Source: Streptomyces sp. NBC_00670
GTDB taxonomy: Bacteria > Actinomycetota > Actinomycetes > Streptomycetales > Streptomycetaceae
Direction of reading: 5' to 3'
DNA length: 64,000 nt
Assembly (NCBI RefSeq): GCF_036226765.1
Contig: NZ_CP109017.1
Span: forward strand, 5,891,001 to 5,955,000
Shown here: in pieces, positions 1-64,000 of the stretch
Layout of the letters: the number at the start of each line of letters is the position of its first letter
Position numbering within the stretch: position 1 is the stretch's first letter
The notes under the pieces: generated by a model
Told to the model about the DNA's origin: nothing
The model's input: the letters and a program-made list of their open reading frames with translations, nothing else
Databases searched by the model: none
Program-made: the position numbers and the translations under genes

Positions 1-19
1 GGGGGCTGGTCGCGCCCCG

Positions 20-110
20 CGGCGGAGCCGCACATCAGACACAGCCCCGCGCCCCTTGAAGCCAGGGGGTGCCCCCTGCTTTCAAGGGGCGCGGGGAACT
101 GCGCGAGCAA
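20..110. repeat. Intergenic palindromic repeat, copy 1
   Basis: The window starts with about 278 bases with no gene. Positions 45-60 and 81-96 are perfect 16-base inverted arms (CCCCGCGCCCCTTGAA and its complement), and the bases between them form a second small hairpin of G and C runs. The motif GCGCGGGGAACTGCGCGAGC on the right side recurs in other gaps of the window. It lies downstream of the minus-strand methyltransferase that ends at 279, so it may end transcription, although there is no T-tract. The remaining bases to 278 show nothing that I recognise. Confidence 0.75.
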
Positions 111-278
111 CCACACTCCACCCGCACCCGAGAACGCACGGCACCGCCCGCAAGGGCGCGGGGCCGGGTCGGCCCCGAGTCACCAGCGCCCCGGAGGGGC
201 CCCGCCCCGCCCGTCCGTCCGCCGGGGCGGTGGCCGGGGGCCGGCCCGCGCGCCGTCCCCCGCCCCGCCCGGAAGGGG

Positions 279-1094
279 CTAGCCCTTTCGGGCGACCGCG
301 CCGTACATCGCGATGTCCTCGTCGCGGATCCCCTGCTCGCCCAACCCGTCCGGATGCCACTTGTGGACCTGGACGATCCCGGGATCGACCAGGTCGAGCC
401 CCGTGAAGAACTCGTGCGCCTCGTCGATCGTCCGCAACCGCATCGGCATGTTCCGCGCCGCGTACTCGCGGGCCACCCGCCCGACCTCCTGCGGAGCGAA
501 CTCCGCCGTGCCGATCGACATCGCCAGATAGCTCCCGGACGGCAGCGGCTCCAGCAGCCGCCGTACGACGCCCACCGCGTCGTCCGCGTCCAGCATGAAG
601 TGGACGATCGCGATGACCGTCAGGGCGACCGGCTGCGACAGGTCCAGCGTCTCCCGCAGTTCCGGCGCGTCCAGGATGCTCCCCGGATCCCGCATGTCCG
701 CCTCGACGTACGCCGTCTTCCCCTCGGGCGCGCTGGCCAGCAGTCCCTGGGAGAGCGTGAGCACGATCGGGTCGTTGTCGACGTAGACCACCCGTGACGC
801 GGGCGCCACCGACTGGGCGATCTCGTGCAGATTGGGGGAGGTCGGGATGCCGGTGCCGATGTCGAGGAACTGCCGGATCCCGGCCTCCTCCGCCAGCCAC
901 CGCACCGCGCGGTTCATCCAGTCGCGGTTGGCACGCATGTGGATCGGGAGCGCGGGCCACTCCCGCGACATCGCGTCGCCCGCCTCCTTGTCGGCCGGGT
1001 AGTAGTCCTTACCGCCCAGGATGTAGTCGTAGATGCGCGCCGAGTGCGCGCTCTCGGTGTCGATACGGTCGGCAGGCCATCCGTTGTCGGGCAA
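279..1094 (-). CDS. DUF574-family SAM-dependent methyltransferase
   Basis: This 271-residue protein has the hallmarks of the actinobacterial SAV2177/DUF574 methyltransferase-like family: an early ARIYDYILGGKDYYPADKEA stretch, then DIGTGIPT (about residues 78-85) as the SAM-binding loop and VYVDNDPIV as the acidic loop. Substrate is unknown for the family. I chose the TTG at 1094 because GGGGAGGG stands five to six bases upstream; another TTG at 1130 would add 12 residues. It lies 95 bp downstream of an XRE-DUF5753 regulator on the same strand, an arrangement common in streptomycete regulatory modules. Family assignment is firm, function is not. Confidence 0.9.
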   Translation of the reverse strand: MPDNGWPADRIDTESAHSARIYDYILGGKDYYPADKEAGDAMSREWPALPIHMRANRDWMNRAVRWLAEEAGIRQFLDIGTGIPTSPNLHEIAQSVAPASRVVYVDNDPIVLTLSQGLLASAPEGKTAYVEADMRDPGSILDAPELRETLDLSQPVALTVIAIVHFMLDADDAVGVVRRLLEPLPSGSYLAMSIGTAEFAPQEVGRVAREYAARNMPMRLRTIDEAHEFFTGLDLVDPGIVQVHKWHPDGLGEQGIRDEDIAMYGAVARKG

Positions 1095-1189
1095 CGCGGC
1101 CCTCCCCTCACGTCGTAGGTGCAGTGACAACGACCACAGGAGACCAGGAGTTTCCGGAAACCCTCAAGTCCCCGGGGCAACAGCCGAGT

Positions 1190-2065
1190 TCACAGCTCCT
1201 TGCGGATCTCGCGGAGCACCGACTCCGTCTTCCGGGCCGGCGCCGCCTGCGCCCCGAGCCGGTCGAGCGCCTCGCGGTACACCACCACGTCGTCCTGCTT
1301 GTCCAGATACACCGCGCCCACCAGCCCGTTCAGGTACACGATGTCCGGCAGCTCCCGCGCCCGGAACCGGAAGACATGGAACGCGCCCGCCCGCATCGCC
1401 GGGTGCGGACCGTTGGCGAACGGCATGATCTGCACCGTCACCTGCGGCAGCCGGTTGACCTCGGTCAGATGGTCGAGCTGCTCCCGCATCACCTCCGGAC
1501 CGCCCACCGGCCACCGCAGCACCGTCTCGTCCAGCACCACCCATACCCGCGGCGGCGCCGGCCGCGACAGCAGCTCCTGGCGCCGCATCCGCAGCTGCAC
1601 CCGCCGCTCGGTCGCCTCGGCCGACGCGTGCGGGTTCCCCGCGGTCAGCAGCGCCCGTGCGTACGCCTCCGTCTGCAACAGCCCCGGCACGAACTGCGGC
1701 TCGTACGCGCGGATCTGCAACGCCGCCTGCTCCAGGCTCAGATACGCCGCGAACCAGTCCGGCAGCACATCGCGGTAGGTGTGCCACCAGCCGCGCTTGT
1801 TGGCCTCCCGCGCGGACTTCAGGAACGTGTCGATCTCCTGCTGGTCGGTGACGCCGTACGTCTGCAACAGCTTCTCGACGTCCGGCAGCCGCAGCCGGGC
1901 CACCTTCGCGGACTCCATCCGCCGGATCGTCGAATGGCTGACGCCGATCGCCTCACCGGCCTCCTCGAAGGTGAGCCCGGCCCGGCTGCGCAACTCCTCC
2001 AGCTGACGGCCGAGGATCATGCGCAGCACGGACGGCGCTCCGCCCCAGTCGGTCTCCGTGCTCAC
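1190..2065 (-). CDS. XRE-family regulator with DUF5753 (WhiJ-like)
   Basis: The 291-residue protein has an N-terminal helix-turn-helix (about residues 17-70, with GVSHSTIRRMESAK as the recognition region) and a C-terminal DUF5753 domain of about 190 residues, including the typical YLSLEQAALQIRAYEPQFVPGLLQT start. Proteins of this type (WhiJ relatives) are DNA-binding repressors thought to be relieved by a small DUF397 partner. The start is GTG at 2065 after a GGGGG run. It is divergent from an anti-sigma-like ATPase gene at 2412, the usual partner. No DUF397 gene is visible next to it, which is unusual for this class. Confidence 0.92.
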   Translation of the reverse strand: MSTETDWGGAPSVLRMILGRQLEELRSRAGLTFEEAGEAIGVSHSTIRRMESAKVARLRLPDVEKLLQTYGVTDQQEIDTFLKSAREANKRGWWHTYRDVLPDWFAAYLSLEQAALQIRAYEPQFVPGLLQTEAYARALLTAGNPHASAEATERRVQLRMRRQELLSRPAPPRVWVVLDETVLRWPVGGPEVMREQLDHLTEVNRLPQVTVQIMPFANGPHPAMRAGAFHVFRFRARELPDIVYLNGLVGAVYLDKQDDVVVYREALDRLGAQAAPARKTESVLREIRKEL

Positions 2066-2411
2066 GCCACCCCCTCACGTCGGGATCACAGCCGGCTCAC
2101 ATCAGGTCCGGGGTCACAGTCTGTCACGATCGCCCGTCCGTCGAAGCGCCCTGTGCCTCACGAATTGCAATTTTCAACTTGCCGGTTGCGGGCCGTCGTT
2201 GGCAGGTGCCACAGTGTCCATACCGTCAGGCATCGGCGAACGGCGACACGCGCAGTCCGGTGGGGGGACACGGGACTGCTGCCGGTTCCGTTCCGGCGCG
2301 GGCCGACAGGGCCCCGCGACCATGGCGGGCCACCCAGGACCCGCGACGACGTACGGGCGGCAGCGCACCGGCACCGTCCGCGGTGCGACGGCAGACGAAA
2401 GGCGAACGGCG
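2066..2411. promoter_or_regulatory. Divergent regulatory region with AT-rich palindrome
   Basis: This 346-base gap separates the divergent XRE regulator and ATPase genes. In otherwise GC-rich DNA it holds an AT-rich island at 2161-2182, including the perfect 10-base palindrome AATTGCAATT (2163-2172) followed by TTCAACTTG. Such an island between a WhiJ-like regulator and its target is a natural operator candidate, but that is inference from position. No convincing gene is seen. The sequence just before 2412 has GAAAGG as a ribosome binding site. Confidence 0.45.
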
Positions 2412-3056
2412 ATGGCTCCGCCCCCCTCCCCGCAGCCGTTGGGCCGGCCCCCGGGTCCCGGCCGGCCCGCCCCCCGGGCGGGCATCTTCGGCCTCCCGGC
2501 CGCCCCCGCCTCCGTGGCCCTGGCCCGCGGCCATGTCCGCGGCCTCCTGGAGGAGTGGGAGTTCGGCCCCGAGACCTGCGACAACGCCGTTCTCGTCACC
2601 TCGGAACTGGTCACCAACGCGGTGATGCACACGGCGAGCGACCGCATCGTGTGCCGGCTGCGCACGGACGGTGACCGCATCCGCGTCGAGGTCGAGGACG
2701 AGAGCCGCGGCCCCACCCTGCCCGAACAGCGCATCTCCCGCCCCGACGACCAGGGCGGCCGGGGGCTGATGCTCGTCGGCGTGCTCAGCAGCGACTGGGG
2801 CGTACGGGACAGCCCCTACGGGCCCGGCCGCATCGTCTGGGCCGAACTGCTCCCCGAGCCCCCCGACCAGGACTTCGAGGACGCCGACGAGGACGCCGAC
2901 CAGGGCGCCGTCCCCGTGCCGACCACGGGCCTCACCCCGGTCGTCGCCGCGCCCTTCCCCGTCTCAGCCCCCGCTTCCGCTTCCGTGCACGACATCCGGC
3001 CCGTCCCCCACCTGGCCGAAGGACCGCACCCGCATGAACCCTCAGCGCACCCCTGA
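2412..3056 (+). CDS. SpoIIAB/RsbW-like ATP-binding regulatory protein
   Basis: The 214-residue protein carries a HATPase_c_2 domain: the N box ELVTNAVMH (residues 65-73), VEVEDES (about 92-98) as the G1 region and GGRGLMLV (115-122) as the G2 region. Proteins of this class act as anti-sigma factors or related serine kinases. The C-terminal tail from about residue 145 is acidic and alanine/proline rich and is probably disordered. ATG 2412 was chosen for its GAAAGG site and because homology begins soon after; longer versions would start in non-conserved sequence. It is divergent from the XRE-DUF5753 gene and overlaps the next gene by 23 bases. Confidence 0.88.
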   Translation: MAPPPSPQPLGRPPGPGRPAPRAGIFGLPAAPASVALARGHVRGLLEEWEFGPETCDNAVLVTSELVTNAVMHTASDRIVCRLRTDGDRIRVEVEDESRGPTLPEQRISRPDDQGGRGLMLVGVLSSDWGVRDSPYGPGRIVWAELLPEPPDQDFEDADEDADQGAVPVPTTGLTPVVAAPFPVSAPASASVHDIRPVPHLAEGPHPHEPSAHP

Positions 3057-3501
3057 CCCGTCTCTCCGGGCCGGGTCGGCCCCCGACCCGTCCCTCGGCG
3101 CCCTCGGTCTGCCGATCCCCGACGACCTGTCCGGCGGGCTCGGCCACGACGCGGTGGGCACTACTCCCGAGCACGGCAGACGGATCATGGACTGCCTGCC
3201 CCGCATCGGCTGCGTCTTCGCCGACGACCGCCAGTGGTGGTGGGTTGTGCCCACCGGTTCCCAGATCGGCGTGGCCTGGCCGTCCTCCACGCGGTACGCG
3301 GTCGGCGCGGCGCTCGCCGGACAGCGGGACCCGGGCCGCCCGGCGCCGGCCGGACCGCCGCTTCCCGGGCCGGCGGGCCGGGTCAGGCTGATTCACCGGC
3401 CCGATCACGACTCGCCCTACACCCCGCCGATCCCGCTGTACTTCCTCACCTGCCGTCTCGCGGGCATCACCCCGCAGTGGTCGCTGGCCGCCGTGGGCTG
3501 A
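3034..3501 (+). CDS. Hypothetical protein overlapping the ATPase gene
   Basis: A 155-residue soluble protein that I cannot assign to a characterised family. Its N-terminal 40 residues are proline rich, and the middle has a compact hydrophobic stretch (DCLPRIGCVFADDRQWWWVV) followed by a proline-rich linker and a short ordered end. Its start lies 23 bases inside the 3' end of the ATPase gene in another frame, so translation is probably coupled. Third-position GC is as high as in its neighbours, supporting a real gene. A role linked to the anti-sigma module is suggested only by position. Confidence 0.7.
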   Translation: MNPQRTPDPSLRAGSAPDPSLGALGLPIPDDLSGGLGHDAVGTTPEHGRRIMDCLPRIGCVFADDRQWWWVVPTGSQIGVAWPSSTRYAVGAALAGQRDPGRPAPAGPPLPGPAGRVRLIHRPDHDSPYTPPIPLYFLTCRLAGITPQWSLAAVG

Positions 3502-3572
3502 ACCGTCCGCCGCCGGGTACCCGGGAGGTTCCGGTTGCGCCGAGACGGTGGGGATGGCAGGACGGTAGGACC

Positions 3573-4376
3573 ATGAACACAGACAGCGACAGCACGATCC
3601 CGCGCGAGGTCTTCTCCACCGACTCGGTCTTCGGGGCGCCGTGCTGGGTGAGCCTGACGACGCGCGACCTCGATGCCGCCGAGGCGTTCTACGCGGCCGT
3701 GTTCGGCTGGACCTTCCGCTCGGGCCGGCTCGGCGACAAGTTCCGGACGGCCCTGGCGGGCGACGTGCCCGTCGCCGGGCTCGCCGCCGTCGCCTCGGTG
3801 TACCGGATGGCGGTCGCCTGGACGCCGTACTTCGCCGTGCCGAGCGCGGACGAGGCGGTGGCCCGCAGCCGGGAGCGCGGCGGGACGACGGCGGTCGGCC
3901 CGATCGCCTTCCCGCCCGGCCGCGCCGCCCTCCTCGCCGACCGCGACGGAGCCGTCTTCGGCATCTGGGAGGGCCGGCTCGCCACCGGCTGGGAGGAGTG
4001 GCGCAAGGCCGCCCCGGCCTTCGTCCGCCTGCACACGCGGGACGCGTTCGACGCGGCGATCTTCTACGGCGAGGTGCTGGAGTGGGCGACCGGGCGCGAG
4101 GGGTGCTGCGAGGTGCAGTACGACGGGGCGGAGGTCGTCCTGCGCAGCGGGGGAGAGGCGGTCGCCCGCATCCACTCCGGCGCGGTCGGCGCGGCCCCCG
4201 ACCCCACGATCCGCCCCCACTGGCAGGTCCACTTCACGGTGGACGACGTAGACGCCTGCGTGGCCGCGGCGCGGGCGCACGGGGGAGGGGTGGTGCGCTG
4301 GACGCCAGGCGCCCCTGACGCCCTCCTCACAGACCCCGACGGAGCGCGCTTCACGGTGACGGGGGGAAGGGGGTAG
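3573..4376 (+). CDS. Two-domain VOC (glyoxalase/bleomycin-resistance fold) protein
   Basis: The 267-residue protein contains two VOC modules, roughly residues 20-130 and 145-265. The first opens with CWVSLTTRDLDAAEAFYAAV and GWTF, typical of the fold; the second ends with the usual DPDGARFTV. Tandem-VOC proteins of this length are common in streptomycetes, often annotated as hydroxylase-like, and the substrate cannot be read from sequence. ATG at 3573 is chosen because the domain begins about 20 residues later and the upstream extension is unrelated. It stands alone, 71 bp after the hypothetical gene. Confidence 0.88.
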   Translation: MNTDSDSTIPREVFSTDSVFGAPCWVSLTTRDLDAAEAFYAAVFGWTFRSGRLGDKFRTALAGDVPVAGLAAVASVYRMAVAWTPYFAVPSADEAVARSRERGGTTAVGPIAFPPGRAALLADRDGAVFGIWEGRLATGWEEWRKAAPAFVRLHTRDAFDAAIFYGEVLEWATGREGCCEVQYDGAEVVLRSGGEAVARIHSGAVGAAPDPTIRPHWQVHFTVDDVDACVAAARAHGGGVVRWTPGAPDALLTDPDGARFTVTGGRG

Positions 4377-4404
4377 CCCCCGGGCGGCCCTGGGGCGGCT
4401 GGGG

Positions 4405-4555
4405 TGGTTGGTTCGGTGCGGCTGCGTCGTGGCCGGTCGCGCAGTTCCCCGCGCCCCTTAAAAGCAGGGGACGCCCCCCAGTCCTTCAGGGGGCGCGGGA
4501 CTGTGTCGATGTGCGGCTACCGCCGCGCGGGCGCGAGAAGTCCCCACCGGCGGTC
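4405..4555. repeat. Intergenic palindromic repeat, copy 2
   Basis: This repeat lies between the convergent VOC gene (ends 4376) and DUF6114 gene (ends 4578). GCGCAGTTCCCCGCGCCCCTT at the left and a GGGGGCGCGGGA arm ending at 4500 can pair, with GCAGGGGACGCCCCCC in the loop. The flanking modules GTGCGGCTGCGTCGTGGCCGGTCGC (left) and TGTGCGGCTACCGCCGCGCG (right) recur at copies 5 and 10. The position suggests a bidirectional terminator-like element. Confidence 0.7.
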
Positions 4556-4577
4556 GGCCGACAACGCGCCCGAACCC

Positions 4578-4991
4578 CTACGCCGCAGCCGCACCCCTTT
4601 TGTTCCGCCGGCGGAACACCTTGCGGCGCGGCTCCTGCTCCGGCACCCACCCGAACATCAGGCACGCCCCGACCAACCCCAGCAACAACCCCACCAGGAA
4701 CCCACCGAGGTTCGACGTCAGCCACGTCCCCAGCGTCGACAACGCCCCCACCACCGAATAGAACAACCGCTGCCCGGGACTCACCAGCGCCAGCACCCCG
4801 CACAGCACCATCACCGACGGCAGCAGATACCCCGCCACCCCCTGCATCCCGACATGCAGCACCACCTTCAACGACGCCTTCTCCGTCAGCAGGATCTCCC
4901 CGCCGGCCAGCGCCAGCAGCACCCCACCCCAGAACGGCCGCCGCGCCCGCCACCGCCGGAACCGGCCGCCGCCACCACCACCGGAACCCAC
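4578..4991 (-). CDS. DUF6114 integral membrane protein
   Basis: A 137-residue membrane protein with about four hydrophobic segments (around residues 20-36, 44-70, 76-92 and 95-115) and a basic C-terminal tail with RRKVFRRRNKR. It matches my memory of the DUF6114 family, which is found almost always directly behind a DUF6230 gene, as here: its GTG start follows the upstream stop codon by one base, so the two must be translated together. No biochemical function is known to me. The glycine-rich N-terminus is likely cytoplasmic. Confidence 0.85.
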   Translation of the reverse strand: MGSGGGGGGRFRRWRARRPFWGGVLLALAGGEILLTEKASLKVVLHVGMQGVAGYLLPSVMVLCGVLALVSPGQRLFYSVVGALSTLGTWLTSNLGGFLVGLLLGLVGACLMFGWVPEQEPRRKVFRRRNKRGAAAA

Positions 4992-4992
4992 G

Positions 4993-5661
4993 TCAGCACC
5001 CGGAGTCGGAGAAGCGCATCCTCAGCCCCGGCAACTTGAAGACCCCCGCCGTCGTGGCGTAGTTGGTCTGCCGCAGGTTGTTGATGTGCACGGTGTCGGC
5101 CTGCTGCCCGAACACCCCCGGTTTCCCCTGCACCCCCGCCTTGGTCATGGTGCTCGCGTCGTTGCCGATCTCGATGTTGTCGAACGCCGCGTCGCCCGAC
5201 AGCTGCGTCGAGTCGGTGGTGAGGTCCTGGGCGGTCACCTTGTCGTCCCCGCCCCCCGCCGTGATCAGCAGGTTCGTGCCGCCGAGGTCCACGCTCTGGC
5301 AGAGCTTGGTGAGCGTCGCCCTCTTGATCGCGGAGGTGATGACCAGCACCTGCCCACCGGTGTCACCGGTGTTGGGGCTGCCCTCCGCCATGTTGTCCAG
5401 ATCGCCGAACTGCTCGAACCCCGTGCCGTCGAGCTCGGTCGCGGTGACCGTGAACGGCATGCCGGAGATGAAGAACTGCACGCCCAGCGCACCCTGGGCG
5501 GTCGCGACGATCAGCCCCGCGGCGATCGCGGTGGCCGGCACCGCCAGCACGGCGGCGCGACGCAGCCGGACCCGTCCCCGTCTCTCGGGCCCGGCGGAAC
5601 CGTCTTCCGGGGGCTCGGGCAGGGAACCGGTGGATGCCGTGTTGTCCGTGGACGAGGTCAT
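4993..5661 (-). CDS. DUF6230 exported/membrane-anchored protein
   Basis: The 222-residue protein has an N-terminal region with RRGRVRLRRAA before a hydrophobic segment (about residues 36-60), i.e. a signal anchor, followed by an extracytoplasmic domain rich in T, D and G. Two cysteines lie in the exported part, at LCQSVDL and at the very C-terminus. This is the DUF6230 pattern; relatives were once labelled cholesterol esterase without good evidence. AGGAG lies six bases before ATG 5661. It is cotranscribed with DUF6114 with a one-base gap. Its promoter region contains repeated GTTAC motifs. Confidence 0.85.
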   Translation of the reverse strand: MTSSTDNTASTGSLPEPPEDGSAGPERRGRVRLRRAAVLAVPATAIAAGLIVATAQGALGVQFFISGMPFTVTATELDGTGFEQFGDLDNMAEGSPNTGDTGGQVLVITSAIKRATLTKLCQSVDLGGTNLLITAGGGDDKVTAQDLTTDSTQLSGDAAFDNIEIGNDASTMTKAGVQGKPGVFGQQADTVHINNLRQTNYATTAGVFKLPGLRMRFSDSGC

Positions 5662-7008
<1,347 letters not shown>

Positions 7009-7010
7009 CC

Positions 7011-7131
7011 CGAGCTTTCCCCGCGCCCCTGACAGGGGCGCGGGGAACTGCGCAACGGGGCGAAGCCCCGTCCGGGGTCAGAGGGGCGGAGCCCCTTGAG
7101 GACGGGACGGGTAGGGGCGGCGGGGGCGAAA
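7011..7131. repeat. Composite 3' repeat, copy 3 (palindrome plus G-tract)
   Basis: Nine bases after the secreted-protein stop, 7017-7030 (TTCCCCGCGCCCCT) pairs perfectly with 7034-7047 over a three-base loop. Two further small hairpins follow (GGGGCGAAGCCCCG; GGGGCGGAGCCCCTT), and then a G tract at 7104-7126 with four runs of three or more G. This order, palindrome then GGAGCC hairpin then G tract, is repeated at 19.5, 24.1 and 38.9 kb. It plausibly ends transcription of the secreted-protein gene. Confidence 0.8.
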
Positions 7132-7158
7132 CGCCCTGCGCCCCGCTAGCGTGGGCGG

Positions 7159-7722
7159 ATGCCGAGTCAGACGCCCTCACCGCCGGCCTGCACCGGGTGC
7201 GGCACCCCCACCCGCCCCGTCGCCGAAGCCGTCGCAGACCCCGCGTCCCTCCACGACGACCTCACCGACCGCCTCGCCAAGGCCCCCGCCACCGCCTCCC
7301 GGGGCACCACCACCCTGCACGCCGTAGAGGGCCTGATCATGGCCGGCGTAGGGCTCGCCCTCGCCCACGGCGGCCTGACGGGCCACACCACCGTGCACAC
7401 CGTCGGCGGCACCCTCCTCGCCCTCATCGCCCTCGCCGGCACGGCGCTCGTCGTCCGCAACGAGACCCGCGGCCGCGCCGCCGTCACCGCGGGTGAGCCC
7501 CGCGCCGACGCCCTGTGGCAACCGGCGTACCACTGCCCCGGCTGCGCGTCGGTCTCCTGCCCCGGCGGCGAACCGTGGCAGGGTCGGCTGACGCCGGAAC
7601 AGTTCAGGAAACTGGTGTGGACCGAGGCGGGTTACGGCGGGGAGCTGGAGGAGAGGGCCCGCACGGCCGTCGTGCCGCCCGGGACGCTCCCCCGTCCCCG
7701 AGGAGCACAGGACCATGTCTGA
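7159..7722 (+). CDS. Zinc-ribbon membrane protein, hypothetical
   Basis: A 187-residue protein with a CTGC pair at residues 11-14 and a second cysteine group (CPGCASVSC) near residue 128, suggesting a metal-binding ribbon. Between them lie two hydrophobic segments (about residues 50-70 and 78-98) consistent with a membrane hairpin. No named family is recognised. Its stop codon overlaps the start of the DUF89 gene by eight bases, so the two are probably cotranslated; a functional link is inferred from that alone. Confidence 0.75.
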   Translation: MPSQTPSPPACTGCGTPTRPVAEAVADPASLHDDLTDRLAKAPATASRGTTTLHAVEGLIMAGVGLALAHGGLTGHTTVHTVGGTLLALIALAGTALVVRNETRGRAAVTAGEPRADALWQPAYHCPGCASVSCPGGEPWQGRLTPEQFRKLVWTEAGYGGELEERARTAVVPPGTLPRPRGAQDHV

Positions 7723-8965
7723 GCGTCGTGAGGCCGCGGCCGCCACCGCCGCCACCCCCGCTCCCGTGATCGTCAGCGACGACCCCGCCTCCTTCCCCCA
7801 CGGTGTCCTGGCCGAACGCCACCCCGCGCTCGTCGCCCGCGTCCTGGACACCGTCCCGTACGGCCCCGCCGAGCGCGCCGCGCTCACCGCGCTGCTCGAC
7901 AACCACCTCAAGGGCGTCGTCGAACCGCCCGAACCCGACGCCCCCGGCGCCGAGCGCTGGACGGAGGAGTGGGGACTGCCCGCGCACCTCGGCCGCTCCT
8001 GGTTCGCGGCGCCGTTCCTGTGGGCGGAAAGCTACTTCTACCGCCGCTTCCTCGACGCACTCGGCTACTTCGGCACCGGACCCTGGCGCGGCGTCGACCC
8101 GTTCCGCCCGTTCAAGCTCGCCGAACTCGACGGCCCCGGGACCGACGAGGAACTCGCCGCCCTCGACGAGCTCGCCGGCCACCCGCCGGCCGAGCGGGCC
8201 ACCGCCCTGCTGCACGGCTCCCTCTGGGGCAACCGGGCCGACCTCGGCTTCCGGCTCTCCGTCGAGAGCGGCCACGGGACGGGGACCTCTGGGACGACGG
8301 GCGTCTCCGGGACGACCGGTGTCTCCGGGGCGATGGGCGACGCCCGGCTCGTCGCCGACGACAGCGAGGCCCTGTGGTCCCTCTTCCCCGTCTCCACCCT
8401 GTGCCTGGTCGCCGACAACGCCGGCCGTGAACTCGTCCCCGACCTCCTCCTGATCGACCACCTGCTGCGCCACGGCGGCGCCGAACGGGCCGTGCTGCAC
8501 GTCAAGCCGCACCCCTACTACGTGTCCGACGCGACCACCGCCGACGTCCTGGACGCCGTCGGCCGGCTGCACCGCGCCCCCGGCGAGGCGGGCGACGCGG
8601 GTCGCCGGCTGTGGTCGGCGCTGGCCGGCGGACGGCTCGTGCTGCGCGCCCACCCGTTCTCCTGCGCGCCCCTGCCGTACGTCGACATGCCCGACGACCT
8701 GCGCCGCGAGTTCACCGCCGCCGACCTCACGCTCCTCAAGGGCGACCTCAACTACCGCCGTCTGGTGGGCGACCGGCTCTGGCCACCGACCACCCCGTTC
8801 GCCCGGCCGACCGCGTACTTCCCCGGCCCGGTGGCCGCGCTGCGCACCCTGAAGTCCGACGTGATCACCGGACTCGACCCGCACACGGAGACCACCCTCG
8901 TCGAGGCGGAGGGACAGCGCTGGCGCACCAGCGGGGCGCACGCGCTGATCCAGGTGCGCCCCTGA
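7715..8965 (+). CDS. Damage-control phosphatase, ARMT1/DUF89 family
   Basis: The 416-residue protein fits the DUF89 metal-dependent phosphatase family, which removes damaged phosphometabolites: WGNRADLGF near residue 171, VADNAGRELVPD near 232 (metal-binding Asp/Asn) and LLKGDLNYRRL near 342 are conserved signatures. It starts inside the end of the zinc-ribbon gene. Between the first and second signatures is a low-complexity insert (GTTGVS repeated) encoded by a tandem 18-base repeat at 8291-8326, absent from the family as I know it and probably a surface loop. Confidence 0.88.
   Translation: MSERREAAAATAATPAPVIVSDDPASFPHGVLAERHPALVARVLDTVPYGPAERAALTALLDNHLKGVVEPPEPDAPGAERWTEEWGLPAHLGRSWFAAPFLWAESYFYRRFLDALGYFGTGPWRGVDPFRPFKLAELDGPGTDEELAALDELAGHPPAERATALLHGSLWGNRADLGFRLSVESGHGTGTSGTTGVSGTTGVSGAMGDARLVADDSEALWSLFPVSTLCLVADNAGRELVPDLLLIDHLLRHGGAERAVLHVKPHPYYVSDATTADVLDAVGRLHRAPGEAGDAGRRLWSALAGGRLVLRAHPFSCAPLPYVDMPDDLRREFTAADLTLLKGDLNYRRLVGDRLWPPTTPFARPTAYFPGPVAALRTLKSDVITGLDPHTETTLVEAEGQRWRTSGAHALIQVRP
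8291..8326. repeat. Two-copy 18-bp tandem repeat inside DUF89 gene
   Basis: 8291-8308 and 8309-8326 are near-identical 18-base units (GGGACGACGGGCGTCTCC with two changes in copy two) and a degenerate partial copy lies just before. The frame is preserved, so the repeat adds six residues per copy. Confidence 0.85.
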
Positions 8966-9000
8966 CAAGCCCCGCACCACCGCTTCACGCGATGGTGTGA

Positions 9001-11202
<2,202 letters not shown>

Positions 11203-11206
11203 CCGC

Positions 11207-12133
11207 TCAGCCGCGGGCTGCTGCGCCCCGCCTGGTGGCTTGGCTCGAATTGTCGACCGCGCGTGTCTCCCCGCTCCGCCCGCCGTGGCCCGTCGCCCTG
11301 CCCGCCACGGCGGTGGCCGCGCGGACGAAGGCGGCCAGGGCAGGGGAGGTGGCGCGCTCGGGCCAGGCGAGGACGAGCGTGGTGGGCTCGGCATCGTCGA
11401 CTGGGACAGCGACCAGGTCGTCGCGGAGCTGGCCGCGGATGGAGGAGGGAAGGACGGCGACCATCCGGCCCAGGGCGATGAGGTGGAGAAGCTGCCCAAG
11501 GTCGTGGACCTCGGGTCCGTGTGAGCCGCCCTGGAACGCCCCGGGCCAGCGCGGCAGGGGCTCCCCGGCGAGGTCGTTCAGGCAGACCCGGGTACGGCCC
11601 GCGAGGCGATGCGAACTCGGCATCACGAGAAGTTGCGTCTCGGTCAGGAGGTCCTGGGTGTCCAGGCCGGTGAGGTCGGGGTGGGGGCGGTGAAGCAGGG
11701 CGGCGTCGGCACGACCCTCCCGCAGGAGGGTCTCACGCTCGCCGAAGCTGCACACCAGCTCGACCGGCAGCGCACCCGGCTCGGCCTGATAGGCGTCGAG
11801 GATCGCGGGCAGCAGGCCACCGTCGCCGCCCGGCTTGATGACCAGGACCAGACGCGGGTCGGCGCGGCCGGCCCGCCGGGTGCGGCGCGCCGCGGCCGAC
11901 GCGGCGTCGAGCACCGTACGGCTCTCGCGGAGCAGGACGGCCCCCGCCTCGGTCAGTGCGACCCGGCGACTGCCACGTTCCAACAGGGCTACGCCCAGCC
12001 GTCGTTCGAGCTGCTGAATGGCGCGGGAGAGCGGCGGCTGGGCCATCCCCAGCCGGGCGGCCGCCCGACCGAAGTGCAGCTCTTCGGCGACAGCGGTGAA
12101 GTAGACGAGCTCGCGGACCTCCAGTCTTTCCAT
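11207..12133 (-). CDS. LysR-family transcriptional regulator
   Basis: A 308-residue LysR protein: N-terminal winged helix (residues 4-60, with HFGRAAARLGMAQPPLSRAIQQLE) and a substrate-binding domain beginning around residue 88 (RLVLVIKPGGDGGLLPAIL). The last 25 residues are disordered. ATG at 12133 matches the usual LysR start. It is divergent from an SDR gene 70 bp away, the standard arrangement for a LysR protein controlling its neighbour, so that gene is the likely target. The effector is unknown. Confidence 0.93.
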   Translation of the reverse strand: MERLEVRELVYFTAVAEELHFGRAAARLGMAQPPLSRAIQQLERRLGVALLERGSRRVALTEAGAVLLRESRTVLDAASAAARRTRRAGRADPRLVLVIKPGGDGGLLPAILDAYQAEPGALPVELVCSFGERETLLREGRADAALLHRPHPDLTGLDTQDLLTETQLLVMPSSHRLAGRTRVCLNDLAGEPLPRWPGAFQGGSHGPEVHDLGQLLHLIALGRMVAVLPSSIRGQLRDDLVAVPVDDAEPTTLVLAWPERATSPALAAFVRAATAVAGRATGHGGRSGETRAVDNSSQATRRGAAARG

Positions 12134-12203
12134 ACCCGCACGGTATCGCTGCGCACCTGATCGGTGTTGGAACTCCCGGCCGCCCCCGTGGTGGGCTGAA
12201 CGC

Positions 12204-12935
12204 ATGACAGAAACCACGATTGCCCTGGTCACCGGTGCCAACAAGGGCATCGGGCGCGAGGTCGCAGCCCGGCTCGCCTCGCTCGGCACCAACGTCCTGC
12301 TGGCCTCGCGCGACCCGCACCGCGGTGCGGCGGCCGCAGCCGACCTGGGCCCGCGGGTGTACCCGGTCACCCTGGACGTCACCGACCGCGCCGGCGTCCT
12401 GTCCGCCGCCCGCTGGATCGAGGAGCGCTTCGGCCGGCTGGACATCCTGGTCAACAACGCCGGCGTCTCCGGCGACCTCGCCGCCCAGAGCCCTGGCAGT
12501 GTCGAGCTGCCCGCTGTACGCGAGGTGTTCGAGACCAACGTGTTCGGCGTGATCAGCGTGACCACCACGATGCTGCCGCTGCTCGCCCGCTCCTCCGCCG
12601 CCCGGATCGTCAATGTCAGCAGTGGACTGGGCTCCCTCGCCCGGATGACCGATCCCGACGACTACTTCACCACCCGGCCCCCGTTGGCCGCGTACGTCCC
12701 GTCCAAGACCGCGCTCAACTCGCTGACCGTGCAGTACGCCAAGGAACTGCGCAGCCGCAACATCCTGGTCAACGCCGCCGATCCGGGACCGTGTGCGACC
12801 GACTTCACCACCGCGTTCCCCGGCCTCACCCGCACCGCGGCCGACGGCGCGGCCGTGGTCGTCCGGCTCGCCACGCTGCCCGATGACGGGCCGACCGGCG
12901 GCTTCTTCGACGAGCACGGCCCGGTTCCCTGGTGA
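12204..12935 (+). CDS. SDR-family NAD(P)-dependent oxidoreductase
   Basis: The 243-residue protein is a classical short-chain dehydrogenase: cofactor loop TGANKGIG (residues 10-17), NNAG (84-87), SS near 139-140 and the catalytic YVPSK (Tyr164, Lys168). The TGANKGIG form resembles carbonyl-reductase-like members, but the C-terminus is about 30 residues shorter than human carbonyl reductase, and the substrate is unclear. It is divergently paired with a LysR regulator, suggesting induction by a small molecule that it may reduce. Confidence 0.93.
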   Translation: MTETTIALVTGANKGIGREVAARLASLGTNVLLASRDPHRGAAAAADLGPRVYPVTLDVTDRAGVLSAARWIEERFGRLDILVNNAGVSGDLAAQSPGSVELPAVREVFETNVFGVISVTTTMLPLLARSSAARIVNVSSGLGSLARMTDPDDYFTTRPPLAAYVPSKTALNSLTVQYAKELRSRNILVNAADPGPCATDFTTAFPGLTRTAADGAAVVVRLATLPDDGPTGGFFDEHGPVPW

Positions 12936-12944
12936 ACTGACGGT

Positions 12945-13075
12945 CACCCCCGGGGGCGGAGCGCCCAAGAGCTCGGGGGGTGGGGCTGTGGGGCGGGTGC
13001 GGGTGCGTCGGGGCTGCTCGCGCCCCCGCGGCGGAGCCGCGCAGACAGCACAGCCCCGCCGCCCCTGCGGGATGT
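12945..13075. repeat. Intergenic repeat, copy 4 (partial, diverged)
   Basis: Between the SDR and peptidase genes lies a diverged copy with the AAGAGCTCGGGGGG module, GGTGCGGGTGCGTCGGGGCTGC and GCGGCGGAGCCGCGC modules seen in other copies, but without the long perfect palindrome. It can still form several GC hairpins. Confidence 0.6.
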
Positions 13076-13137
13076 GAATGCGGTCGCATCCGGGTTCGTC
13101 GGAAGGCAGGATGGCCGGAGTGGACCTTGGAGGGACG

Positions 13138-14271
13138 ATGGCTGCTGCCCCGGGAAGTGACCCCGCGTCGTTCGACGCCGCCGACTACGCCGCCCGTATG
13201 CACCGCACCGCACACGCCGCCGCCGACGCCGGACTCGACGGCGTACTGATCGCCCCCGGGCCCGACCTGCTGTGGCTGACCGGCTACCGGCCGGTGGAGA
13301 CCGAGCGGCTCACCCTCCTCGTGCTGCGCGCCGGCCAGGACCCCGTCCTGGTGGTACCGACCCTGGAGGCCCCCGACGCGGCCGGCGCCGCCGGCGGCCC
13401 CGCGCTCACCCTGCGGGACTGGACCGACGGCCAGGACCCGTACGAGGCCGCCGGCGCGCTCCTCAAGCCCGCCGGCCGCTTCGGGATCAGCGACAACGCC
13501 TGGGCGATGCATCTGCTCGGCCTGCGCCGCCGGCTGCCGGACTCGGACCACGTCGCGCTCACCGAGGCGCTGCCGATGCTCCGCGCCGTCAAGGACACCG
13601 CCGAGCTGGAGCGGCTGGCCGCGGCGGGCGCGGCCGCGGACGCCGCGTTCGAGGAGATCCGCGAGGTCGCCTTCGCCGGCCGCCGGGAGCGGGAGGTCGC
13701 CGCCGACCTCGACGCGGCGCTGCGCCGCCACGGCCACTCCCAGGTCGACTTCACCATCGTCGGCTCCGGCCCCAACGGCGCCAACCCGCACCACGAGGCC
13801 GGCGACCGCGTCATCGCCCGCGGCGACATGGTCGTCCTGGACTTCGGCGGCCTCAAGCACGGCTACGGCTCCGACACCACCCGCACGGTGCACGTCGGCG
13901 AGCCCACCGACGAGGAGCGCCGCGTCCACGACACCGTGCGCGAGGCCCAGGAGGCCGGGTTCCGGGCGGTGCGGCCGGGCGCCGCCTGCCAGGACGTGGA
14001 CCGGGCCGCCCGCGCCGTCATCGCCGACGCCGGCTACGGCGAGTACTTCATCCACCGCACGGGGCACGGCATCGGCGTCACCACGCACGAGCCGCCGTAC
14101 ATGATCGAGGGCGAGGAGCAGCCGCTCGTCCCCGGCATGTGTTTCTCCGTCGAGCCCGGCATCTATCTTCCCGGCCGATTCGGGGTACGCATCGAGGACA
14201 TCGTGACGGTCACCGAGGACGGCGGCCGGCGCCTGAACCACACCGAACGGGAGATGGTGCTCGTCGACTGA
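13138..14271 (+). CDS. M24-family Xaa-Pro aminopeptidase/dipeptidase
   Basis: The 377-residue protein has the creatinase-like N-terminal domain (residues 1-150) and a pita-bread metallopeptidase domain with all five metal ligands visible: Asp235 (VVLDFGG), Asp246 (SDTTRT), His310 (GTGHGIG), Glu339 (SVEPGIY) and Glu353 (RIEDIV). It should be a cytosolic two-metal peptidase cleaving X-Pro bonds. ATG 13138 follows GGAGG; ATG 13111 with GGAAGG is an equally placed alternative adding nine residues. The gene precedes a kinase-fold gene by about 106 bases and may be cotranscribed with it. Confidence 0.93.
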   Translation: MAAAPGSDPASFDAADYAARMHRTAHAAADAGLDGVLIAPGPDLLWLTGYRPVETERLTLLVLRAGQDPVLVVPTLEAPDAAGAAGGPALTLRDWTDGQDPYEAAGALLKPAGRFGISDNAWAMHLLGLRRRLPDSDHVALTEALPMLRAVKDTAELERLAAAGAAADAAFEEIREVAFAGRREREVAADLDAALRRHGHSQVDFTIVGSGPNGANPHHEAGDRVIARGDMVVLDFGGLKHGYGSDTTRTVHVGEPTDEERRVHDTVREAQEAGFRAVRPGAACQDVDRAARAVIADAGYGEYFIHRTGHGIGVTTHEPPYMIEGEEQPLVPGMCFSVEPGIYLPGRFGVRIEDIVTVTEDGGRRLNHTEREMVLVD

Positions 14272-14377
14272 CCCGCACGGCACGGCCGCCGCCCGGCCAC
14301 CGGGAGCGAAGCCGTACCCGTACCACCCAGTCCCGTACCAGCGAAGCCCGTACCCCCGAGACGACGGCGCGACGACC

Positions 14378-15349
14378 ATGACCCAGGCACCCACACCGAC
14401 GGCCGACACCGTACGGCGGCTCGTCGGCTCCCTGTTCAAGGAGGCGTCCCAGGAGGCGTCCATGGGAGCGGCCGAGACGGCCGGCGGCCCCGACGTGCGG
14501 CCCGTCACCGAGGGCGGCACCGGCGACAGTCGCGCCGTCTGGTGGGTCGGCGCCCGGCACGTGCTCCGGCTGGCGCCCGACCGGGAGGCCACCGCGCGCG
14601 GGCGCCGCGAGCTGCGACTGCGCGACCTGGTCCGGCCGCACGTCCCCCTCGCGGTGCCCGCCAGCGTCGCCCACGGCGAGTGGGCCCCCGGCCTCGCCTA
14701 CACGCTCGACACCCGGCTGACCGGCGCCGGCGCCGAGGACCGGGCCGTCTCCGCCGTCGGCGAGGCGGACCTCGCCGCGCTGCTCACCGGACTGCGCGAG
14801 GTGCCCGTACGGCAGGCGGAGACGCTCGGTGTGCCGCGCCGGGCGGCACGCTCCCTGGAGGCGCTGCGCAGGTCGGCGGGCGGCGCCGCCCGACGGCTCG
14901 GCGAGGCCGACGAGTTCGACCCGGCCCGGCTCGCCCCGTTCACCGCCACCGCCGCCGCCCAGCTCGCCCCGCAGCCGGGGGCGGCGGTCCTCGTCCACCA
15001 CGGGCTCACCGGCGCACACCTCCTGGTCGGCGAGGACGGCCGGGTGCGCGGGGTGCTCGGCTGGGGCGACGCGGTGACCGGCGACCCCGCCGAGGACATC
15101 GCCGGGCTCGCCCGCGCGGTCGGCGCCCCCGCCGCCGTACGCGCCGCGACCCTCGCCGGCTACGGCCCCCGCCCCTGTCTGCGCGGCCTGTGGCTGGCCC
15201 GCTGCGACGCCCTGCTCCACCTCGCCGCCCGCCTCGACGCCCCCACCGGCGACCCGCTGCCCCTGCTCCGGCACCGTCTGCGCCGCGCCTGGGAGCCGAT
15301 CCTCCTGGAACGTGTCACGGACCTGCGCGGGGGGCCGGGGGAGCCGTAG
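14378..15349 (+). CDS. Phosphotransferase-fold protein, probably a pseudokinase
   Basis: The 323-residue protein aligns in layout with aminoglycoside/macrolide phosphotransferases (APH fold). The nucleotide lobe is in the first 115 residues. However, the catalytic-loop signature, normally HGDLxxxN, reads HHGLTGAH (207-214), so the catalytic Asp is Gly209 and the Mg-binding Asn is His214. The DFG-like motif reads VLGWGDA, so its Asp is Gly228, although GDPAED follows as usual. Three key catalytic residues are thus replaced, which argues for a binding or regulatory role. The permease gene follows 105 bases later. Confidence 0.82.
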   Translation: MTQAPTPTADTVRRLVGSLFKEASQEASMGAAETAGGPDVRPVTEGGTGDSRAVWWVGARHVLRLAPDREATARGRRELRLRDLVRPHVPLAVPASVAHGEWAPGLAYTLDTRLTGAGAEDRAVSAVGEADLAALLTGLREVPVRQAETLGVPRRAARSLEALRRSAGGAARRLGEADEFDPARLAPFTATAAAQLAPQPGAAVLVHHGLTGAHLLVGEDGRVRGVLGWGDAVTGDPAEDIAGLARAVGAPAAVRAATLAGYGPRPCLRGLWLARCDALLHLAARLDAPTGDPLPLLRHRLRRAWEPILLERVTDLRGGPGEP

Positions 15350-15454
15350 CGCACCGGCCGACCGCGCCGCCCCGGGGGGCGGACGCTACCGAGGGCCGCC
15401 CCGCCGCACGGCACACCCGTACCGTCTGTCACCGCGCCGCAGGGGTAGACGGCA

Positions 15455-16834
15455 GTGGTGACTACTCCCCCCGCACCGGCCTCCGCCGGATCCCCGCAGA
15501 ACGGCGCCCCGCAGCAGGAGGCCACCCCCTCGCTCAAGAGGGCGCTGACGACCCCCCTGCTCTACTTCTTCATCCTCGGCGACGTGCTGGGCGCCGGCGT
15601 CTACGTCCTCATCGGCCAGGTCGCGGCGGAATCCGGCGGCGCCGTCTGGGTGCCGCTCCTCCTCGCCCTGCTGCTGTCGCTGCTGACGGCCGCCTCGTAC
15701 GCCGAACTCAGCACGAAGTACCCCCGGGCGGGCGGCGCCTCCCACTACGCGACCCTCGCCTTCGGGCCCTTCACCGGCTTCCTCGCCGGGTTCTGCATGC
15801 TCGCCGCGGGCATCGTGTCCGTCGCCGCGCTGGCCCGCGGCTTCGCCGGCGACTACCTCTCCGCCTTCGTCAGCCTGCCCGTCGTCCTGGTGGCGGCCGT
15901 CTTCCTGTGCCTTCTGGCCCTCCTGAACGCCCGCGGCATCAGCGAGTCCACGCGCGCCAACGCGGCGGCGACCCTCGTCGAGGTGGGCGGCCTCCTCCTC
16001 GTCGTCGGCCTCGGTGTCTGGCTGTTCCTGCGCGGCGACGGCGACCCCGGCAGACTCGTCCGGCTGGGCACCGCCGACTCCGGCGCGGCCGCCGGTGTCC
16101 TGAGCGGAACGGTGCTCGCCTACTACTCCTTCGTCGGCTTCGAGACCTCCGTCAACGTCGCCGAGGAGACCCGCGACCCGCGCCGCTCGTATCCGCGCGC
16201 CCTCTTCGGCGCCCTGGTGACGGCGGGCGCCGTCTACGTCCTCGTCGGCATCGTCGCCTCGGCCGCCGTGCCCACCGGGGTGCTGGCCCGCTCCAGCGGA
16301 CCGCTGCTCGAAGTGGTGAAGGCGGCGGGCGGGGTGCCGCCCAAGGTGTTCAGCGCCATCGCCCTGGTCGCCGTCGCCAACGGCGCGCTGCTGACCGGCA
16401 TCATGAGTTCGCGCCTGGCCTTCGGCATGGCGCGGGACGGCCTGCTTCCCCGCTTCCTCACCCACGTCCTGCCCGGGCGCCGCACACCGTGGGCCTCGAT
16501 CGCGGTCACGACCGGCCTGTCCTTCCTGCTGGCGCTCACCGGGGACGTGGCGACCCTCGCCTCCACCCTCGTGCTGCTGCTTCTCGTGGTGTTCTTCCTC
16601 GTCAACACCGCCGTCCTCGTCCAGCGGCGCGACCGCTCGACGCGGCCGCACTTCCGGGCGTACACCGTCGTGCCCGTCCTGGGCGCGGCCTCCTGCGTGG
16701 TGCTCGCCACCCAGGTCGAGGCCGAGGTCTGGACGCGCGGGCTGATCGTCGTCGCGGTCGGCGTGGTCCTGGGCGCCGTCGCCGCCCTGCACCGGCGCCG
16801 GACGGCCGGTGAGCCGCCGGGGGACGGCTCCTGA
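15455..16834 (+). CDS. APC-family amino acid/polyamine permease
   Basis: The 459-residue protein has about 12 to 14 membrane segments after a 28-residue polar N-terminus. The first transmembrane helix contains GDVLGAGVYVLIG, matching the unwound substrate-binding helix of APC transporters, and TM6 carries the usual FVGFETSVNVAEETRDPRR. It should import amino acids or related amines by ion coupling. The start is one of two adjacent GTG codons at 15455. It is convergent with treZ, 61 bases away. Confidence 0.92.
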   Translation: MVTTPPAPASAGSPQNGAPQQEATPSLKRALTTPLLYFFILGDVLGAGVYVLIGQVAAESGGAVWVPLLLALLLSLLTAASYAELSTKYPRAGGASHYATLAFGPFTGFLAGFCMLAAGIVSVAALARGFAGDYLSAFVSLPVVLVAAVFLCLLALLNARGISESTRANAAATLVEVGGLLLVVGLGVWLFLRGDGDPGRLVRLGTADSGAAAGVLSGTVLAYYSFVGFETSVNVAEETRDPRRSYPRALFGALVTAGAVYVLVGIVASAAVPTGVLARSSGPLLEVVKAAGGVPPKVFSAIALVAVANGALLTGIMSSRLAFGMARDGLLPRFLTHVLPGRRTPWASIAVTTGLSFLLALTGDVATLASTLVLLLLVVFFLVNTAVLVQRRDRSTRPHFRAYTVVPVLGAASCVVLATQVEAEVWTRGLIVVAVGVVLGAVAALHRRRTAGEPPGDGS

Positions 16835-16895
16835 ACGCCCGGCCCCGGCCGTCGGGAAGCCCCGGCGGCCGGCCCTCACGCCGGGCGCAGGGCCC

Positions 16896-18644
16896 TCACT
16901 CCCGCAGCAGGACGACCGCCGACTCGCCCGGCAGCGTCAGCGCCCCGTCCGCGTCCGGCGCCGCCACCGGCTCCCACGCGGCCAGGACGCGCGCCCCGCG
17001 CACGCCCAGCGGGACACGCACCGGCTCCCCGCCCAGGTTGACCGCCACCCGGACGTCGCCGCGGCGGAAGGCGAGCCAGCGGGCCGCCTCGTCGAAGCCG
17101 ACCTTCACGTCGGACAGATCGGGGTCGGTCAGGTCCGGCTGCGCGTGCCGCAGCGCGATCAGCTCCCGGTACCAGGCCAGCACGCGCGCGTGCATGCCGC
17201 CGCCCGGCTCCGACCAGTCGAGGCAGGAGCGCTCCCGGGTGGCGGGGTCCTGCGGGTCGGGCACGTCCTCCTCCGCCCAGCCGTGCGCCGCGAACTCCCG
17301 CCGCCTGCCGTTGCGCACGGCCGCCGCGAGCTCCGGGTCGGTGTGGTCGGTGAAGAACTGCCAGGGCGTGCCGGCCGCCCACTCCTCGCCCATGAACAGC
17401 ATCGGCGTGAACGGCGCCGTCAGCATCAGCGTCGCCGCGCAGGCCAGCAGCCCGGGGGAGAGGGAGGCGGCGAGCCGGTCGCCCTGGGCGCGGTTGCCGA
17501 CCTGGTCGTGGGTCTGGGTGTAGCCCAGCAGCCGGTGCGCGGGCACGCGCCTACGGTCCAGCGGGCGGCCGTGGGAGCGGCCCCGGAACGTCGAGTACGT
17601 GCCGTCGTGGAAGAAGCCGTGGGAGAGGGTCTTGGCGATCGCGGCGAGCGGGGCGCGCGCGAAGTCCGCGTAGTAGCCCTGCGCCTCGCCGGTCAGGGTG
17701 GTGTGCAGGGCGTGGTGGAAGTCGTCGTTCCACTGCGCGTGCAGCCCGAGACCGCCCTCGGCGCGCGGGGTGATCAGCCGGGGGTCGGCGAGATCGGACT
17801 CGGCGATCAGGAACAGCGGCCGCTCCAGACCGTCGGCGAGCGCGTCGACGGCGGTGGACAGCTCCTCCAGGAAGTGGCACGCGCGCGTGTCGTGCAGCGC
17901 GTGCACGGCGTCCAGGCGCAGCCCGTCGAGCCGGTAGTCGCGCAGCCAGGCCAGCGCGCTGCCCAGCAGATAGGCGCGCACCTCGTCGGAGCCGGGCGCG
18001 TCCAGGTTGACGGCGACCCCCCAGGGGGTGTGGTGGGTGTCGGTGAAGTACGGACCGAAGGCGGGCAGGTAGTTGCCGGACGGGCCGAGGTGGTTGTGCA
18101 CCACGTCCAGGACGACGCCCAGGCCCAGCTCGTGCGCCCGGTCGACGAACCGCTTGAGCGCCTCGGGGCCGCCGTACGGCTCGTGCACGGCCCACAGCGA
18201 GACGCCCTCGTACCCCCAGCCGTGCCGGCCGGGGAAGGGGCACAGCGGCATCAACTCCACGTGCGTGACGCCCAGTTCGACGAGGTGTTCCAGCCGGGCG
18301 GCGGCCGCGTCCAGGGTGCCCTCGGGGGTGTACGTGCCCACGTGCAGCTCGTAGAGGACCGCGCCCGGCAGCCCGCGCCCGGGCCAGGGGGTGCGCCAGT
18401 CGTACCGGTCCTGGTCGACCACCGCGCTGAGCCCGTCCGGGCCGTCGGGCTGACGGCGGGTACGGGGATCGGGCAGCACCGGGCCGCCGTCCAGGGCGAA
18501 CCCGTACCGCGAGCCGTCGCCTGCCGGTGCCTCGGCGCGCCACCAGCCGGCGCGCTCCGGATCGGGCGCCATCGCGTGCGCGGCGCCGTCGCAGTGGAGC
18601 GTCACCCGGTCCTCGGCCTGTGGTGCCCACACCTCGAACTGCAC
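16896..18644 (-). CDS. treZ: Malto-oligosyltrehalose trehalohydrolase
   Basis: TreZ (582 residues) hydrolyses the glycosidic bond next to the trehalosyl end of malto-oligosyltrehalose and frees trehalose. An N-terminal CBM48-like module (FEVWAP, about residues 1-90) precedes a GH13 barrel with DVVHNHLGPSGNY, DGLRLDAVHAL (nucleophile Asp), LIAESD (acid Glu) and TQTHDQVGNR (third Asp). GTG 18644 is chosen over an ATG 29 residues upstream because homology begins at QFEVWAP and GAGGGGG precedes it. Its partner treY lies 3 kb upstream on the same strand, separated by opposite-strand genes. Confidence 0.96.
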   Translation of the reverse strand: MQFEVWAPQAEDRVTLHCDGAAHAMAPDPERAGWWRAEAPAGDGSRYGFALDGGPVLPDPRTRRQPDGPDGLSAVVDQDRYDWRTPWPGRGLPGAVLYELHVGTYTPEGTLDAAAARLEHLVELGVTHVELMPLCPFPGRHGWGYEGVSLWAVHEPYGGPEALKRFVDRAHELGLGVVLDVVHNHLGPSGNYLPAFGPYFTDTHHTPWGVAVNLDAPGSDEVRAYLLGSALAWLRDYRLDGLRLDAVHALHDTRACHFLEELSTAVDALADGLERPLFLIAESDLADPRLITPRAEGGLGLHAQWNDDFHHALHTTLTGEAQGYYADFARAPLAAIAKTLSHGFFHDGTYSTFRGRSHGRPLDRRRVPAHRLLGYTQTHDQVGNRAQGDRLAASLSPGLLACAATLMLTAPFTPMLFMGEEWAAGTPWQFFTDHTDPELAAAVRNGRRREFAAHGWAEEDVPDPQDPATRERSCLDWSEPGGGMHARVLAWYRELIALRHAQPDLTDPDLSDVKVGFDEAARWLAFRRGDVRVAVNLGGEPVRVPLGVRGARVLAAWEPVAAPDADGALTLPGESAVVLLRE

Positions 18645-18872
18645 GGACGGTTCCCCCTCGTCAGTCGGTTCCGCTTGTCGTTCTCGTCTGTCGTTCGTCC
18701 CGCTTCGCCGTCTGTGGCGCGGTCCGTCCATGGTGCGTCACACTCGATCAATCCGCTCCGGAACCCACCCTTTTGACACGCCGGACGGCCCCGACGGACA
18801 CACCGGCGAGCGGACGGCGGCATTCCGGGGGCTCGCTGGACACCCCGGCGCCGCTGTCCGACAATCACCCTC

Positions 18873-19430
18873 GTGACGTCGTCCTTCGAGTTCCCCACGT
18901 ACCCCGCGCGGCTGTCGGACGCCGACCGTGACCGGGCGCTGAAGGTGCTGCGTGACGGCGTCGCCCTCGGCCGCATCTCGCACGACACCTTCATGCGGCG
19001 CATGGAACTCGCGCTCACCGCGCGCGTCCCCGACGAACTGGCCGCGCTCACCGCGGACCTGCCGGCGCGGAGGCCGCTGTCGCGGCTCGTGTACGGCGGC
19101 GTCGAGGCGCTGTCCGGCTTCACGGTGAAGCTGCGCCGGGCCTGGCTGTCCGAGCGCCTGCCGAAGCTGCCGCTGCCGCGGCCGGAGCGGACGTATCCGC
19201 TCCGCATAGGCCGCGACCCGGCGAGCGGACTGCGCCTGAGCCACGAGTCGGTCTCCCGCGTCCACGCGGAACTCAGCCGCCAGGGCGGCCTCTGGATCCT
19301 CCGCGACCTCGGCTCCACGAACGGGACGTCCGTGAACGGCCGCCGGGTGATAGGAGCGGCGGTGGTGCGAGACGGCGACCTGGTCACTTTCGGCACGGTG
19401 ATGTTCCGGCTGGCGTCGGAAACGTCCTGA
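18873..19430 (+). CDS. DUF1707 and FHA domain protein
   Basis: The 185-residue protein has an N-terminal DUF1707 segment (about residues 12-65, RLSDADRDRALKVLRDGVA) and a C-terminal FHA domain (about 108-182) with IGRDP, SVSRVHAEL and DLGSTNGTSVNG, the residues that bind phosphothreonine. There is no membrane segment, so it is probably a cytosolic adaptor for serine/threonine-kinase signalling. The start is GTG 18873. It is divergent from treZ and followed by a long repeat-filled gap. Confidence 0.9.
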   Translation: MTSSFEFPTYPARLSDADRDRALKVLRDGVALGRISHDTFMRRMELALTARVPDELAALTADLPARRPLSRLVYGGVEALSGFTVKLRRAWLSERLPKLPLPRPERTYPLRIGRDPASGLRLSHESVSRVHAELSRQGGLWILRDLGSTNGTSVNGRRVIGAAVVRDGDLVTFGTVMFRLASETS

Positions 19431-19439
19431 ACGGTTCGC

Positions 19440-19632
19440 GGGAGAGCTCGGGGGCTTCTGTGCTTAGGCGGCTGCGGGCGCGTCGTGGCTGATCGCGCAG
19501 TTCCCCGCGTCCCTGTCAGGGGCGCGGGGCTGTGTCAATATGCGGCTCCGCCGCGTGGGCGCGATCTTTTACGGGGGTCCGGGGGCGGAGCCCCCGGGGA
19601 TGGGACGGGTAGGGGCGGCGGGGGCGAGAAAA
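19440..19632. repeat. Composite 3' repeat, copy 5
   Basis: Most of the 305-base gap between the FHA gene and the carboxypeptidase is repeat. Downstream of the FHA stop come, in order: the GGGAGAGCTCGGGGG module, GTCGTGGCTGATCGCGCAG, an imperfect palindrome (about 19503-19530), TGCGGCTCCGCCGCGTGGGC, a GGGGGCGGAGCCCCC hairpin (19583-19595) and a four-run G tract at 19596-19615 (G runs separated by AT, AC and TA). This is one of the fullest copies in the window. Confidence 0.8.
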
Positions 19633-19724
19633 CCGTGGGGTGCGGCCCCGTTGACGCGGGCACCGGTAGTGACTGAATGTAGAGGCCCGCTGCACAACAC
19701 GTACAACCGACGGAGTCACCCCGC

Positions 19725-19738
19725 GGAGGTGCGCCCTG
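19725..19738 (+). promoter_or_regulatory. GGAGG ribosome binding site before a CTG start
   Basis: GGAGG at 19725-19729 is followed by six bases and then CTG at 19736. The frame is open from a stop at 19670, and between that stop and 20507 there is no in-frame ATG, GTG or TTG. Because conserved peptidase sequence fills the frame before 20507, this site fixes CTG 19736 as the likely start. Confidence 0.75.
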
Positions 19739-21163
19739 CCCACGCTCCGCCGCTACCCCACCGTCGACGCCCTCGCCACCCACGCCGCCACCCTCACCGC
19801 CCGCCACCCCCGCACCGCCCGCCTCCGCCACGCCGGCACCTCCCGCGCCGGTACCCCCCTCTGGCTGCTCTCCGTCGGCCACGGCCCCCGCCACGCCCTC
19901 GTCGTCGCCGGCCCGCACGCCAACGAACCCGTCGGCGGCGCCACCGCCCTCCGCCTCGCCGAACGCCTCCTCACCGGCCCGCCACCCGCGGGCGACGACG
20001 CCGACGTCACCTGGAACTTCCTGCTCTGCCTCGACCCCGACGGCGCCCGCCGCAACGAGGCCTGGCTCTCCGGCCCGTACACCCTCGGCAACTACTTCCG
20101 GAACTTCTTCCGCCCCGGCTTCGCCGAACAGCCCGAATGGCTCCCCGACGGCGCCGACCGCGCCGCCCTCCCCGAGACCCGCACCCTCCTCGCCCTCCAG
20201 GACGAACTGCGCCCCTTCTTCCACTGCTCCCTGCACGGCGTCGACGTCGGCGGCGGCTTCGTCGAGCTCACCCGCGACCTGCCCGGCCTCGACCGGCGCG
20301 TCGCGCACGCCGCCGCCCGCCTCGGCATCCCGCGCGAACTGGGCCCGTACGACACCCTGTACTGGCCCAGCCTCGGCCCCGCCGTCTACCGCATCCCGCC
20401 CCCGCGCCGCGGCGACCTCGCCGCCGCCATCACCGAGGCCGCCGTCGAGTCCACCTGGTACCACCCGCACCGCTACGGCACGGCCACCGCCGTCGTCGAG
20501 GCGCCCATGTGGGGCGTGCCCGCGGTGGCGGACGCCTCCCCGGCCACCGACCCTGAAACGTTTCTGCGCACCGTCGCCCGCACCCTGCGCCACGACACCC
20601 GGCTCCTCGACGGCATCCTCGCCCGGCTCCGCCCCCACCTGGCCGGCGTCCCCGACGCCGACCGGCTGCTCGCCCCGGTGGACGACTATTTACTGGTCAG
20701 CCCTGGCCTGGCCGACTCCTGGGACCCCGATGTGCACGACCCCGCGGCCCGGCCGCTGCCGATGTGCGACACCGCCCATCTGACCGCGCTCGGCATCTCC
20801 GGGCGCCGGGTCGCCCTGCGCACCGCCGGGCTGCTGCACCGGCTCGCGACGGCCGCCGGACCCGCCGCGGCCGGGCTGCTGCCACGGCTCGACTCGCTGA
20901 TCGACGGCTGGTGCGCGGAGTACCGCGACCAGTACGGAGCGCGCTGGATCCCGGTCGCCCGCCAGGTGGAGTACCAGTCGCGCGTCGTCCTCGCCGCCTG
21001 CCGGCTGGCCGCGCGGCGGCCCGCGGAGCGGCCACCGGCGGCCGGGCGCGAGGCGCCGGAGGGCCGGCGGCCGGCCCCGGTGCCGCCGCCCGCGGACGCC
21101 CGGCCCCGAACGGGTGAGCCGGAGTGGGGCGCGGGCGCCGCCGTGCCGATGCACAGGGAATGA
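19736..21163 (+). CDS. M14-family zinc carboxypeptidase, CTG start, TTA codon
   Basis: The 475-residue product has the M14 zinc site: His61 and Glu64 in GPHANEP, His167 in CSLHGVDVG, and a likely catalytic Glu255 in VVEAPMWG. No signal peptide is evident, so it may be cytosolic. The start appears to be CTG 19736 with an ideally placed GGAGG; starting at ATG 20507 would delete all zinc ligands. Codon 319 is TTA (20690-20692), rare in streptomycetes and read by the bldA tRNA, so expression is expected late in development. The stop overlaps the next gene's start as ATGA. The last 60 residues are proline/arginine rich. Confidence 0.82.
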   Translation: MPTLRRYPTVDALATHAATLTARHPRTARLRHAGTSRAGTPLWLLSVGHGPRHALVVAGPHANEPVGGATALRLAERLLTGPPPAGDDADVTWNFLLCLDPDGARRNEAWLSGPYTLGNYFRNFFRPGFAEQPEWLPDGADRAALPETRTLLALQDELRPFFHCSLHGVDVGGGFVELTRDLPGLDRRVAHAAARLGIPRELGPYDTLYWPSLGPAVYRIPPPRRGDLAAAITEAAVESTWYHPHRYGTATAVVEAPMWGVPAVADASPATDPETFLRTVARTLRHDTRLLDGILARLRPHLAGVPDADRLLAPVDDYLLVSPGLADSWDPDVHDPAARPLPMCDTAHLTALGISGRRVALRTAGLLHRLATAAGPAAAGLLPRLDSLIDGWCAEYRDQYGARWIPVARQVEYQSRVVLAACRLAARRPAERPPAAGREAPEGRRPAPVPPPADARPRTGEPEWGAGAAVPMHRE

Positions 21164-21633
21164 CGAGAACGACCACCGCGCTCCACGCCGCCCTGCTCGC
21201 CGCCGTCACCCTGCTGGCCGCGGCCCCCGCCCACGCCGGCACCGCACGGCACGTCCCGGGCAACCACCTTTCTCTGACCCTGACCCGCGGCGACGCCCGC
21301 TCCCACGACACCAGTGGCACCCTCCTGCTGTGCGACCCGCCCCAGGGTCACGCGCACGCCCGCCGCGCCTGTGCCGAACTCGCGGCGGCCGGCGGCGACA
21401 TCGACCGCATCGCGCAGCGGGACACGTACTGCCCGATGGTCTACGCCCCGGTCACGGCGGCGGCCCGGGGGGAGTGGGACGGCCACCGGGTGGCGTACGA
21501 GCGCACGTTCCCCAACCGGTGCGTGCTCGACGCCCGTACGGGCGCGGTCTTCGCGTTCACCGACGAGATCCCCGAACTGCCCGACCGCCCGGTCCCGGGC
21601 CTGCCGCAGGGCCCCGTGCCGGGGCTGCACTGA
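21160..21633 (+). CDS. Subtilisin-inhibitor-like (SSI) secreted protease inhibitor
   Basis: The 157-residue precursor has a signal peptide cleaved probably after AHA (residue 26). The mature part matches the SSI family: four cysteines (58, 71, 91, 121) for two disulfides, the reactive loop CPMVYAP with P1 Met93, and the W106-x-G and YERTFPNRC signatures. A Met P1 favours subtilisin-like proteases. SSI proteins normally end near FAF; here FAF (131-133) is followed by 24 extra residues rich in proline. The ATG overlaps the carboxypeptidase stop, so translation is coupled. Confidence 0.92.
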   Translation: MTRTTTALHAALLAAVTLLAAAPAHAGTARHVPGNHLSLTLTRGDARSHDTSGTLLLCDPPQGHAHARRACAELAAAGGDIDRIAQRDTYCPMVYAPVTAAARGEWDGHRVAYERTFPNRCVLDARTGAVFAFTDEIPELPDRPVPGLPQGPVPGLH

Positions 21634-21691
21634 CGGGAGGGCAGGCCCGAGGGCAGGCCTCACCCACCACTGACCGCGGGCCGCGCCCCGT

Positions 21692-24043
21692 TCACTCGTC
21701 CCCGGTCCGCTCCAGCAGCGCCACCGGCAGCGGCGAGAACAGCTCCGCCACGCGCACCCGGCCCTCGAACCGCCGCTCCGGGGCGAACACGTCGCTCCAG
21801 CGGCCCGGCGGCAGCGGCAGCACCGTCTCCCGCCAGCCGCCCGCCTCCGCGAGCCGCAGCGACAGCCGGGTGACCGCGGTGAGGACCCGCCCGGAGCGCG
21901 TGAACGCCAGGCAGTGCGCCGCGCCCGGCCCCTCCGCCCACAGCGGGGCGTACGTCGCCGACGCGCCGAACAGCTCCGGGCGCCGGGCGCGCAGCCGCAG
22001 CGCGGCCGCGGTGACGGCCTCCTTCGCCGAGGCACCCTCCTGCGGCGCGAACGGCGCCCGGTTGTCCGGGTCGACCAGCGCCCGGTACTCGCCCTCGGTG
22101 CCCTGGTAGACGTCCGGCACGCCCGGCATCGTCAGGTGGGTCAGGGCGGCGCCCAGGACGTTGGCCCGGATGTGCGGGGCGAGCTCGGCACGGAACTCCG
22201 TCACGTGCCGCCCGGCGGCCCCGCACGGGCCCTCGGCCACGAAGGCGGCGACCTTCTCCTCGTACCCGGCGTCCTGCTCGGTCCAGGAGGTGCGCAGTTT
22301 TGCCTCCCGCACGTGCTTGAGCAGCGCGTCCCGCAGCCGGTCCGCGTCCGGGAGGCCCAGCCCCAGCAGGGTCTGCCAGGCGGCCCAGGCCAGGGCGCCG
22401 TCGGGCGCCTCGGGGCCGGCCGCGGCCGCCTCGGCCAGTACCCCGGCCCAGCGCTCGGGGCACTCGGTGAGCACGGCGATCGCCGCCCGGACGTCGGCGC
22501 TGCGCTTGGTGTCGTGCGTCGACAGCACGGTCCCGGTCAGCGGCCAGTCGCTCTGCAGGCGGGTGCAGTACGCGTGGAAGTCGCCGGGGGAGAGGCCGGG
22601 CGCGCCCGGGTCGCCGCCCACCTCGTTGGCCGACAGCAGCGGCACGTACCGGTAGAACGCGGTGTCCTCCACCGACTTGGCGCGCAGCGCGGAGGCGGTC
22701 TGCGCGAACCGGGTGCGGAACTCCTCGTGCCCGGGTCCGTCCCCGGCCCGCCCCAGCGCCAGGTCCCGCACGACGCTCACCGCGTGCGCCTCCTCCGCCA
22801 CCCGGAAGGCGGTACGGGCCTCGGCGGCGGCCTCCTCGGTCAGGACCGCCTCGGCGTCGGTGGAGTCGTAGGGCCGGTAGACCTCCATGCGGACCAGCAG
22901 CTCGCGCAGCGCGGTGCGCAGCGCCCAGGGGGCGTGGTCGCGCAGCGCGGGGTCCGCCGCGCCGGCGCAGACGTGCGCCGCCACCCGGGTGAGCCGGTCC
23001 ACCTCGGTGGCCAGCTCGTGGTCGACGGTCTCGTACGCCGCCCGGCGCGCGGTGGCCGCCCAGTCGCCCCCGGCGTCCGGCTCAGGGGCGGCGAAGGCGC
23101 GGTAGCGCTCCAGCAGTTCCCGGGCGCCCTCGGGGTCGGTGAGGACGCCGTCGATCCGGCGCAGGGCGTCGTAGCCGGTGGTGCCGGCCACCGGCCAGGC
23201 GGGGGACAGCACCTCGCGGTCGGCGAGGATCTTCTCGACGACGGTCCACCGGCCGCCGGTCGCCTCGTCCAGTTGCCGCAGGTAAGCGTCGGGGTCGGCG
23301 AGGCCGTCCGGGTGGTCCACCCGCAGGCCGTCGATCACGCCCTCGTCGAGCAGCCGCAGGATCGTCCCGTGCGTGGCCCGGAAGACCTCCGGGTCCTCCA
23401 CGCGGACGCCGATGAGGTCCGAGATGCTGAAGAACCTCCGGTAGTTCAGCTCCGTGCGGGCCAGCCGCCACCAGGCGGGGCGGTACCACTGGGCGTCGAT
23501 CAGCCGCGGCAGCGGCAGTCCGGCGGTGCCCTCGCGGAGCGGGAAGACGTGGTCGTAGTAGCGCAGGACGTCGCCGTCGACGGTGAGGTGGTCGATCTCG
23601 GCGCCGAGCGGATGGCCGAGGACGGGGAGCAGGAGCTGTCCGCCCTGCGCGTCCCAGTCGATGTCGAACCAGCGTGCGTACGGCGACTTCGGGCCCTCGC
23701 GCAGGACCTCCCACAGGGGGCGGTTGTGGCGCGGGGACATCGCCATGTGGTTGGGGACGATGTCCACGATCAGGCCGAGGCCGTGCTCGCGTGCCGTCGC
23801 GGAGAGGGCGCGCAGGGCCGGCTCGCCGCCGAGTTCCTCCCGGATGCGGGAGTGGTCGACGACGTCGTAGCCGTGGAGGGAGCCGGGGGTGGCCTCCAGG
23901 ACGGGGGAGAGGTGGAGGTGGGAGACGCCGAGCGGGGCGAGGTAGGGGATGGTTGCCTCGGCTGCGGCGAACGGGAAACCGGGCTGCAGTTGCAGGCGGT
24001 AGGTGGCCGTGGGCGGCGGTGAGGCGGGGTGCTCAGGTGTCAT
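21692..24043 (-). CDS. treY: Malto-oligosyltrehalose synthase
   Basis: TreY (783 residues) rearranges the reducing end of maltodextrin into a trehalosyl unit for TreZ. It has the GH13 signatures GLIVDIVPNHMA, DGLRVDHPDGLADP (nucleophile Asp), TVVEKIL (acid Glu) and STHDTKRSADVRA (third Asp), with the TYRLQLQPGF opening typical of the family. ATG 24043 is the first start in this frame with conserved sequence close behind. It lies 153 bases downstream of glgX on the same strand, with a repeat element between them. Confidence 0.96.
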   Translation of the reverse strand: MTPEHPASPPPTATYRLQLQPGFPFAAAEATIPYLAPLGVSHLHLSPVLEATPGSLHGYDVVDHSRIREELGGEPALRALSATAREHGLGLIVDIVPNHMAMSPRHNRPLWEVLREGPKSPYARWFDIDWDAQGGQLLLPVLGHPLGAEIDHLTVDGDVLRYYDHVFPLREGTAGLPLPRLIDAQWYRPAWWRLARTELNYRRFFSISDLIGVRVEDPEVFRATHGTILRLLDEGVIDGLRVDHPDGLADPDAYLRQLDEATGGRWTVVEKILADREVLSPAWPVAGTTGYDALRRIDGVLTDPEGARELLERYRAFAAPEPDAGGDWAATARRAAYETVDHELATEVDRLTRVAAHVCAGAADPALRDHAPWALRTALRELLVRMEVYRPYDSTDAEAVLTEEAAAEARTAFRVAEEAHAVSVVRDLALGRAGDGPGHEEFRTRFAQTASALRAKSVEDTAFYRYVPLLSANEVGGDPGAPGLSPGDFHAYCTRLQSDWPLTGTVLSTHDTKRSADVRAAIAVLTECPERWAGVLAEAAAAGPEAPDGALAWAAWQTLLGLGLPDADRLRDALLKHVREAKLRTSWTEQDAGYEEKVAAFVAEGPCGAAGRHVTEFRAELAPHIRANVLGAALTHLTMPGVPDVYQGTEGEYRALVDPDNRAPFAPQEGASAKEAVTAAALRLRARRPELFGASATYAPLWAEGPGAAHCLAFTRSGRVLTAVTRLSLRLAEAGGWRETVLPLPPGRWSDVFAPERRFEGRVRVAELFSPLPVALLERTGDE

Positions 24044-24105
24044 GGGGTCGTACGTACCCGCGATGCGGGGTTTTGTGTCTGCGGCGAGTGGGTGGGGCGG
24101 CTCCA

Positions 24106-24200
24106 GCTTCTTTCGCCCCCGCCGCCCCTACCCTTCCCGTCCCCGGGGGCTGCGCCCCCGGACCCCCCTAAAAGATTGCGCAGTTCCCCGCGCCCCTTAT
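24106..24200. repeat. Composite 3' repeat, copy 6
   Basis: Read on the minus strand downstream of glgX: AAGGGGCGCGGGGAACTGCGC (overlapping the glgX stop region), then CTTTTAGGGGGGTCC with a GGGGGCGCAGCCCCC hairpin (about 24146-24170), then a four-run G tract (24125-24144). It has the order and orientation relative to the preceding gene seen in the other full copies, but here only one arm of the big palindrome remains. Confidence 0.8.
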
Positions 24201-26317
24201 GGGGCCCGGTGCAGGACCGTCATGCTGCGGTCCGTGAGGGTGAGGTGGTCGCCCTTTTTGAGTTTCTGGCCTTCTCCTGTGCGGACGCCCTCGGGGCGGG
24301 ACGTGTCCACCACCACCTGCCATTCGCCGCCCTGGCCCACCGGGACCTCGAAGTCCAGGGGCTCGTGGTACGCGTTGAACATCAGCAGGAACGAGTCGTC
24401 CTGGATGCGTTCGCCGCGGGGGCCCGGTTCGGAGATGGCGTCGCCGTTGAGGAACACGGTCAGGGCGCTGGCCTGGGCGGAGTCCCAGTCCTGCTGGGTC
24501 ATCTCGTTGCCCTCGGGGGTGAACCAGGCGATGTCCGAGAGCTCGTCGTGGGTGCCCTCCACGGGGCGGCCGTGGAAGAAGCGGCGGCGGCGCAGGACGG
24601 GGTGGTCGCGGCGCAGCCAGACCATCGCGCGGGTGAACTCCAGCAGGTCGTTGTTCTCGCCGGGTTCCGGCCAGTCCACCCAGGACAGCTCGTTGTCCTG
24701 GCAGTACGCGTTGTTGTTGCCGTTCTGCGTGCGGGCCAGCTCGTCGCCGTGGCTGAGCATGGGCACGCCCTGGGAGAGCATCAGCGTGGCGATGAAGTTC
24801 CGCATCTGCCGGCCGCGCAGGGCCAGGATGTCCGGGTCGTCGGTGTCGCCCTCGGCGCCGCAGTTCCAGGAGCGGTTGTGGCTCTCGCCGTCCCGGTTGT
24901 CCTCGCCGTTGGCGTCGTTGTGCTTGTCGTTGTACGCGACCAGGTCGTGCAGGGTGAAGCCGTCGTGGCAGGTGACGAAGTTGATCGAGGCCAGCGGGCG
25001 GCGGCCGTCGTCCTGGTAGAGGTCGGAGGAGCCGGTGAGCCGGGAGGCGAACTCGGCGAGCGCCCGCGGCTCGCCCCGCCACAGGTCGCGCACGGTGTCC
25101 CGGTACTTGCCGTTCCACTCCGTCCACAGCGGCGGGAAGTTGCCCACCTGGTAGCCGCCCTCGCCGACGTCCCAGGGCTCGGCGATCAGCTTCACCTGGG
25201 AGACGACCGGGTCCTGCTGGACCAGGTCGAAGAAGGACGACAGCCGGTCGACCTCGTGGAACTGCCGGGCCAGCGTCGCGGCGAGGTCGAAGCGGAAGCC
25301 GTCGACGTGCATGTCGGTGACCCAGTAGCGCAGCGAGTCCATGATCAGCTGCAGGACGTGCGGGGACCGCATGAGCAGCGAGTTCCCGGTGCCGGTGGTG
25401 TCCATGTAGTACTGCGGGTCGTCGGTGAGGCGGTAGTACGAGGGGTTGTCGATGCCCTTGAAGGAGAGCGTCGGCCCCAGGTGGTTGCCCTCGGCGGTGT
25501 GGTTGTAGACGACGTCGAGGATGACCTCGATGCCGGCCTCGTGCAGCGCCCGGACGGCCGACTTGAACTCCAGCACCTGCTGGCCGCGGTCGCCCCAGGA
25601 GGCGTAGGCGTTGTGCGGGGCGAAGAAGCCGATGGTGTTGTAGCCCCAGTAGTTGTTGAGGCCCATGTCGACCAGACGGTGGTCGTTGACGAACTGGTGT
25701 ACGGGCATCAGCTCCAGCGCCGTGACACCCAGTTCCGTCAGGTGTTCGATGATCGCCGGGTGGGCGAGCGCCGCGTAGGTGCCGCGCAGCTCCTCCGGCA
25801 GCTCCGGGTGGCGCATGGTCAGGCCCTTGACGTGGGCCTCGTAGATCACCGTGCCGTGGTAGCCGTGCCGGGGCGGGCGGTCGTCGCCCCAGTCGAAGTA
25901 GGGGTTGACCACGACCGAGGTCATGGTGTGCGGGGCCGAGTCGAGGTCGTTGCGCCGGCCGGGCTCGTCGAAGTGGTAGCCGTACACCTCCTCCCCCCAG
26001 TCGACCGCCCCGCTGATCGCACGCGCGTACGGGTCGAGGAGCAGCTTCGCCGAGTTGCAGCGCAGGCCGCGCTCGGGGGCGTAGGGGCCGTGCACGCGGT
26101 AGCCGTACCGCTGCCCCGGCATGACGCCCGGCAGATAGGCGTGGCGCACGAACGCGTCGGTCTCGCGCATCTCCACGGCCGTCTCGGAGCCGTCGTCGTG
26201 CAGCAGACACAGCTCGATCCGTTGGGCGGCCTCCGAGAAGACCGCGAAGTTGGTGCCGGCGCCGTCGTACGTGGCGCCCAGGGGATATGCCTCTCCGGGC
26301 CAGACCTGCATGGACAC
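24197..26317 (-). CDS. glgX: Glycogen debranching protein GlgX
   Basis: The 706-residue protein is an isoamylase-type GH13 enzyme that removes branches from glycogen. An N-terminal CBM48 domain (about residues 10-110, GTNFAVFSEAAQRIELCL) is followed by the barrel with EVILDVVYNHTAEG, DGFRFDLAATLAR (nucleophile Asp), LIAEPWDVGEGGYQVG (acid Glu) and NFVTCHDGFTLHD (third Asp). In this neighbourhood it feeds linear maltodextrins to TreY/TreZ. ATG 26317 gives MSMQVWPGEAYPLGAT, the usual GlgX beginning. Confidence 0.96.
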   Translation of the reverse strand: MSMQVWPGEAYPLGATYDGAGTNFAVFSEAAQRIELCLLHDDGSETAVEMRETDAFVRHAYLPGVMPGQRYGYRVHGPYAPERGLRCNSAKLLLDPYARAISGAVDWGEEVYGYHFDEPGRRNDLDSAPHTMTSVVVNPYFDWGDDRPPRHGYHGTVIYEAHVKGLTMRHPELPEELRGTYAALAHPAIIEHLTELGVTALELMPVHQFVNDHRLVDMGLNNYWGYNTIGFFAPHNAYASWGDRGQQVLEFKSAVRALHEAGIEVILDVVYNHTAEGNHLGPTLSFKGIDNPSYYRLTDDPQYYMDTTGTGNSLLMRSPHVLQLIMDSLRYWVTDMHVDGFRFDLAATLARQFHEVDRLSSFFDLVQQDPVVSQVKLIAEPWDVGEGGYQVGNFPPLWTEWNGKYRDTVRDLWRGEPRALAEFASRLTGSSDLYQDDGRRPLASINFVTCHDGFTLHDLVAYNDKHNDANGEDNRDGESHNRSWNCGAEGDTDDPDILALRGRQMRNFIATLMLSQGVPMLSHGDELARTQNGNNNAYCQDNELSWVDWPEPGENNDLLEFTRAMVWLRRDHPVLRRRRFFHGRPVEGTHDELSDIAWFTPEGNEMTQQDWDSAQASALTVFLNGDAISEPGPRGERIQDDSFLLMFNAYHEPLDFEVPVGQGGEWQVVVDTSRPEGVRTGEGQKLKKGDHLTLTDRSMTVLHRAP

Positions 26318-26514
26318 GCTCTTCCAGTAGTTCCGGGCCCAGGCCGAGCGGACCTAGGGCGTCGACACGTCGAGTTTCCCCGAAAAGGGGGGAACCACCC
26401 ATGACTTACGCGCCTCTTACCCGGCGACCAGTGCGTACGCCGCCTATGGAGTACGCCGAACCAGTGGGGAATCAGAACTGTCTTCCCGGGCGATCCGGGG
26501 GAGCAGGGGGAAAT

Positions 26515-27336
26515 GTGCGCAGGAAAGTGCACCGCCATCTGGGGAAGGTGGTGGCGGGCGCGGCCATCGCCGTGGCGGGAACGGCGGCGATGCTGGCCGT
26601 CACACTGCCCGGCTCGGCGGGAGCGTCCGGCAACGGGAACGGGAACGGGGAGGGCGGGGCGAGCGGCTCGGCGGCCCGGGCGGGGGCGGCCGGCGACGCG
26701 GCCGCCGTACCGCCCGGCGTCGTCGAGGACGCGCCCGCCGTGGGGAAGAAGGGCGTCGGCAGCGACCCGCTGACCGACGACGAGACCGCCGAGGTGGTGC
26801 GGATCGCGAGCAACCCGCAGTCGCTCGCCCGCACCCAGAACGTCGAGGGCGACCGCGGCCCGGAGCGGCTGAGCGTGCAGCTCGCCGAGCCGGACGAGAA
26901 CGAGCTGGACTCCACGAGCGCGCCGCGCCGCGCGGACGTCACGTACTACGACTACAAGAACGACACGCTCGTCACCCGGACCGTCAACCTCGACAGCGGC
27001 AAGGTCGAGTCGACCGGCACCCAGCACGGCGTCCAGCCGCCGCTCAGCCACGACGAGACGGTGGAGGCGGCCAGGCTGCTGATCGCCGACCCGCTCGGTG
27101 CCGGGCTCAAGGCCGACTACAAGGACGCCACCGGCAAAAAGTTGACCTCGCCCGACCAGCTCAGGCTGGACAGCATGGTCTACCGCGCCACGCCGGGCGT
27201 CCGGCCGGCCGCGCTCGACAAGTGCGGCGAGCACCGCTGCGTGCGGCTCTTCCCGAAGGTGAAGAACGGCCCGTGGATCGACAGCCGCGCTCTGATCATC
27301 GACCTCAGCACCCGCAAGGTCGCCAAGCTGCAGTGA
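26515..27336 (+). CDS. Exported N2/N3-like half of a copper amine oxidase
   Basis: The 273-residue protein starts with RRKVHRHLGK and a hydrophobic segment ending near GSAGASG, a signal peptide or anchor. The rest resembles the non-catalytic N2 and N3 domains of copper amine oxidases: DPLTDDETAEVV, LSVQLAEPDENEL, RADVTYYD, VNLDSGKVESTGT and the hallmark GVQPPLSHDE. The catalytic domain is in the next gene, with its own signal peptide, so the enzyme appears split into two secreted chains. GTG 26515 is chosen for the AGGGGG four bases upstream; an in-frame ATG at 26401 would put 38 residues before the signal. Confidence 0.78.
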   Translation: MRRKVHRHLGKVVAGAAIAVAGTAAMLAVTLPGSAGASGNGNGNGEGGASGSAARAGAAGDAAAVPPGVVEDAPAVGKKGVGSDPLTDDETAEVVRIASNPQSLARTQNVEGDRGPERLSVQLAEPDENELDSTSAPRRADVTYYDYKNDTLVTRTVNLDSGKVESTGTQHGVQPPLSHDETVEAARLLIADPLGAGLKADYKDATGKKLTSPDQLRLDSMVYRATPGVRPAALDKCGEHRCVRLFPKVKNGPWIDSRALIIDLSTRKVAKLQ

Positions 27337-27440
27337 CCGGGGTGGCCGGTCCGCACCGACCAAGCGGCCGGTCCGCACCCGTCTCCGTATCTCTTCTCTC
27401 TTCCCCAGCTTCTCTGCTGATGGCAAGGAGTCATCTCGTC

Positions 27441-28772
27441 ATGCGCGTGAACAGAATCAGCGGTGCCCGCAGGCGGGCCGCGGTCGGCCTGTCGGTGGCC
27501 GCGCTCGCGGCCGGCTGGACCTCGGCCGCCGGCCCCGCCGCCGCACAGCCCGCCGCCCAGCCCAGGAACGCCCCCACGGCGACCGAGGACTGCAGCTCCG
27601 CCTACCGGATCGAACAGAAGCTCTCCACCGGGACCACCTGGCGGATGTGCTGGAGCTACGAGGCCGAGGCCGGACTCGTCCTCTCCGACGTCTCCTACCA
27701 GCCCCCCGGCGAGAGCGCCCCGATCAAGGTGCTCTCCACCGCCAAGCTCGCCCAGATCCACGTCCCCTACGACGACGGCTCGGCCGAGTACAGCGACGTC
27801 ACCGGCGCCGGCTTCGGCCAGGGCCTGATGGAGATGGCGCCCGGGGAGTGCCCCGGCGGCACCATCAAGACCGTCAAGGTGCCCGAGGCCTGGGACCCCG
27901 AGCACGAGAATGTCAAGGGCCTGTGCACCACCACCCGCGCCCGCGGCCACGCCTACCGCATGCAGGCCGACACCGGGAACAAGGTGTTCCAGCAGCAGGG
28001 CAAGGACCTGCTCGTCTACACCGTCAACCAGACCGGCTGGTACGAGTACATCACCGAGTGGCGGTTCCAGGACGACGGCACCATCCACATGAACGTCGGC
28101 GCCACCGGCACCCTCGCACCCGGCGACTACAACGCCACCGACGACCGCGGCTGGCCGCTCGGCAAGGGCGCCCGCGCCTACGCCACCAGCCACAGCCACA
28201 ACGTCTTCTGGCGGCTCAACTTCGCCCTCGACGGCTCCTCCAAGGCCAAGGTCGAGCAGTACGACTCCAAGGTCACCGCGGCCGCGAGCGGCGACGAGGG
28301 CCCCACCAACAGGACCACCCGCACCAAGGTCACCAAGGAACTCGCGGGCGACGCCGCGAACATGCGCTGGTGGCGCGTGGTCAGCCAGAGCGGCAAGAAC
28401 AAGGACCAGCACGCGCGCAGCTACGAGATCGTCCCCGGGCCCAGCGCCAAGTACCCGGGCCGCAGCTACACCAAGCACGACGTCTACTTCACCCAGTACA
28501 AGAAGTGCGAGCAGTTCGCCAGCGACAACCTGCGCAACTGCGGCTCGGGGGCCGGGAAGTCGGTCGACAAGTGGGTCAACGGGGAGACCCTCAAGCACCC
28601 CATCGTCTGGGTCAACGTCGGCTTCCACCACGTCGCCCGCGACGAGGACCAGCAGCCCATGCCCGTGCACTGGCAGGGCTTCTCCCTCGCCCCGCGCGAC
28701 GTGACGGCCATGAACCCGCTCACTCCGGCCGAACTCGCCGATCAGAACGGCGATTACGGATCGGGTGGTTGA
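27441..28772 (+). CDS. Copper amine oxidase catalytic chain, secreted
   Basis: The 443-residue protein has a signal peptide (cleavage near residue 35) and the CAO catalytic domain: base Asp119 (SDVTGAGFG), topaquinone precursor Tyr201 in TGWYEYITEW, copper ligands His251 and His253 (SHSHNVFWRLN) and His397 (GFHHVARDED). It would oxidise primary amines to aldehydes, releasing ammonia and peroxide outside the cell. Usual enzymes are about 640 residues; the missing N2/N3 domains match the preceding gene. The Asn normally before the topaquinone Tyr is Trp here. AAGGAG lies ten bases before ATG 27441. Confidence 0.85.
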   Translation: MRVNRISGARRRAAVGLSVAALAAGWTSAAGPAAAQPAAQPRNAPTATEDCSSAYRIEQKLSTGTTWRMCWSYEAEAGLVLSDVSYQPPGESAPIKVLSTAKLAQIHVPYDDGSAEYSDVTGAGFGQGLMEMAPGECPGGTIKTVKVPEAWDPEHENVKGLCTTTRARGHAYRMQADTGNKVFQQQGKDLLVYTVNQTGWYEYITEWRFQDDGTIHMNVGATGTLAPGDYNATDDRGWPLGKGARAYATSHSHNVFWRLNFALDGSSKAKVEQYDSKVTAAASGDEGPTNRTTRTKVTKELAGDAANMRWWRVVSQSGKNKDQHARSYEIVPGPSAKYPGRSYTKHDVYFTQYKKCEQFASDNLRNCGSGAGKSVDKWVNGETLKHPIVWVNVGFHHVARDEDQQPMPVHWQGFSLAPRDVTAMNPLTPAELADQNGDYGSGG

Positions 28773-28876
28773 GAAACGAACCCTGTCCATCCGGCTGCAC
28801 CGCCGACCGGTCCCGGAGTACCCTTCCTTGATCGTTGGGACGGGTTTTCCACGGGGGAACGGAAGGCGGTGCACGG

Positions 28877-30124
28877 GTGGGCTCGGGAGGGCTGGAGCTG
28901 CCTCCTGGTGACGAGGGTCACGAGGATCGGGGCGGCAACTCCGCGGACGTCCCACCCGGCGCGGTGTCGCTGGCCAGGCCGATGGAGCGCGGCTCCATCG
29001 GCCCGGAGCTGGACTGGAACGCCGACGCCTGGCACGAGGTGCGCACCCGCGCCCAGCGGGCCGGCCGGGCCTACATCTGGCTGAACCTGGTCGAGCAGCG
29101 GCTGCGCGCGGTCGTGGCCGCCGTGCTGCGCCCGATCTACGAACCCGTCCACGGCGACGACTGGGTCGTCGCCGCGGCCGGGCCGGCCGGCCAGGAGTGG
29201 GTGCAACGGGCCGTCGCCGTACGGGAGGTGAGCCGCCGCAAGGGCTATCTCCTCGACCCGGCCGACGACAACGTGCTCAGCTTCCTCACCCTGCCCCAGC
29301 TGCGCGAGCTGATGGTGCAGCACTGGCCCTGCTTCGAGCCGTACCTGGACGAGCGCCGCGACGTCGAACTCGCCCTGGACGAGCTGGAGGTGACGCGCAA
29401 CGTCGTCTCCCGCAACCGGGCCCTGTCCGAGGCCGTGCTCGCCCAGGCCGAACGCGCCTCCGCCCGGCTCCTGGAGATCCTCGGCGCGGGCAGCGACGTG
29501 CCCTCCGCCCGCCGGCTGCCCGTCGACGCCGTCGAGGACCTGGTCGGCGACCGGTACGCCGACGTGGTCGCCGTCCACCCCGACCGGGTGCGGCTGCTGC
29601 GCCAGTTCCCCGCCGAGGACATCTTCGGCTCCGCCCGCCGGCTCGACGCCGTCGGCATCGGGCTCAACCTCCTGGTACAGAACTTCTCCGGCCGACGGCT
29701 GGTCCGGCTCGCCGAGTCCGGCACCCGGGTACGGCTGCTGTTCCTCAACCCCGCCTCCAGCGCGGTCAAGCGCCGCGAACGCGAACTGGGGATGAAACGG
29801 GGCGAACTGGGGCGCTCGGTGGAGATGAACATCCTGCACATGCGGCGCGTGCGCTCCCGGCTGCGCGACCCCGACGCCTTCCAGATCCAGGTCTACGACG
29901 ACACCCCCCGCTTCTCCGCCTACCTGGTCGACGGCGACGGCTCCGACGGCATCGCGGTGGTGCAGTCCTATCTGCGGGGCGCCCGCGGCATGGAGACGCC
30001 GGTGATGGTGCTGCGCGGCGCCGGGCGGGTGGTGAAGGCGGACGACGTGCTGGACGGCGGGCTCTTCCCCACCTACCGGGAGGAGTTCGAGACGTCCTGG
30101 GCGGATTCGCGTCCGGTGTCCTGA
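28877..30124 (+). CDS. SAV2148-type HEPN domain protein
   Basis: This 415-residue protein matches the streptomycete SAV2148 HEPN family as I recall it. After a disordered 45-residue start it is largely helical. Residues 85-92 read RPIYEPVH, an R-x6-H pattern that fits the R-x4-6-H motif of HEPN RNases, so an RNA-cleaving activity is possible but unproven. The second half has basic segments (SAVKRRERELGMKRGELGR) and a beta-rich C-terminus. GTG 28877 has GGAAGG ten bases upstream; a TTG at 28835 is an alternative. No operon partner is evident. Confidence 0.8.
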   Translation: MGSGGLELPPGDEGHEDRGGNSADVPPGAVSLARPMERGSIGPELDWNADAWHEVRTRAQRAGRAYIWLNLVEQRLRAVVAAVLRPIYEPVHGDDWVVAAAGPAGQEWVQRAVAVREVSRRKGYLLDPADDNVLSFLTLPQLRELMVQHWPCFEPYLDERRDVELALDELEVTRNVVSRNRALSEAVLAQAERASARLLEILGAGSDVPSARRLPVDAVEDLVGDRYADVVAVHPDRVRLLRQFPAEDIFGSARRLDAVGIGLNLLVQNFSGRRLVRLAESGTRVRLLFLNPASSAVKRRERELGMKRGELGRSVEMNILHMRRVRSRLRDPDAFQIQVYDDTPRFSAYLVDGDGSDGIAVVQSYLRGARGMETPVMVLRGAGRVVKADDVLDGGLFPTYREEFETSWADSRPVS

Positions 30125-30253
30125 GTGCCCCCGAAGGGCGGGCTTGTGGCGCTCCGTCGGGGCCGGTAAGCGGAATCCCGTGTTCGGATTGTCAGTGGGG
30201 CATGCGAAGGTGAGGAGCACTGGGGGAACGCACCACCACGAAGGGGGATCGCC

Positions 30254-30970
30254 ATGGCCTGGCACCGGGAGCTGCTGGTCGGCTTCGATCTGGAGACGAC
30301 GGGCACGGATCCGCACGAGGCACGCATCGTCACCGGGGCGGTGATCGAGGTCAGGAACGGGGAGCGGCTGGGACACCGGCAGTGGCTGGCCGACCCGGGC
30401 GTGGAGATCCCCGAGGACGCCATCGCCGTGCACGGCATCACCAACGAGCGCGCGACGGCCGAGGGCGCCCCGCCGGACCGGGTGGCCGACGCGATCGCCG
30501 AGGTCCTGGCCGGCCACTGGCGCGCCGGGGTCCCGGTCGTCGCCTACAACGCGGCCTTCGACCTCACGCTGCTCAGCGCGGAGTTGCGGCGCCACGGGCT
30601 GCCGTCGCTGCGGGAGCGGCTGGGCGGTGCGGATCCGGCGCCCGTCGTCGACCCCTACACCATCGACCGCCGGGTCGACCGCTACCGGCGCGGCAAGCGG
30701 AACCTGGAGGCGGTCTGCGGGGAGTACGGCGTCGTCCTCGACGCCGCGCACGACGCGACGGCGGACGCGGTGGCCGCGGCCCGGCTGGCGACGGCGATAG
30801 CCGACCGCCACCCGAAGATAGCGTCCCTCACCCCGGCGGAACTCCACGCCCACCAGATCGAGTGGTACGCGGACTGGGCGGCGGACTTCGAGTCGTTCCT
30901 GCGCCGCAAGGGCGCGGACGACGCGGTGGTCGACGGCCGCTGGCCCCTCCGGGAGCCGGTGGCCGCGTAG
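30254..30970 (+). CDS. DEDDh 3'-5' exonuclease (DnaQ-like)
   Basis: The 238-residue protein has all five residues of the DEDDh exonuclease site: Asp12 and Glu14 (GFDLETTGTD), Asp103 (AYNAAFDLTLL), His166 and Asp171 (AHDATADAVAAARL). It resembles stand-alone epsilon-like exonucleases used in repair or RNA trimming rather than the Pol III subunit, for which this genus has other genes. GGGGGA precedes ATG 30254. It is convergent with the EamA gene. Confidence 0.93.
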   Translation: MAWHRELLVGFDLETTGTDPHEARIVTGAVIEVRNGERLGHRQWLADPGVEIPEDAIAVHGITNERATAEGAPPDRVADAIAEVLAGHWRAGVPVVAYNAAFDLTLLSAELRRHGLPSLRERLGGADPAPVVDPYTIDRRVDRYRRGKRNLEAVCGEYGVVLDAAHDATADAVAAARLATAIADRHPKIASLTPAELHAHQIEWYADWAADFESFLRRKGADDAVVDGRWPLREPVAA

Positions 30971-30990
30971 CCGCCGAGCCGCCGAGCTGC

Positions 30991-32007
30991 CTAGCTGCGG
31001 GCAGCGCGCTGCACCCCGCTGCGGGGCGCCTTCTGGCTCGGTACGAAGGGTTCGTTGGCGGCTGCCGGTTGCGTGTGGCTGAGCGCGCCGTTCCCCGCGC
31101 CCCTTGCGGGGCTCGGGCCCGCGCCGGCCGTACGGTGGGCGCGTTCCACCGCCTGGCCCCAGTACGTGCCGGCGACCATCAGCACCGCACCCACCGCCAT
31201 GAGCGGCGTGAGGCGGTCGCCCCCGAGGGCGATCCCCACCGCCGCCGCCCACACCGGCTCGGTCCCCAGCAGCAGACTCGCCCGTCCCGCGGACGTCCGC
31301 TGCACCGCCCACGTCTGCGCCAGGAACGCGAACACACTGCAGAACAGGGCGAGATAGACCAGCTGGGCCCAGGCGCCGGGCCCGGTGTGCGCGAGGACGG
31401 GCAGGTCACGAGCGGCGGGAACCAGGAACAGAAGGGAGCCGACAAGCGTCTGCACGGCCGTCAGATGCAGCGGCCGGACCGGACGGCGCGCGGTGAGCCG
31501 GCCGACCAGGACGACATGGCCCGCACGGATCACGGCCGCCCCCAGGATCAGCAGATCGCCGGAGCGGGGCGCGTGCAGCCCGCCCGCCGACATCAGCAGC
31601 CCCACGGCCACCACGCACAGCCCGCACGCGGCGAGGAAGGCGGGCGGCGGACCACCACCGCGTCGGCCCACCCGGTCGAGGAGCGGGGTGAGCACGATGG
31701 TCAGGCTGATGAGGAGCCCGGCGTTGGCGGCGCTGGTGTGGGCGACGCCATATGTCTCCACGAGCAGGACGGCCGCCTGGGTCACCCCCAGCGGCACCCC
31801 GGCCCGCAGCTCCGCCCGGCTCCAGCGGCGCGGGCCCCGGCCGGCGGAGATCAGGGCGAGACAGGCGAGCGCGGAGAGCGCGTACCGGACGAAGAGGACG
31901 AGGAGGACGGGCAGCAGGAGGGTGGCGGAACGGGCGGAGAGATAACTGGAACCCCACACGAGCGCGACCAGGAGGAGTACCGCATCGGTGCGGCGGGCGT
32001 CGGTCAC
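30991..32007 (-). CDS. EamA/DMT-family transporter
   Basis: The 338-residue protein has ten hydrophobic segments in two EamA repeats, beginning AVLLLVALVWGSSYLSAR, and ends its second repeat at LMVAGTYWGQAVE. The family exports amino acids or metabolites. The C-terminal tail after RAHRT is encoded by the window's repeat sequence (31063-31110) and is not conserved. GTG 32007 is preferred; a TTG at 32058 would add 17 residues within the divergent promoter. It is divergent from a LysR gene, its probable regulator. Confidence 0.88.
   Translation of the reverse strand: MTDARRTDAVLLLVALVWGSSYLSARSATLLLPVLLVLFVRYALSALACLALISAGRGPRRWSRAELRAGVPLGVTQAAVLLVETYGVAHTSAANAGLLISLTIVLTPLLDRVGRRGGGPPPAFLAACGLCVVAVGLLMSAGGLHAPRSGDLLILGAAVIRAGHVVLVGRLTARRPVRPLHLTAVQTLVGSLLFLVPAARDLPVLAHTGPGAWAQLVYLALFCSVFAFLAQTWAVQRTSAGRASLLLGTEPVWAAAVGIALGGDRLTPLMAVGAVLMVAGTYWGQAVERAHRTAGAGPSPARGAGNGALSHTQPAAANEPFVPSQKAPRSGVQRAARS
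31063..31110. repeat. Repeat copy 7 inside the EamA 3' end
   Basis: The sequence GTTGCGTGTGGCTGAGCGCG followed by CCGTTCCCCGCGCCCCTT matches the left half of the intergenic element in copies 2, 5 and 10. Here it lies within the coding region, where it encodes the last unconserved residues of the EamA protein. Confidence 0.7.
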
Positions 32008-32099
32008 CGGTCCACCGTGCCCGAGCAGGTCGCTGAAGCCCAGACCCACCTTCTTCAACGATCTTTTAGCGCCCCTACAACGTCCCTACACTGGCCACC

Positions 32100-33015
32100 A
32101 TGGACGAACGGCAGCTGCGCATCCTGCGGGAGCTGGGCGAACTGGGTAGTGTCACGGCGGTCGCCGAGGCGCTCCTGGTGACCCCGTCGGCGATCTCCCA
32201 GCAGCTGCGGCTGCTGCAGCGGGCGATCCCGGTGCCGCTCACCGAGCGCGAGGGCCGGCGGCTGGTGCTCACCGACGCCGGGCAGGCGCTGGCGGAGGCG
32301 GCGATCGGGGTGGAGTCGGCCCTGGCCAGGGCACGGCACACGGTCGACGACTTTCTCGACCGGCCCGACGGGGAGGTGTCGGTGGCGGCGTTCCACAGCG
32401 CCGCGTCGGCGTTCTTCCCGCTGCTGCTGCGGGGCCTGGCGGCACCGGGCGGGCGGGCGCCGGCGCTCGCGCTCGCCGACGAGGACGTACCGCAGGAGGA
32501 CTTCCCGCGGCTCACCCGGACGTACGACCTGGTCCTCGCACACCGTCTGGACCACGCGCCGCCGTGGCCACGCACGGTCACCGCGACCACGCTGCTGCGG
32601 GAGCCGCTCGACGTGGCGCTGCCCACCGGGCATCCGCTGGCCGCGCGGGACGTGCTGTACCCGGACGACGTGGCCGACGAGCCATGGATCACCGTGCACG
32701 ACGGGTTCCCGGTGCTGGCCACGGTCGAGGCGGTCGCGGCGGCGGCCGGGCGGCGGCTGCGGCCGGCGCACCGGATCAACGACTTCGCGGTGGCGGCGGA
32801 GCTGGTGGCGGCGGGGGGGAGGCATCGCGCTGATGCCCCGCTGGACCGGGCGGTCGCACCCGGAGGTGGTCCTACGCACCCTCGGCGGCGTACGGGCCCG
32901 CCGCCACGTCGACGCACTGCACCGCCCGGAACGGGCGGCGCGGGCGGCGGTACGCACGGTACTGACGGAGCTGGAACGAGCGGCACGGGCTATTCGTGCG
33001 GGTAACCCCGGGTGA
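32100..33015 (+). pseudogene. LysR-family regulator broken by a +1 frameshift in a G run
   Basis: The reading frame from ATG 32100 gives a normal LysR protein: winged helix in residues 4-60 (SVTAVAEALLVTPSAISQQL), then a ligand-binding domain to ELVAAGG near residue 240. At the run of seven G (32813-32819) the frame changes and the rest is a proline/arginine-rich shadow ending at 33005. Removing one G restores AAGGGIALMPRW and a proper LysR C-terminus ending at 33015. It is either a true mutation, a slippage site, or a sequencing error. It is divergent from the EamA transporter gene. Confidence 0.82.
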
Positions 33016-33069
33016 CCGTCACGGCAGCGGCACGACTGCCCGCAGCCGATAGCTTGGGGGAGAGGTTGA

Positions 33070-33105
33070 GAGCCTGGGGGAGGGCAGGGGCGGCGGGGGC
33101 GAGGA
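33070..33105. repeat. Repeat copy 8, G-tract module only
   Basis: Only the last module of the composite element is present: GGGGGAGGGCAGGGGCGGCGGGGGCGAGG at about 33076-33104, with four G runs. It lies between the LysR gene (ends 33015) and the convergent kinase gene (ends 33109), with its G strand in the transcript of the LysR gene. Confidence 0.65.
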
Positions 33106-33108
33106 AAC

Positions 33109-34023
33109 TCAGAACGGATACCACCGCACGTCGGCAGCCCCGTCGCGCAGCGAGCGCACCCGGCGGGCGAACTCCTCGCGCGCCGCCGCGTTCGCCGGCG
33201 CATGCTGCGCCACCCACGCACAGCTCGCCGTCTCCCGCGCCCCCCGCAACACCGCACACCCCTCCCACTCCCGCACGTCCCACCCGTACTCCCGGGCGAA
33301 GGCGTCGTACGCCTCACCCCCCAACCCGTACCGGTCGCGCGACAGCGCCATCACCACCAGGTCGTGCTCCCGCAGGTCCGTGGAGAACGTCTCCAGATCC
33401 ACCAGCACCGGCCCGTCCGGCCCCACATGGACATTGCGCGGCAGCGCGTCCCCGTGGATCGGCCCCGGCGGCAGCCGCGGGACGAGCGCGGCCTCGGCCG
33501 CCGCGAACCCGTCCCGGCGCTCGCGCAGATACGCCGCGTCCGCCGGATCGATCGCGTCCCCCGCGAGCCGCAGCCAGCGCTCGACCCCGCCCAGCAGTTC
33601 CCGGCGCGGCAGCGCGAAGCCGGGGTCGGGCAGGGCGTGCACCTGCCGCAGCAGTACCGCCAGATCGGCCGGTCCGGCCGGCCGGACCGCGTCCGGCAGC
33701 CGGTGCCACACGGTCACCGGATGGCCCTCGACCAGCAGCGCCTCCGGCACGGCGGCCCGCACCGCCGGCACGCCCGCGTCGGCGAGCCACGCGGCGACGG
33801 CCACCTCGCGGCGGGCGCGGGCGGGCAGGTCCGGGTCGTCGCGGCCGACCTTGACCACCAGGTCACCGGCGGCGAACACCGCGTTCTCGCCGAGCGCGAG
33901 GAGCCGCGCCTCCCGCGCCGCCGAACCCCGAGACGGACCACCCGCAACCGACCCCCCGGCCGAACCCGTGCCGGACAGCACGCCCGCCTCGGCCAGTACC
34001 TCCCGCGCCCGCGCCTCGTCCAT
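33109..34023 (-). CDS. Aminoglycoside phosphotransferase-family kinase
   Basis: The 304-residue protein keeps the catalytic residues of the APH fold: IHGDALPRNVHV (catalytic Asp and metal Asn) and LVDLETFS in place of the DFG-like motif, with VVKVGRDD giving the ATP-binding Lys. The family phosphorylates small molecules; an antibiotic substrate is not implied. ATG 34023 gives MDEARAREVLAEAG. The first 35 residues contain a low-complexity SAGGSVAGG insert. It is divergent from the phosphatidyltransferase gene. Confidence 0.87.
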   Translation of the reverse strand: MDEARAREVLAEAGVLSGTGSAGGSVAGGPSRGSAAREARLLALGENAVFAAGDLVVKVGRDDPDLPARARREVAVAAWLADAGVPAVRAAVPEALLVEGHPVTVWHRLPDAVRPAGPADLAVLLRQVHALPDPGFALPRRELLGGVERWLRLAGDAIDPADAAYLRERRDGFAAAEAALVPRLPPGPIHGDALPRNVHVGPDGPVLVDLETFSTDLREHDLVVMALSRDRYGLGGEAYDAFAREYGWDVREWEGCAVLRGARETASCAWVAQHAPANAAAREEFARRVRSLRDGAADVRWYPF

Positions 34024-34344
34024 CGCCCGCCACCGCCTCCGACTCGCCTTCTGTGATCATTCCCGTGTCGGCAAGTGTCGCATTTCGCGGTGGCCGGGCA
34101 GGGCCGAGGGAATTCCGCGGGGAACGGTTCCCCGCACCCGGTGAAAGACCGGCGGACTTCACATCACGGTCGGGTCACTTCATAACGCTCGGATAACGCG
34201 GGCCCCACCTGACATGGGTATCGACCCGTCCGAAGCGTTCGACGGTTACCCCCCGCGGAAGGTTGTACTCACCAAATCTTGCACTCTCGGTAAGAGCGTT
34301 CTTAACGTGGGATGAACTCCGATCGAAAGCCAGGGAGTTGGCCC
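34024..34344. promoter_or_regulatory. Divergent region with ATAACGC direct repeats
   Basis: A 321-base gap between the divergent kinase and phosphatidyltransferase genes. From 34140 on it is richer in AT. ATAACGC occurs twice (34182-34188, 34193-34199), one helical turn apart, and TAAGA-gcgt-TCTTA (34291-34304) is a small inverted repeat about 40 bases before the phosphatidyltransferase start. These look like protein-binding sites, but no regulator can be named. AGGGAG at about 34331 is the ribosome site. Confidence 0.4.
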
Positions 34345-35655
34345 ATGCCATCGAAAAACCGGGACGTGCCCGACCTCGCCGAGGTGCGCCGTCTCGTCCA
34401 GAAGAAGCGGGACGCGTGGTGGACCGTCCTCCTCGTCGACCCGGTCGCCACACCCCTCGTGCGGCTGGTCGCGAAGCGGACGCGGATCACACCGAACCAG
34501 ATCACCTGGGGCGCGCTGCTGCTCGGACTCGTCGCGGCGGGCTGCTTCCTTCAGGGTGACTGGCAGTGGCTGATCATCGGCGCCGTCGTCTACCACGTCA
34601 GCTTCATCCTGGACTGCATGGACGGCAAGGTCGCCCGGCTCACCGGCCAGGGCTCGGTCTTCGGCGCCTGGCTCGACTACATCTTCGACCGCGTCCGCGT
34701 CATGGCCTGCGCCGTCGCCCTGATGGCCGGTCAGTACCACCGCACCGACGACACGCTCTACATCTGGCTCGCCGCCGCGGTGATCTTCCTCGACGGGCTG
34801 AGGTACCTCAACTCGCTCGAGATATTCAAGACCCGGCACACCATGCGCAAGCAGATCAAGGCCCGGCTGCGTGCCGCCCGGCGGGCCGAGAACGCCTCCC
34901 AGGTCGCCTTCATGGAGGACCTGCTGCGGGACAACCCCGCGGCGGACATCGAGCAGGACCTGCGCCGCGCCGCCGAGGAGGGCACCCGTGCCCTGACCGC
35001 CGAGAACGACGGGCTGCTGACCGAGGCGCAGGGCGCCGCGCTCCTGGCCGAGGCCGAAGTGCAGGACGGCACGCCGGTCACCGGCGCCGCCGTACCGGCC
35101 GCCTCCGGTACCGACGCCGTCGGCGCGCACATCCCCGCCCCCCGTACCCCCGGCGAGCCCGCGGCCGAGGGCGCCGAGAGCGCAGGGGCCACGGACGGGA
35201 CCGAAGCGGAGCCCGCCGAGGGCACCGTCCCGGCCGTGCCGCGCAACGCCCGGGTCATCGACCTGCACCAGGAGTTCCGCCACCGCTTCCCGGCGTACCT
35301 GCGGTTCCGCTCCTTCCTGCTGCGCCACCGCATCCGTACGCACCTGGTGAGCGGCATCGAGTTCCAGATGGGCGTGTTCATCGTCGGCCCGCTGATCAAC
35401 GCGGTCATCCCGACGACGATCGTCGCCGGTGCCCTGCTGCTGGTCTTCGAACTCGCCATCGTCTACAAGCTGCTGCTGTCGACGCGCGACTTCGCCCGCA
35501 CCATCGACTCCTTCGACCGCGAGGCGGAGGCCCGCGAGGCCGCCGCCCAGGAAGCCGCGGCCGCACAGGGACCGGTGGCGCACGACGAGGCGACGGCGGA
35601 CGGGGCGACGGCGCAGGACCCGGCGTCCCACGGCGCCGCGGCCCACGGCGTCTGA
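34345..35655 (+). CDS. CDP-alcohol phosphatidyltransferase
   Basis: The 436-residue membrane protein carries the complete CDP-alcohol phosphotransferase motif: Asp90, then DGKVAR (93-98), Gly107, Asp111 and Asp115. It would attach an alcohol to a CDP-activated lipid. An unusual insert of about 100 residues (roughly 190-290), alanine/glutamate rich and probably cytoplasmic, separates the first membrane segments from the last two. ATG 34345 has AGGGAG eight bases upstream. The alcohol substrate cannot be told from sequence. A perfect 21-bp hairpin follows the stop. Confidence 0.9.
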   Translation: MPSKNRDVPDLAEVRRLVQKKRDAWWTVLLVDPVATPLVRLVAKRTRITPNQITWGALLLGLVAAGCFLQGDWQWLIIGAVVYHVSFILDCMDGKVARLTGQGSVFGAWLDYIFDRVRVMACAVALMAGQYHRTDDTLYIWLAAAVIFLDGLRYLNSLEIFKTRHTMRKQIKARLRAARRAENASQVAFMEDLLRDNPAADIEQDLRRAAEEGTRALTAENDGLLTEAQGAALLAEAEVQDGTPVTGAAVPAASGTDAVGAHIPAPRTPGEPAAEGAESAGATDGTEAEPAEGTVPAVPRNARVIDLHQEFRHRFPAYLRFRSFLLRHRIRTHLVSGIEFQMGVFIVGPLINAVIPTTIVAGALLLVFELAIVYKLLLSTRDFARTIDSFDREAEAREAAAQEAAAAQGPVAHDEATADGATAQDPASHGAAAHGV

Positions 35656-35667
35656 GCCGCACGCACG

Positions 35668-35711
35668 ACGGGGCGGGGCCGGGGTGGACATCCACCCCGG
35701 CCCCGCCCCGT
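35668..35711. terminator. Bidirectional terminator-like hairpin, 21-bp perfect stem
   Basis: 35668-35688 and 35691-35711 are perfect complements with a two-base loop. The right arm is followed by a short T run (35711-35713). It sits between the convergent phosphatidyltransferase (ends 35655) and MMPL (ends 35730) genes and can serve both. This stem does not contain the repeat family's sequence. Confidence 0.88.
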
Positions 35712-35729
35712 TTCCGTCGCCGTCCGGCC

Positions 35730-38009
35730 TCAGAGCCTGACCGTCTCGCCCTCGACCGCCGCCGGCCGGGCCGGCGCCACCGGCTCCGGATCCGACTCGT
35801 CGTGGGTGAGGTCGGGCAGCCGGCGCAGCCACTTCGGGAAGTACCAGTTGCGCTCGCCCAGCAGCGCCATCACCGCCGGGAGCAGCACGCCCCGGATGAT
35901 CGTCGCGTCGATCAGGACGGCCGCCGCCAGGCCCACGCCCATCTGCTTCATGGACTGCATCGACAGCGTGCCGAAGATCGCGAACACGGCGACCATGATG
36001 ACCGCGGCGCTGGTGACGACGCCCGCCGTGGTGACCACACCGTGCGTGATCGCCTCCCGCGTCGTCCGGCCGCGCAGCCGCGCCTCGCGGATCCGGGAGA
36101 CCACGAACACGTGGTAGTCCATGCTCAGCCCGAACAGGATCACGAAGAGGAACAGCGGCAGCCAGGTGATGATGGCGCCCACACCCTCCGCGCCCACCAG
36201 CGACGCGCCCCAGCCGTGCTGGAAGACGGCGACGAGGATGCCGTAGGCCGCGCCCACCGACAGCAGGTTGAGCAGGATCGACGTGATCGCCACCGTCAGC
36301 GAGCGGAACGACAGCAGCATCAGCACGAAGGCGAAGACCACGACGAACGCGAAGACCGGGACGACGGCTCCCGCGAGCTGGTCGTTGAAGTCCTTGGACC
36401 CGGCCACCTGACCGGTGATGGGCGCCTGGACCCCGTCGACCTTGCCGAGCGTGGCGGGGCGCACCTCGTCGCGCAGCATGTCCAGGGACGCGCCCGCCTT
36501 GTCCAGGTCGGAGCCGCCGACCAGCGGGACGTACACCAGGGCGAGGTTCCGCGCGTCGTCGACCTTGACCTCGACCGGGCCGCGCGAGGCGCCCGAACTC
36601 ACCGCCCGCTCCCGGAAGTCGTCGAGCGCGGACCGCACCTCGGGGGCGCCGATGTCCTTCGCCTTGACGACCACCTCGGCCGGGTCCGAACCGCCCGGGA
36701 AGGCGTCGTTGACCCGGTTGTACGTGGCGACGATCGGCAGCGAGTCGCCGAACTCCTGGTCCAGGGTGAGGTTCTGCGTCTTCATGCCCAGCGCGGGCGC
36801 GGCGATCGCCAGCAGCGCCCCGGCCGCGACCACCAGCGAGACGGCCGGCCTGGCCAGCACCACCCGCAGCACCGCGCCCCAGAACCGCGAACCGTCCTCG
36901 ATACGACGGCCCTTGCGCGCCGCCCGGCGCTGCTTGGCCTCGGGGTTGAGGTACGGGATGCGTCCCTTCTCCACCCGCTCGCCCAGCAGCGACAGCAGCG
37001 CGGGCAGCACGGTGACGGAGCCGACCATGGCGACCGCCACCACCATCAGCGAGGCCAGACCCATCGCCTTGAACTCGGCGATCCCGGTGAACAGCATGCC
37101 CGCCATCGCCACGCACACCGTGACGCCGGAGACGACGATCGCGCGGCCACTGGTCGCGGCGGCGATCCGCAGCGCGGTCTCCGGGTCCCGGCCCGCCATC
37201 CGCTCCTCGCGTTCCCGGCGCAGATAGAACAGGCAGTAGTCGACGCCGACGGCCAGACCCACCAGCAGCATCACCGAGTTGGCGGTGTCGCTCATCGGCA
37301 CCAGATGGCTGACGACACCCATCAGACCCATCGTCGCGATGATCGCCGTGATCGACAGCGCCACCGGCAGCAGCGCCGCGACCAGCGCGCCGAACGCGAT
37401 CAGCAGGATGCCGAGCGCGACGGGGACGGCGGAGAACTCCGCCTGCTGGAAGTCGCTGCCGAAGGCGTCGTCGAACGTCTTCTGCATGCTCGCGCCGCCG
37501 ATCTCCTCGACCCGCAGCGACGAGTGGTCCTCCTGGACGTCCTGCACCGCGTCGAGGACCGGTTCGACCCGCTCGCCCGCGGTGTCGGCGTCGCCGCGCA
37601 TGTCGAACTGGACGAGCGCGCTGCGGCCGTCCTTGGAGATCGTCTTCGTGTCGTACGGCGAGGCCACGTCCGTCACCCTGCCGGTGCCCTCGACCGCCTT
37701 GACGACGTCGGTGACGGCGGCGCGGAAGGCCGGGTCCGTGGCCTTGGTACCGTCGTCCTTCGCCTGCACCAGCACGGTCTCGCTCGCCGGTTCGTCGATG
37801 CCGGCGTCCTCGAGGATCCGTGCGGCGGTGTGCGTCTCACCGCTCAGCTGATCGCTTTCCTTGACGTCGACCCGGCCCGCCACCGACCCGAGCCCCATCG
37901 CCACGACGACGAACAGTACCCAGATGCCGACGGCGGCCCATCGGTGCCGAGCGCTCCAGCCGCCGGCGCGGGCGGCGACGCCCCGCACCCGCGTGTTGCC
38001 GTTTCCCAT
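35730..38009 (-). CDS. MMPL-family transporter (RND superfamily)
   Basis: The 759-residue protein has the RND layout: one membrane helix near residue 25, a large extracytoplasmic loop, five helices, a repeat of this in the second half, and a cytoplasmic tail. GVDYCLFYLRREREE and LSMDYHVFVVSRIREARLRG are the paired MMPL motifs with the Asp-Tyr pairs used for proton transport. Such proteins export lipids or drugs. ATG 38009 gives MGNGNTRVRG; longer starts add non-conserved sequence. The gene stands alone, divergent from a DUF1697 gene. Confidence 0.94.
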   Translation of the reverse strand: MGNGNTRVRGVAARAGGWSARHRWAAVGIWVLFVVVAMGLGSVAGRVDVKESDQLSGETHTAARILEDAGIDEPASETVLVQAKDDGTKATDPAFRAAVTDVVKAVEGTGRVTDVASPYDTKTISKDGRSALVQFDMRGDADTAGERVEPVLDAVQDVQEDHSSLRVEEIGGASMQKTFDDAFGSDFQQAEFSAVPVALGILLIAFGALVAALLPVALSITAIIATMGLMGVVSHLVPMSDTANSVMLLVGLAVGVDYCLFYLRREREERMAGRDPETALRIAAATSGRAIVVSGVTVCVAMAGMLFTGIAEFKAMGLASLMVVAVAMVGSVTVLPALLSLLGERVEKGRIPYLNPEAKQRRAARKGRRIEDGSRFWGAVLRVVLARPAVSLVVAAGALLAIAAPALGMKTQNLTLDQEFGDSLPIVATYNRVNDAFPGGSDPAEVVVKAKDIGAPEVRSALDDFRERAVSSGASRGPVEVKVDDARNLALVYVPLVGGSDLDKAGASLDMLRDEVRPATLGKVDGVQAPITGQVAGSKDFNDQLAGAVVPVFAFVVVFAFVLMLLSFRSLTVAITSILLNLLSVGAAYGILVAVFQHGWGASLVGAEGVGAIITWLPLFLFVILFGLSMDYHVFVVSRIREARLRGRTTREAITHGVVTTAGVVTSAAVIMVAVFAIFGTLSMQSMKQMGVGLAAAVLIDATIIRGVLLPAVMALLGERNWYFPKWLRRLPDLTHDESDPEPVAPARPAAVEGETVRL

Positions 38010-38234
38010 GACGGGCCAGCCCCCTTGTGCGTGGTGGCGGCCCCCTGCCGTCACCTGGTGCTTCGAAGGTATGTGCCGCGTAAGAGCGTCTCTTCGTACT
38101 GTCCGGTGAACCCTGCGGGCGCTTCCTCCATCGTTCGGACCGCATGGCCCTCCCCACGAGGGAGGAGGCTGGCCCCTACACGTAAGGGTTTCGTCGGGGG
38201 CGGGGGTCAGGGTCGGCGGCTCTAGGGTGGGCGC

Positions 38235-38792
38235 ATGACTGGGCGGACGACGACGTACGCCGCGCTGCTGCGCGGGATCAATGTGGGTGGCAGCAGGAAG
38301 CTGCCGATGGCCGAGCTGCGGGCGCTGATGGGGGAGTTGGGGCACGGGGGCGTGCGGACGTATCTGCAGAGCGGGCAGGCGGTGTTCACGGCGGAGCGGG
38401 GGGACGAGGAGTCGCTGGCGGCGGAGCTGGCGGGGGCGATCCGCGAACGGTTCGGGTTCGGGGTGGACGTGCTCGTCCGTGACCATGCGTATCTGCGGGG
38501 CGTGCGGGAGGCGTGCCCGTTTCCCGCGGAGCGGCTGGAGGGGAAGCAGCTCCACGCGACGTTCTTCTCCGTACCGGTGGACGAGGGGCGCTTCGCGTCG
38601 GTGGGGCGGGAGGGGTTCCTGCCGGAGGACTACCGGCTCGGGGACAGGGTGCTGTACCTGTACGCGCCGGAAGGGCTGGGCCGCTCGAAGCTGGCGGTGG
38701 CGTTGTCGTCCCGGCGGGTGGTGGGGGATGCCGTCGTCACGACCCGCAACTGGAACACGGTCCGCAAACTGGAAGCCATGACCTCCGCCTGA
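38235..38792 (+). CDS. DUF1697 family protein
   Basis: The 185-residue protein matches DUF1697 from end to end: opening YAALLRGINVGG, then TYLQSGQAVF, DVLVRD, and the closing VTTRNWNTVRKLEAM. These cytosolic proteins are widespread in bacteria, and no activity is established to my knowledge. Codon use in this gene is G-rich rather than C-rich, differing from its neighbours but still with high third-position GC. It is convergent with the chelatase gene, with a double repeat between them. Confidence 0.93.
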   Translation: MTGRTTTYAALLRGINVGGSRKLPMAELRALMGELGHGGVRTYLQSGQAVFTAERGDEESLAAELAGAIRERFGFGVDVLVRDHAYLRGVREACPFPAERLEGKQLHATFFSVPVDEGRFASVGREGFLPEDYRLGDRVLYLYAPEGLGRSKLAVALSSRRVVGDAVVTTRNWNTVRKLEAMTSA

Positions 38793-38807
38793 GCCAACCG
38801 ATCTTGT

Positions 38808-39034
38808 TTCTCGCCCCCGCCGCCCCTACCCGTCCCAACCTCGGGGGCTCCGCCCCCGGACCCCCTAAAAGATTGCGCAGTTCCCCGCGCCCCTGACAGG
38901 GGCGCGGGGAACTGCGCGAGAAGTCACCACCCACCCGCACCCGCCAACGCACCTCACCCACCCGAGCTCTCCCGGGGTCCAAGGGGCGGAGCCCCTTGTA
39001 GGGATGGGACGGGTAGGGGCGGCGGGGGCGAGGG
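38808..39034. repeat. Composite 3' repeat, copy 9: two convergent copies sharing one palindrome
   Basis: In the centre, 38875-38894 (GCGCAGTTCCCCGCGCCCCT) and 38898-38917 are perfect 20-base inverted arms. To the right for the plus-strand gene come GGGGCGGAGCCCC (about 38983-38996) and a G tract at 39001-39019; to the left for the minus-strand gene come the GGGGGCGGAGCCCCC hairpin (about 38842-38860) and a G tract on the minus strand (38814-38836). Each convergent gene therefore meets palindrome, hairpin, G tract in that order. Confidence 0.85.
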
Positions 39035-39042
39035 AAATGCGG

Positions 39043-39783
39043 TCACGCACCCACGGCGGACAGGTGCGGCAGCGTTGCCTCGTCGTAGCGGTGCAGGAGG
39101 AGCTCGGCGACCTCCGGGGACGGGCCCAGGACGCCGGCCAGGACGTCCGCCCCGGCCGCGCCCCGCGCGATCCGGTCCGGGAGGCGGCCCGGCGCGAGGA
39201 CGTAGGGGGCGACGGCCACCCGGCGACACCCCGCCGCTCGAAGCTCCCGCACCACCCCCTCCGTGCGCGGCAACTCCGCGGAGGCGAACGCAGGCCGCAC
39301 GGCGCACCAACCGGTGTGCCGCCACTCCCGCGCGATTTCTGCGATCACTGCGATCGCCTCCGGGTCACTGGACCCCGCCGAGGCCAGCACGACCCCGGTC
39401 GAGGCTCTGTCGGCGGGGTCGAGCCCCGCCTCGTACAACCGCCGTTCGAGCCCCGCGAGCAGCAGCGGCGAGGGCCCCAGCACCTCCGCCTGCCGCACCG
39501 CCAGGCCCCCCGGCGCCTGCCGCAGCACCGCCGGGATGTCGGACTTGGCATGGAACGCCCGGGTGAGCAGCAGCGGCAGCGCCACCACGTCCCGTACACC
39601 CTCCGCCGCCAGCGACTCCAGCACACCCCGCACGGAGGGCACGTTGAAGTCGAGGAAGCCCGTCTCCACCCGCACCCCCGGCCGCAGCGACCGTACCCGT
39701 CGCACCAGGGCGTGCACGGTCGCGGCGTGCCGCGGATCGCGGCTGCCGTGGGCGATGACGAGGAGGACCGGGTTGGCGTTCAT
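39043..39783 (-). CDS. Sirohydrochlorin chelatase
   Basis: The 246-residue protein has the CbiX/SirB layout with two half-domains: LVIAHGSRDP (His11) and LLLTRAFHAKSDIP (about residue 80) give the metal-binding histidines of the N-terminal half. It would insert iron into sirohydrochlorin to make siroheme, the cofactor of the sulfite reductase at the head of the same operon; a cobalt role cannot be excluded. It is the last gene of the cys operon, six bases after the permease gene. Confidence 0.92.
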   Translation of the reverse strand: MNANPVLLVIAHGSRDPRHAATVHALVRRVRSLRPGVRVETGFLDFNVPSVRGVLESLAAEGVRDVVALPLLLTRAFHAKSDIPAVLRQAPGGLAVRQAEVLGPSPLLLAGLERRLYEAGLDPADRASTGVVLASAGSSDPEAIAVIAEIAREWRHTGWCAVRPAFASAELPRTEGVVRELRAAGCRRVAVAPYVLAPGRLPDRIARGAAGADVLAGVLGPSPEVAELLLHRYDEATLPHLSAVGA

Positions 39784-39789
39784 GGGGGT

Positions 39790-40689
39790 TCAGTTCCTCA
39801 CCAGGAGGCCGCGGCTGCGCAGTACCCACCGCTCCAGCGGACTGAAGATCAGCAGGTCGATGGCGACACCGACGATCAGGATGAGCAGGATGGCCTCGAA
39901 CACCATCGACATGTCGCTGGCGTTGCGGCCGTTCTCCAGGAGCTGGCCGAGCCCGACGCCGAGGTCGGGGAAGGACGCGATGATCTCCGCGGCCATCAGC
40001 GACCGCCAGGAGAACGCCCAGCCCTGCTTCAAGCCTGCCACATACCCCGGCAGCGCCGCCGGGAGCACGATGTGCCAGGTGCCCCGCAGCCCCGTCGCGC
40101 CCAGGGTGCGGCCCGCCCGCAGGAACAGCGGGGGCACCTGGTCGACGCCCGAGACCAGGCCGTTGGCGATGGAGGGCACCGCGCCGAGCAGGATCACCGC
40201 GTACATCATCGAGTTGTCCAGGCCCAGCCAGATCACGGCCGGCGGCACCCACGCCACCGACGGCAGCGACTGGAGCCCGGACAGGATCGGGCCGATCGCC
40301 GCCCGCACGAACTTCACCCGCGCCACGAGCAGCCCCAGCGGGGTGCCGATGACCAGCGCGAAGAGGAAGCCGAGCAGACCGCGCGAGACGCTGGTCCAGA
40401 TGTAGCCGAGGAGATTCCCCTCGAGCCAGGCGTCGCGCACCTCGCCCCACACCGCGGACGGCGAGGGCAGCTTCGTCGGGTCGTCGACGACCTCGAAGGT
40501 GATCAGCGCCTGCCAGAGCGCCAGGACCAGCGCCACGGCGACGACCGGCGGCAGAACCTTGTCGATCAGGGTGCGGCGCAGCGGCGGCCGGCCGGAGGAG
40601 GCGGACTCCAGCGCGTCCAGGCCGGCCTCGACACCGGCCAGCCCCGCACGGGCCTCGTCCGTGTCCGTCGTCGTCTCAGTGCCGGCCAT
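39790..40689 (-). CDS. ssuC: ABC transporter permease, sulfonate type
   Basis: The 299-residue protein has about six membrane helices and the BPD_transp_1 signature (RAGRTLGATGLRGTWHIVLP, the EAA loop). With the ATPase and lipoprotein genes it forms an importer of the SsuABC/TauABC class. ATG 40689 is preferred, with GGGGAGA upstream, and overlaps the ATPase gene end by 14 bases; a GTG at 40707 is an alternative. Position between cysN and the chelatase argues for an organosulfur substrate. Confidence 0.88.
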   Translation of the reverse strand: MAGTETTTDTDEARAGLAGVEAGLDALESASSGRPPLRRTLIDKVLPPVVAVALVLALWQALITFEVVDDPTKLPSPSAVWGEVRDAWLEGNLLGYIWTSVSRGLLGFLFALVIGTPLGLLVARVKFVRAAIGPILSGLQSLPSVAWVPPAVIWLGLDNSMMYAVILLGAVPSIANGLVSGVDQVPPLFLRAGRTLGATGLRGTWHIVLPAALPGYVAGLKQGWAFSWRSLMAAEIIASFPDLGVGLGQLLENGRNASDMSMVFEAILLILIVGVAIDLLIFSPLERWVLRSRGLLVRN

Positions 40690-41464
40690 GACGGCGGATC
40701 TCCCCACGCAGGACTTCGGTGATCTCGACGGAGAGTTCCGCCACGGGCGCGTCCTCGATGCGGCGCGGCTGCGGGATGTCCACCGTCCACTGGCGGGCCA
40801 CCCGCCCCGGCCGCGACGACAGCAGCACGACGCGCTGCGCGAGCCGTACCGCCTCGCGCACGTTGTGCGTGACGAACAGGACGGAGACCCCCGTCTCGCC
40901 CCAGATGCGGGTCAGTTCGTCGTGCAGCACGTCCCGGGTGATGGCGTCGAGCGCGGCGAACGGCTCGTCCATCAGCAGCAGTCTGCTGTCCTGGGCGAGC
41001 GCGCGGGCCAGCGCCACCCGCTGCCGCATGCCGCCGGACAGCTCGTGCACCCGCTTGCCGTGCGCCCCCTTGAGCCGGACGAGCCCGAGCAGCTCCTCGG
41101 CCCGTTCGCGGCGGTCCGCCTTGGGCACCCCGCGCAGCCGCAGGGCCAGTTCGATGTTCTTCCCGGCCGTCAGCCAGGGGAACAGGGCGTGCTCCTGGAA
41201 CATCAGCGCCGGGCGGCCGTCGGTCGTGAGGGCACCCGAGGACGGGGCGTCGAGCCCCGCCACCAGGTTGAGCAGTGTGGACTTGCCGCAGCCCGACGCC
41301 CCCAGGAGGGTGACGAACTCGCCCGGCGCGACATCGAGACTGATGTCGTCCAGGACGAGCTGCCGCCCGGTGGGTCCGGCGAAGGACTTCGAGACATGCT
41401 CGATACGGGCGGCGTGCGCCACCGCCTCGTCGTCGGCGGTCTTGGCGAGCGTGGTCGTGGCCAT
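40676..41464 (-). CDS. ssuB: ABC transporter ATP-binding protein, sulfonate type
   Basis: The 262-residue ATPase shows Walker A GASGCGKST, signature LSGGMRQR, Walker B LLLMDEPFAALD and the switch His in FVTHNVREAVRLA. It resembles the nitrate/sulfonate/taurine subfamily. GGAGGTG lies eight bases before ATG 41464, one of the best ribosome sites in the operon. It overlaps the permease gene and follows the lipoprotein gene by 53 bases. Confidence 0.92.
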   Translation of the reverse strand: MATTTLAKTADDEAVAHAARIEHVSKSFAGPTGRQLVLDDISLDVAPGEFVTLLGASGCGKSTLLNLVAGLDAPSSGALTTDGRPALMFQEHALFPWLTAGKNIELALRLRGVPKADRRERAEELLGLVRLKGAHGKRVHELSGGMRQRVALARALAQDSRLLLMDEPFAALDAITRDVLHDELTRIWGETGVSVLFVTHNVREAVRLAQRVVLLSSRPGRVARQWTVDIPQPRRIEDAPVAELSVEITEVLRGEIRRHGRH

Positions 41465-41517
41465 GGTCGTCACCTCCTGGGAACGGGCCGGGATACGGGG
41501 TCGGCCGGGGACACGGA

Positions 41518-42636
41518 TCACTGGGTGCCGAGTCCGGCGGCGTCGACCGTGTCCCCGCCCTCCGCCTTCAGGACCTTGTTCAGAAGCGTGAGGTCGTAGA
41601 TGCCGTCCAGGTCGGGCTTCTCCAGCAGACCGGCCTTGACCGCGTGGTCCGCCTCGCTGTTCAGCGTGGCGGCCAGCGGATCGTCGAGGATCCTGATGGA
41701 CTTCCACGCCGGGTCCAGGACATCGGCCGGCAGCGCCTTGCCGGAGTCCTTCTCCAGCTGCTTGTTGGCCGCGGCCTTCGCCGCGTCCGGGTTGGCGTTG
41801 ATCCACTTGTTGGTCTCGACCGACGCCCTCAGCACCGCCTCGACGGCCTTGGGGTGCTCCTTGAGGAACTCCGCCCGCACCACCACGTTGGTGATGACGA
41901 ACTTCTCGTCCGGCCACAGCGTCGACTCGTCCAGCAGCACCTTGCCGCCCTCGGCGACCAGCTTCGACGCGGTCGGCTCCGGCACCCACGCGCCGTCCAG
42001 CGAACCGGCCTTGAACGCGTCCGGGGTCACCTTGTTGTCGCTGCGCACGACCGTGACGTCGCCCTTGCCGCTCTGCGCGTCGACCTTCCAGCCCTGTTCG
42101 GCGATCCAGTTGAGGAACGCCACGTCCTGGGTGTTGCCGAGCTGCGGGGTGGCGATCTTCTTGCCCTTGAGGTCCTTGAGCGACGTGACCTTCTTCGGGT
42201 TGACCACCAGCTTGACGCCGCCCGAGGCCGAACCCGAGACGATCTTCAGGCTCTTGCCGCCCGACTTGGTGTACCCGTTGATCGCGGGCGAGGGGCCGAG
42301 CCAGCCGATGTCCACGGAGCCGGAGTTCAGCGCCTCGATCTCGGAGGGGCCCGCGTTGAAGACGGCGTACTTCGCCTTCGTCGCGCCCAACTCCTTCTGG
42401 AAGAAGCCCTTCTGGTTGCCGACCAGGGCGGTGGCGTGGGTCAGATTGCCGAAGTAGCCGATGCGTACGGAGTCGAGACCGTCCGTCTTCTTCGCGTCGG
42501 CGGCAACCTTCGTCCCCTCGTCGGAGTCGGCTTTCGAGCCGTAGCCGCAGGCGGCCAGTGTCAGCAGGGGCAGGACGGCGAGCACGGTGACGCCCCTGCG
42601 CGGGCGCGGGACACGGAGGGATCGTTTGGCAGGCAC
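41518..42636 (-). CDS. ssuA: ABC transporter substrate-binding lipoprotein, sulfonate type
   Basis: The 372-residue protein has a lipoprotein signal with LTLAAC (lipid-modified Cys30) and an SsuA/TauA-like binding domain: VRIGYFGNLTHATALVG, then FNAGPSEIEALNSGSVDIGWLG and ATPQLGNTQDVAFLNWI. It should bind an organosulfonate or sulfate ester outside the membrane. GTG 42636 is chosen for AGAGGA eight bases upstream; another GTG at 42669 exists. A 223-base gap separates it from cysN, so it may have an extra promoter. Confidence 0.9.
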   Translation of the reverse strand: MPAKRSLRVPRPRRGVTVLAVLPLLTLAACGYGSKADSDEGTKVAADAKKTDGLDSVRIGYFGNLTHATALVGNQKGFFQKELGATKAKYAVFNAGPSEIEALNSGSVDIGWLGPSPAINGYTKSGGKSLKIVSGSASGGVKLVVNPKKVTSLKDLKGKKIATPQLGNTQDVAFLNWIAEQGWKVDAQSGKGDVTVVRSDNKVTPDAFKAGSLDGAWVPEPTASKLVAEGGKVLLDESTLWPDEKFVITNVVVRAEFLKEHPKAVEAVLRASVETNKWINANPDAAKAAANKQLEKDSGKALPADVLDPAWKSIRILDDPLAATLNSEADHAVKAGLLEKPDLDGIYDLTLLNKVLKAEGGDTVDAAGLGTQ

Positions 42637-42666
42637 GGGAGGTGGTCCTCTCGTTGGCCCGGCGGT

Positions 42667-42858
42667 CACGGTCTCTTCACGCCGTGGCCGGGAGGTCGAC
42701 AGGTCTTCGGTGACGCGGGTGGGGGGTGAGGGCGCGCAGGCAGTGCGCGTACGTCATCGCGCACATCGCGCGACCCCGCCCGTCCCGCTGCCGAGGGCGC
42801 CGCTGCCGATGCGGCCGCCCTCCTTGGCGAACGTCGCGAAGATGTCGACCCCGGTCAT
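42667..42858 (-). CDS. Possible small ORF after cysN
   Basis: A 63-codon frame begins with ATG one base after the cysN stop codon and fills most of the cysN-ssuA gap. The first 30 codons (MTGVDIFATFAKEGGRIGSG and on) show high third-position GC like real genes here, while the second half is proline/arginine rich with poor codon bias. It could be a small cotranslated gene or a decayed longer one. I do not recognise it. Confidence 0.3.
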
Positions 42859-42859
42859 C

Positions 42860-44194
42860 TCAGAAGTCCCAGCCCTCGTCGGCGTCGGACTTCACCGGCT
42901 CGGGCGCGGCGAAGGACTCGCCGACCATTCCGGCGGTGAGGGTGGTGCCGTCGGACGGATCGATCAGGATGAACGAACCGGTGCGCCGCGAGTCGGCGTA
43001 CGCGTCGGCCGGGAGCGGCTCGGCGGTACGGATCTTCACCCGGCCGATGTCGTTGGCGGCCAGCGTGCCGGGGTGCGGGTGCAGGGACAGGTCGTCCAGC
43101 GTCAGCCGGGACGGGATGTCCTTGACCAGCGCCTTGACCGTACGGGTGCCGTGCTTGAGCAGCACCCGGTGGCCCACCGTCAGCGGCTGGTCGGCCACGT
43201 GGCAGACGGTCGCCTCGATGTCCTGGCTGGTGGCCGGGGCGTCCGGGGCCGGGGCGATCAGGTCGCCGCGCGAGATGTCCAGGTCGTCGGCGAGCAGCAG
43301 CGTCACCGACTGCGGCGTCCACGCCACGTCGACCGGCGTGCCCAGCAGATCGATCCCGGTGATCGTCGTCGTACGGCCCGAGGGCAGCACGGTGACCCGG
43401 TCGCCGACGCGGAACGTGCCGGCCGCGATCTGGCCCGCGTACCCCCGGTAGTCCGGGTGCTCGGCGGTCTGCGGGCGGATCACGTACTGCACCGGGAAGC
43501 GGGCGTGGCAGTGCGCCAGGTCGTGACTGACCGGCACGGTCTCCAGGTGCTCGAGCACCGTCGGACCGCCGTACCAGTCCATGTTCCCCGACGCCTCGAC
43601 CACGTTGTCGCCCTCGAGCGCCGAGATCGGGATGGCGGTGACGTCCGGGACGCCCAGCTCCGTCGCGTACGCCGTGAACTCCTCGGCGATCGCGGCGAAC
43701 ACCGACTCCTGGTAGCCGACGAGGTCCATCTTGTTGACGGCGAGGACGACGTGCGGGACGCGCAGCAGGGCGGCGATCGCGGCGTGCCGGCGGGTCTGCT
43801 CGACGACGCCGTTGCGGGCGTCGACCAGGATCACCGTCAGCTCCGCCGTGGACGCCCCGGTGACCATGTTGCGGGTGTACTGCACATGGCCCGGGGTGTC
43901 GGCGAGGATGAACCGGCGCTTCGGGGTGGCGAAGTAGCGGTAGGCCACGTCGATGGTGATGCCCTGCTCGCGCTCGGCCCGCAGACCGTCGGTGAGCAGC
44001 GCCAGGTCGGGACCCTCCTGGCCGCGCCCGGCCGACGCCCGCTCCACGGCCTCCAGTTGGTCGGTCAGGACCGACTTGGAGTCGTGCAGCAGCCGTCCGA
44101 CGAGCGTGGACTTCCCGTCGTCGACCGAACCGGCCGTCGCGAACCGCAGGAGCGTGGTCTCGGCGAGGTCCGTGAGTTCCGTGGTGGTGGTCAT
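42860..44194 (-). CDS. cysN: Sulfate adenylyltransferase subunit 1 (GTPase)
   Basis: The 444-residue protein is the GTPase subunit of ATP sulfurylase. It has G1 GSVDDGKST, G2 near GITIDVAYRYF, G3 DTPGH, G4 NKMD, then EF-Tu-like barrels. GTP hydrolysis drives CysD to make adenosine 5'-phosphosulfate from sulfate and ATP. There is no fused CysC domain, in agreement with a separate cysC gene. ATG 44194 lies two bases after the cysD stop, so translation is coupled. Confidence 0.96.
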   Translation of the reverse strand: MTTTTELTDLAETTLLRFATAGSVDDGKSTLVGRLLHDSKSVLTDQLEAVERASAGRGQEGPDLALLTDGLRAEREQGITIDVAYRYFATPKRRFILADTPGHVQYTRNMVTGASTAELTVILVDARNGVVEQTRRHAAIAALLRVPHVVLAVNKMDLVGYQESVFAAIAEEFTAYATELGVPDVTAIPISALEGDNVVEASGNMDWYGGPTVLEHLETVPVSHDLAHCHARFPVQYVIRPQTAEHPDYRGYAGQIAAGTFRVGDRVTVLPSGRTTTITGIDLLGTPVDVAWTPQSVTLLLADDLDISRGDLIAPAPDAPATSQDIEATVCHVADQPLTVGHRVLLKHGTRTVKALVKDIPSRLTLDDLSLHPHPGTLAANDIGRVKIRTAEPLPADAYADSRRTGSFILIDPSDGTTLTAGMVGESFAAPEPVKSDADEGWDF

Positions 44195-44196
44195 GG

Positions 44197-45132
44197 CTAG
44201 AAGTACCCCTCGCGCTTGCGGTCCTCCATCGCGGCTTCGGACAGTTTGTCGTCGGCGCGGGTGGCACCTCGTTCGGTGAGCCGGGAGGCGGCGATCTCGG
44301 TGATCACCTTCTCGATGGTGTCGGCGTCGGAGTCGACCGCGCCGGTGCAGGACATGTCCCCGACGGTGCGGTAGCGCACCTGCCGCTTCTCCACGTGCTC
44401 GCCGTCCTTGGGCCCGCCCCAGTCGCCGGCGGTGAGCCACATGCCGTTGCGGGCGAACACCTCGCGTTCGTGGGCGAAGTAGATCTGGGGGAGGTCGATC
44501 TGTTCGCGGGCGATGTACTGCCACACGTCCAGTTCGGTCCAGTTGGACAGGGGGAAGACGCGGACGTGTTCGCCGGGGGCGTGGCGGCCGTTGTAGAGGT
44601 TCCACAGCTCGGGGCGCTGGCGGCGGGGGTCCCACTGGGAGAACTCGTCCCGCAGGGAGAATACCCGTTCCTTGGCGCGGGCCTTCTCCTCGTCGCGGCG
44701 TCCGCCGCCGAAGACGGCGTCGAACCTCTCGCTCTGGATCTTTTCGGTGAGCGGGATGATCTGGAGGGGGTTGCGGGTGCCGTCGGGGCGCTCTTTCAAC
44801 GCCCCCCGGTCGATGTAGTCCTGGACGGAGGCGACGTGCAGGCGCAGTCGGTGCTGTGCGACGACGCGGTCGCGGTAGGCCAGGACTTCGGGGAAGTTGT
44901 GGCCGGTGTCCACGTGGAGGAGGGAGAACGGCACGGGGGCGGGGGTGAATGCCTTGAGTGCCAGGTGGAGCATGAGGATGGAGTCCTTGCCGCCGGAGAA
45001 GAGGATCACCGGGTTCTCGAACTCGCCCGCGACCTCGCGGAAGATGTGCACCGCCTCGGACTCCAACGCGTCCAGGTGCGTCAGGGCGTACGGGCTGTCG
45101 GTCTCCTCGGAGACGGAGGCGACGGTCGTCAT
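44197..45132 (-). CDS. cysD: Sulfate adenylyltransferase subunit 2
   Basis: CysD (311 residues) is the catalytic subunit of ATP sulfurylase: PP-loop SGGKDS, LLHVDTGHNFPEV, DAVFGGGRRDEEKARAKER and the closing RKREGYF are all typical. It joins sulfate and ATP to form APS together with CysN. The gene start at 45132 overlaps the cysC stop by four bases. Confidence 0.97.
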   Translation of the reverse strand: MTTVASVSEETDSPYALTHLDALESEAVHIFREVAGEFENPVILFSGGKDSILMLHLALKAFTPAPVPFSLLHVDTGHNFPEVLAYRDRVVAQHRLRLHVASVQDYIDRGALKERPDGTRNPLQIIPLTEKIQSERFDAVFGGGRRDEEKARAKERVFSLRDEFSQWDPRRQRPELWNLYNGRHAPGEHVRVFPLSNWTELDVWQYIAREQIDLPQIYFAHEREVFARNGMWLTAGDWGGPKDGEHVEKRQVRYRTVGDMSCTGAVDSDADTIEKVITEIAASRLTERGATRADDKLSEAAMEDRKREGYF

Positions 45133-45665
45133 GCCAGACCCCTTTCGACGAGCAGCTTGTGGACGGCGGCGGCGGACTCCGTGACGGTCTGGTGCTGCGA
45201 CTCGATGCGCAGATCGGGCGAGACCGGCTCCTCGTACGGGTCGTCCACCCCCGTCAGCCCGGAGATCTCACCGGCCGCCTGCTTGGCGTACAGGCCCTTC
45301 ACATCACGCACGGAGCACACGTCGACCGGGGTCGCCACGTGCACCTCGACATACGCGGCGCCGCTCGCCTCGTGGCGCTTGCGCACCGCCTCGCGGCTGT
45401 CGGCGTAGGGGGCGATCACCGGGACCAGCGCCGTGACGCCGTTGCGGGCCAGCAGATCGGCGAGGAAGCCGATGCGCTGCACGTTGGTGTGGCGGTCGGC
45501 GCGGCTGAAGCCGAGGTCCGCGGTGAGGAACTCGCGGATCTCGTCGCCGTCCAGCACCTCGACGAGGCGGCCGTCGGCGCGCAGCAGTCCGGCCAGCTCG
45601 TGGGCGATGGTGGTCTTGCCGGCGCTCGGCAGACCCGTGAGCCAGACGGTGGCTCCGGTACTCAC
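45129..45665 (-). CDS. cysC: Adenylylsulfate kinase
   Basis: The 178-residue kinase phosphorylates APS to PAPS. P-loop GLPSAGKT (residues 11-18), DGDEIREFL and FSRADRHTNVQRIGFLA are conserved. GTG 45665 is chosen because the usual CysC starts close to ATVWLTGLPSAGKTT and GGGAG lies six bases upstream. An ATG at 45752 overlapping the cysH stop (ATGA) would add 29 residues with repeated HDP motifs, and remains possible. It sits between cysH and cysD. Confidence 0.93.
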   Translation of the reverse strand: MSTGATVWLTGLPSAGKTTIAHELAGLLRADGRLVEVLDGDEIREFLTADLGFSRADRHTNVQRIGFLADLLARNGVTALVPVIAPYADSREAVRKRHEASGAAYVEVHVATPVDVCSVRDVKGLYAKQAAGEISGLTGVDDPYEEPVSPDLRIESQHQTVTESAAAVHKLLVERGLA

Positions 45666-45748
45666 GTGCTTCTCCCGGGGATCGTGGGAAACGGTCTGGG
45701 GATCGTGGGGAAGGGTGCGGGGGACGGTCCGGCTGCCGTCGGTGGCCG

Positions 45749-46513
45749 TCATCCGTGCAGCCCGCACTCGGTCTTGGCGCGGCCAGCCCAGCGGCCGGCG
45801 CGCGCGTCCTCGCCCTCGGCGACGCGGCGGGTGCAGGGGGCGCAGCCGACGGACGCGTAGCCGTCCATCAGGAGCGGGTTGGTGAGCACCCCGTGCTCCG
45901 TGACGTAGGCGTCCACGTCGTCCTGCGTCCAGCGGGCGATGGGGGAGATCTTGACCTTGCGGCGCTTGTCGTCCCAGCCGACCACGGGGGTGTGGGCGCG
46001 GGTCGGGGACTCGTCGCGGCGCAGGCCCGTCGCCCAGGCCTCGAAGCGGGTCAGGCCCTCCTGAAGCGGCTTGACCTTGCGCAGGAAGCAGCACAGGTCG
46101 GGGTCGCGGTCGTGCAGCTTCGGCCCGTACTCGGCGTCCTGCTCGGCGACCGTCTGCTTCGGTGTGAGGGTGAGGACGTTGACGTCCATCACGGCCTCGA
46201 CGGCGTCCCGGGTGCCGATGGTCTCGGGGAAGTGGTAGCCGGTGTCCAGGAACACCGCGTCCACGCCGGGCATCGCCCGGGAGGCGAGGTGGGCGACGAC
46301 CGCGTCCTCCATGGAGGAGGTCACGCAGAACCGCTTGCCGAAGGTCTTCGCCGCCCACTGGAGGATCTCCAGTGCGGAGGCGTCCTCCAGGTCGCGACCC
46401 GCCTGCTCGGCGAGCGCCTTCAACTCGGCCTCGCGCGGCGACAGTTCGTTGTCGCGGGGTTCCTTGTCGCCGTCCGGCGTGGTGCCGGACCCGACGGTCT
46501 GCACCGTGGTCAT
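45749..46513 (-). CDS. cysH: Adenylylsulfate/phosphoadenylylsulfate reductase, 4Fe-4S type
   Basis: The 254-residue reductase makes sulfite from activated sulfate with thioredoxin. It has the iron-sulfur cysteines Cys141-Cys142 and Cys224-x2-Cys227 and the catalytic Cys250 in ECGLHG at the C-terminus. The 4Fe-4S cluster is the mark of APS-using reductases, while an APS kinase gene follows immediately, so the in-vivo substrate is ambiguous. ATG 46513 has GGGAGGGG upstream and overlaps the small zinc-ribbon gene. Confidence 0.95.
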   Translation of the reverse strand: MTTVQTVGSGTTPDGDKEPRDNELSPREAELKALAEQAGRDLEDASALEILQWAAKTFGKRFCVTSSMEDAVVAHLASRAMPGVDAVFLDTGYHFPETIGTRDAVEAVMDVNVLTLTPKQTVAEQDAEYGPKLHDRDPDLCCFLRKVKPLQEGLTRFEAWATGLRRDESPTRAHTPVVGWDDKRRKVKISPIARWTQDDVDAYVTEHGVLTNPLLMDGYASVGCAPCTRRVAEGEDARAGRWAGRAKTECGLHG

Positions 46514-46689
46514 ATCTGGTCCCCTCCCGTGTCGTGCCCGTGAAGCCCCTGGGCGAGCAGCCCGAGGAACTTCAACTGGAAGGCCCGGTTGCAGGCCCCG
46601 CATTCCCACGCCCCGTGGCCTCCCTCACCCGGACGCAGGTCCTCCTCGCCGCAGTAGGGGCAGTGGAACGGCGCCGCGCGCTCGCTCAC
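46510..46689 (-). CDS. Small two-CxxC protein between cysI and cysH
   Basis: A 59-residue protein with two cysteine pairs, CPYC near residue 10 and CGAC near residue 31, spaced like a rubredoxin or zinc ribbon. Its GTG start overlaps the cysI stop (GTGA) and its end overlaps the cysH start by four bases, so it is translated with both. From memory, the same small gene stands here in other streptomycetes. It could donate electrons or protect the reductases, but no function is established. Confidence 0.85.
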   Translation of the reverse strand: MSERAAPFHCPYCGEEDLRPGEGGHGAWECGACNRAFQLKFLGLLAQGLHGHDTGGDQI

Positions 46690-48377
46690 GACAGGGCCTC
46701 CTCGGAGGCGCGCGCGGCCCAGGCGGCGAACCGCTCGCCGTCCTCGCGCTCCGTCTGGAAGCGGCGCAGGACGCGCTCGATGTAGTCGGGCAGCTCCTCG
46801 GAGGTGACCTTCAGACCGCGCACCTTGCGGCCGAAGGACGGCTCCAGACCGAGCGCGCCGCCCAGGTGCACCTGGTAGCCGCCGACCTGGTTGCCCTCGT
46901 CGTCGGTGACCAGCTGGCCCTTGAGACCGATGTCCGCGGTCTGGATACGGGCGCAGGCGTTGGGGCAGCCGTTGATGTTGATGGTGACCGGCTCGTCGAA
47001 CTCGGGGAGCCGGCGCTCCAGTTCGTCGATCAGGTCGCTGCCGCGCTCCTTGGTCTCGACGATGGCCAGCTTGCAGAACTCGATGCCGGTGCAGGCCATC
47101 GTGCCGCGTCGGAACGGCGAGGGGTTCACCCGGAGGTCCAGCGCCTCCAGGCTCTCCACGAGCGAGTCGACCCGGTCCTGCGGCACGTCGAGAATGATCA
47201 TCTTCTGCTCGACGGTGGTGGAGACCCGGCCCGAGCCATGGCCCTCGGCGAGCTCGGCGACCTTGGTGAGCAGCGAGCCGTCGAGCCGGCCGACGCGCGG
47301 GGCGAAGCCCACGTAGAAGCGGCCGTCCTTCTGGCGGTGGACGCCGATGTGGTCGCGCCACAGCTGCGCGGGCATCTCGGGCGCGGGACCGTCGATCAGC
47401 TTGCGGTGGAGGTACTCGTCCTCCAGGATCTGGCGGAACTTCTCGGCGCCCCAGTCGGAGACCAGGAACTTCAGCCGGGCGCGGTTGCGCAGCCGCCGGT
47501 AGCCGTAGTCGCGGAAGATCGAGGTGACGCCCTCCCACACGTCCGGCACCTCGGCCTCCGGCACCCACGCGCCCAGCCGCACACCGAACTTGGGGTTGGT
47601 GGACAGCCCGCCGCCGACCCACAGGTCGAAGCCGGGGCCGTGCTCGGGGTGGACGACGCCGACGAAGGAGATGTCGTTGATCTCGTGCGCCACGTCGAGC
47701 AGCGGGGAGCCGGAGACGGCCGTCTTGAACTTGCGCGGCAGGTTGGAGAAGCGCGGGTCGCCGAGGTAGCGGCGGGCGATCTCGTCCAGCGCGGCCGAGC
47801 CGTCGATGATCTCGTCCTCGGCGACGCCCGCGACCGGGGAGCCGAGCATGCCGCGCGGGCAGTCGCCGCACGCCTCGGTGGTGGACAGGCCGACCGACTC
47901 CAGGCGCTCCCAGATGGCGGGCACGTCCTCGACGCGCACCCAGTGGAACTGGATGTTCTGCCGGTCGGTGATGTCCGCGGTGCCGCGCGCGTAGGTCTCG
48001 GAGACCTCGCCGATGGCCCGGAGCTGTTCGGTGGTGAGCCGTCCGCCGGTGATGCGGACGCGCATCATGAAGTACTCGTCCTCCAGCTCCTCCGGCTCCA
48101 GCACGCCCGTGCGGCCGCCGTCGATCCCGGGGCGGCGCTGGGTGTACAGACCCCACCAGCGGAAACGTCCCCGCAGATCGTTGGGGTCGATGGAGTCGAA
48201 GCCGCGCTTGGAGTAGATCGTCTCAATGCGTGTCCGCACATTGAGACCGTCGTCGTCCTTCTTGAGCTGCTCGTTGCCGTTCAGCGGGGTGAAGTGCCCC
48301 ACGGCCCACTGGCCCTCGCCGCGGTGACGGCTCACCTTGCGGCGGGGCGCGGCGGAATTGCGAGGGGTGGCGGCCAT
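46686..48377 (-). CDS. cysI: Ferredoxin-dependent sulfite reductase
   Basis: The 563-residue siroheme enzyme reduces sulfite to sulfide. It has the cluster/siroheme cysteines Cys429-x5-Cys435 (ACTGIEFCKLA) and Cys471-x3-Cys475 (NGCPNACARI), and two ferredoxin-like half-domains. YFMMRVR (near residue 102) and EACGDCPRG (near 170) carry the Tyr and Cys which are cross-linked in the M. tuberculosis homologue. It is the first enzyme gene of the operon, after a leader peptide. The chelatase that makes its siroheme ends the operon. Confidence 0.95.
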   Translation of the reverse strand: MAATPRNSAAPRRKVSRHRGEGQWAVGHFTPLNGNEQLKKDDDGLNVRTRIETIYSKRGFDSIDPNDLRGRFRWWGLYTQRRPGIDGGRTGVLEPEELEDEYFMMRVRITGGRLTTEQLRAIGEVSETYARGTADITDRQNIQFHWVRVEDVPAIWERLESVGLSTTEACGDCPRGMLGSPVAGVAEDEIIDGSAALDEIARRYLGDPRFSNLPRKFKTAVSGSPLLDVAHEINDISFVGVVHPEHGPGFDLWVGGGLSTNPKFGVRLGAWVPEAEVPDVWEGVTSIFRDYGYRRLRNRARLKFLVSDWGAEKFRQILEDEYLHRKLIDGPAPEMPAQLWRDHIGVHRQKDGRFYVGFAPRVGRLDGSLLTKVAELAEGHGSGRVSTTVEQKMIILDVPQDRVDSLVESLEALDLRVNPSPFRRGTMACTGIEFCKLAIVETKERGSDLIDELERRLPEFDEPVTININGCPNACARIQTADIGLKGQLVTDDEGNQVGGYQVHLGGALGLEPSFGRKVRGLKVTSEELPDYIERVLRRFQTEREDGERFAAWAARASEEALS

Positions 48378-48422
48378 GGTGGATACGTCCTTCGGGACAG
48401 CGGTGAGTGCGGCTCGTACCTG

Positions 48423-48453
48423 CGCGCACGGGCATGGTGAACAGGCGTGCGCG
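48423..48453 (-). promoter_or_regulatory. Hairpin between cys leader peptide and cysI
   Basis: 48423-48430 (CGCGCACG) and 48446-48453 (CGTGCGCG) are perfect 8-base arms with a 15-base loop, in the transcript between the leader ORF stop (48507) and the cysI start (48377). It could be part of an attenuation or start-masking structure. There is no T run, so classical termination is unlikely. Confidence 0.45.
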
Positions 48454-48506
48454 ACGTTGCGCAGGGGAGGAGAGGGGGTGCTCGAAGAATCCGGTGGCGC
48501 TGGTGC

Positions 48507-48590
48507 TCAGCTCGCCGGACAGATGGCGCTGGACATGCGGCCGAGATCGACGTGGCGCCGACTCACCAAGGCGATTCCAGTTCCAGACAT
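48507..48590 (-). CDS. Cysteine-containing leader peptide of the cys operon
   Basis: A 27-codon frame from ATG 48590 encodes a peptide with the core RRHVDLGRMSSAIC, the RRHVDL...SAxC pattern seen in putative leader peptides before sulfur genes in streptomycetes. The cysteine codon (TGT) is the 24th of 27, near the stop. It lies 130 bases before cysI in the same direction with a hairpin between. Ribosome stalling at the Cys codon when cysteine is scarce would fit; that is inference, by analogy with cysteine-rich upstream ORFs in mycobacteria. Confidence 0.85.
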   Translation of the reverse strand: MSGTGIALVSRRHVDLGRMSSAICPAS

Positions 48591-48717
48591 GACGGAAGCG
48601 TGGCACGGCAATCCGGACACCGTCCACCATCGTCCATCATCCGGACGCCCTTGTCCCGGATCGCGAGACAAGGGTGGTCATCGTCACATGCTTTCGGGGT
48701 TTGCGCGTCCTCGCAGG
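48591..48717 (-). promoter_or_regulatory. Probable cys operon promoter region with inverted repeat
   Basis: The 127 bases between the acetyltransferase stop and the leader peptide should hold the operon promoter. CCCTTGTC (48648-48655) and GACAAGGG (48667-48674) form a perfect 8-base inverted repeat with an 11-base spacer. It may be an operator for a sulfur regulator or a terminator for the acetyltransferase gene; sequence alone does not decide. Confidence 0.45.
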
Positions 48718-49290
48718 TCAGGCCGGGTACGCCCCCGGCCAGGGACCGGGGGTGGCCACTTCTCGCTCCTCCTCCACCGTGGTGTCGAAGAGGTGGAAGC
48801 CGCGCCGCTGGTAGTTGGCCAGCGCATGCGCACCGTCCTTGCTGCACGTGTGCAGCCACACCCGCTTGGTCGGCGCGCATCCCGGGTGACGTTCGGCCAG
48901 GTCCCATGCGCGGGCGGTGCCGTACGACAGCAGATGGCCGCCGATCCGCCGGCCCCGGAAGGCGGGCAGCAGCCCGAAGTAGACGATCTCCACGGCCCCC
49001 TCGTCCTGCGCCTCCAACTCCACGTAGCCGGCCGGCGTGCCCCGCTCGTACGCGACCCAGGTCTCCACGCCGGGCCGGTCCAGGTGCTCCCGCCAGCGGG
49101 CGTACGGCCACGGCAGCCGGTCGGTCCAGCGGATGTCGCCGCCGACCGAGGCGTACAGGAAACGGCTGAACTCGGGCGAGGGCACCTCGGCCCGGACGAC
49201 GCGGACGTCGCCCTCGGGGGCCTCGGCGGGCAGCAGATCGGAGGGGGAGGTCTGCTCCAGGGACCAGGTGGTCACGGCGATGTTGCTCAT
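48718..49290 (-). CDS. GNAT-family N-acetyltransferase
   Basis: The 190-residue protein has a GNAT domain over residues 40-175 with YFGLLPAFRGRRIGGHLLS as the acetyl-CoA-binding loop (R-G-R-R-I-G-G) and the ALANYQRRGF C-terminal signature. Substrate unknown. ATG 49290 gives MSNIAVTTW; a farther start adds 12 residues without support. It precedes the cys operon on the same strand, but an inverted repeat lies between them. Confidence 0.9.
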   Translation of the reverse strand: MSNIAVTTWSLEQTSPSDLLPAEAPEGDVRVVRAEVPSPEFSRFLYASVGGDIRWTDRLPWPYARWREHLDRPGVETWVAYERGTPAGYVELEAQDEGAVEIVYFGLLPAFRGRRIGGHLLSYGTARAWDLAERHPGCAPTKRVWLHTCSKDGAHALANYQRRGFHLFDTTVEEEREVATPGPWPGAYPA

Positions 49291-49389
49291 GCGGCCAGAC
49301 AACCACGGGGGCGTGGCCCGCTCCAAGGGCGGTCCGGCAGGGGAGACGGCCGGTGGGGGCGGGTGCGCTTCCTGTGCGAGCGGCGGCCG

Positions 49390-50790
49390 TCAGTCCAGCG
49401 AGTCGTCGACCGACGACAGCGGCACCGCGTACAGCACGCGCTCCGGGATCGGCGTGCCCTCCCAGCCGTTGTCCGCGTCGGCCGCCCACTCCGTGAGCGT
49501 CCACAGTTCGCCGGTCTCCTGCCAGTACGACAGCGACTCGGTGTGCTGCCCCCAGCAGGCCTTCGTCCGGTCGGCCGTGCAGAGGGCGGCGTCGGCACCG
49601 GAGTCCGACTGCCGCCACAGCGTGCCGTGCTTCCCGCGTGCGCCGGGGGCCTGGCCGACGTACCAGTCCGGCTCGCTCGCCCCGTCCGGCTTGTGCGAGA
49701 GCACGCCCTGGACGCCGACCGCCTTGGTCTCGTACGCCTCGTCCGCGCCCGCGTCGCCGTTCGCGTCGGTGCCGAGCAGTCCGGTGCGGGTGCTCTGCGT
49801 ACTGAAGTAGTAGCGCCAGAGCCGGGCGGGCTGGGTGCCGCCGGAGCTGAACCACTCGTTCGCCACCAGGCTGTCCGGGCTGGAGGTGCGGTCCAGCGAG
49901 ACGGAGGCGAGGCACGGCACGTGGTCGTCGTCGGACGCGTCGCACGCGCCGCCGGTCAGGTTGTAGGAACCGATGGCGGGCAGCACGTACTGGTAGCCGT
50001 GGGCCGAGAAGCCGCCGCTCACCTTGCCGACCGCGCTGCTGTTGACGTCCGCCCGGAGGATCCGGTGCATGTCGAAGACGAACAGCGCGTTGTCGTGGTC
50101 GGCGCCGTTCTTCGCGGTGACGATCAGCTTGTCCTGGTACCAGACCATGCCGCCGAGGTGCGAGCGGACGGCGCCGAAGTCGGTGCCGCCGGAGAGCGGG
50201 GCGACGAGCAGGACCCAGCGGTACTTGAGGTGCGCGGGGTCGTTGGCGTCGATGAACGCGACCCGGGCGAGCCCCCGGTCGTCGGCGGGCTCGCCCGCCT
50301 TGTGGTCGTTGTGCGTCCAGCCGGCGAGCACCACCCGGTCCTCGCCCCACTTGCCGTCGTCGTCCGCGTCACCGGAGGTGGTGACGGACTGCGGGAGCCA
50401 CTTCTGCGTCGTGGCGTCCCCCGCGTCCCAGCAGTACGCGCGGGTCGCCTCGGGTTCGACGGGCAGCGCGGCGCGTTCCGTACCGTCGCAGTCGGCCTTG
50501 TTCCGCATCGGGTGGTTGGCGCTCTGGAGCACGCCGTGCACGCCGACGTTGCCGCCCATCGCCTTGGTGAGCGTGTCCAGGCTGCTCTGCTTCACCAGGT
50601 TCTCGTGCAGTTGGAGCTTGCCGCGCTCGGCGGAGGAGGTGAGCGGGGTCAGCGGGCCGGGGTCGTCGTCGCCGGCCGCCTGCGAGGTGCTGATGAGGGT
50701 CGCCGCGGCGGTCAGGGCCAGCGCGGTGCCGGCCAGGGTGGCGCGCAGCGCGCGCCCTCGCCTCTTGCGGCGGTGTCTGCCGTGTGCCAT
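49390..50790 (-). CDS. Large secreted protein of unknown function
   Basis: The 466-residue protein has a signal peptide starting MAHGRHRRKRRGRALRATLA and cleaved near SQAAG (about residue 38). The mature part has many WYQDKLIVTAKNG-like beta strands, repeated aromatic and Asp-rich turns (DADDDGKWGED, DANGDAGADE), and six to eight cysteines. It may be a beta-propeller that binds calcium; I know no named family. GGGAGGG precedes ATG 50790. It stands downstream of the GAF regulator gene, with a repeat between them. Confidence 0.85.
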   Translation of the reverse strand: MAHGRHRRKRRGRALRATLAGTALALTAAATLISTSQAAGDDDPGPLTPLTSSAERGKLQLHENLVKQSSLDTLTKAMGGNVGVHGVLQSANHPMRNKADCDGTERAALPVEPEATRAYCWDAGDATTQKWLPQSVTTSGDADDDGKWGEDRVVLAGWTHNDHKAGEPADDRGLARVAFIDANDPAHLKYRWVLLVAPLSGGTDFGAVRSHLGGMVWYQDKLIVTAKNGADHDNALFVFDMHRILRADVNSSAVGKVSGGFSAHGYQYVLPAIGSYNLTGGACDASDDDHVPCLASVSLDRTSSPDSLVANEWFSSGGTQPARLWRYYFSTQSTRTGLLGTDANGDAGADEAYETKAVGVQGVLSHKPDGASEPDWYVGQAPGARGKHGTLWRQSDSGADAALCTADRTKACWGQHTESLSYWQETGELWTLTEWAADADNGWEGTPIPERVLYAVPLSSVDDSLD

Positions 50791-50984
50791 CGCTGCCCTC
50801 CCGGGACCGTCAACCGTGCGATACGGCCCTCTCGTTGGCCGTGGCGCGAGTGGTGGTCCGGGAAGGATGCTACGGCAGTGGGCCTCGCGGCCCCCGGTCA
50901 ACGGCAGAATTGAAGGGAGTTCCCTCGCGGAGCGGTACGGAGGTTTGTTCTTCGGTCGCGGGAGGGGGAGGGGTGTTCTGTCGT

Positions 50985-51175
50985 ACGGCGGGTGCGAGTC
51001 GTGTGTGGCTGGTCGCGCAGTTCCCCGCGCCCCTGAAAAGCAGGGGGCACCCCAGGTCTTTCAGGGGCGCGGGGCTGTGTCACTGTGCGGCTCCGCCGCG
51101 TGGGCGCGACAAGCCACGACGCACCCGCACTCGCCCCACAACAGGACCCCCCGAGCTCTCCCGCGCCCTCCAAAA
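50985..51175. repeat. Composite 3' repeat, copy 10
   Basis: The 387-base gap between the secreted-protein start and the GAF regulator end contains a full palindrome: 51021-51036 (CCCCGCGCCCCTGAAA) pairs perfectly with 51057-51072, with a G/C hairpin in the loop. It is flanked by the GTGTGGCTGGTCGCGCAG module on the left, and by TGCGGCTCCGCCGCGTGGGC and CCCGAGCTCTCCCGC modules on the right. The G tract is absent. The remainder, 50791-50984, should hold the promoter of the secreted-protein gene. Confidence 0.8.
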
Positions 51176-51177
51176 AA

Positions 51178-52485
51178 TCAACACGCCCCCGGGGCCGGCA
51201 GGCCCGACCCCCGCGCTCGCGCGACCCCCGGCGCCGTGGACGGGGGCAGCAACTGCCCCCGGTCCGCCGGGAACCGAACCTCCACCTCCGCGTCCTCGTG
51301 CAGCCGGTAGGGCCGGTGCGCCAGCAGCGAGCCCAGATACCGGCGCATCCGGGACAGCTCCGCACGGACGGTCACCGTGCGGCGCGGGTCGCCGAACAGG
51401 TCCGCCGCCAGCGCGGACGCCGTCCGCCCCGCCCGGTCCAACGCCAGCAGACACAGCAACTCCGCGTGCCGCAGACTCAAGTCCTGCGTCCACGCGCCGG
51501 CTTCGCCGGACACCGTCACCGTCCAGTGGCGGGGCCCGGACACGTCCAGGACCATCCGGAGCGCCGCCCGCGCCCCCGCGGGCCGCTCCTGCGGACGCAG
51601 CAGCCAGCCGCCCGGCAGCGGCTCCACCGTGCAGGGCCCGAGCCCCGGCACGGTCCCGCGCCCGGCGCTCAGCGACACGGGCAGCGCCACCCGCGGGGTG
51701 TACGGCACCGACGTCACCGCCGCCGTCCAGCCGTCCCGGTCCACCGCGAGCGCCCTGCTGCCGTCCATCCGGGCCAGCAGCGGCGCCGCCACCGCGCGCA
51801 GCCGCTCCAGCGAGGTCAGATGCAGCTCGCGCAGCCGGGCCTCGGCGAGCCGGGCCACCGAGTCGACCCAGGCCAGCGTGGTCGGATGCATCGCCTCCAG
51901 CGGACCGCTGACGTTGACGATGCCCAGCAGCCGGCCGTCGCGCGGATCGCTGATCGGCGCCCCGGCGCACGTCCACGGCAGCAGCGAGCGTACGAAGTGC
52001 TCACCGGAGAACACCTGCACGGGACGCCGTACCACCAGCGGGGTGCCGACCCCGCTGGTGGCGACGGTCTTCTCGCTCCAGTCCGCGCCGACCTCCAGAC
52101 CCATGCCGTCCGCCCGGCGCAGCACTCGCGCGCTGCCCTCGCGCCACAGCACCCGGCCCTCGTCGTCGGCGACGACCATGATGTGGTGCGCGGCGTCCGC
52201 GACCGGCAGCAGCGTCTCGCGCAGCACCGGCACCACGTGCCGCAGCGGGGACGCCTGCCGGCGCCGCTCGATCTCGTCCCGGCCGAGGAGCGCGAACCGC
52301 GGCTCGCGGTCCGGGTCGAAACCGCTGCGCAGCATGCGGCTCCAGGACTCCTCGATCACCGCGCGCGGCGCCATGCCCGCCCGCCGGGACCCGAGCGCGG
52401 CGGTGCGCACCTCGCCGAGCAACTGTGCCGCCTGCACGGGGTCCTGGGCGGCGAGCCGCGTCACGTCCAGCACAGTGTGGGCCAA
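51178..52485 (-). CDS. GAF-domain transcriptional regulator
   Basis: The 435-residue protein has a central GAF sensor (about residues 90-230, with HIMVVADDEGRVLW and FVRSLLPWTCAGAPISDPRDG) and a C-terminal winged helix (about 345-400, LSLRHAELLCLLALDRAGRTA). Many streptomycetes carry this type, often near oxidoreductases. TTG 52485 is chosen because GGAGG lies six bases upstream and the family begins with VLDVTRLAAQDP. The next gene downstream is the secreted protein. Confidence 0.87.
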   Translation of the reverse strand: MAHTVLDVTRLAAQDPVQAAQLLGEVRTAALGSRRAGMAPRAVIEESWSRMLRSGFDPDREPRFALLGRDEIERRRQASPLRHVVPVLRETLLPVADAAHHIMVVADDEGRVLWREGSARVLRRADGMGLEVGADWSEKTVATSGVGTPLVVRRPVQVFSGEHFVRSLLPWTCAGAPISDPRDGRLLGIVNVSGPLEAMHPTTLAWVDSVARLAEARLRELHLTSLERLRAVAAPLLARMDGSRALAVDRDGWTAAVTSVPYTPRVALPVSLSAGRGTVPGLGPCTVEPLPGGWLLRPQERPAGARAALRMVLDVSGPRHWTVTVSGEAGAWTQDLSLRHAELLCLLALDRAGRTASALAADLFGDPRRTVTVRAELSRMRRYLGSLLAHRPYRLHEDAEVEVRFPADRGQLLPPSTAPGVARARGSGLPAPGAC

Positions 52486-52720
52486 CTCGGTCCTCCCGGG
52501 GGCCCGTCCGCGCGGTGCACGGGCCCGTCGACTGTTCGCTTCCGTACCGCTCTGCTTGCGGATCCATATTGCCGGTTCCCCGGTGACACAGGGGCACGCC
52601 ACGGCCACGCAGGGCTGCGGCTTGCAACCTCATGCAACCCTGGCGAACAGCCGTACGGTGGTTGAAACTTGTTCAAGCCGTTCCGGTGGCGCCCCCGAGG
52701 CGCCGCCGGTGGGGCCGCAC

Positions 52721-52760
52721 CGCGGGGGTGGTGCCGTGTCGGCGCAGCACCACCCCCGCG
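52721..52760 (-). terminator. Terminator-like hairpin after aidB-like gene
   Basis: 52721-52734 and 52747-52760 are perfect 14-base arms (CGCGGGGGTGGTGC and its complement) with a 12-base loop. It lies 26 bases after the acyl-CoA dehydrogenase stop (minus strand). No T run follows. The rest of the gap to 52485 holds the GAF regulator promoter, including AT-rich TTGAAACTTGTTCAAG near 52660-52676. Confidence 0.8.
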
Positions 52761-52785
52761 ACGTACGCCTTCGGCGCAGCGGCCC

Positions 52786-54420
52786 TCAGCCCACCGGGCG
52801 CGCCCGCTCCACCACCGACGCCAGGTCGAGCGTGTGCGGCAGGGTGCCGAACGCCGCGCCCCAGTCGCCGCCCAGCCGCGAGGCGCAGAACGCGTCGGCC
52901 ACCGCGGGCGGCGCGTACCGCACGAGCAGCGAACCCTGGAGCACCAGCGCCATGCGCTCCACCAGGCGGCGGGCGCGGCCCTCGGCGCCGTCCAGGTCGG
53001 CGAGTTCGGTGAGCAGGTTCTTCACCGCGCCGTCGAGGCGGTGGTCCGCGCCCCGGGTGGTGCCGACCTCGCGCAGGAACGCGTCGATCGCCTGCGGCTC
53101 GCGCCCGAGCGCCCGCAGCGCGTCCAGCGCCTGGACGTTCCCGGCGCCCTCCCAGATCGAGTTCAGCGGCGACTCGCGCAGCAGCCGGGGCATCCCCGAC
53201 TCCTCCACGTACCCGTTGCCGCCCAGGCACTCGGAGGCCTCCGCCACCAGCGGCGTGCACCGCTTGGTCACCCAGTACTTGGCGGCCGGCACCGCCAGGC
53301 GCAGCAGCGCCCGCTCCTGCTCGCCCCCGTCGTCGTAGGCCGCCGCGAGCCGCAGCCCGAGCGCGGTCGCGGCCTCGGACTCCAGCGCCAGGTCGGCCAG
53401 GACGTTCCGCATCAGCGCCTTGTCGACAAGGAGACTTCCGAATGCCTCGCGGTGCCAGGCGTGGTGCACGGCCTGCGCCACCGCCTGCCGCATCAGCGCG
53501 GCCGCCCCGAGCACGCAGTCGAGCCGGGTCGCGGCGACCATCTCGATGATGGTCCGCACCCCGCGCCCCTCCTCGCCGACCCGGCGCGCCCACGTCCCGT
53601 CGAACTCGACCTCGCCGGAGGCGTTCGACCGGTTGCCGAGCTTGTCCTTGAGCCGCTGGATCCGGAACACGTTGCGCGTGCCGTCCGCCAGCACCCGCGG
53701 CACCAGGAAGCAGGTCAGCCCACCCGGCGCCTGCGCCAGCACCAGGAAGCCGTCCGACATCGGCGCCGAGCAGAACCACTTGTGGCCGCGCAGCTCGTAC
53801 GTGCCGTCCTCGGCCAGCGGCCGGGCCCCGGTGGTGTTGGCCCGTACGTCGCTGCCGCCCTGCTTCTCCGTCATCCCCATGCCGAAGAGCACGCCGGCCT
53901 TCTGCGCCGCCGGGCGCAGCTCACGGTCGTAGATCATCGACGTCAGCCGCGGTTCCCACTCGGCCGCCAGCGCCGGGTCGGTGCGCAGCGCGGGCACCGC
54001 CGCGTGCGTCATCGACAGCGGGCAGCCGTTGCCCGCCTCCACCTGCGTCCACACCACGAAGGCCGCCGCCCGCCGCACATGCCCGGCCGGCCGTGTCCAG
54101 GCCGCCGTCAGCCCCGCCGAGACGCCCTTGCCGAGCAGCCGGTGCCAGGAGGGGTGGAAGTCGACCTCGTCGAGGCGGTTGCCGTAGCGGTCGTGCGTGC
54201 GCAGTGCCGGCGGGTTCTCGTTGGCCAGCACCCCCCATTCCTGCACCTGCGCGGACCCTGCCGTCCGTCCGAGGCCCACCAGCTCCTCGGTGACCTCCCC
54301 GAGGCGCTCCGGGGCCACATGCCGCTCGACGGCTTCCACGAGGGCCCGGTCGGCGGAGAAGACGTCGTACCCGACCAGGGGCGGGGCCTGGTTGGTCACC
54401 GTGTGCGTGCTGGCTGCCAT
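52786..54420 (-). CDS. AidB-like acyl-CoA dehydrogenase family protein
   Basis: The 544-residue flavoprotein follows the AidB plan rather than that of metabolic acyl-CoA dehydrogenases: a long N-terminal domain (to residue 180), GMGMTEKQGGSDVRANTT at the flavin site, a middle FDG segment and the ECLGGNGYVEESGMPRLLRE and NSIWEGAGNVQALD signatures. E. coli AidB is part of the alkylation response and binds DNA; these relatives may do the same or oxidise acyl substrates. The gene has no repair neighbours here. Confidence 0.93.
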   Translation of the reverse strand: MAASTHTVTNQAPPLVGYDVFSADRALVEAVERHVAPERLGEVTEELVGLGRTAGSAQVQEWGVLANENPPALRTHDRYGNRLDEVDFHPSWHRLLGKGVSAGLTAAWTRPAGHVRRAAAFVVWTQVEAGNGCPLSMTHAAVPALRTDPALAAEWEPRLTSMIYDRELRPAAQKAGVLFGMGMTEKQGGSDVRANTTGARPLAEDGTYELRGHKWFCSAPMSDGFLVLAQAPGGLTCFLVPRVLADGTRNVFRIQRLKDKLGNRSNASGEVEFDGTWARRVGEEGRGVRTIIEMVAATRLDCVLGAAALMRQAVAQAVHHAWHREAFGSLLVDKALMRNVLADLALESEAATALGLRLAAAYDDGGEQERALLRLAVPAAKYWVTKRCTPLVAEASECLGGNGYVEESGMPRLLRESPLNSIWEGAGNVQALDALRALGREPQAIDAFLREVGTTRGADHRLDGAVKNLLTELADLDGAEGRARRLVERMALVLQGSLLVRYAPPAVADAFCASRLGGDWGAAFGTLPHTLDLASVVERARPVG

Positions 54421-54533
54421 GCCAGGAACCTACCCTTCGGTACGGGGTTGGTCACCCGCTTCCGGGCGCCCGGGCGAAGAGCCGGGGCGACCAGGGGATG
54501 AGGGCAGGGTCGAACGGCCGATACCTTTGGTCC

Positions 54534-55691
54534 GTGCAGCCAGCAAGTGAATCCCCCGACACGCCACCCGGCCGCTTCCACCGGGCGCGTGCCCTGTACC
54601 GGAATGTCTCCAAACGCCGGACCGCCTGGCTGCTCCTGAAGGACACCGTCAACTCCTGCATGGAGTACCGCATCCTCGGCCTCGCGGCGGAGGCGGCGTT
54701 CTTCACGCTGCTCTCCGTGCCGCCGCTGCTGCTGAGCCTGATCGGACTGCTCGGCTACGTCGACGCCTGGACCGGCACCGACACCATCAGCAGCCTCGAG
54801 AACAACATCCTCGACGCCTCCCGCACGGTCCTGTCCGACAAGGGCGTCACCGAGGTCGCCGAGCCGCTGCTGCACGACGTGATGAAGGGCGGCCGCCCCG
54901 ACATCATCTCCATAGGCTTCCTGTTCGCCCTGTGGTCCGGCTCCCGCGCGGTGAACGTCTTCATCGACACCATCACCGTGATGTACGGCCTCGACGGCAC
55001 CCGCGGCATCGTCAAGACCCGGCTGCTGGCGTTCGGCCTGTTCATCGTCGCCCTGCTGATCGGCTCCGTCGCGCTGCCGCTGACGGTGGCCGGGCCGGAC
55101 GCGGTGGTCAACGTGGTGCCGTGGTCCACGACGGTCGTCCAGATCCTGTACTGGCCGGTCGTCGTCGTCCTCTCCATCGTCTTCCTCACCACGCTCTACC
55201 AGGTCTCGGTGCCGGTGCGCTCGCCCTGGGTGGAGGACGTGCCCGGCGCGCTCGTCGCCCTCGCGATGTGGGTGCTCGGCAGCTTCCTGCTGCGCATCTA
55301 CCTCACCAGCACCGTCGAGGGCCCCACGATCTACGGCTCGCTGGCCGCGCCCGTCGCCGTGCTGCTGTGGATCGGCGTCTCGGCGTTCGCGGTCCTGGTG
55401 GGCGCGGCCGTCAACGCGGCGATCGACCGGGTGTGGCCGGCCGCCGCGACCGCCGCCGCCCGCGAGGCCAACGAGCGGCTCCGCCGCGAACAGGCCGCGG
55501 AGTACGTCGCCCGTACGGCCGCCCTGTGCGACGACGACCCGGACGACCCGGACATGCCCTCCGAGTTCCCCGAACGCTGGTCACGCTTCCTGCCCCCGGA
55601 GGACGTCACCTCCCGCCTGCGCGCCCACGTCCGCAGCTACCACCACGGCGGCGGCAAGCCGTCCGACCCGGGGCCGGGGCAGAGGCCCTAG
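54534..55691 (+). CDS. YihY/BrkB-family membrane protein
   Basis: The 385-residue protein has about six membrane helices in the YihY/BrkB arrangement: LAAEAAFFTLLSVPPLLLSLIG early, then LWSGSRAVNVFIDTI, and VLLWIGVSAFAVLVGAAVNA near the end, followed by a soluble tail of 85 residues. Function is unknown, though RNase BN was once wrongly attributed to the family. GTG 54534 fits homology; ATG 54498 would add 12 residues. It is divergent from the AidB gene. Confidence 0.9.
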   Translation: MQPASESPDTPPGRFHRARALYRNVSKRRTAWLLLKDTVNSCMEYRILGLAAEAAFFTLLSVPPLLLSLIGLLGYVDAWTGTDTISSLENNILDASRTVLSDKGVTEVAEPLLHDVMKGGRPDIISIGFLFALWSGSRAVNVFIDTITVMYGLDGTRGIVKTRLLAFGLFIVALLIGSVALPLTVAGPDAVVNVVPWSTTVVQILYWPVVVVLSIVFLTTLYQVSVPVRSPWVEDVPGALVALAMWVLGSFLLRIYLTSTVEGPTIYGSLAAPVAVLLWIGVSAFAVLVGAAVNAAIDRVWPAAATAAAREANERLRREQAAEYVARTAALCDDDPDDPDMPSEFPERWSRFLPPEDVTSRLRAHVRSYHHGGGKPSDPGPGQRP

Positions 55692-55700
55692 CCTGGCGGT

Positions 55701-56399
55701 ATGTACGCGGAACGGGCGTCGCGGCTGCCGGGGGCGGTTCTCTGGCGCCGGCGCATGGAGCGGCCGGACCCCGCCCGGTGGGAGCGGCCCGTCCTGCCCG
55801 ACGGCTGCATGGACCTGCTGTGGACCGACGGCCGGCTGCTGGTCGCCGGCCCCGACACACGCGCGTACGTCCCCGAGGCCGCGCCCGCGCGCTGGGCGGG
55901 CCTCCGCCTCCCGCCCGGCACGGCCCCCACGCTGCTCGGCGTCCCCGCGCACGAGCTGCGCGACCGCCGGGTCGCCCTCGCCGACCTGTGGCCCGCGGCG
56001 CGGGTCCGACGGCTGACGGCCCGGATCGACGCGGCACCGGACCCGGCCGCCGCACTGGAGTCGCTCGCGCTGGACCGGGCGGCGGAGTCGGCCCCGCCGG
56101 ACCCCCTGCTGACGCGGGTGGTCGCGTCCCTGAACGCGGGCCACTCGGTGACCGCGACCGCGGACGCCCTCGGCGTGGGCGCCCGCCAACTGCACCGACG
56201 GTCGCGCACGGCCTTCGGTTACGGCCCGAAGACCCTGTCCCGGGTCCTGCGCCTGCAACGGGCGCTGGCAGTGGCGGGGGAGGGCGCGTCGTACGCGGAG
56301 GTGGCGGCCCGCTCCGGCTACGCGGACCAGGCCCACCTGACACGCGAGGTACGGGCCCTGACGGGGTCGACCCCGGGCCGGCTCTTCCCGCCCACGTGA
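55701..56399 (+). CDS. AraC-family transcriptional regulator
   Basis: The 232-residue protein has an N-terminal DUF6597-like sensor (residues 1-110, with RPVLPDGCMDLLWTDGRLLVAGPDT) and a C-terminal AraC double helix-turn-helix (about 125-228, with VTATADALGVGARQLHRRSR and EVAARSGYADQAHLTREVRALTG). It starts nine bases after the BrkB stop and lies just before a VOC gene 84 bases away, the kind of gene these regulators often control. Confidence 0.92.
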   Translation: MYAERASRLPGAVLWRRRMERPDPARWERPVLPDGCMDLLWTDGRLLVAGPDTRAYVPEAAPARWAGLRLPPGTAPTLLGVPAHELRDRRVALADLWPAARVRRLTARIDAAPDPAAALESLALDRAAESAPPDPLLTRVVASLNAGHSVTATADALGVGARQLHRRSRTAFGYGPKTLSRVLRLQRALAVAGEGASYAEVAARSGYADQAHLTREVRALTGSTPGRLFPPT

Positions 56400-56482
56400 G
56401 CGCGCGGTCCCCGCGCACGCCTGTGGGGAGGGCGATGTCAGTGGTGGGCGGTACTGTCCCTCGCACCGACTGGGGAGGGCTG

Positions 56483-56920
56483 ATGGCGGCCAAGTGGAGC
56501 TTGACGATCGACTGTGCGCACCCGGCGAAACTGGCGGCGTTCTGGGCGCTGGCGCTGGGCTATGCGGAGAAGCCCCCGCCCACGGGGTTCGGAAGCTGGG
56601 AGGAGTGGTTCGCCCATCACGACGTCCCGGAGGAGGAGTGGGACGACGGGGCGTACCTCTCGGATCCGGACGGTGTGGGCCCCACCATCTCCTTCCTGAA
56701 GGTGCCGGAACCGAAGGTGGCGAAGAACAGACTGCACCTCGATGTGCAGGTCGGCGGCGGCCGTGAGACCCCGTGGGAGGTGCGCCGGCCGCGCGTGGCC
56801 GAGGCGGTGGAGCGGCTGACCGCCGCGGGCGCGACCGTGATCCGCGAGGACGAGTGGCAGGGCAGACCGGACCACGTGGTGATGGCGGACCCGGAGGGCA
56901 ACGAGTTCTGTCTGCTCTGA
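56483..56920 (+). CDS. VOC-family protein
   Basis: A 145-residue single VOC-fold protein starting MAAKWSLTIDCAHPAKLAAF and ending ADPEGNEFCLL, which are the usual family ends. Members of this subgroup are glyoxalase-like and without a known substrate. GGGGAGGG precedes ATG 56483. It probably follows the AraC regulator in one transcript and is convergent with another VOC gene. Confidence 0.9.
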   Translation: MAAKWSLTIDCAHPAKLAAFWALALGYAEKPPPTGFGSWEEWFAHHDVPEEEWDDGAYLSDPDGVGPTISFLKVPEPKVAKNRLHLDVQVGGGRETPWEVRRPRVAEAVERLTAAGATVIREDEWQGRPDHVVMADPEGNEFCLL

Positions 56921-56948
56921 CGGGCCCGGCCACACCGACCGGGGCTCC

Positions 56949-57344
56949 TCACGACCCCGCGTAGAGATCCACCGCGTTGCCGTCCGGGTCGTGGACGATC
57001 GCGTAGCGCTGGCCCCAGACCGCGTCCCACGGCTTCAGTTCGCCGTGGTGGCCGGCGGCCACCAGGGAGTCGTACAGGGCGTCCACCTCGGCCGGCGTCT
57101 CGCAGCGCAGGGCCAGCGAGACGCGGCTCCCGGCCGTGGAAGACGGCGGGCGCCGGCCGGGGTGGAAGGAGCGGACCACCTCCTCCGTATCCAGCAGCAG
57201 CCGCATTCCGCCGGGCACCGTCGCCTCCGCGTGCGGTTGCCGTTCGCTGCCCTCGGGGAAGTCGAAGCCCAGGCGGCGGTAGAAGGCGAGGGAGGCGGCC
57301 ATGTCGGAGACGACCAGGCCGACCGCGTCGAATCGTGGAGTCAT
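56949..57344 (-). CDS. VOC-family protein
   Basis: A 131-residue single VOC domain: FDAVGLVVSDMAASLAFYRRLGFDF at the start and AIVHDPDGNAVDLYA at the end. These small dimers include resistance proteins and isomerases; the type cannot be settled here. ATG 57344 is chosen since the 17 upstream residues are low complexity. It is divergent from the ThuA gene (69 bases). Confidence 0.9.
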   Translation of the reverse strand: MTPRFDAVGLVVSDMAASLAFYRRLGFDFPEGSERQPHAEATVPGGMRLLLDTEEVVRSFHPGRRPPSSTAGSRVSLALRCETPAEVDALYDSLVAAGHHGELKPWDAVWGQRYAIVHDPDGNAVDLYAGS

Positions 57345-57413
57345 GCCGCCACCGTAGGCGTCACCGCCACCCCCGGTCTTGAAGGAAACGGACACACCCT
57401 AGGCTGCCCACCC

Positions 57414-58100
57414 ATGGCCCCGCGACTGCTCGTGTACACCCGCACCACCGCCTACCGGCACGACTCCATCCCGGACGCCGTCGCCGCGCTGCGCACCCTC
57501 GACCCGGACGGTCTCGCCGTGGACGCCACCGAGAACCCCGCCGCCCTGGAAGCCGACCTCACCCCGTACGCGGCGGTCGTCTTCCTCTCCACCAGCGGCG
57601 ACGTCCTCACCGACGCCGGCCGCGCCCGCCTCACCGCGTACGTCGAGGGCGGCGGCGGCTTCGCCGGGGTGCACGCGGCGACCTGCACCGAGTACGGGTG
57701 GCCGTACTTCGGCGAGCTGCTCGGCGCCCGCTTCACCCGGCACCCCGCCTACCAGCCCGGCCGTGTCGTCGTCGAGGACCGCGCCCACCCCGCCACCGCC
57801 CACCTCCCGGCGACCTGGCAGTTCACCGACGAGTGGTACGACTTCGACACCAACCCCCGCGCCACCGCGCACATCCTGCTCCGCGCCGACGAGTCCTCGT
57901 ACGACGGCGGCGGCATGGGCGCCGACCACCCGCTCGCCTGGTACCGCGCGCAGGGCGCCGGCCGGGTCTTCTACACCGCCCTCGGCCACGCCTCACCCGC
58001 CTACGCCGACCCCGCCTTCCGCGCCCACCTCCTCGGCGGACTGCGCTGGGCGGCCGGCCTCGCTCACCCCTCCGGCCCTGCTCACCCCTCCGGGGCGTGA
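57414..58100 (+). CDS. ThuA-domain protein
   Basis: The 228-residue protein has the ThuA fold (class I glutamine amidotransferase-like) with LLVYTRTTAYRHDSIPD, VVFLSTSGDVLTD, GGGFAGVHAATCTEYGWPYFGELLGARF and GRVFYTALGHASPAY. ThuA proteins work on trehalose or related sugars in rhizobia; here there is no sugar operon beside it. The end, HPSGPAHPSGA, is a small repeat. Its 3' end overlaps the convergent methyltransferase by 19 bases. Confidence 0.9.
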   Translation: MAPRLLVYTRTTAYRHDSIPDAVAALRTLDPDGLAVDATENPAALEADLTPYAAVVFLSTSGDVLTDAGRARLTAYVEGGGGFAGVHAATCTEYGWPYFGELLGARFTRHPAYQPGRVVVEDRAHPATAHLPATWQFTDEWYDFDTNPRATAHILLRADESSYDGGGMGADHPLAWYRAQGAGRVFYTALGHASPAYADPAFRAHLLGGLRWAAGLAHPSGPAHPSGA

Positions 58101-58864
58101 GTCACCCGGATCTTGGACTGGCCGTGCGGCAACCGCTCCCAGTCGTCCATGAACCGGGCCTCCAGCCCGTACTTGGCGGCCAGTGCCACCAGCGTCTCCG
58201 TGCGGTAGTAGAAGTCCTCGTGCAGCACGTGGTGCTCCTCGCCCTCGGTCCGGTCGAAGGTGAAGTCGAACCAGCCGCCCGGCTTGAGCACCCGGCCCAC
58301 GTGCGCCAGGCACTCCTCGATCACCGGCAGCGGCGAGTGGGAGAAGACGCTGTGCGCGTGGACGATGTCGAAGTGCGCGTCGGGCAGGAACGCCAGCGTC
58401 AGATCGCGGACCGGGGTCAGCGTGGGGAGTCGCTGCTGCAACCCCATCTCGACGAGCGTGCCCTGTGCGGCGGCGAGGATGTCGGGGGAGATGTCCAGGC
58501 CGTAGTAGTGCCCGGGCTCCAGATGCCGGATGAACCGCCAGCCGGCGCGCAGATTGCCGCAGCCGATCTCCAGCATCCGGTGCTCGGGGCGCAGCCCGTG
58601 CCCGACCAGGTAGTCGAACTGCATCGCGCCCAGCGCCAGCCACCGCTCCCGGGTCCGGCTCCCGACCGCCGCGTCCGGGCTCACCTGCGTGTCGGAACGC
58701 ATCACGGCCCGGTAGTAGTCGACGTGGTCCGGGTACTTGCGGCGCAGCCACATGTCCCGGGTGACGCGCACCAGATGCCGCGGCACCCGCGCCGGGTGCC
58801 GTACGGCGTAGCCCACACGGTGTCCGAAGCTCGCTCGGTTGACGGTGACGTTCCTGGCCGGCAC
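58082..58864 (-). CDS. Class I SAM-dependent methyltransferase
   Basis: The 260-residue protein has a basic N-terminal region (residues 1-50) and a Rossmann methyltransferase domain: MLEIGCGNLRAG (motif I, 97-108), YGLDISPDIL (motif II) and HAHSVFSHSPLPVIEECL (motif IV region). The substrate is unknown. GTG 58864 follows GAGGAG and gives MPARNVTVNRASFGHR. Its last 19 bases overlap the ThuA gene end. Confidence 0.9.
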   Translation of the reverse strand: MPARNVTVNRASFGHRVGYAVRHPARVPRHLVRVTRDMWLRRKYPDHVDYYRAVMRSDTQVSPDAAVGSRTRERWLALGAMQFDYLVGHGLRPEHRMLEIGCGNLRAGWRFIRHLEPGHYYGLDISPDILAAAQGTLVEMGLQQRLPTLTPVRDLTLAFLPDAHFDIVHAHSVFSHSPLPVIEECLAHVGRVLKPGGWFDFTFDRTEGEEHHVLHEDFYYRTETLVALAAKYGLEARFMDDWERLPHGQSKIRVTHAPEG

Positions 58865-59065
58865 GGGGTCTCCTCGGTCGTTGTCCGGTCGCTGTCTGCC
58901 CTGCCAGCCTGGTGCCGCCGACCGCCCGCGCCCGTCGGCCGACCGGATCGGTCTCCGCGACGGTCCGGCGGACACCGGTGTCAACCGATCGGTTGATGCG
59001 CACGCCCGTACGGCCCGATAGACACGAACCAACGGGGCGCGGAGAAACGGAGATCCGGGGGAACG

Positions 59066-60286
59066 ATGGAAAAGCTGCACGCGGCCGAGCGCACCGACCC
59101 CGACGCGCGCTGGCTCACCGCCGTTCTGCACATCGCGTTCTGCGCTCTCCTGTGCTCCTCCTTCGTCCGCTTCCTCACCCACGACCAGGGCGGCGGCCCC
59201 CAGCGCGCCTGGACGGTGGCGCTGTTCGTGACCTTCCCGCTCCTCTACACCGCCGGCCGGCTGTTCGCCCCCACGTCCCCACCCGGCACCCTGCCCACCG
59301 CACGGCACCTCGTGTGGCTGGCGGCCGTCACCGCGAACTGGGTCGTACTCCTCGTCCAGGCGCCGAGCGCCACCTGGTGTGCGATGCCCCTGCTCTTCAC
59401 CGGCCTGCACGCACTGCCCCCACGCCTCGCCGTGCCGCTCGTGGCGCTGCTCACCGCGATGGTCGTCGTCTCGGAGATACGGTTCTCGCACGGCACGCTC
59501 AACCCCAACATGGTCGTCGCCCCGCCCGCCATCGCCGCGGTCGCCACCGCCGTCCTCGTCCACCTCCAGCGGCAGGCGGCCCGCCAGCGGCTCCTCATCG
59601 ACGACCTGGTCCGCACCCGGCGCGACCTCGCGGCCACCGAACGGCGGGCCGGTGTCCTGGCCGAGCGGCAGCGGTTGTCCGCCGAGATCCACGACACGCT
59701 CGCCCAGGGCCTGTCCAGCCAGCGGATGCTGCTCCAGGCCGCCGAGCGCGTGTGGCGGACGGACCCCGCGGCGGCCCAGGACCATCTGCGCGAGGCCACC
59801 GGCATCACCGCCCGCAACCTCGCCGAGGCGCGGCACCTGGTCCAGGACCTCGGCCCCGCCGACCTCACCGACGACACGCTCCCCGGAGCGCTCCGCGCCC
59901 TCACCGCGCGCGAGAGCCGGCCCGGTCTGACCGTGGAGTTCCGCCTCGACGGCACCCCCGGCCCCCTCCCGGACCGCGTCGAGGCGACGCTGCTGCGCAT
60001 CGCGCAGGGCGCGCTGGCCAACGTGCGCGAGCACGCGGCGGCGACCCGGGCCGCGCTCACGCTCACCTGCCTGGACGACCGGATCGCGCTCGACGTCGCG
60101 GACAACGGCCGCGGCTTCGACCCGGCGGCCCGGCCGCACCCCGCCTCCGGCCGCGGCCACGGACTGCCCGCCATGCGGATCAGGGCCCGGCAGGCCGGGG
60201 GCACGCTCACCGTGGAGTCGGCCCCGGGCGAGGGCACCGTCGTCACCGCCACCACCCCGCTGACCACCGAGGAGCCCGCCCCATGA
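59066..60286 (+). CDS. Sensor histidine kinase, HisKA_3 type
   Basis: The 406-residue kinase has five to six membrane helices in residues 15-165, a HisKA_3 segment with the phosphorylated His209 (AEIHDTLAQGL) and a HATPase domain with ALANVREHAAA (N box) and DNGRGFDP (G box). No extracytoplasmic sensor domain is evident, so it may sense a membrane signal. Its stop overlaps the response-regulator start as ATGA, so the pair is cotranslated. Confidence 0.95.
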   Translation: MEKLHAAERTDPDARWLTAVLHIAFCALLCSSFVRFLTHDQGGGPQRAWTVALFVTFPLLYTAGRLFAPTSPPGTLPTARHLVWLAAVTANWVVLLVQAPSATWCAMPLLFTGLHALPPRLAVPLVALLTAMVVVSEIRFSHGTLNPNMVVAPPAIAAVATAVLVHLQRQAARQRLLIDDLVRTRRDLAATERRAGVLAERQRLSAEIHDTLAQGLSSQRMLLQAAERVWRTDPAAAQDHLREATGITARNLAEARHLVQDLGPADLTDDTLPGALRALTARESRPGLTVEFRLDGTPGPLPDRVEATLLRIAQGALANVREHAAATRAALTLTCLDDRIALDVADNGRGFDPAARPHPASGRGHGLPAMRIRARQAGGTLTVESAPGEGTVVTATTPLTTEEPAP

Positions 60287-60909
60287 CCTCCGTACGACTG
60301 CTGCTGTGCGACGACCACGCGGTGGTCCGGGCCGGGCTGCGGGCGCTGCTGTCCAGCGCCGACGGGATCGAGGTGGTCGGGGAGGCGGGCAGCGGCGAGG
60401 AGGCGCTCGCGCTCGCCGCGCGGCTGCGGCCTGACGTCGTGCTGATGGACCTCCAGCTCGGCGACGGCATCGACGGCGTGACGGCGACGCGCGAGCTGAC
60501 GTCGGAGGCGGCGGCGCCGCGGGTCCTCGTCCTCACCATGTTCGACACGGACGCCGACATCACGCGGGCCGTCGAGGCGGGGGCCACGGGGTACCTCCTC
60601 AAGGCCGAGCGGCCGGAGGAGCTGTTCGCCGCGATCCGGGACGCGGCGGCCGGGCGTACGGCGCTGTCGGCGCCGGTCGCCGACCGGCTCCTTGCGCGGC
60701 TGCGGGACCCGCGGCCCTCGCTGTCGGAGCGCGAGCGGGAGATCCTCCAGCAGCTGTCGGGGGGTCTGGGGAACCGGGAGATCGCGCGGGCGCTGTTCAT
60801 CAGTGAGGCGACGGTGAAGACGCATCTGCAGCGGATCTACGGCAAGTTGGGGGTGGAGACGCGGGCGGGGGCGGTGGCGGTGGCGAAGGAGCGGCGGTTG
60901 GTGCGGTAG
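60283..60909 (+). CDS. NarL/LuxR-type response regulator
   Basis: The 208-residue regulator has a receiver domain (residues 4-120) with CDDH, phosphorylated Asp56 (VVLMDLQLG), LTMFDTD and GYLLKAERPEE, and a LuxR helix-turn-helix (about 145-205, LSEREREILQQLSGGLGNREIARAL). It is partnered by the kinase encoded just upstream. The next gene, a carboxylesterase, is a possible target by position only. Confidence 0.95.
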   Translation: MTSVRLLLCDDHAVVRAGLRALLSSADGIEVVGEAGSGEEALALAARLRPDVVLMDLQLGDGIDGVTATRELTSEAAAPRVLVLTMFDTDADITRAVEAGATGYLLKAERPEELFAAIRDAAAGRTALSAPVADRLLARLRDPRPSLSEREREILQQLSGGLGNREIARALFISEATVKTHLQRIYGKLGVETRAGAVAVAKERRLVR

Positions 60910-61016
60910 CGGGTTCCGCCTCCGCCGTCCCGCATCCGGCGCAAAATACGATGTGCGGCACACGCACCAGAACCGCATCACCCGCCCGCCCCGCCCCCGG
61001 CAGGAAGGACGCGCGC

Positions 61017-62615
61017 ATGGCCCCCTCCGAACCCCCTGCCGACCACCACGGCCCGGGGTCGCCGGATCCCGTCGTCCGCACACCCCGCGGCCGCGTCCGC
61101 GGCCGCTACGAACAGGGCGTCGCCGTCTTCCGCGGCATCCCCTTCGCCGCCCCGCCCTTCGGCCCGCGCCGCTTCCGGCCCCCCGTGCCGCCCGAGCCGT
61201 GGGACGGCGTCCGGGACGCCGGTGCCTACGGGCCGACCCCGCCCAAGCCGCCGTACTCGGAGGCGTTCGCCCGCTTCCTCGCGGACCCGGTGGTCGCCGG
61301 CGACGACTGCCTCAACCTCAACGTATGGACGCCGGAGCCGGGCCGCGGGGCCCGGCTCCCGGTCATGGTGTGGATCCACGGCGGCGCGCTGACCCGCGGT
61401 TCCTCCGCCGTCCCCGTCTACGACGGCACGGCGTTCGCCCGCGACGGCGTCGTCCTCGTCTCCTTCAACTACCGCCTGGGAGTGGAGGGTTACGGCCTCT
61501 TCCCGGACGCGCCGCCCAACCTCGGCCTGCACGACCAGCTCGCCGCGCTCGAATGGGTGCGGGCGTCCGTCGAGGAGTTCGGCGGCGACCCGGACCGGGT
61601 GACGGTGTTCGGCGAGTCGGCGGGCGCCATCAGCATCGGCGCGCTGCTGGCCGCGCCGCGCGCCCGGGGGCTGTTCCGGCGGGCGGTGCTGCAGAGCGGG
61701 CCGCCGGAGGCGACGGACCGGGGCAAGGTGCGGAAGCTGGTGCGGCGGATGGCCGCGCGGCTCGACGTCCCCGCCACGGCCGCCGCCTTCGCGGACGTGG
61801 ACCGCACCCGGCTGGCCGAGGCGCAGGCGGAGGCCGGCCGCATGGCAGGACCCATCCTCGGCGGCCCCGCGTTCGGCATCGTCGTCGACGGCGACCTCGT
61901 GCCCCGCGACCCGCTCGCCGCGCTGGTGGACGGCGCCGCCCGGGACGTACCGCTGCTGATGGGGTGGACCAGCGAGGAGTACCGGCTGTGGATCGCGCCG
62001 ACGGGGCTGGTCGAGCGCATCGACCGCCTCGGCCCGCTCGCCGTGGCGCTGGCGATGGCACGCTGCCACTGCGGCCCCGAGGTGATCCGCGGCTACCGGG
62101 CCGCGCATCCGACGGCCACGACGTCGGAACTGATCGGCCAGATGGTGACCGACCACCTCCTGCGGGTCCCCCTGCACCGCCTGGCGGACGCGCGCACCCC
62201 CGGGTCCGCCCCCACCCACGTCTACGAGTTCGCCTGGCGCTCCCACATCCCCGGCCTGGGCGCCTGTCACGCCCTGGAACTCGGCTTCGTCTTCGACGCG
62301 GCGGACGTACCGGAGGCGGAACGGCTCGCCGGCCCGGACGCGCCCCGGGAACTGGCGCGGGAGATGCACGCCGCGTGGGTGCGGTTCGCGGTGGACGGCG
62401 ACCCCGGCTGGCCGGCCTGGGACGCGTCCCACCCCGTCCGTGTCTTCGGCACGCCCGGACCCCCCGTCGCCCACGGCCCCCGCGACCTGGAAATGGCCCT
62501 CTGGCAGTCCCAGACCACCCGCCCCGACCCCCACCGCACCCCCCGGAGAACCACCCGCCCACCCCTACGCGTCACGGCCCCCCTGTCAGCGGTCCGCCGC
62601 TTCCGCCGCACGTGA
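61017..62615 (+). CDS. Type-B carboxylesterase
   Basis: The 532-residue esterase has the alpha/beta-hydrolase signature GESAG with nucleophile Ser201, the oxyanion region WIHGGAL (119-125), the EDCLNLNV-like DDCLNLNVW, a likely acid Glu in WTSEEYRLW and a His in ACHALELGFVF. There is no signal peptide. The last 40 residues are proline/arginine rich. ATG 61017 has GGAAGG six bases upstream. It is followed by proline iminopeptidase after 52 bases. Confidence 0.93.
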   Translation: MAPSEPPADHHGPGSPDPVVRTPRGRVRGRYEQGVAVFRGIPFAAPPFGPRRFRPPVPPEPWDGVRDAGAYGPTPPKPPYSEAFARFLADPVVAGDDCLNLNVWTPEPGRGARLPVMVWIHGGALTRGSSAVPVYDGTAFARDGVVLVSFNYRLGVEGYGLFPDAPPNLGLHDQLAALEWVRASVEEFGGDPDRVTVFGESAGAISIGALLAAPRARGLFRRAVLQSGPPEATDRGKVRKLVRRMAARLDVPATAAAFADVDRTRLAEAQAEAGRMAGPILGGPAFGIVVDGDLVPRDPLAALVDGAARDVPLLMGWTSEEYRLWIAPTGLVERIDRLGPLAVALAMARCHCGPEVIRGYRAAHPTATTSELIGQMVTDHLLRVPLHRLADARTPGSAPTHVYEFAWRSHIPGLGACHALELGFVFDAADVPEAERLAGPDAPRELAREMHAAWVRFAVDGDPGWPAWDASHPVRVFGTPGPPVAHGPRDLEMALWQSQTTRPDPHRTPRRTTRPPLRVTAPLSAVRRFRRT

Positions 62616-62667
62616 CGGGGGCCGCGAACCGCCGGCGGCAGACGCCGGACCACACGGAGGTCAGGAG

Positions 62668-63639
62668 ATGAGCGAGTCGTTCCCGCCGATCGAGCCCTAC
62701 GAGACGGGCATGCTCGATGTCGGCGAGGGCAACCTCGTGTACTGGGAGGTCTGCGGCAATCCGGACGGCAAGCCGGCCGTGGTCGTCCATGGCGGGCCCG
62801 GCTCGGGGTGCGGCGTCGGCGCACGCCGGCACTTCGACCCGGACAGGTACCGCATCGTGCTGTTCGACCAGCGCGGCTGCGGGCGCAGCCGTCCGCACGC
62901 GAGCGACCCCGCCACCGACATGCGGCACAACACCACCCGGCACCTGATCGCCGACATGGAGCGGCTGCGCGCACACCTGGGCATCGAGAACTGGTTGCTG
63001 TACGGCGGCTCGTGGGGCTCCACGCTGATCCTGGCCTACGCCGAGACACACCCGGAGCGGGTGTCGGAGATCGTCGTCTCCGCCGTCACCACCACCCGGC
63101 GCTCCGAGATCGACTGGCTCTACCGCGGCGTCGGCCGGTTCTTCCCCGAGCAGTGGGAGCGCTTCCTCGCGGGCGCCCCCGGCACACCGCGCGACGGCGA
63201 CGTCGTCGCGGCCTACGCGCGCCTGATGGAACACCCGGACGCCGCGGTACGCGAGAAGGCCACGGCCGACTGGTGTGCGTGGGAGGACACGGTCCTGTCC
63301 GGGGAGACGAAGGGCGCCGCCCACCCCTACGGTGACCGGCCGCCGGCCGCGCGACTGGCCCTGGTGCGCATCTGCTCGCACTACTTCTCCCACGGCGCGT
63401 GGCTGGAGGAGGGCGTCCTGCTGCGCGAGGCCCACCGGCTGGCCGGCATCCCTGGCGTGCTGGTGCACGGCCGGCTCGACATGGGCGGCCCGCTCGACAC
63501 CGCCTGGGAACTGGCCCGTGCGTGGCCCGACGCGGAGCTGATCGTCGTCGAGGAGGCGGGCCACCTGGGCAGCGACACCACACGCGGCCATGTGCGCGCG
63601 GCCCTCGACCGCTTCGCTCACCGGGGCGGGGCGCGGTGA
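62668..63639 (+). CDS. pip: Proline iminopeptidase
   Basis: The 323-residue S33 peptidase releases N-terminal proline. It has HGGPG (41-45), DQRGCGRSRPH, GGSWGSTL with nucleophile Ser115, Asp271 (GRLDMGGP) and His299 (EAGHLG), and the usual length. GAGGTCAGGAG precedes ATG 62668. It may be cotranscribed with the esterase. Confidence 0.95.
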   Translation: MSESFPPIEPYETGMLDVGEGNLVYWEVCGNPDGKPAVVVHGGPGSGCGVGARRHFDPDRYRIVLFDQRGCGRSRPHASDPATDMRHNTTRHLIADMERLRAHLGIENWLLYGGSWGSTLILAYAETHPERVSEIVVSAVTTTRRSEIDWLYRGVGRFFPEQWERFLAGAPGTPRDGDVVAAYARLMEHPDAAVREKATADWCAWEDTVLSGETKGAAHPYGDRPPAARLALVRICSHYFSHGAWLEEGVLLREAHRLAGIPGVLVHGRLDMGGPLDTAWELARAWPDAELIVVEEAGHLGSDTTRGHVRAALDRFAHRGGAR

Positions 63640-63657
63640 GCCGTCCACCGGCTCCCT

Positions 63658-64000
63658 TCACGCACCCGCACCCTCCAGCACCTCCGCGACCCCCCGCACC
63701 CCCGCCGGGCCCACGCGGCAGCAGCCGCCGATGAGGCGGGCGCCCGCGTGGTGCCAGCGCTGTACCGCTTCGGGGGTGAAGGTGGTGGGGCCGGTCCAGG
63801 TGTGGGTGGCAGGCCTCCAGGTCTCGCCGCTGTTGGGGTAGGCCACCGCCGGCTTGCCGGTCACCCTTGTCGCGGTCGTCACCGCGTGTTCCACGTCCGT
63901 GGGGGCGCAGCAGTTGACGCCCACCGCGATGATCTCGTCCGCCTCGGCGGCCAGGGCGAACGCCTCCTCCAGGGGTTGTCCGGCGCGGGTGCGGTCGCCG
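63658..64000 (-). CDS. mmuM: Homocysteine S-methyltransferase, C-terminal part (runs off window)
   Basis: The last 113 codons are inside the window and the frame is open to position 64000. The zinc ligands of the family are present: GVNCCAP (first Cys) and LIGGCCRVGP (pair of Cys) near the end. The enzyme would make methionine from homocysteine and S-methylmethionine or SAM. The 5' end, start codon and upstream neighbours lie outside. Confidence 0.9.
   Translation of the reverse strand, partial: GDRTRAGQPLEEAFALAAEADEIIAVGVNCCAPTDVEHAVTTATRVTGKPAVAYPNSGETWRPATHTWTGPTTFTPEAVQRWHHAGARLIGGCCRVGPAGVRGVAEVLEGAGA

Follow-up and report, generated by a model that had tools for sequence, protein, structure and literature searches.

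In Streptomyces coelicolor, bldA is the only tRNA that reads UUA, and TTA codons have been proposed to act by polarity on the downstream genes of an operon (PMC2000904, in excerpt). The same excerpt reports that the SSI protein SCO0762 of this species was lower in a bldA deletion, and lists it under adpA control. Misreading of UUA is reported for bldA mutants (excerpts of PMC4932002 and PMC3814723), and an adpA-gusA fusion was ~15-fold weaker, yet not silent, in a bldA deletion (excerpt of PMC3814723). Eleven conserved TTA codons have been described in a survey of 213 species that considered an orthogroup only if half of the species or more had the TTA (excerpt of PMC10327506), a threshold that makes the absence from that set of the peptidase gene analysed here uninformative.

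Within the window (the whole 64 000-nucleotide stretch of Streptomyces DNA analysed), a zinc-carboxypeptidase gene, M14a (19736–21163, plus strand), runs for 475 codons from a CTG start to a TGA stop at 21161–21163 and is followed on the same strand by a gene for an SSI-family inhibitor (21160–21633; alternative GTG start at 21124). The first was assigned by a fold match and by Pfam (PF00246 Peptidase_M14, E = 1.1e-9), the second as PF00720 SSI (E = 7.9e-24). The initial annotation had the inhibitor start overlapping the peptidase stop as ATGA and described the inhibitor as TTA-free; the ATG at 21160 and the TGA at 21161–21163 are indeed read directly, and the SSI ORF contains no TTA. The pair is flanked by treZ on one side and by treY and glgX on the other, an FHA-domain gene adjoining treZ.

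Orthologues were compared across 81 loci, i.e. the window plus the best 80 of 272 confirmed loci. SSI is kept in 67/81, and all 67, the window included, display the ATGA junction, the overlapping stop and start of translationally coupled pairs, and an SSI gene without TTA. The gene is absent from 13 loci of a single clade and decayed in a further locus (L057). The SSI-less clade (L087, L091, L093, L098, L100, L102, L103, L105, L110, L111, L114, L117 and L122) retains M14a and its paralogue M14b, with the TTA codon remaining in 4/13. The window's genome also encodes a second, diverged SSI-family protein (L002:1324-1797), the gene of which has no TTA. A conserved RNA structure at the M14a–SSI junction was sought by covariation, which was absent (0/9 pairs). 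As one part of the overall explanation that we favour, M14a and SSI with their ATGA junction would rather probably constitute a conserved Streptomyces operon.

The start of M14a is unusual. Its frame contains no ATG, GTG or TTG before 20507, and standard start codons give only a 218-amino-acid ORF from that position; the codon number of 319 given to the TTA in the initial annotation thus implies a CTG start at 19736. A GGAGG ribosome-binding site (19725–19729, plus strand) lies 6 nt 5′ of this CTG, in a conserved GGAGGTGYGCC-CTG arrangement, and the start codon is CTG in 80/81 orthologues and TTG in the remaining one, L090 (window plus best 80 of 272). In many orthologues, the 90 nt 5′ of the CTG include an ATG, TTG or GTG in frame; the window has none there. 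The conserved block 5′ of the start comprises TTGACG, GTGACTGACTG and the ribosome site, and a putative promoter-like element, TTGACG ... GTGACTG (19651–19675, plus strand), is conserved upstream of the orthologues; a simple sigma-70 scan returned no match at this element. Across the region corresponding to 19651–19735, most orthologues carry a TGTGC-N9-GCACA dyad 5′ of the CTG, beside the TTGACG block. Gene finders restricted to ATG, GTG and TTG starts can miss the catalytic half of a gene that begins, like this one, at a conserved CTG.

Counted from the CTG at 19736, codon 319 of M14a is the TTA that the initial annotation had reported (20690–20692, plus strand), an in-frame codon of the kind required of bldA-dependent (UUA-controlled) genes. 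That annotation had also named the bldA tRNA as its reader, and a gene for this tRNA-Leu(UAA) is present in the window's genome, outside the window (G000:C1:3006708), where a DNA query located it and pattern searches gave no match. TTA occupies one alignment column in 51/81 orthologues (window plus best 80 of 272), and these 51 are the only TTA among 4,966 Leu codons, with none in the 4,894 Leu codons of the other columns. This column is the largest codon-usage deviation of M14a (4.14 bits, against a mean of 0.35), and representatives below 93% DNA identity, drawn from the same best 80 of 272 plus the window, retain TTA in 34/48. Conservation in one column and the codon-usage deviation rule out a single TTA arisen by chance. 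Sampling bias from the use of the best 80 of 272 loci was also considered and set aside, as genomes G001-G105 of the genus, taken in number order and searched as 11 + 43 + 51 genomes, encode M14a in 24/105 and still show TTA in 18/24, a tally that includes two loci (L035 and L133) imperfectly aligned near an indel or the start.

The codon is dispensable, given the ~13 changes of TTA needed on the orthologue tree (window plus best 80 of 272) and its absence from 30/81 loci, where the column holds CTC (13), GTA (4), CTG (4), GTC (3), CTA (3), TTG (1), ATA (1) or GCA (1). No significant link was found between loss of TTA and loss of SSI in the same set (P = 0.085; independent pairs uninformative). 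The occurrence of Val, Ala and Ile codons among the replacements would suit a relic that is neutral or being lost slowly, or a stretch of AT-rich DNA unconnected with bldA, an explanation that leaves the zero TTA at 4,894 other Leu codons (window plus best 80 of 272) unaccounted for and that also has to be weighed against the bases flanking the codon.

The codon before the TTA is TAT (20687–20689, plus strand), which is co-conserved with it and sets it in a T-TTA-C context. TAT precedes the column in 46/51 TTA rows vs 7/30 others, the base before TTA is T in 47/51 M14a sequences (both for the window plus best 80 of 272), and on independent pairs TAT and TTA co-occurred in 6.3 vs 0.0 of 10 (median P = 0.031). 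In a paralogous peptidase gene, M14c, codon 138 is TTA in 10/10 genomes that possess the gene (including L141:1477-2733 and L162-L166), a position at which M14b relatives have other residues; none of the five M14c loci tested, out of the 10, had an SSI gene beside M14c. TCT precedes this TTA in 7/10 M14c genes, and the seven TCT codons among their 187 Ser codons all sit there. The idea of a shared context was formed on M14a and M14c, and adpA was checked afterwards, which makes adpA its sole independent test. TTA was present in adpA in 24 of 30 genomes; the next base was C in 24/24, and the codon before it was TCT in 22 cases and TCA in 2.

The six adpA genes without TTA are L216, L217, L218, L219, L222 and L225. 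Five of the six corresponding genomes (G012, G038, G054, G074 and G083) are all of the tested genomes with M14c, which in them bears TTA.

In the window's own genome, a sample of ~1.66 Mb gave 59 TTA codons (that of M14a included) in 1,006 ORFs called by a crude caller: T stood before 12 of them, C after 35, and both flanked five, one being M14a, i.e. 4/58 of the other TTA codons. Within the sample, T precedes TTA fairly often (20%, vs 3.8% of all codons), but the T and C pair is not common. A second paralogue, M14b (~43% identical to M14a, GTG start), lies on the minus strand, convergent to M14a, in 70/81 loci (L045-L122; window plus best 80 of 272), and was not found adjoining the M14a–SSI pair in the window. 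Its 70 sequences contain 12 TTA codons, eight of which share a column where TTG is the usual codon; a fixed regulatory codon was accordingly rejected for M14b, since a one-step change from TTG suffices.

The relic explanation gains from the joint change of TAT and TTA, as one DNA tract or one recombination event would produce, and loses from the recurrence of T-TTA-C in two paralogues and adpA at unrelated sites, which a common tract or a single relic does not explain; we consider it quite improbable. In our reading, the conserved T-TTA-C pattern reflects selection for control of the peptidase by bldA. A bolder proposal, which we advance only tentatively and think somewhat doubtful on balance, is that U-UUA-C constitutes a decoding context marking regulatory UUA codons, selected independently in adpA, in the peptidase–SSI operon and in the paralogous peptidase. 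Such a context would tune how strictly a UUA waits for the bldA tRNA and, with the CTG start, would form a two-step translational throttle on peptidase and inhibitor. Silov et al. 2021 reportedly treats TTA codon context, so that part of the context rule may already be published. T-TTA-C offers a concrete rule for separating regulatory from incidental UUA codons, and it bears on the debate over whether bldA genuinely serves regulation (quoted in an excerpt of PMC3814723).

From the sequence, direct control of M14a by bldA is likely, and bldA control of SSI, which the initial annotation had suggested, is plausible. When charged tRNA-Leu(UAA) is scarce, ribosomes would pause at codon 319, about two-thirds of the way along M14a, leaving the peptidase unfinished and the 3′ part of the mRNA untranslated. 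Ribosomes failing to reach the ATGA would make SSI poorly, through lost reinitiation at a presumed coupled junction and through polarity, with loss of the distal mRNA; as the bldA tRNA rises, peptidase and SSI would both be made, with a timing and a developmental role that are likewise presumed. The explanation that we hold to be the most credible, with confidence somewhat above even, is accordingly worded as a gate: the bldA tRNA would control the whole M14a–SSI operon by a pause at the TTA, and SSI would be lowered by lost reinitiation together with polarity. The extension of control from the peptidase to SSI would probably proceed by such coupling or polarity. The gate may lower expression by degrees instead of closing fully, given the misreading of UUA reported in the excerpts of PMC4932002 and PMC3814723. 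Were UUA leaky in the T-TTA-C context, its regulatory effect might even be small, as this mistranslation and the residual activity of the adpA-gusA fusion could suggest (excerpt of PMC3814723); adpA, whose control by bldA is proven in the literature, has identical flanking bases, and even a 15-fold reduction amounts to strong control, so that we regard a small effect as very improbable.

A further question is whether SSI could escape the gate. A patch conserved at the nucleotide level lies 53 nt before the SSI ATG (21107–21117, plus strand; CGAACGGGTGA in the window and CGTTCGGGTGA in most orthologues). The patch (CGTTCGGGTGAG) occurs at the same position, with at most one mismatch, in 65 of the 80 orthologues (best 80 of 272), and with two mismatches in the window; its codon-usage deviation points to conservation beyond the amino acids, and, read in the SSI frame, it includes a TGA and is followed by an in-frame NTG. 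The patch may be an initiation site for SSI, or an operator, and gives the competing explanation its chief foothold. The TTA might then gate the peptidase alone, with SSI largely bldA-independent through its own start region (the CGTTCGGGTGAG patch, the NTG at −36, or the ATG) or through an internal promoter. This would agree with the decay of the patch in most SSI-less orthologues and with the opening of the SSI frame at the same TGA in 67/67 SSI-bearing loci, and agrees less well with a simple scan, covering few Streptomyces promoters, in which no internal sigma-70 promoter or terminator for SSI was detected. Moreover, the patch and both SSI starts lie within the peptidase ORF, so that loss of upstream translation would still expose them to polarity. 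We judge an independently expressed SSI to be unlikely, and retain the gating of both genes as the preferred reading.

As proteins, the two products do not form an obvious enzyme–inhibitor pair. A structure model of M14a built on 35 sequences (mean pLDDT 75.1, pTM 0.80) matched metallocarboxypeptidases with Z ~20 over ~245 residues at 12–19% identity. His61, Glu64, His167 and Glu255 are invariant in the 35 sequences, and we take them to be the zinc-ligand HxxE...H and catalytic Glu positions of M14; with the M14 fold, they place M14a among the M14 metallocarboxypeptidases. Codon 319 falls in a helix (308–329) of the C-terminal helical part of the model, residues 431–475 form a predicted disordered tail (pLDDT < 50), and no signal peptide is visible by eye. 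The N-terminus of SSI, also judged by eye, resembles that of a secreted protein. In alignment with a solved SSI, four Cys were found in 67/67 and a P1 Met in 54/67 of the SSI-bearing loci (from the window plus best 80 of 272), and the SSI domain, the four Cys and the reactive-site Met-hydrophobic pair together identify an SSI inhibitor. The family is presumably MEROPS I16, and the reactive-site roles of its positions are our assumption. SSI proteins are inhibitors of secreted serine proteases. M14a, a metallopeptidase without a visible signal peptide, is therefore unlikely to be the target of an inhibitor that looks secreted. The pairing of 'a protease and a protease inhibitor' in the initial annotation misleads if taken to mean a protease with its own inhibitor.

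If the preferred reading is correct, the bldA tRNA would act on an SSI inhibitor gene in cis, in addition to its known indirect action through adpA. Our literature searches showed no description of the M14a–SSI operon, nor of a TTA codon in a zinc carboxypeptidase. The type of switch is known; what appears to be new, with a reservation for the work on TTA context, is its target operon, together with the conserved CTG start and the context shared with other genes.

Among described systems, adpA (bldH) resembles M14a in its single conserved bldA-read TTA, with C after and a T-ending codon before (22/24 in adpA). The product of adpA is a regulator, and the TTA lies between the parts that encode its two domains (excerpt of PMC4255298), whereas M14a is a structural gene 5′ of an inhibitor gene, with its TTA in the C-terminal helical part. 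The carboxypeptidases A, B and T share the M14a fold (Z ~20 over ~245 residues), although M14a differs from them in its low identity (12–19%), its C-terminal helices, its disordered tail and the lack of a signal peptide by eye. S. coelicolor Sti (SCO0762) and other SSI proteins share with the window SSI the family, the four Cys and the P1 Met (54/67); SCO0762 depends on bldA through adpA (excerpt of PMC2000904), whereas for the window SSI the TTA lies in cis, in the joined gene. The closest likeness in operon behaviour is to SCO0381-0401 and SCO0991-0995, in which an effect of bldA was proposed to spread to TTA-free genes on the same mRNA (excerpt of PMC2000904); there the spread was proposed from measured expression, whereas for M14a–SSI it is read from the sequence and the ATGA overlap.

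Follow-up and report, generated by a model that had tools for sequence, protein, structure and literature searches.

A probable two-chain copper amine oxidase of Streptomyces and related actinomycetes, with tryptophan in place of asparagine before the cofactor tyrosine

Two adjacent genes, here termed P1 and P2, within a 64,000-nucleotide stretch of DNA from Streptomyces sp. NBC_00670 (the window) probably encode a two-chain, surface-tethered extracellular amine oxidase with altered cofactor control, a reading to which a probability of roughly 0.6 is assigned. The evidence for it is that both halves have homologues among the copper amine oxidases (CAOs), that the pair is conserved and co-occurs, and that the catalytic residues are invariant at deep divergence. 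Against it stand the persistence of the catalytic domain (D4) without P1 in a nested clade, and a cofactor motif that lacks the consensus Asn. The genes are as follows.

26515 to 27336, + strand: P1, 273 aa with a GTG start; N2+N3 half of a split CAO
27441 to 28772, + strand: P2, 443 aa with an ATG start; D4 (catalytic) half, which carries a signal sequence as well

A first-pass annotation of the locus had proposed a CAO split into two exported proteins. Both of its open reading frames were recovered at the same coordinates, separated by 104 bases, and the short stretches that it had likened to N2/N3 (RADVTYYD, VNLDSGKV and GVQPPLSHDE) all lie inside P1. Since the two + strand genes are in different reading frames, 80/80 named relatives have the same arrangement, and replacement change is lower than silent change in both genes, P1 and P2 are neither chance open reading frames nor the product of a sequencing frameshift. 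GC content by codon position (0.71/0.51/0.96 for P1 and 0.61/0.51/0.96 for P2) is usual for high-GC coding sequence, and P2 is the single match to PF01179 in the 7.58-Mb genome. An isoamylase-type gene, probably glgX, lies upstream on the - strand, and P2 is followed by a HEPN_SAV2148 gene and then an exonuclease gene.

28835 to 30124, + strand: HEPN_SAV2148 + DUF5919 gene, directly 3' of P2, with no known link to the oxidase

Of the named loci, 80/80 retain the upstream gene and 75/80 both downstream genes, always in the same orientation, although several loci are short-flanked. The syntenic neighbours gave no hint as to substrate, and a search of the region revealed neither a sigma-70-type promoter nor a terminator, a result of little weight in Streptomyces.

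By homology, P2 is a D4-only CAO with every copper and catalytic residue in place. It matches the Pfam Cu_amine_oxid model PF01179 with E=3.7e-43 over model positions 6-405 of 407, and aligns with Arthrobacter globiformis phenylethylamine oxidase (AGAO) from residue 66 onwards. The Foldseek matches of its structural model (mean pLDDT 68) are CAOs (E=7e-21). A D4 domain with the CAO fold is present, along with the three copper His, the precursor Tyr and the Asp base.

27441 to 27548, + strand: P2 N-terminal signal sequence, residues 1-36, recognised by inspection (basic residues, hydrophobic stretch, Ala-x-Ala-type end)
27588 to 28730, + strand: D4 catalytic domain, P2 residues 50-430, with PF01179 over residues 50-426
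27795 to 27797, + strand: D119, catalytic base (AGAO Asp298), unchanged across all 115 split and all 34 canonical sequences
28191 to 28199, + strand: H251-S-H253, copper ligands (AGAO His431 and His433), invariant
28629 to 28631, + strand: H397, third copper ligand (AGAO His592), invariant

The topaquinone (TPQ) Tyr, copper His and base Asp that had been noted in P2 correspond to Y201, H251/H253/H397 and D119. Together with Y110 (AGAO Tyr284) and M407 (AGAO Met602), these residues are conserved without exception in the same 115 split and 34 canonical sequences; Y203 is also unchanged in 115/115 split sequences.

P1, in turn, is the N2+N3 pair that P2 lacks: the doubled alpha/beta domains of a CAO are present, but on a separate chain.

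26548 to 26604, + strand: hydrophobic stretch of P1 (residues 12-30), which probably serves as a signal anchor (hydropathy, pN/pS)
26623 to 26763, + strand: variable Gly/Ser/Ala-rich linker of P1, residues 37-83; the model is disordered to residue 67, and residues 37-66 are the least conserved
26764 to 27048, + strand: N2-like unit of P1, residues 84-178, boundary approximate; first helix plus strands, NCBIfam CAO profile 17-122
27049 to 27333, + strand: N3-like unit of P1, residues 179-273; second helix plus strands, hhalign

The AlphaFold model of P1 comprises, over residues 88-271, a helix followed by strands, twice over. All 50 best listed Foldseek matches against the PDB are CAOs, with E values from 2e-7 and probability 1.00. 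The TM-scores reach only about 0.38 on the query, in part owing to the inclusion of 67 low-confidence residues, and the rmsd of about 7 Å leaves the relative placement of the two units unsure. Profile-profile alignment with hhalign maps P1 residues 80-272 to CAO positions 20-204 with a probability of 96-98%, and this stretch stops just short of profile position 234, where the match to P2 starts. The earlier reading of P1 as N2/N3 is thus borne out by fold and by profile alike. The NCBIfam primary-amine oxidase model PRK11504 also matches P1 (E=1.2e-6), as well as 5/10 diverse P1 proteins. Pfam gave no significant match to P1, one relative being weakly AGAO-like_N2 (E=0.047), and neither a single-sequence search of PDB sequences nor a profile search with 19 P1 proteins linked it to a CAO; the relationship is visible only by fold comparison, profile-profile alignment and NCBIfam. 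A function hypothesis is hereby supplied for a protein without a Pfam model. Alignment of the P1 family also revealed that C237 and C242 are invariant.

The two chains were examined for signs of export and anchoring. The hydrophobic segment of P1 has a 19-residue Kyte-Doolittle mean of 2.06, versus 1.37 for the P2 signal, and the pN/pS ratio of P1 residues 2-36 is 0.28, versus 0.52 for the folded part, indicating stronger purifying selection at the N-terminus. Signal peptides mostly evolve fast. Given this strong hydropathy and conservation, the P1 N-terminus looks like a conserved, uncleaved signal anchor or membrane anchor rather than a throw-away signal. By sequence, both proteins would be exported separately, as had been proposed, but the N-terminal segment of P1 looks more like an anchor than a cleaved signal. 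The signal sequence of P2 is ordinary-looking, and P2 appears to be soluble in Streptomyces. Elsewhere in the family, two P2 homologues (L192 and L193, genomes G700 and G744) have a Ser/Thr/Pro-rich C-terminal tail that closes with LGNTG or LASTG plus a hydrophobic stretch and basic residues, which by inspection resembles a sortase-type cell-wall sorting signal, and a third (L199) bears Big_3_5 Ig-like domains. From these sorting-signal-like ends and Ig-like domains, such members are probably surface-held through P2.

The distribution of the pair was surveyed in some 1,800 genomes and, in addition, at 80 named loci. P1 directly precedes P2 in all 80 named loci, with gaps of 49-407 bases; 79 are labelled Streptomyces and one 'Actinobacteria bacterium'. 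P1 is present in 101/246 genomes of the order, all 101 belonging to the genus of the window, and 152/296 genomes drawn from the genus have some P2 match, most at high identity. Across genomes G001-G036 the searches for the two genes agree exactly, with both present in 15 and neither in 21; the probability of such agreement between independent genes is 1.8e-10 if shared ancestry is ignored. Two paralogue groups (about 53% and 47% identity) each have their own P1, and the class survey and its follow-ups revealed split pairs in six other actinomycete families (f19, f21, f28, f30, f38 and f117). Among 34 split-type loci that were checked, a separate P1 was found in 32, P1 was missing in 2 and none was fused; no fused N2-N3-D4 form was seen in the split clade at any locus inspected. 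In members that do not belong to the main Streptomyces group, the stop of P1 and a possible start of P2 often overlap, by 4-11 bases, or lie no more than about 20 bases apart, which suggests translational coupling.

D4 scores are bimodal, with split-type sequences above 340 bits and canonical ones below 135 bits, and 396 genomes of the phylum yielded no split-type member from beyond the class. In the tree, the split D4s group as a single clade, separated from the canonical D4s with 100/100 support and by a long branch. Distances within P1 and P2 are correlated (0.73), which may reflect species ancestry alone. The split is old and stable, and a single origin suffices on the sampled tree. The contention that the locus represents stable fission and not a frameshift is upheld by the conservation of the arrangement across the class.

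P1 is not a constant companion of this type of D4. Three split-type D4 loci with the Trp-Tyr motif have no adjacent P1: L205 (G649:C5:29582-30814), L246 (G1309:C23:75897-77189) and L292 (G1350:C49:183036-184205). A search of the whole G649 genome gave no match to P1, and P1 is absent from the flanks searched at L246 and L292. The three form one clade nested among the split proteins and retain the copper ligands, and are best read as having lost P1 once. D4 therefore does not always have a P1 partner, and the notion that the halves must meet does not survive as a universal rule. L205 and L246, though not L292, have by inspection a lipobox-like Cys close to the N-terminus, through which the enzyme would be tethered by another route.

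The following mechanism is envisaged for the two-chain enzyme. P2, as the exported D4, would bind copper through its three His; its Tyr201 would be converted to the quinone, and the enzyme would oxidise a primary amine to the aldehyde, with release of ammonia and H2O2. P1 would be held at the membrane via its N-terminal helix and flexible linker and would dock on P2 outside the membrane, in the manner of the fused domains of ordinary CAOs. P1 and P2 would then constitute one extracellular CAO in two chains, the docked P1 helping to form the channel for the substrate and keeping the enzyme at the cell surface. Positions 155 and 156 of HPAO-1 presumably lie in D3, in which case P1 would have a part in selecting the substrate. 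Both are conserved positions that form part of the CAO amine channel (PMC3382800).

It could be argued instead that P1 is a membrane-anchored assembly helper, which folds or copper-loads the emerging P2 and then releases it, so that mature P2 is active alone. The P1-less clade, in which D4 keeps its copper ligands and Trp-Tyr, is in keeping with such a role, as is the apparent difference between an anchored P1 and a soluble Streptomyces P2, both judged by sequence; loss of the Asn might, moreover, create a need for help with cofactor formation. However, P1 has kept the complete N2+N3 architecture and order, which retained docking explains more easily, and we know of no precedent for N2/N3 acting as a helper. 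This explanation is considered unlikely.

The cofactor motif is the second feature that sets the family apart, and the replacement of Asn by Trp before the cofactor Tyr was missed by the first-pass annotation.

28038 to 28049, + strand: cofactor motif W200-Y201-E202-Y203; Y201 is the TPQ precursor (AGAO 382), and W200 stands in place of Asn381

Trp precedes the precursor Tyr in 114/115 split sequences (100/100 in the window's group and 14/15 others), and the Thr of the consensus is Gln, Lys or Arg throughout the window's group (100/100). Among canonical CAO sequences, 33/34 carry the Asn and 34/34 the Thr, and the Thr-x-x-Asn-Tyr consensus that defines them is not found in the split family. 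Fission goes along with a change from Thr-x-x-Asn-Tyr to Gln/Lys-x-x-Trp-Tyr. In the Asn381Ala variant of AGAO, TPQ is still formed but 180-fold more slowly, kcat is reduced 160-fold and the ring is flipped (PMC9491219). Trp may hold the quinone ring in the stead of Asn, or P1 may help, both of which are guesses; what the residue beside TPQ controls can now be addressed directly through a natural Trp family.

These substitutions raise the prospect that the split family no longer makes TPQ, and is either a copper protein of other function or builds some other cofactor out of the neighbouring Trp-Tyr. Replacement of both the consensus Thr and Asn throughout the clade would fit such a change, and the length of the branch that separates split from canonical D4s denotes a major shift. 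Nevertheless, Y201, D119, Y110, Y203, the three His and M407, invariant in 115/115, are the full set for TPQ chemistry, and AGAO makes TPQ even without Asn381; loss of TPQ is accordingly thought improbable. As for a pseudogene pair, or a single gene broken by frameshift or assembly error, broken copies do exist elsewhere (L156, L211 and G128), but this explanation is refuted by the survey, in which 80/80 named relatives are alike, each chain has its own start and export segment, silent change exceeds replacement change and the clade has no fused form.

With respect to known systems, AGAO (PDB 1av4, 1rjo, 3wa2) has N2+N3 and D4 domains homologous to P1 and P2, respectively, and shares with P2 the copper ligands, precursor Tyr, base Asp and the equivalents of Tyr284 and Met602, but its roughly 640 residues form one chain, in which Asn381 precedes TPQ, as opposed to two genes and Trp. 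The canonical actinobacterial primary-amine oxidases (PRK11504; L162-L191 and others) have the same total domain content and are found within the same class, at times even within one genome; they differ in forming a separate clade (100/100), in having Asn (33/34) and in carrying N2-N3-D4 in one chain. E. coli TynA (PDB 1dyu, 1oac), an exported CAO and the top Foldseek match for P1 and P2 alike, differs in being a single chain that also contains a D1 domain. AGAO N381A (PDB 7wir, 7wis; PMC9491219) resembles the split clade in having no Asn beside TPQ, but was made in the laboratory and is slow both in forming TPQ and in turnover, whereas Trp is naturally fixed in the clade. The CAOs of known structure that have been reviewed are single-chain homodimers with the consensus Asn beside the quinone (PMC3382800), and no published split or two-chain TPQ CAO was found in the open-licence literature. 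Since N2, N3 and D4 do not share one polypeptide here and the Asn motif is lacking, the family is not filed as a canonical CAO; it is a sister lineage that probably works like one. More tentatively, it might constitute an unrecognised class of actinomycete copper-quinone oxidase, with two chains, one of them membrane-anchored, in which Trp-Tyr supports either a modified cofactor or a TPQ under different control, and with a derived lineage whose D4 chain functions in the absence of N2/N3. A large natural family with Trp, and with N2/N3 either lost or carried by a second protein that is probably anchored, renders the role of N2/N3 directly testable.

Several individual loci merit comment. Fusion was suspected in G378, G484 and G365, where very long frames surround P1, but P1 has its own stop and P2 is a separate open reading frame; the fused-looking L155 has a region masked with N. 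A second split pair in one genome (L156, G220:C29) is frameshifted, and a canonical CAO (L211, G527:C1) has its N-terminal half in another frame. In G128, a second P1/P2 copy (C1 10769879-10770782 / 10882728-10883870, L149) has been broken by rearrangement, such that about 112 kb separate the D4 remnant from a P1 fragment and a start of P2. Lastly, weak mid-domain D4 matches, at about model positions 171-384, were observed in family f19 (G718:C37:94073-94618, G621:C4:655483-656025 and G533:C42:12593-13135) within open frames of about 530-570 aa, and possibly represent a third, shorter CAO-like group.
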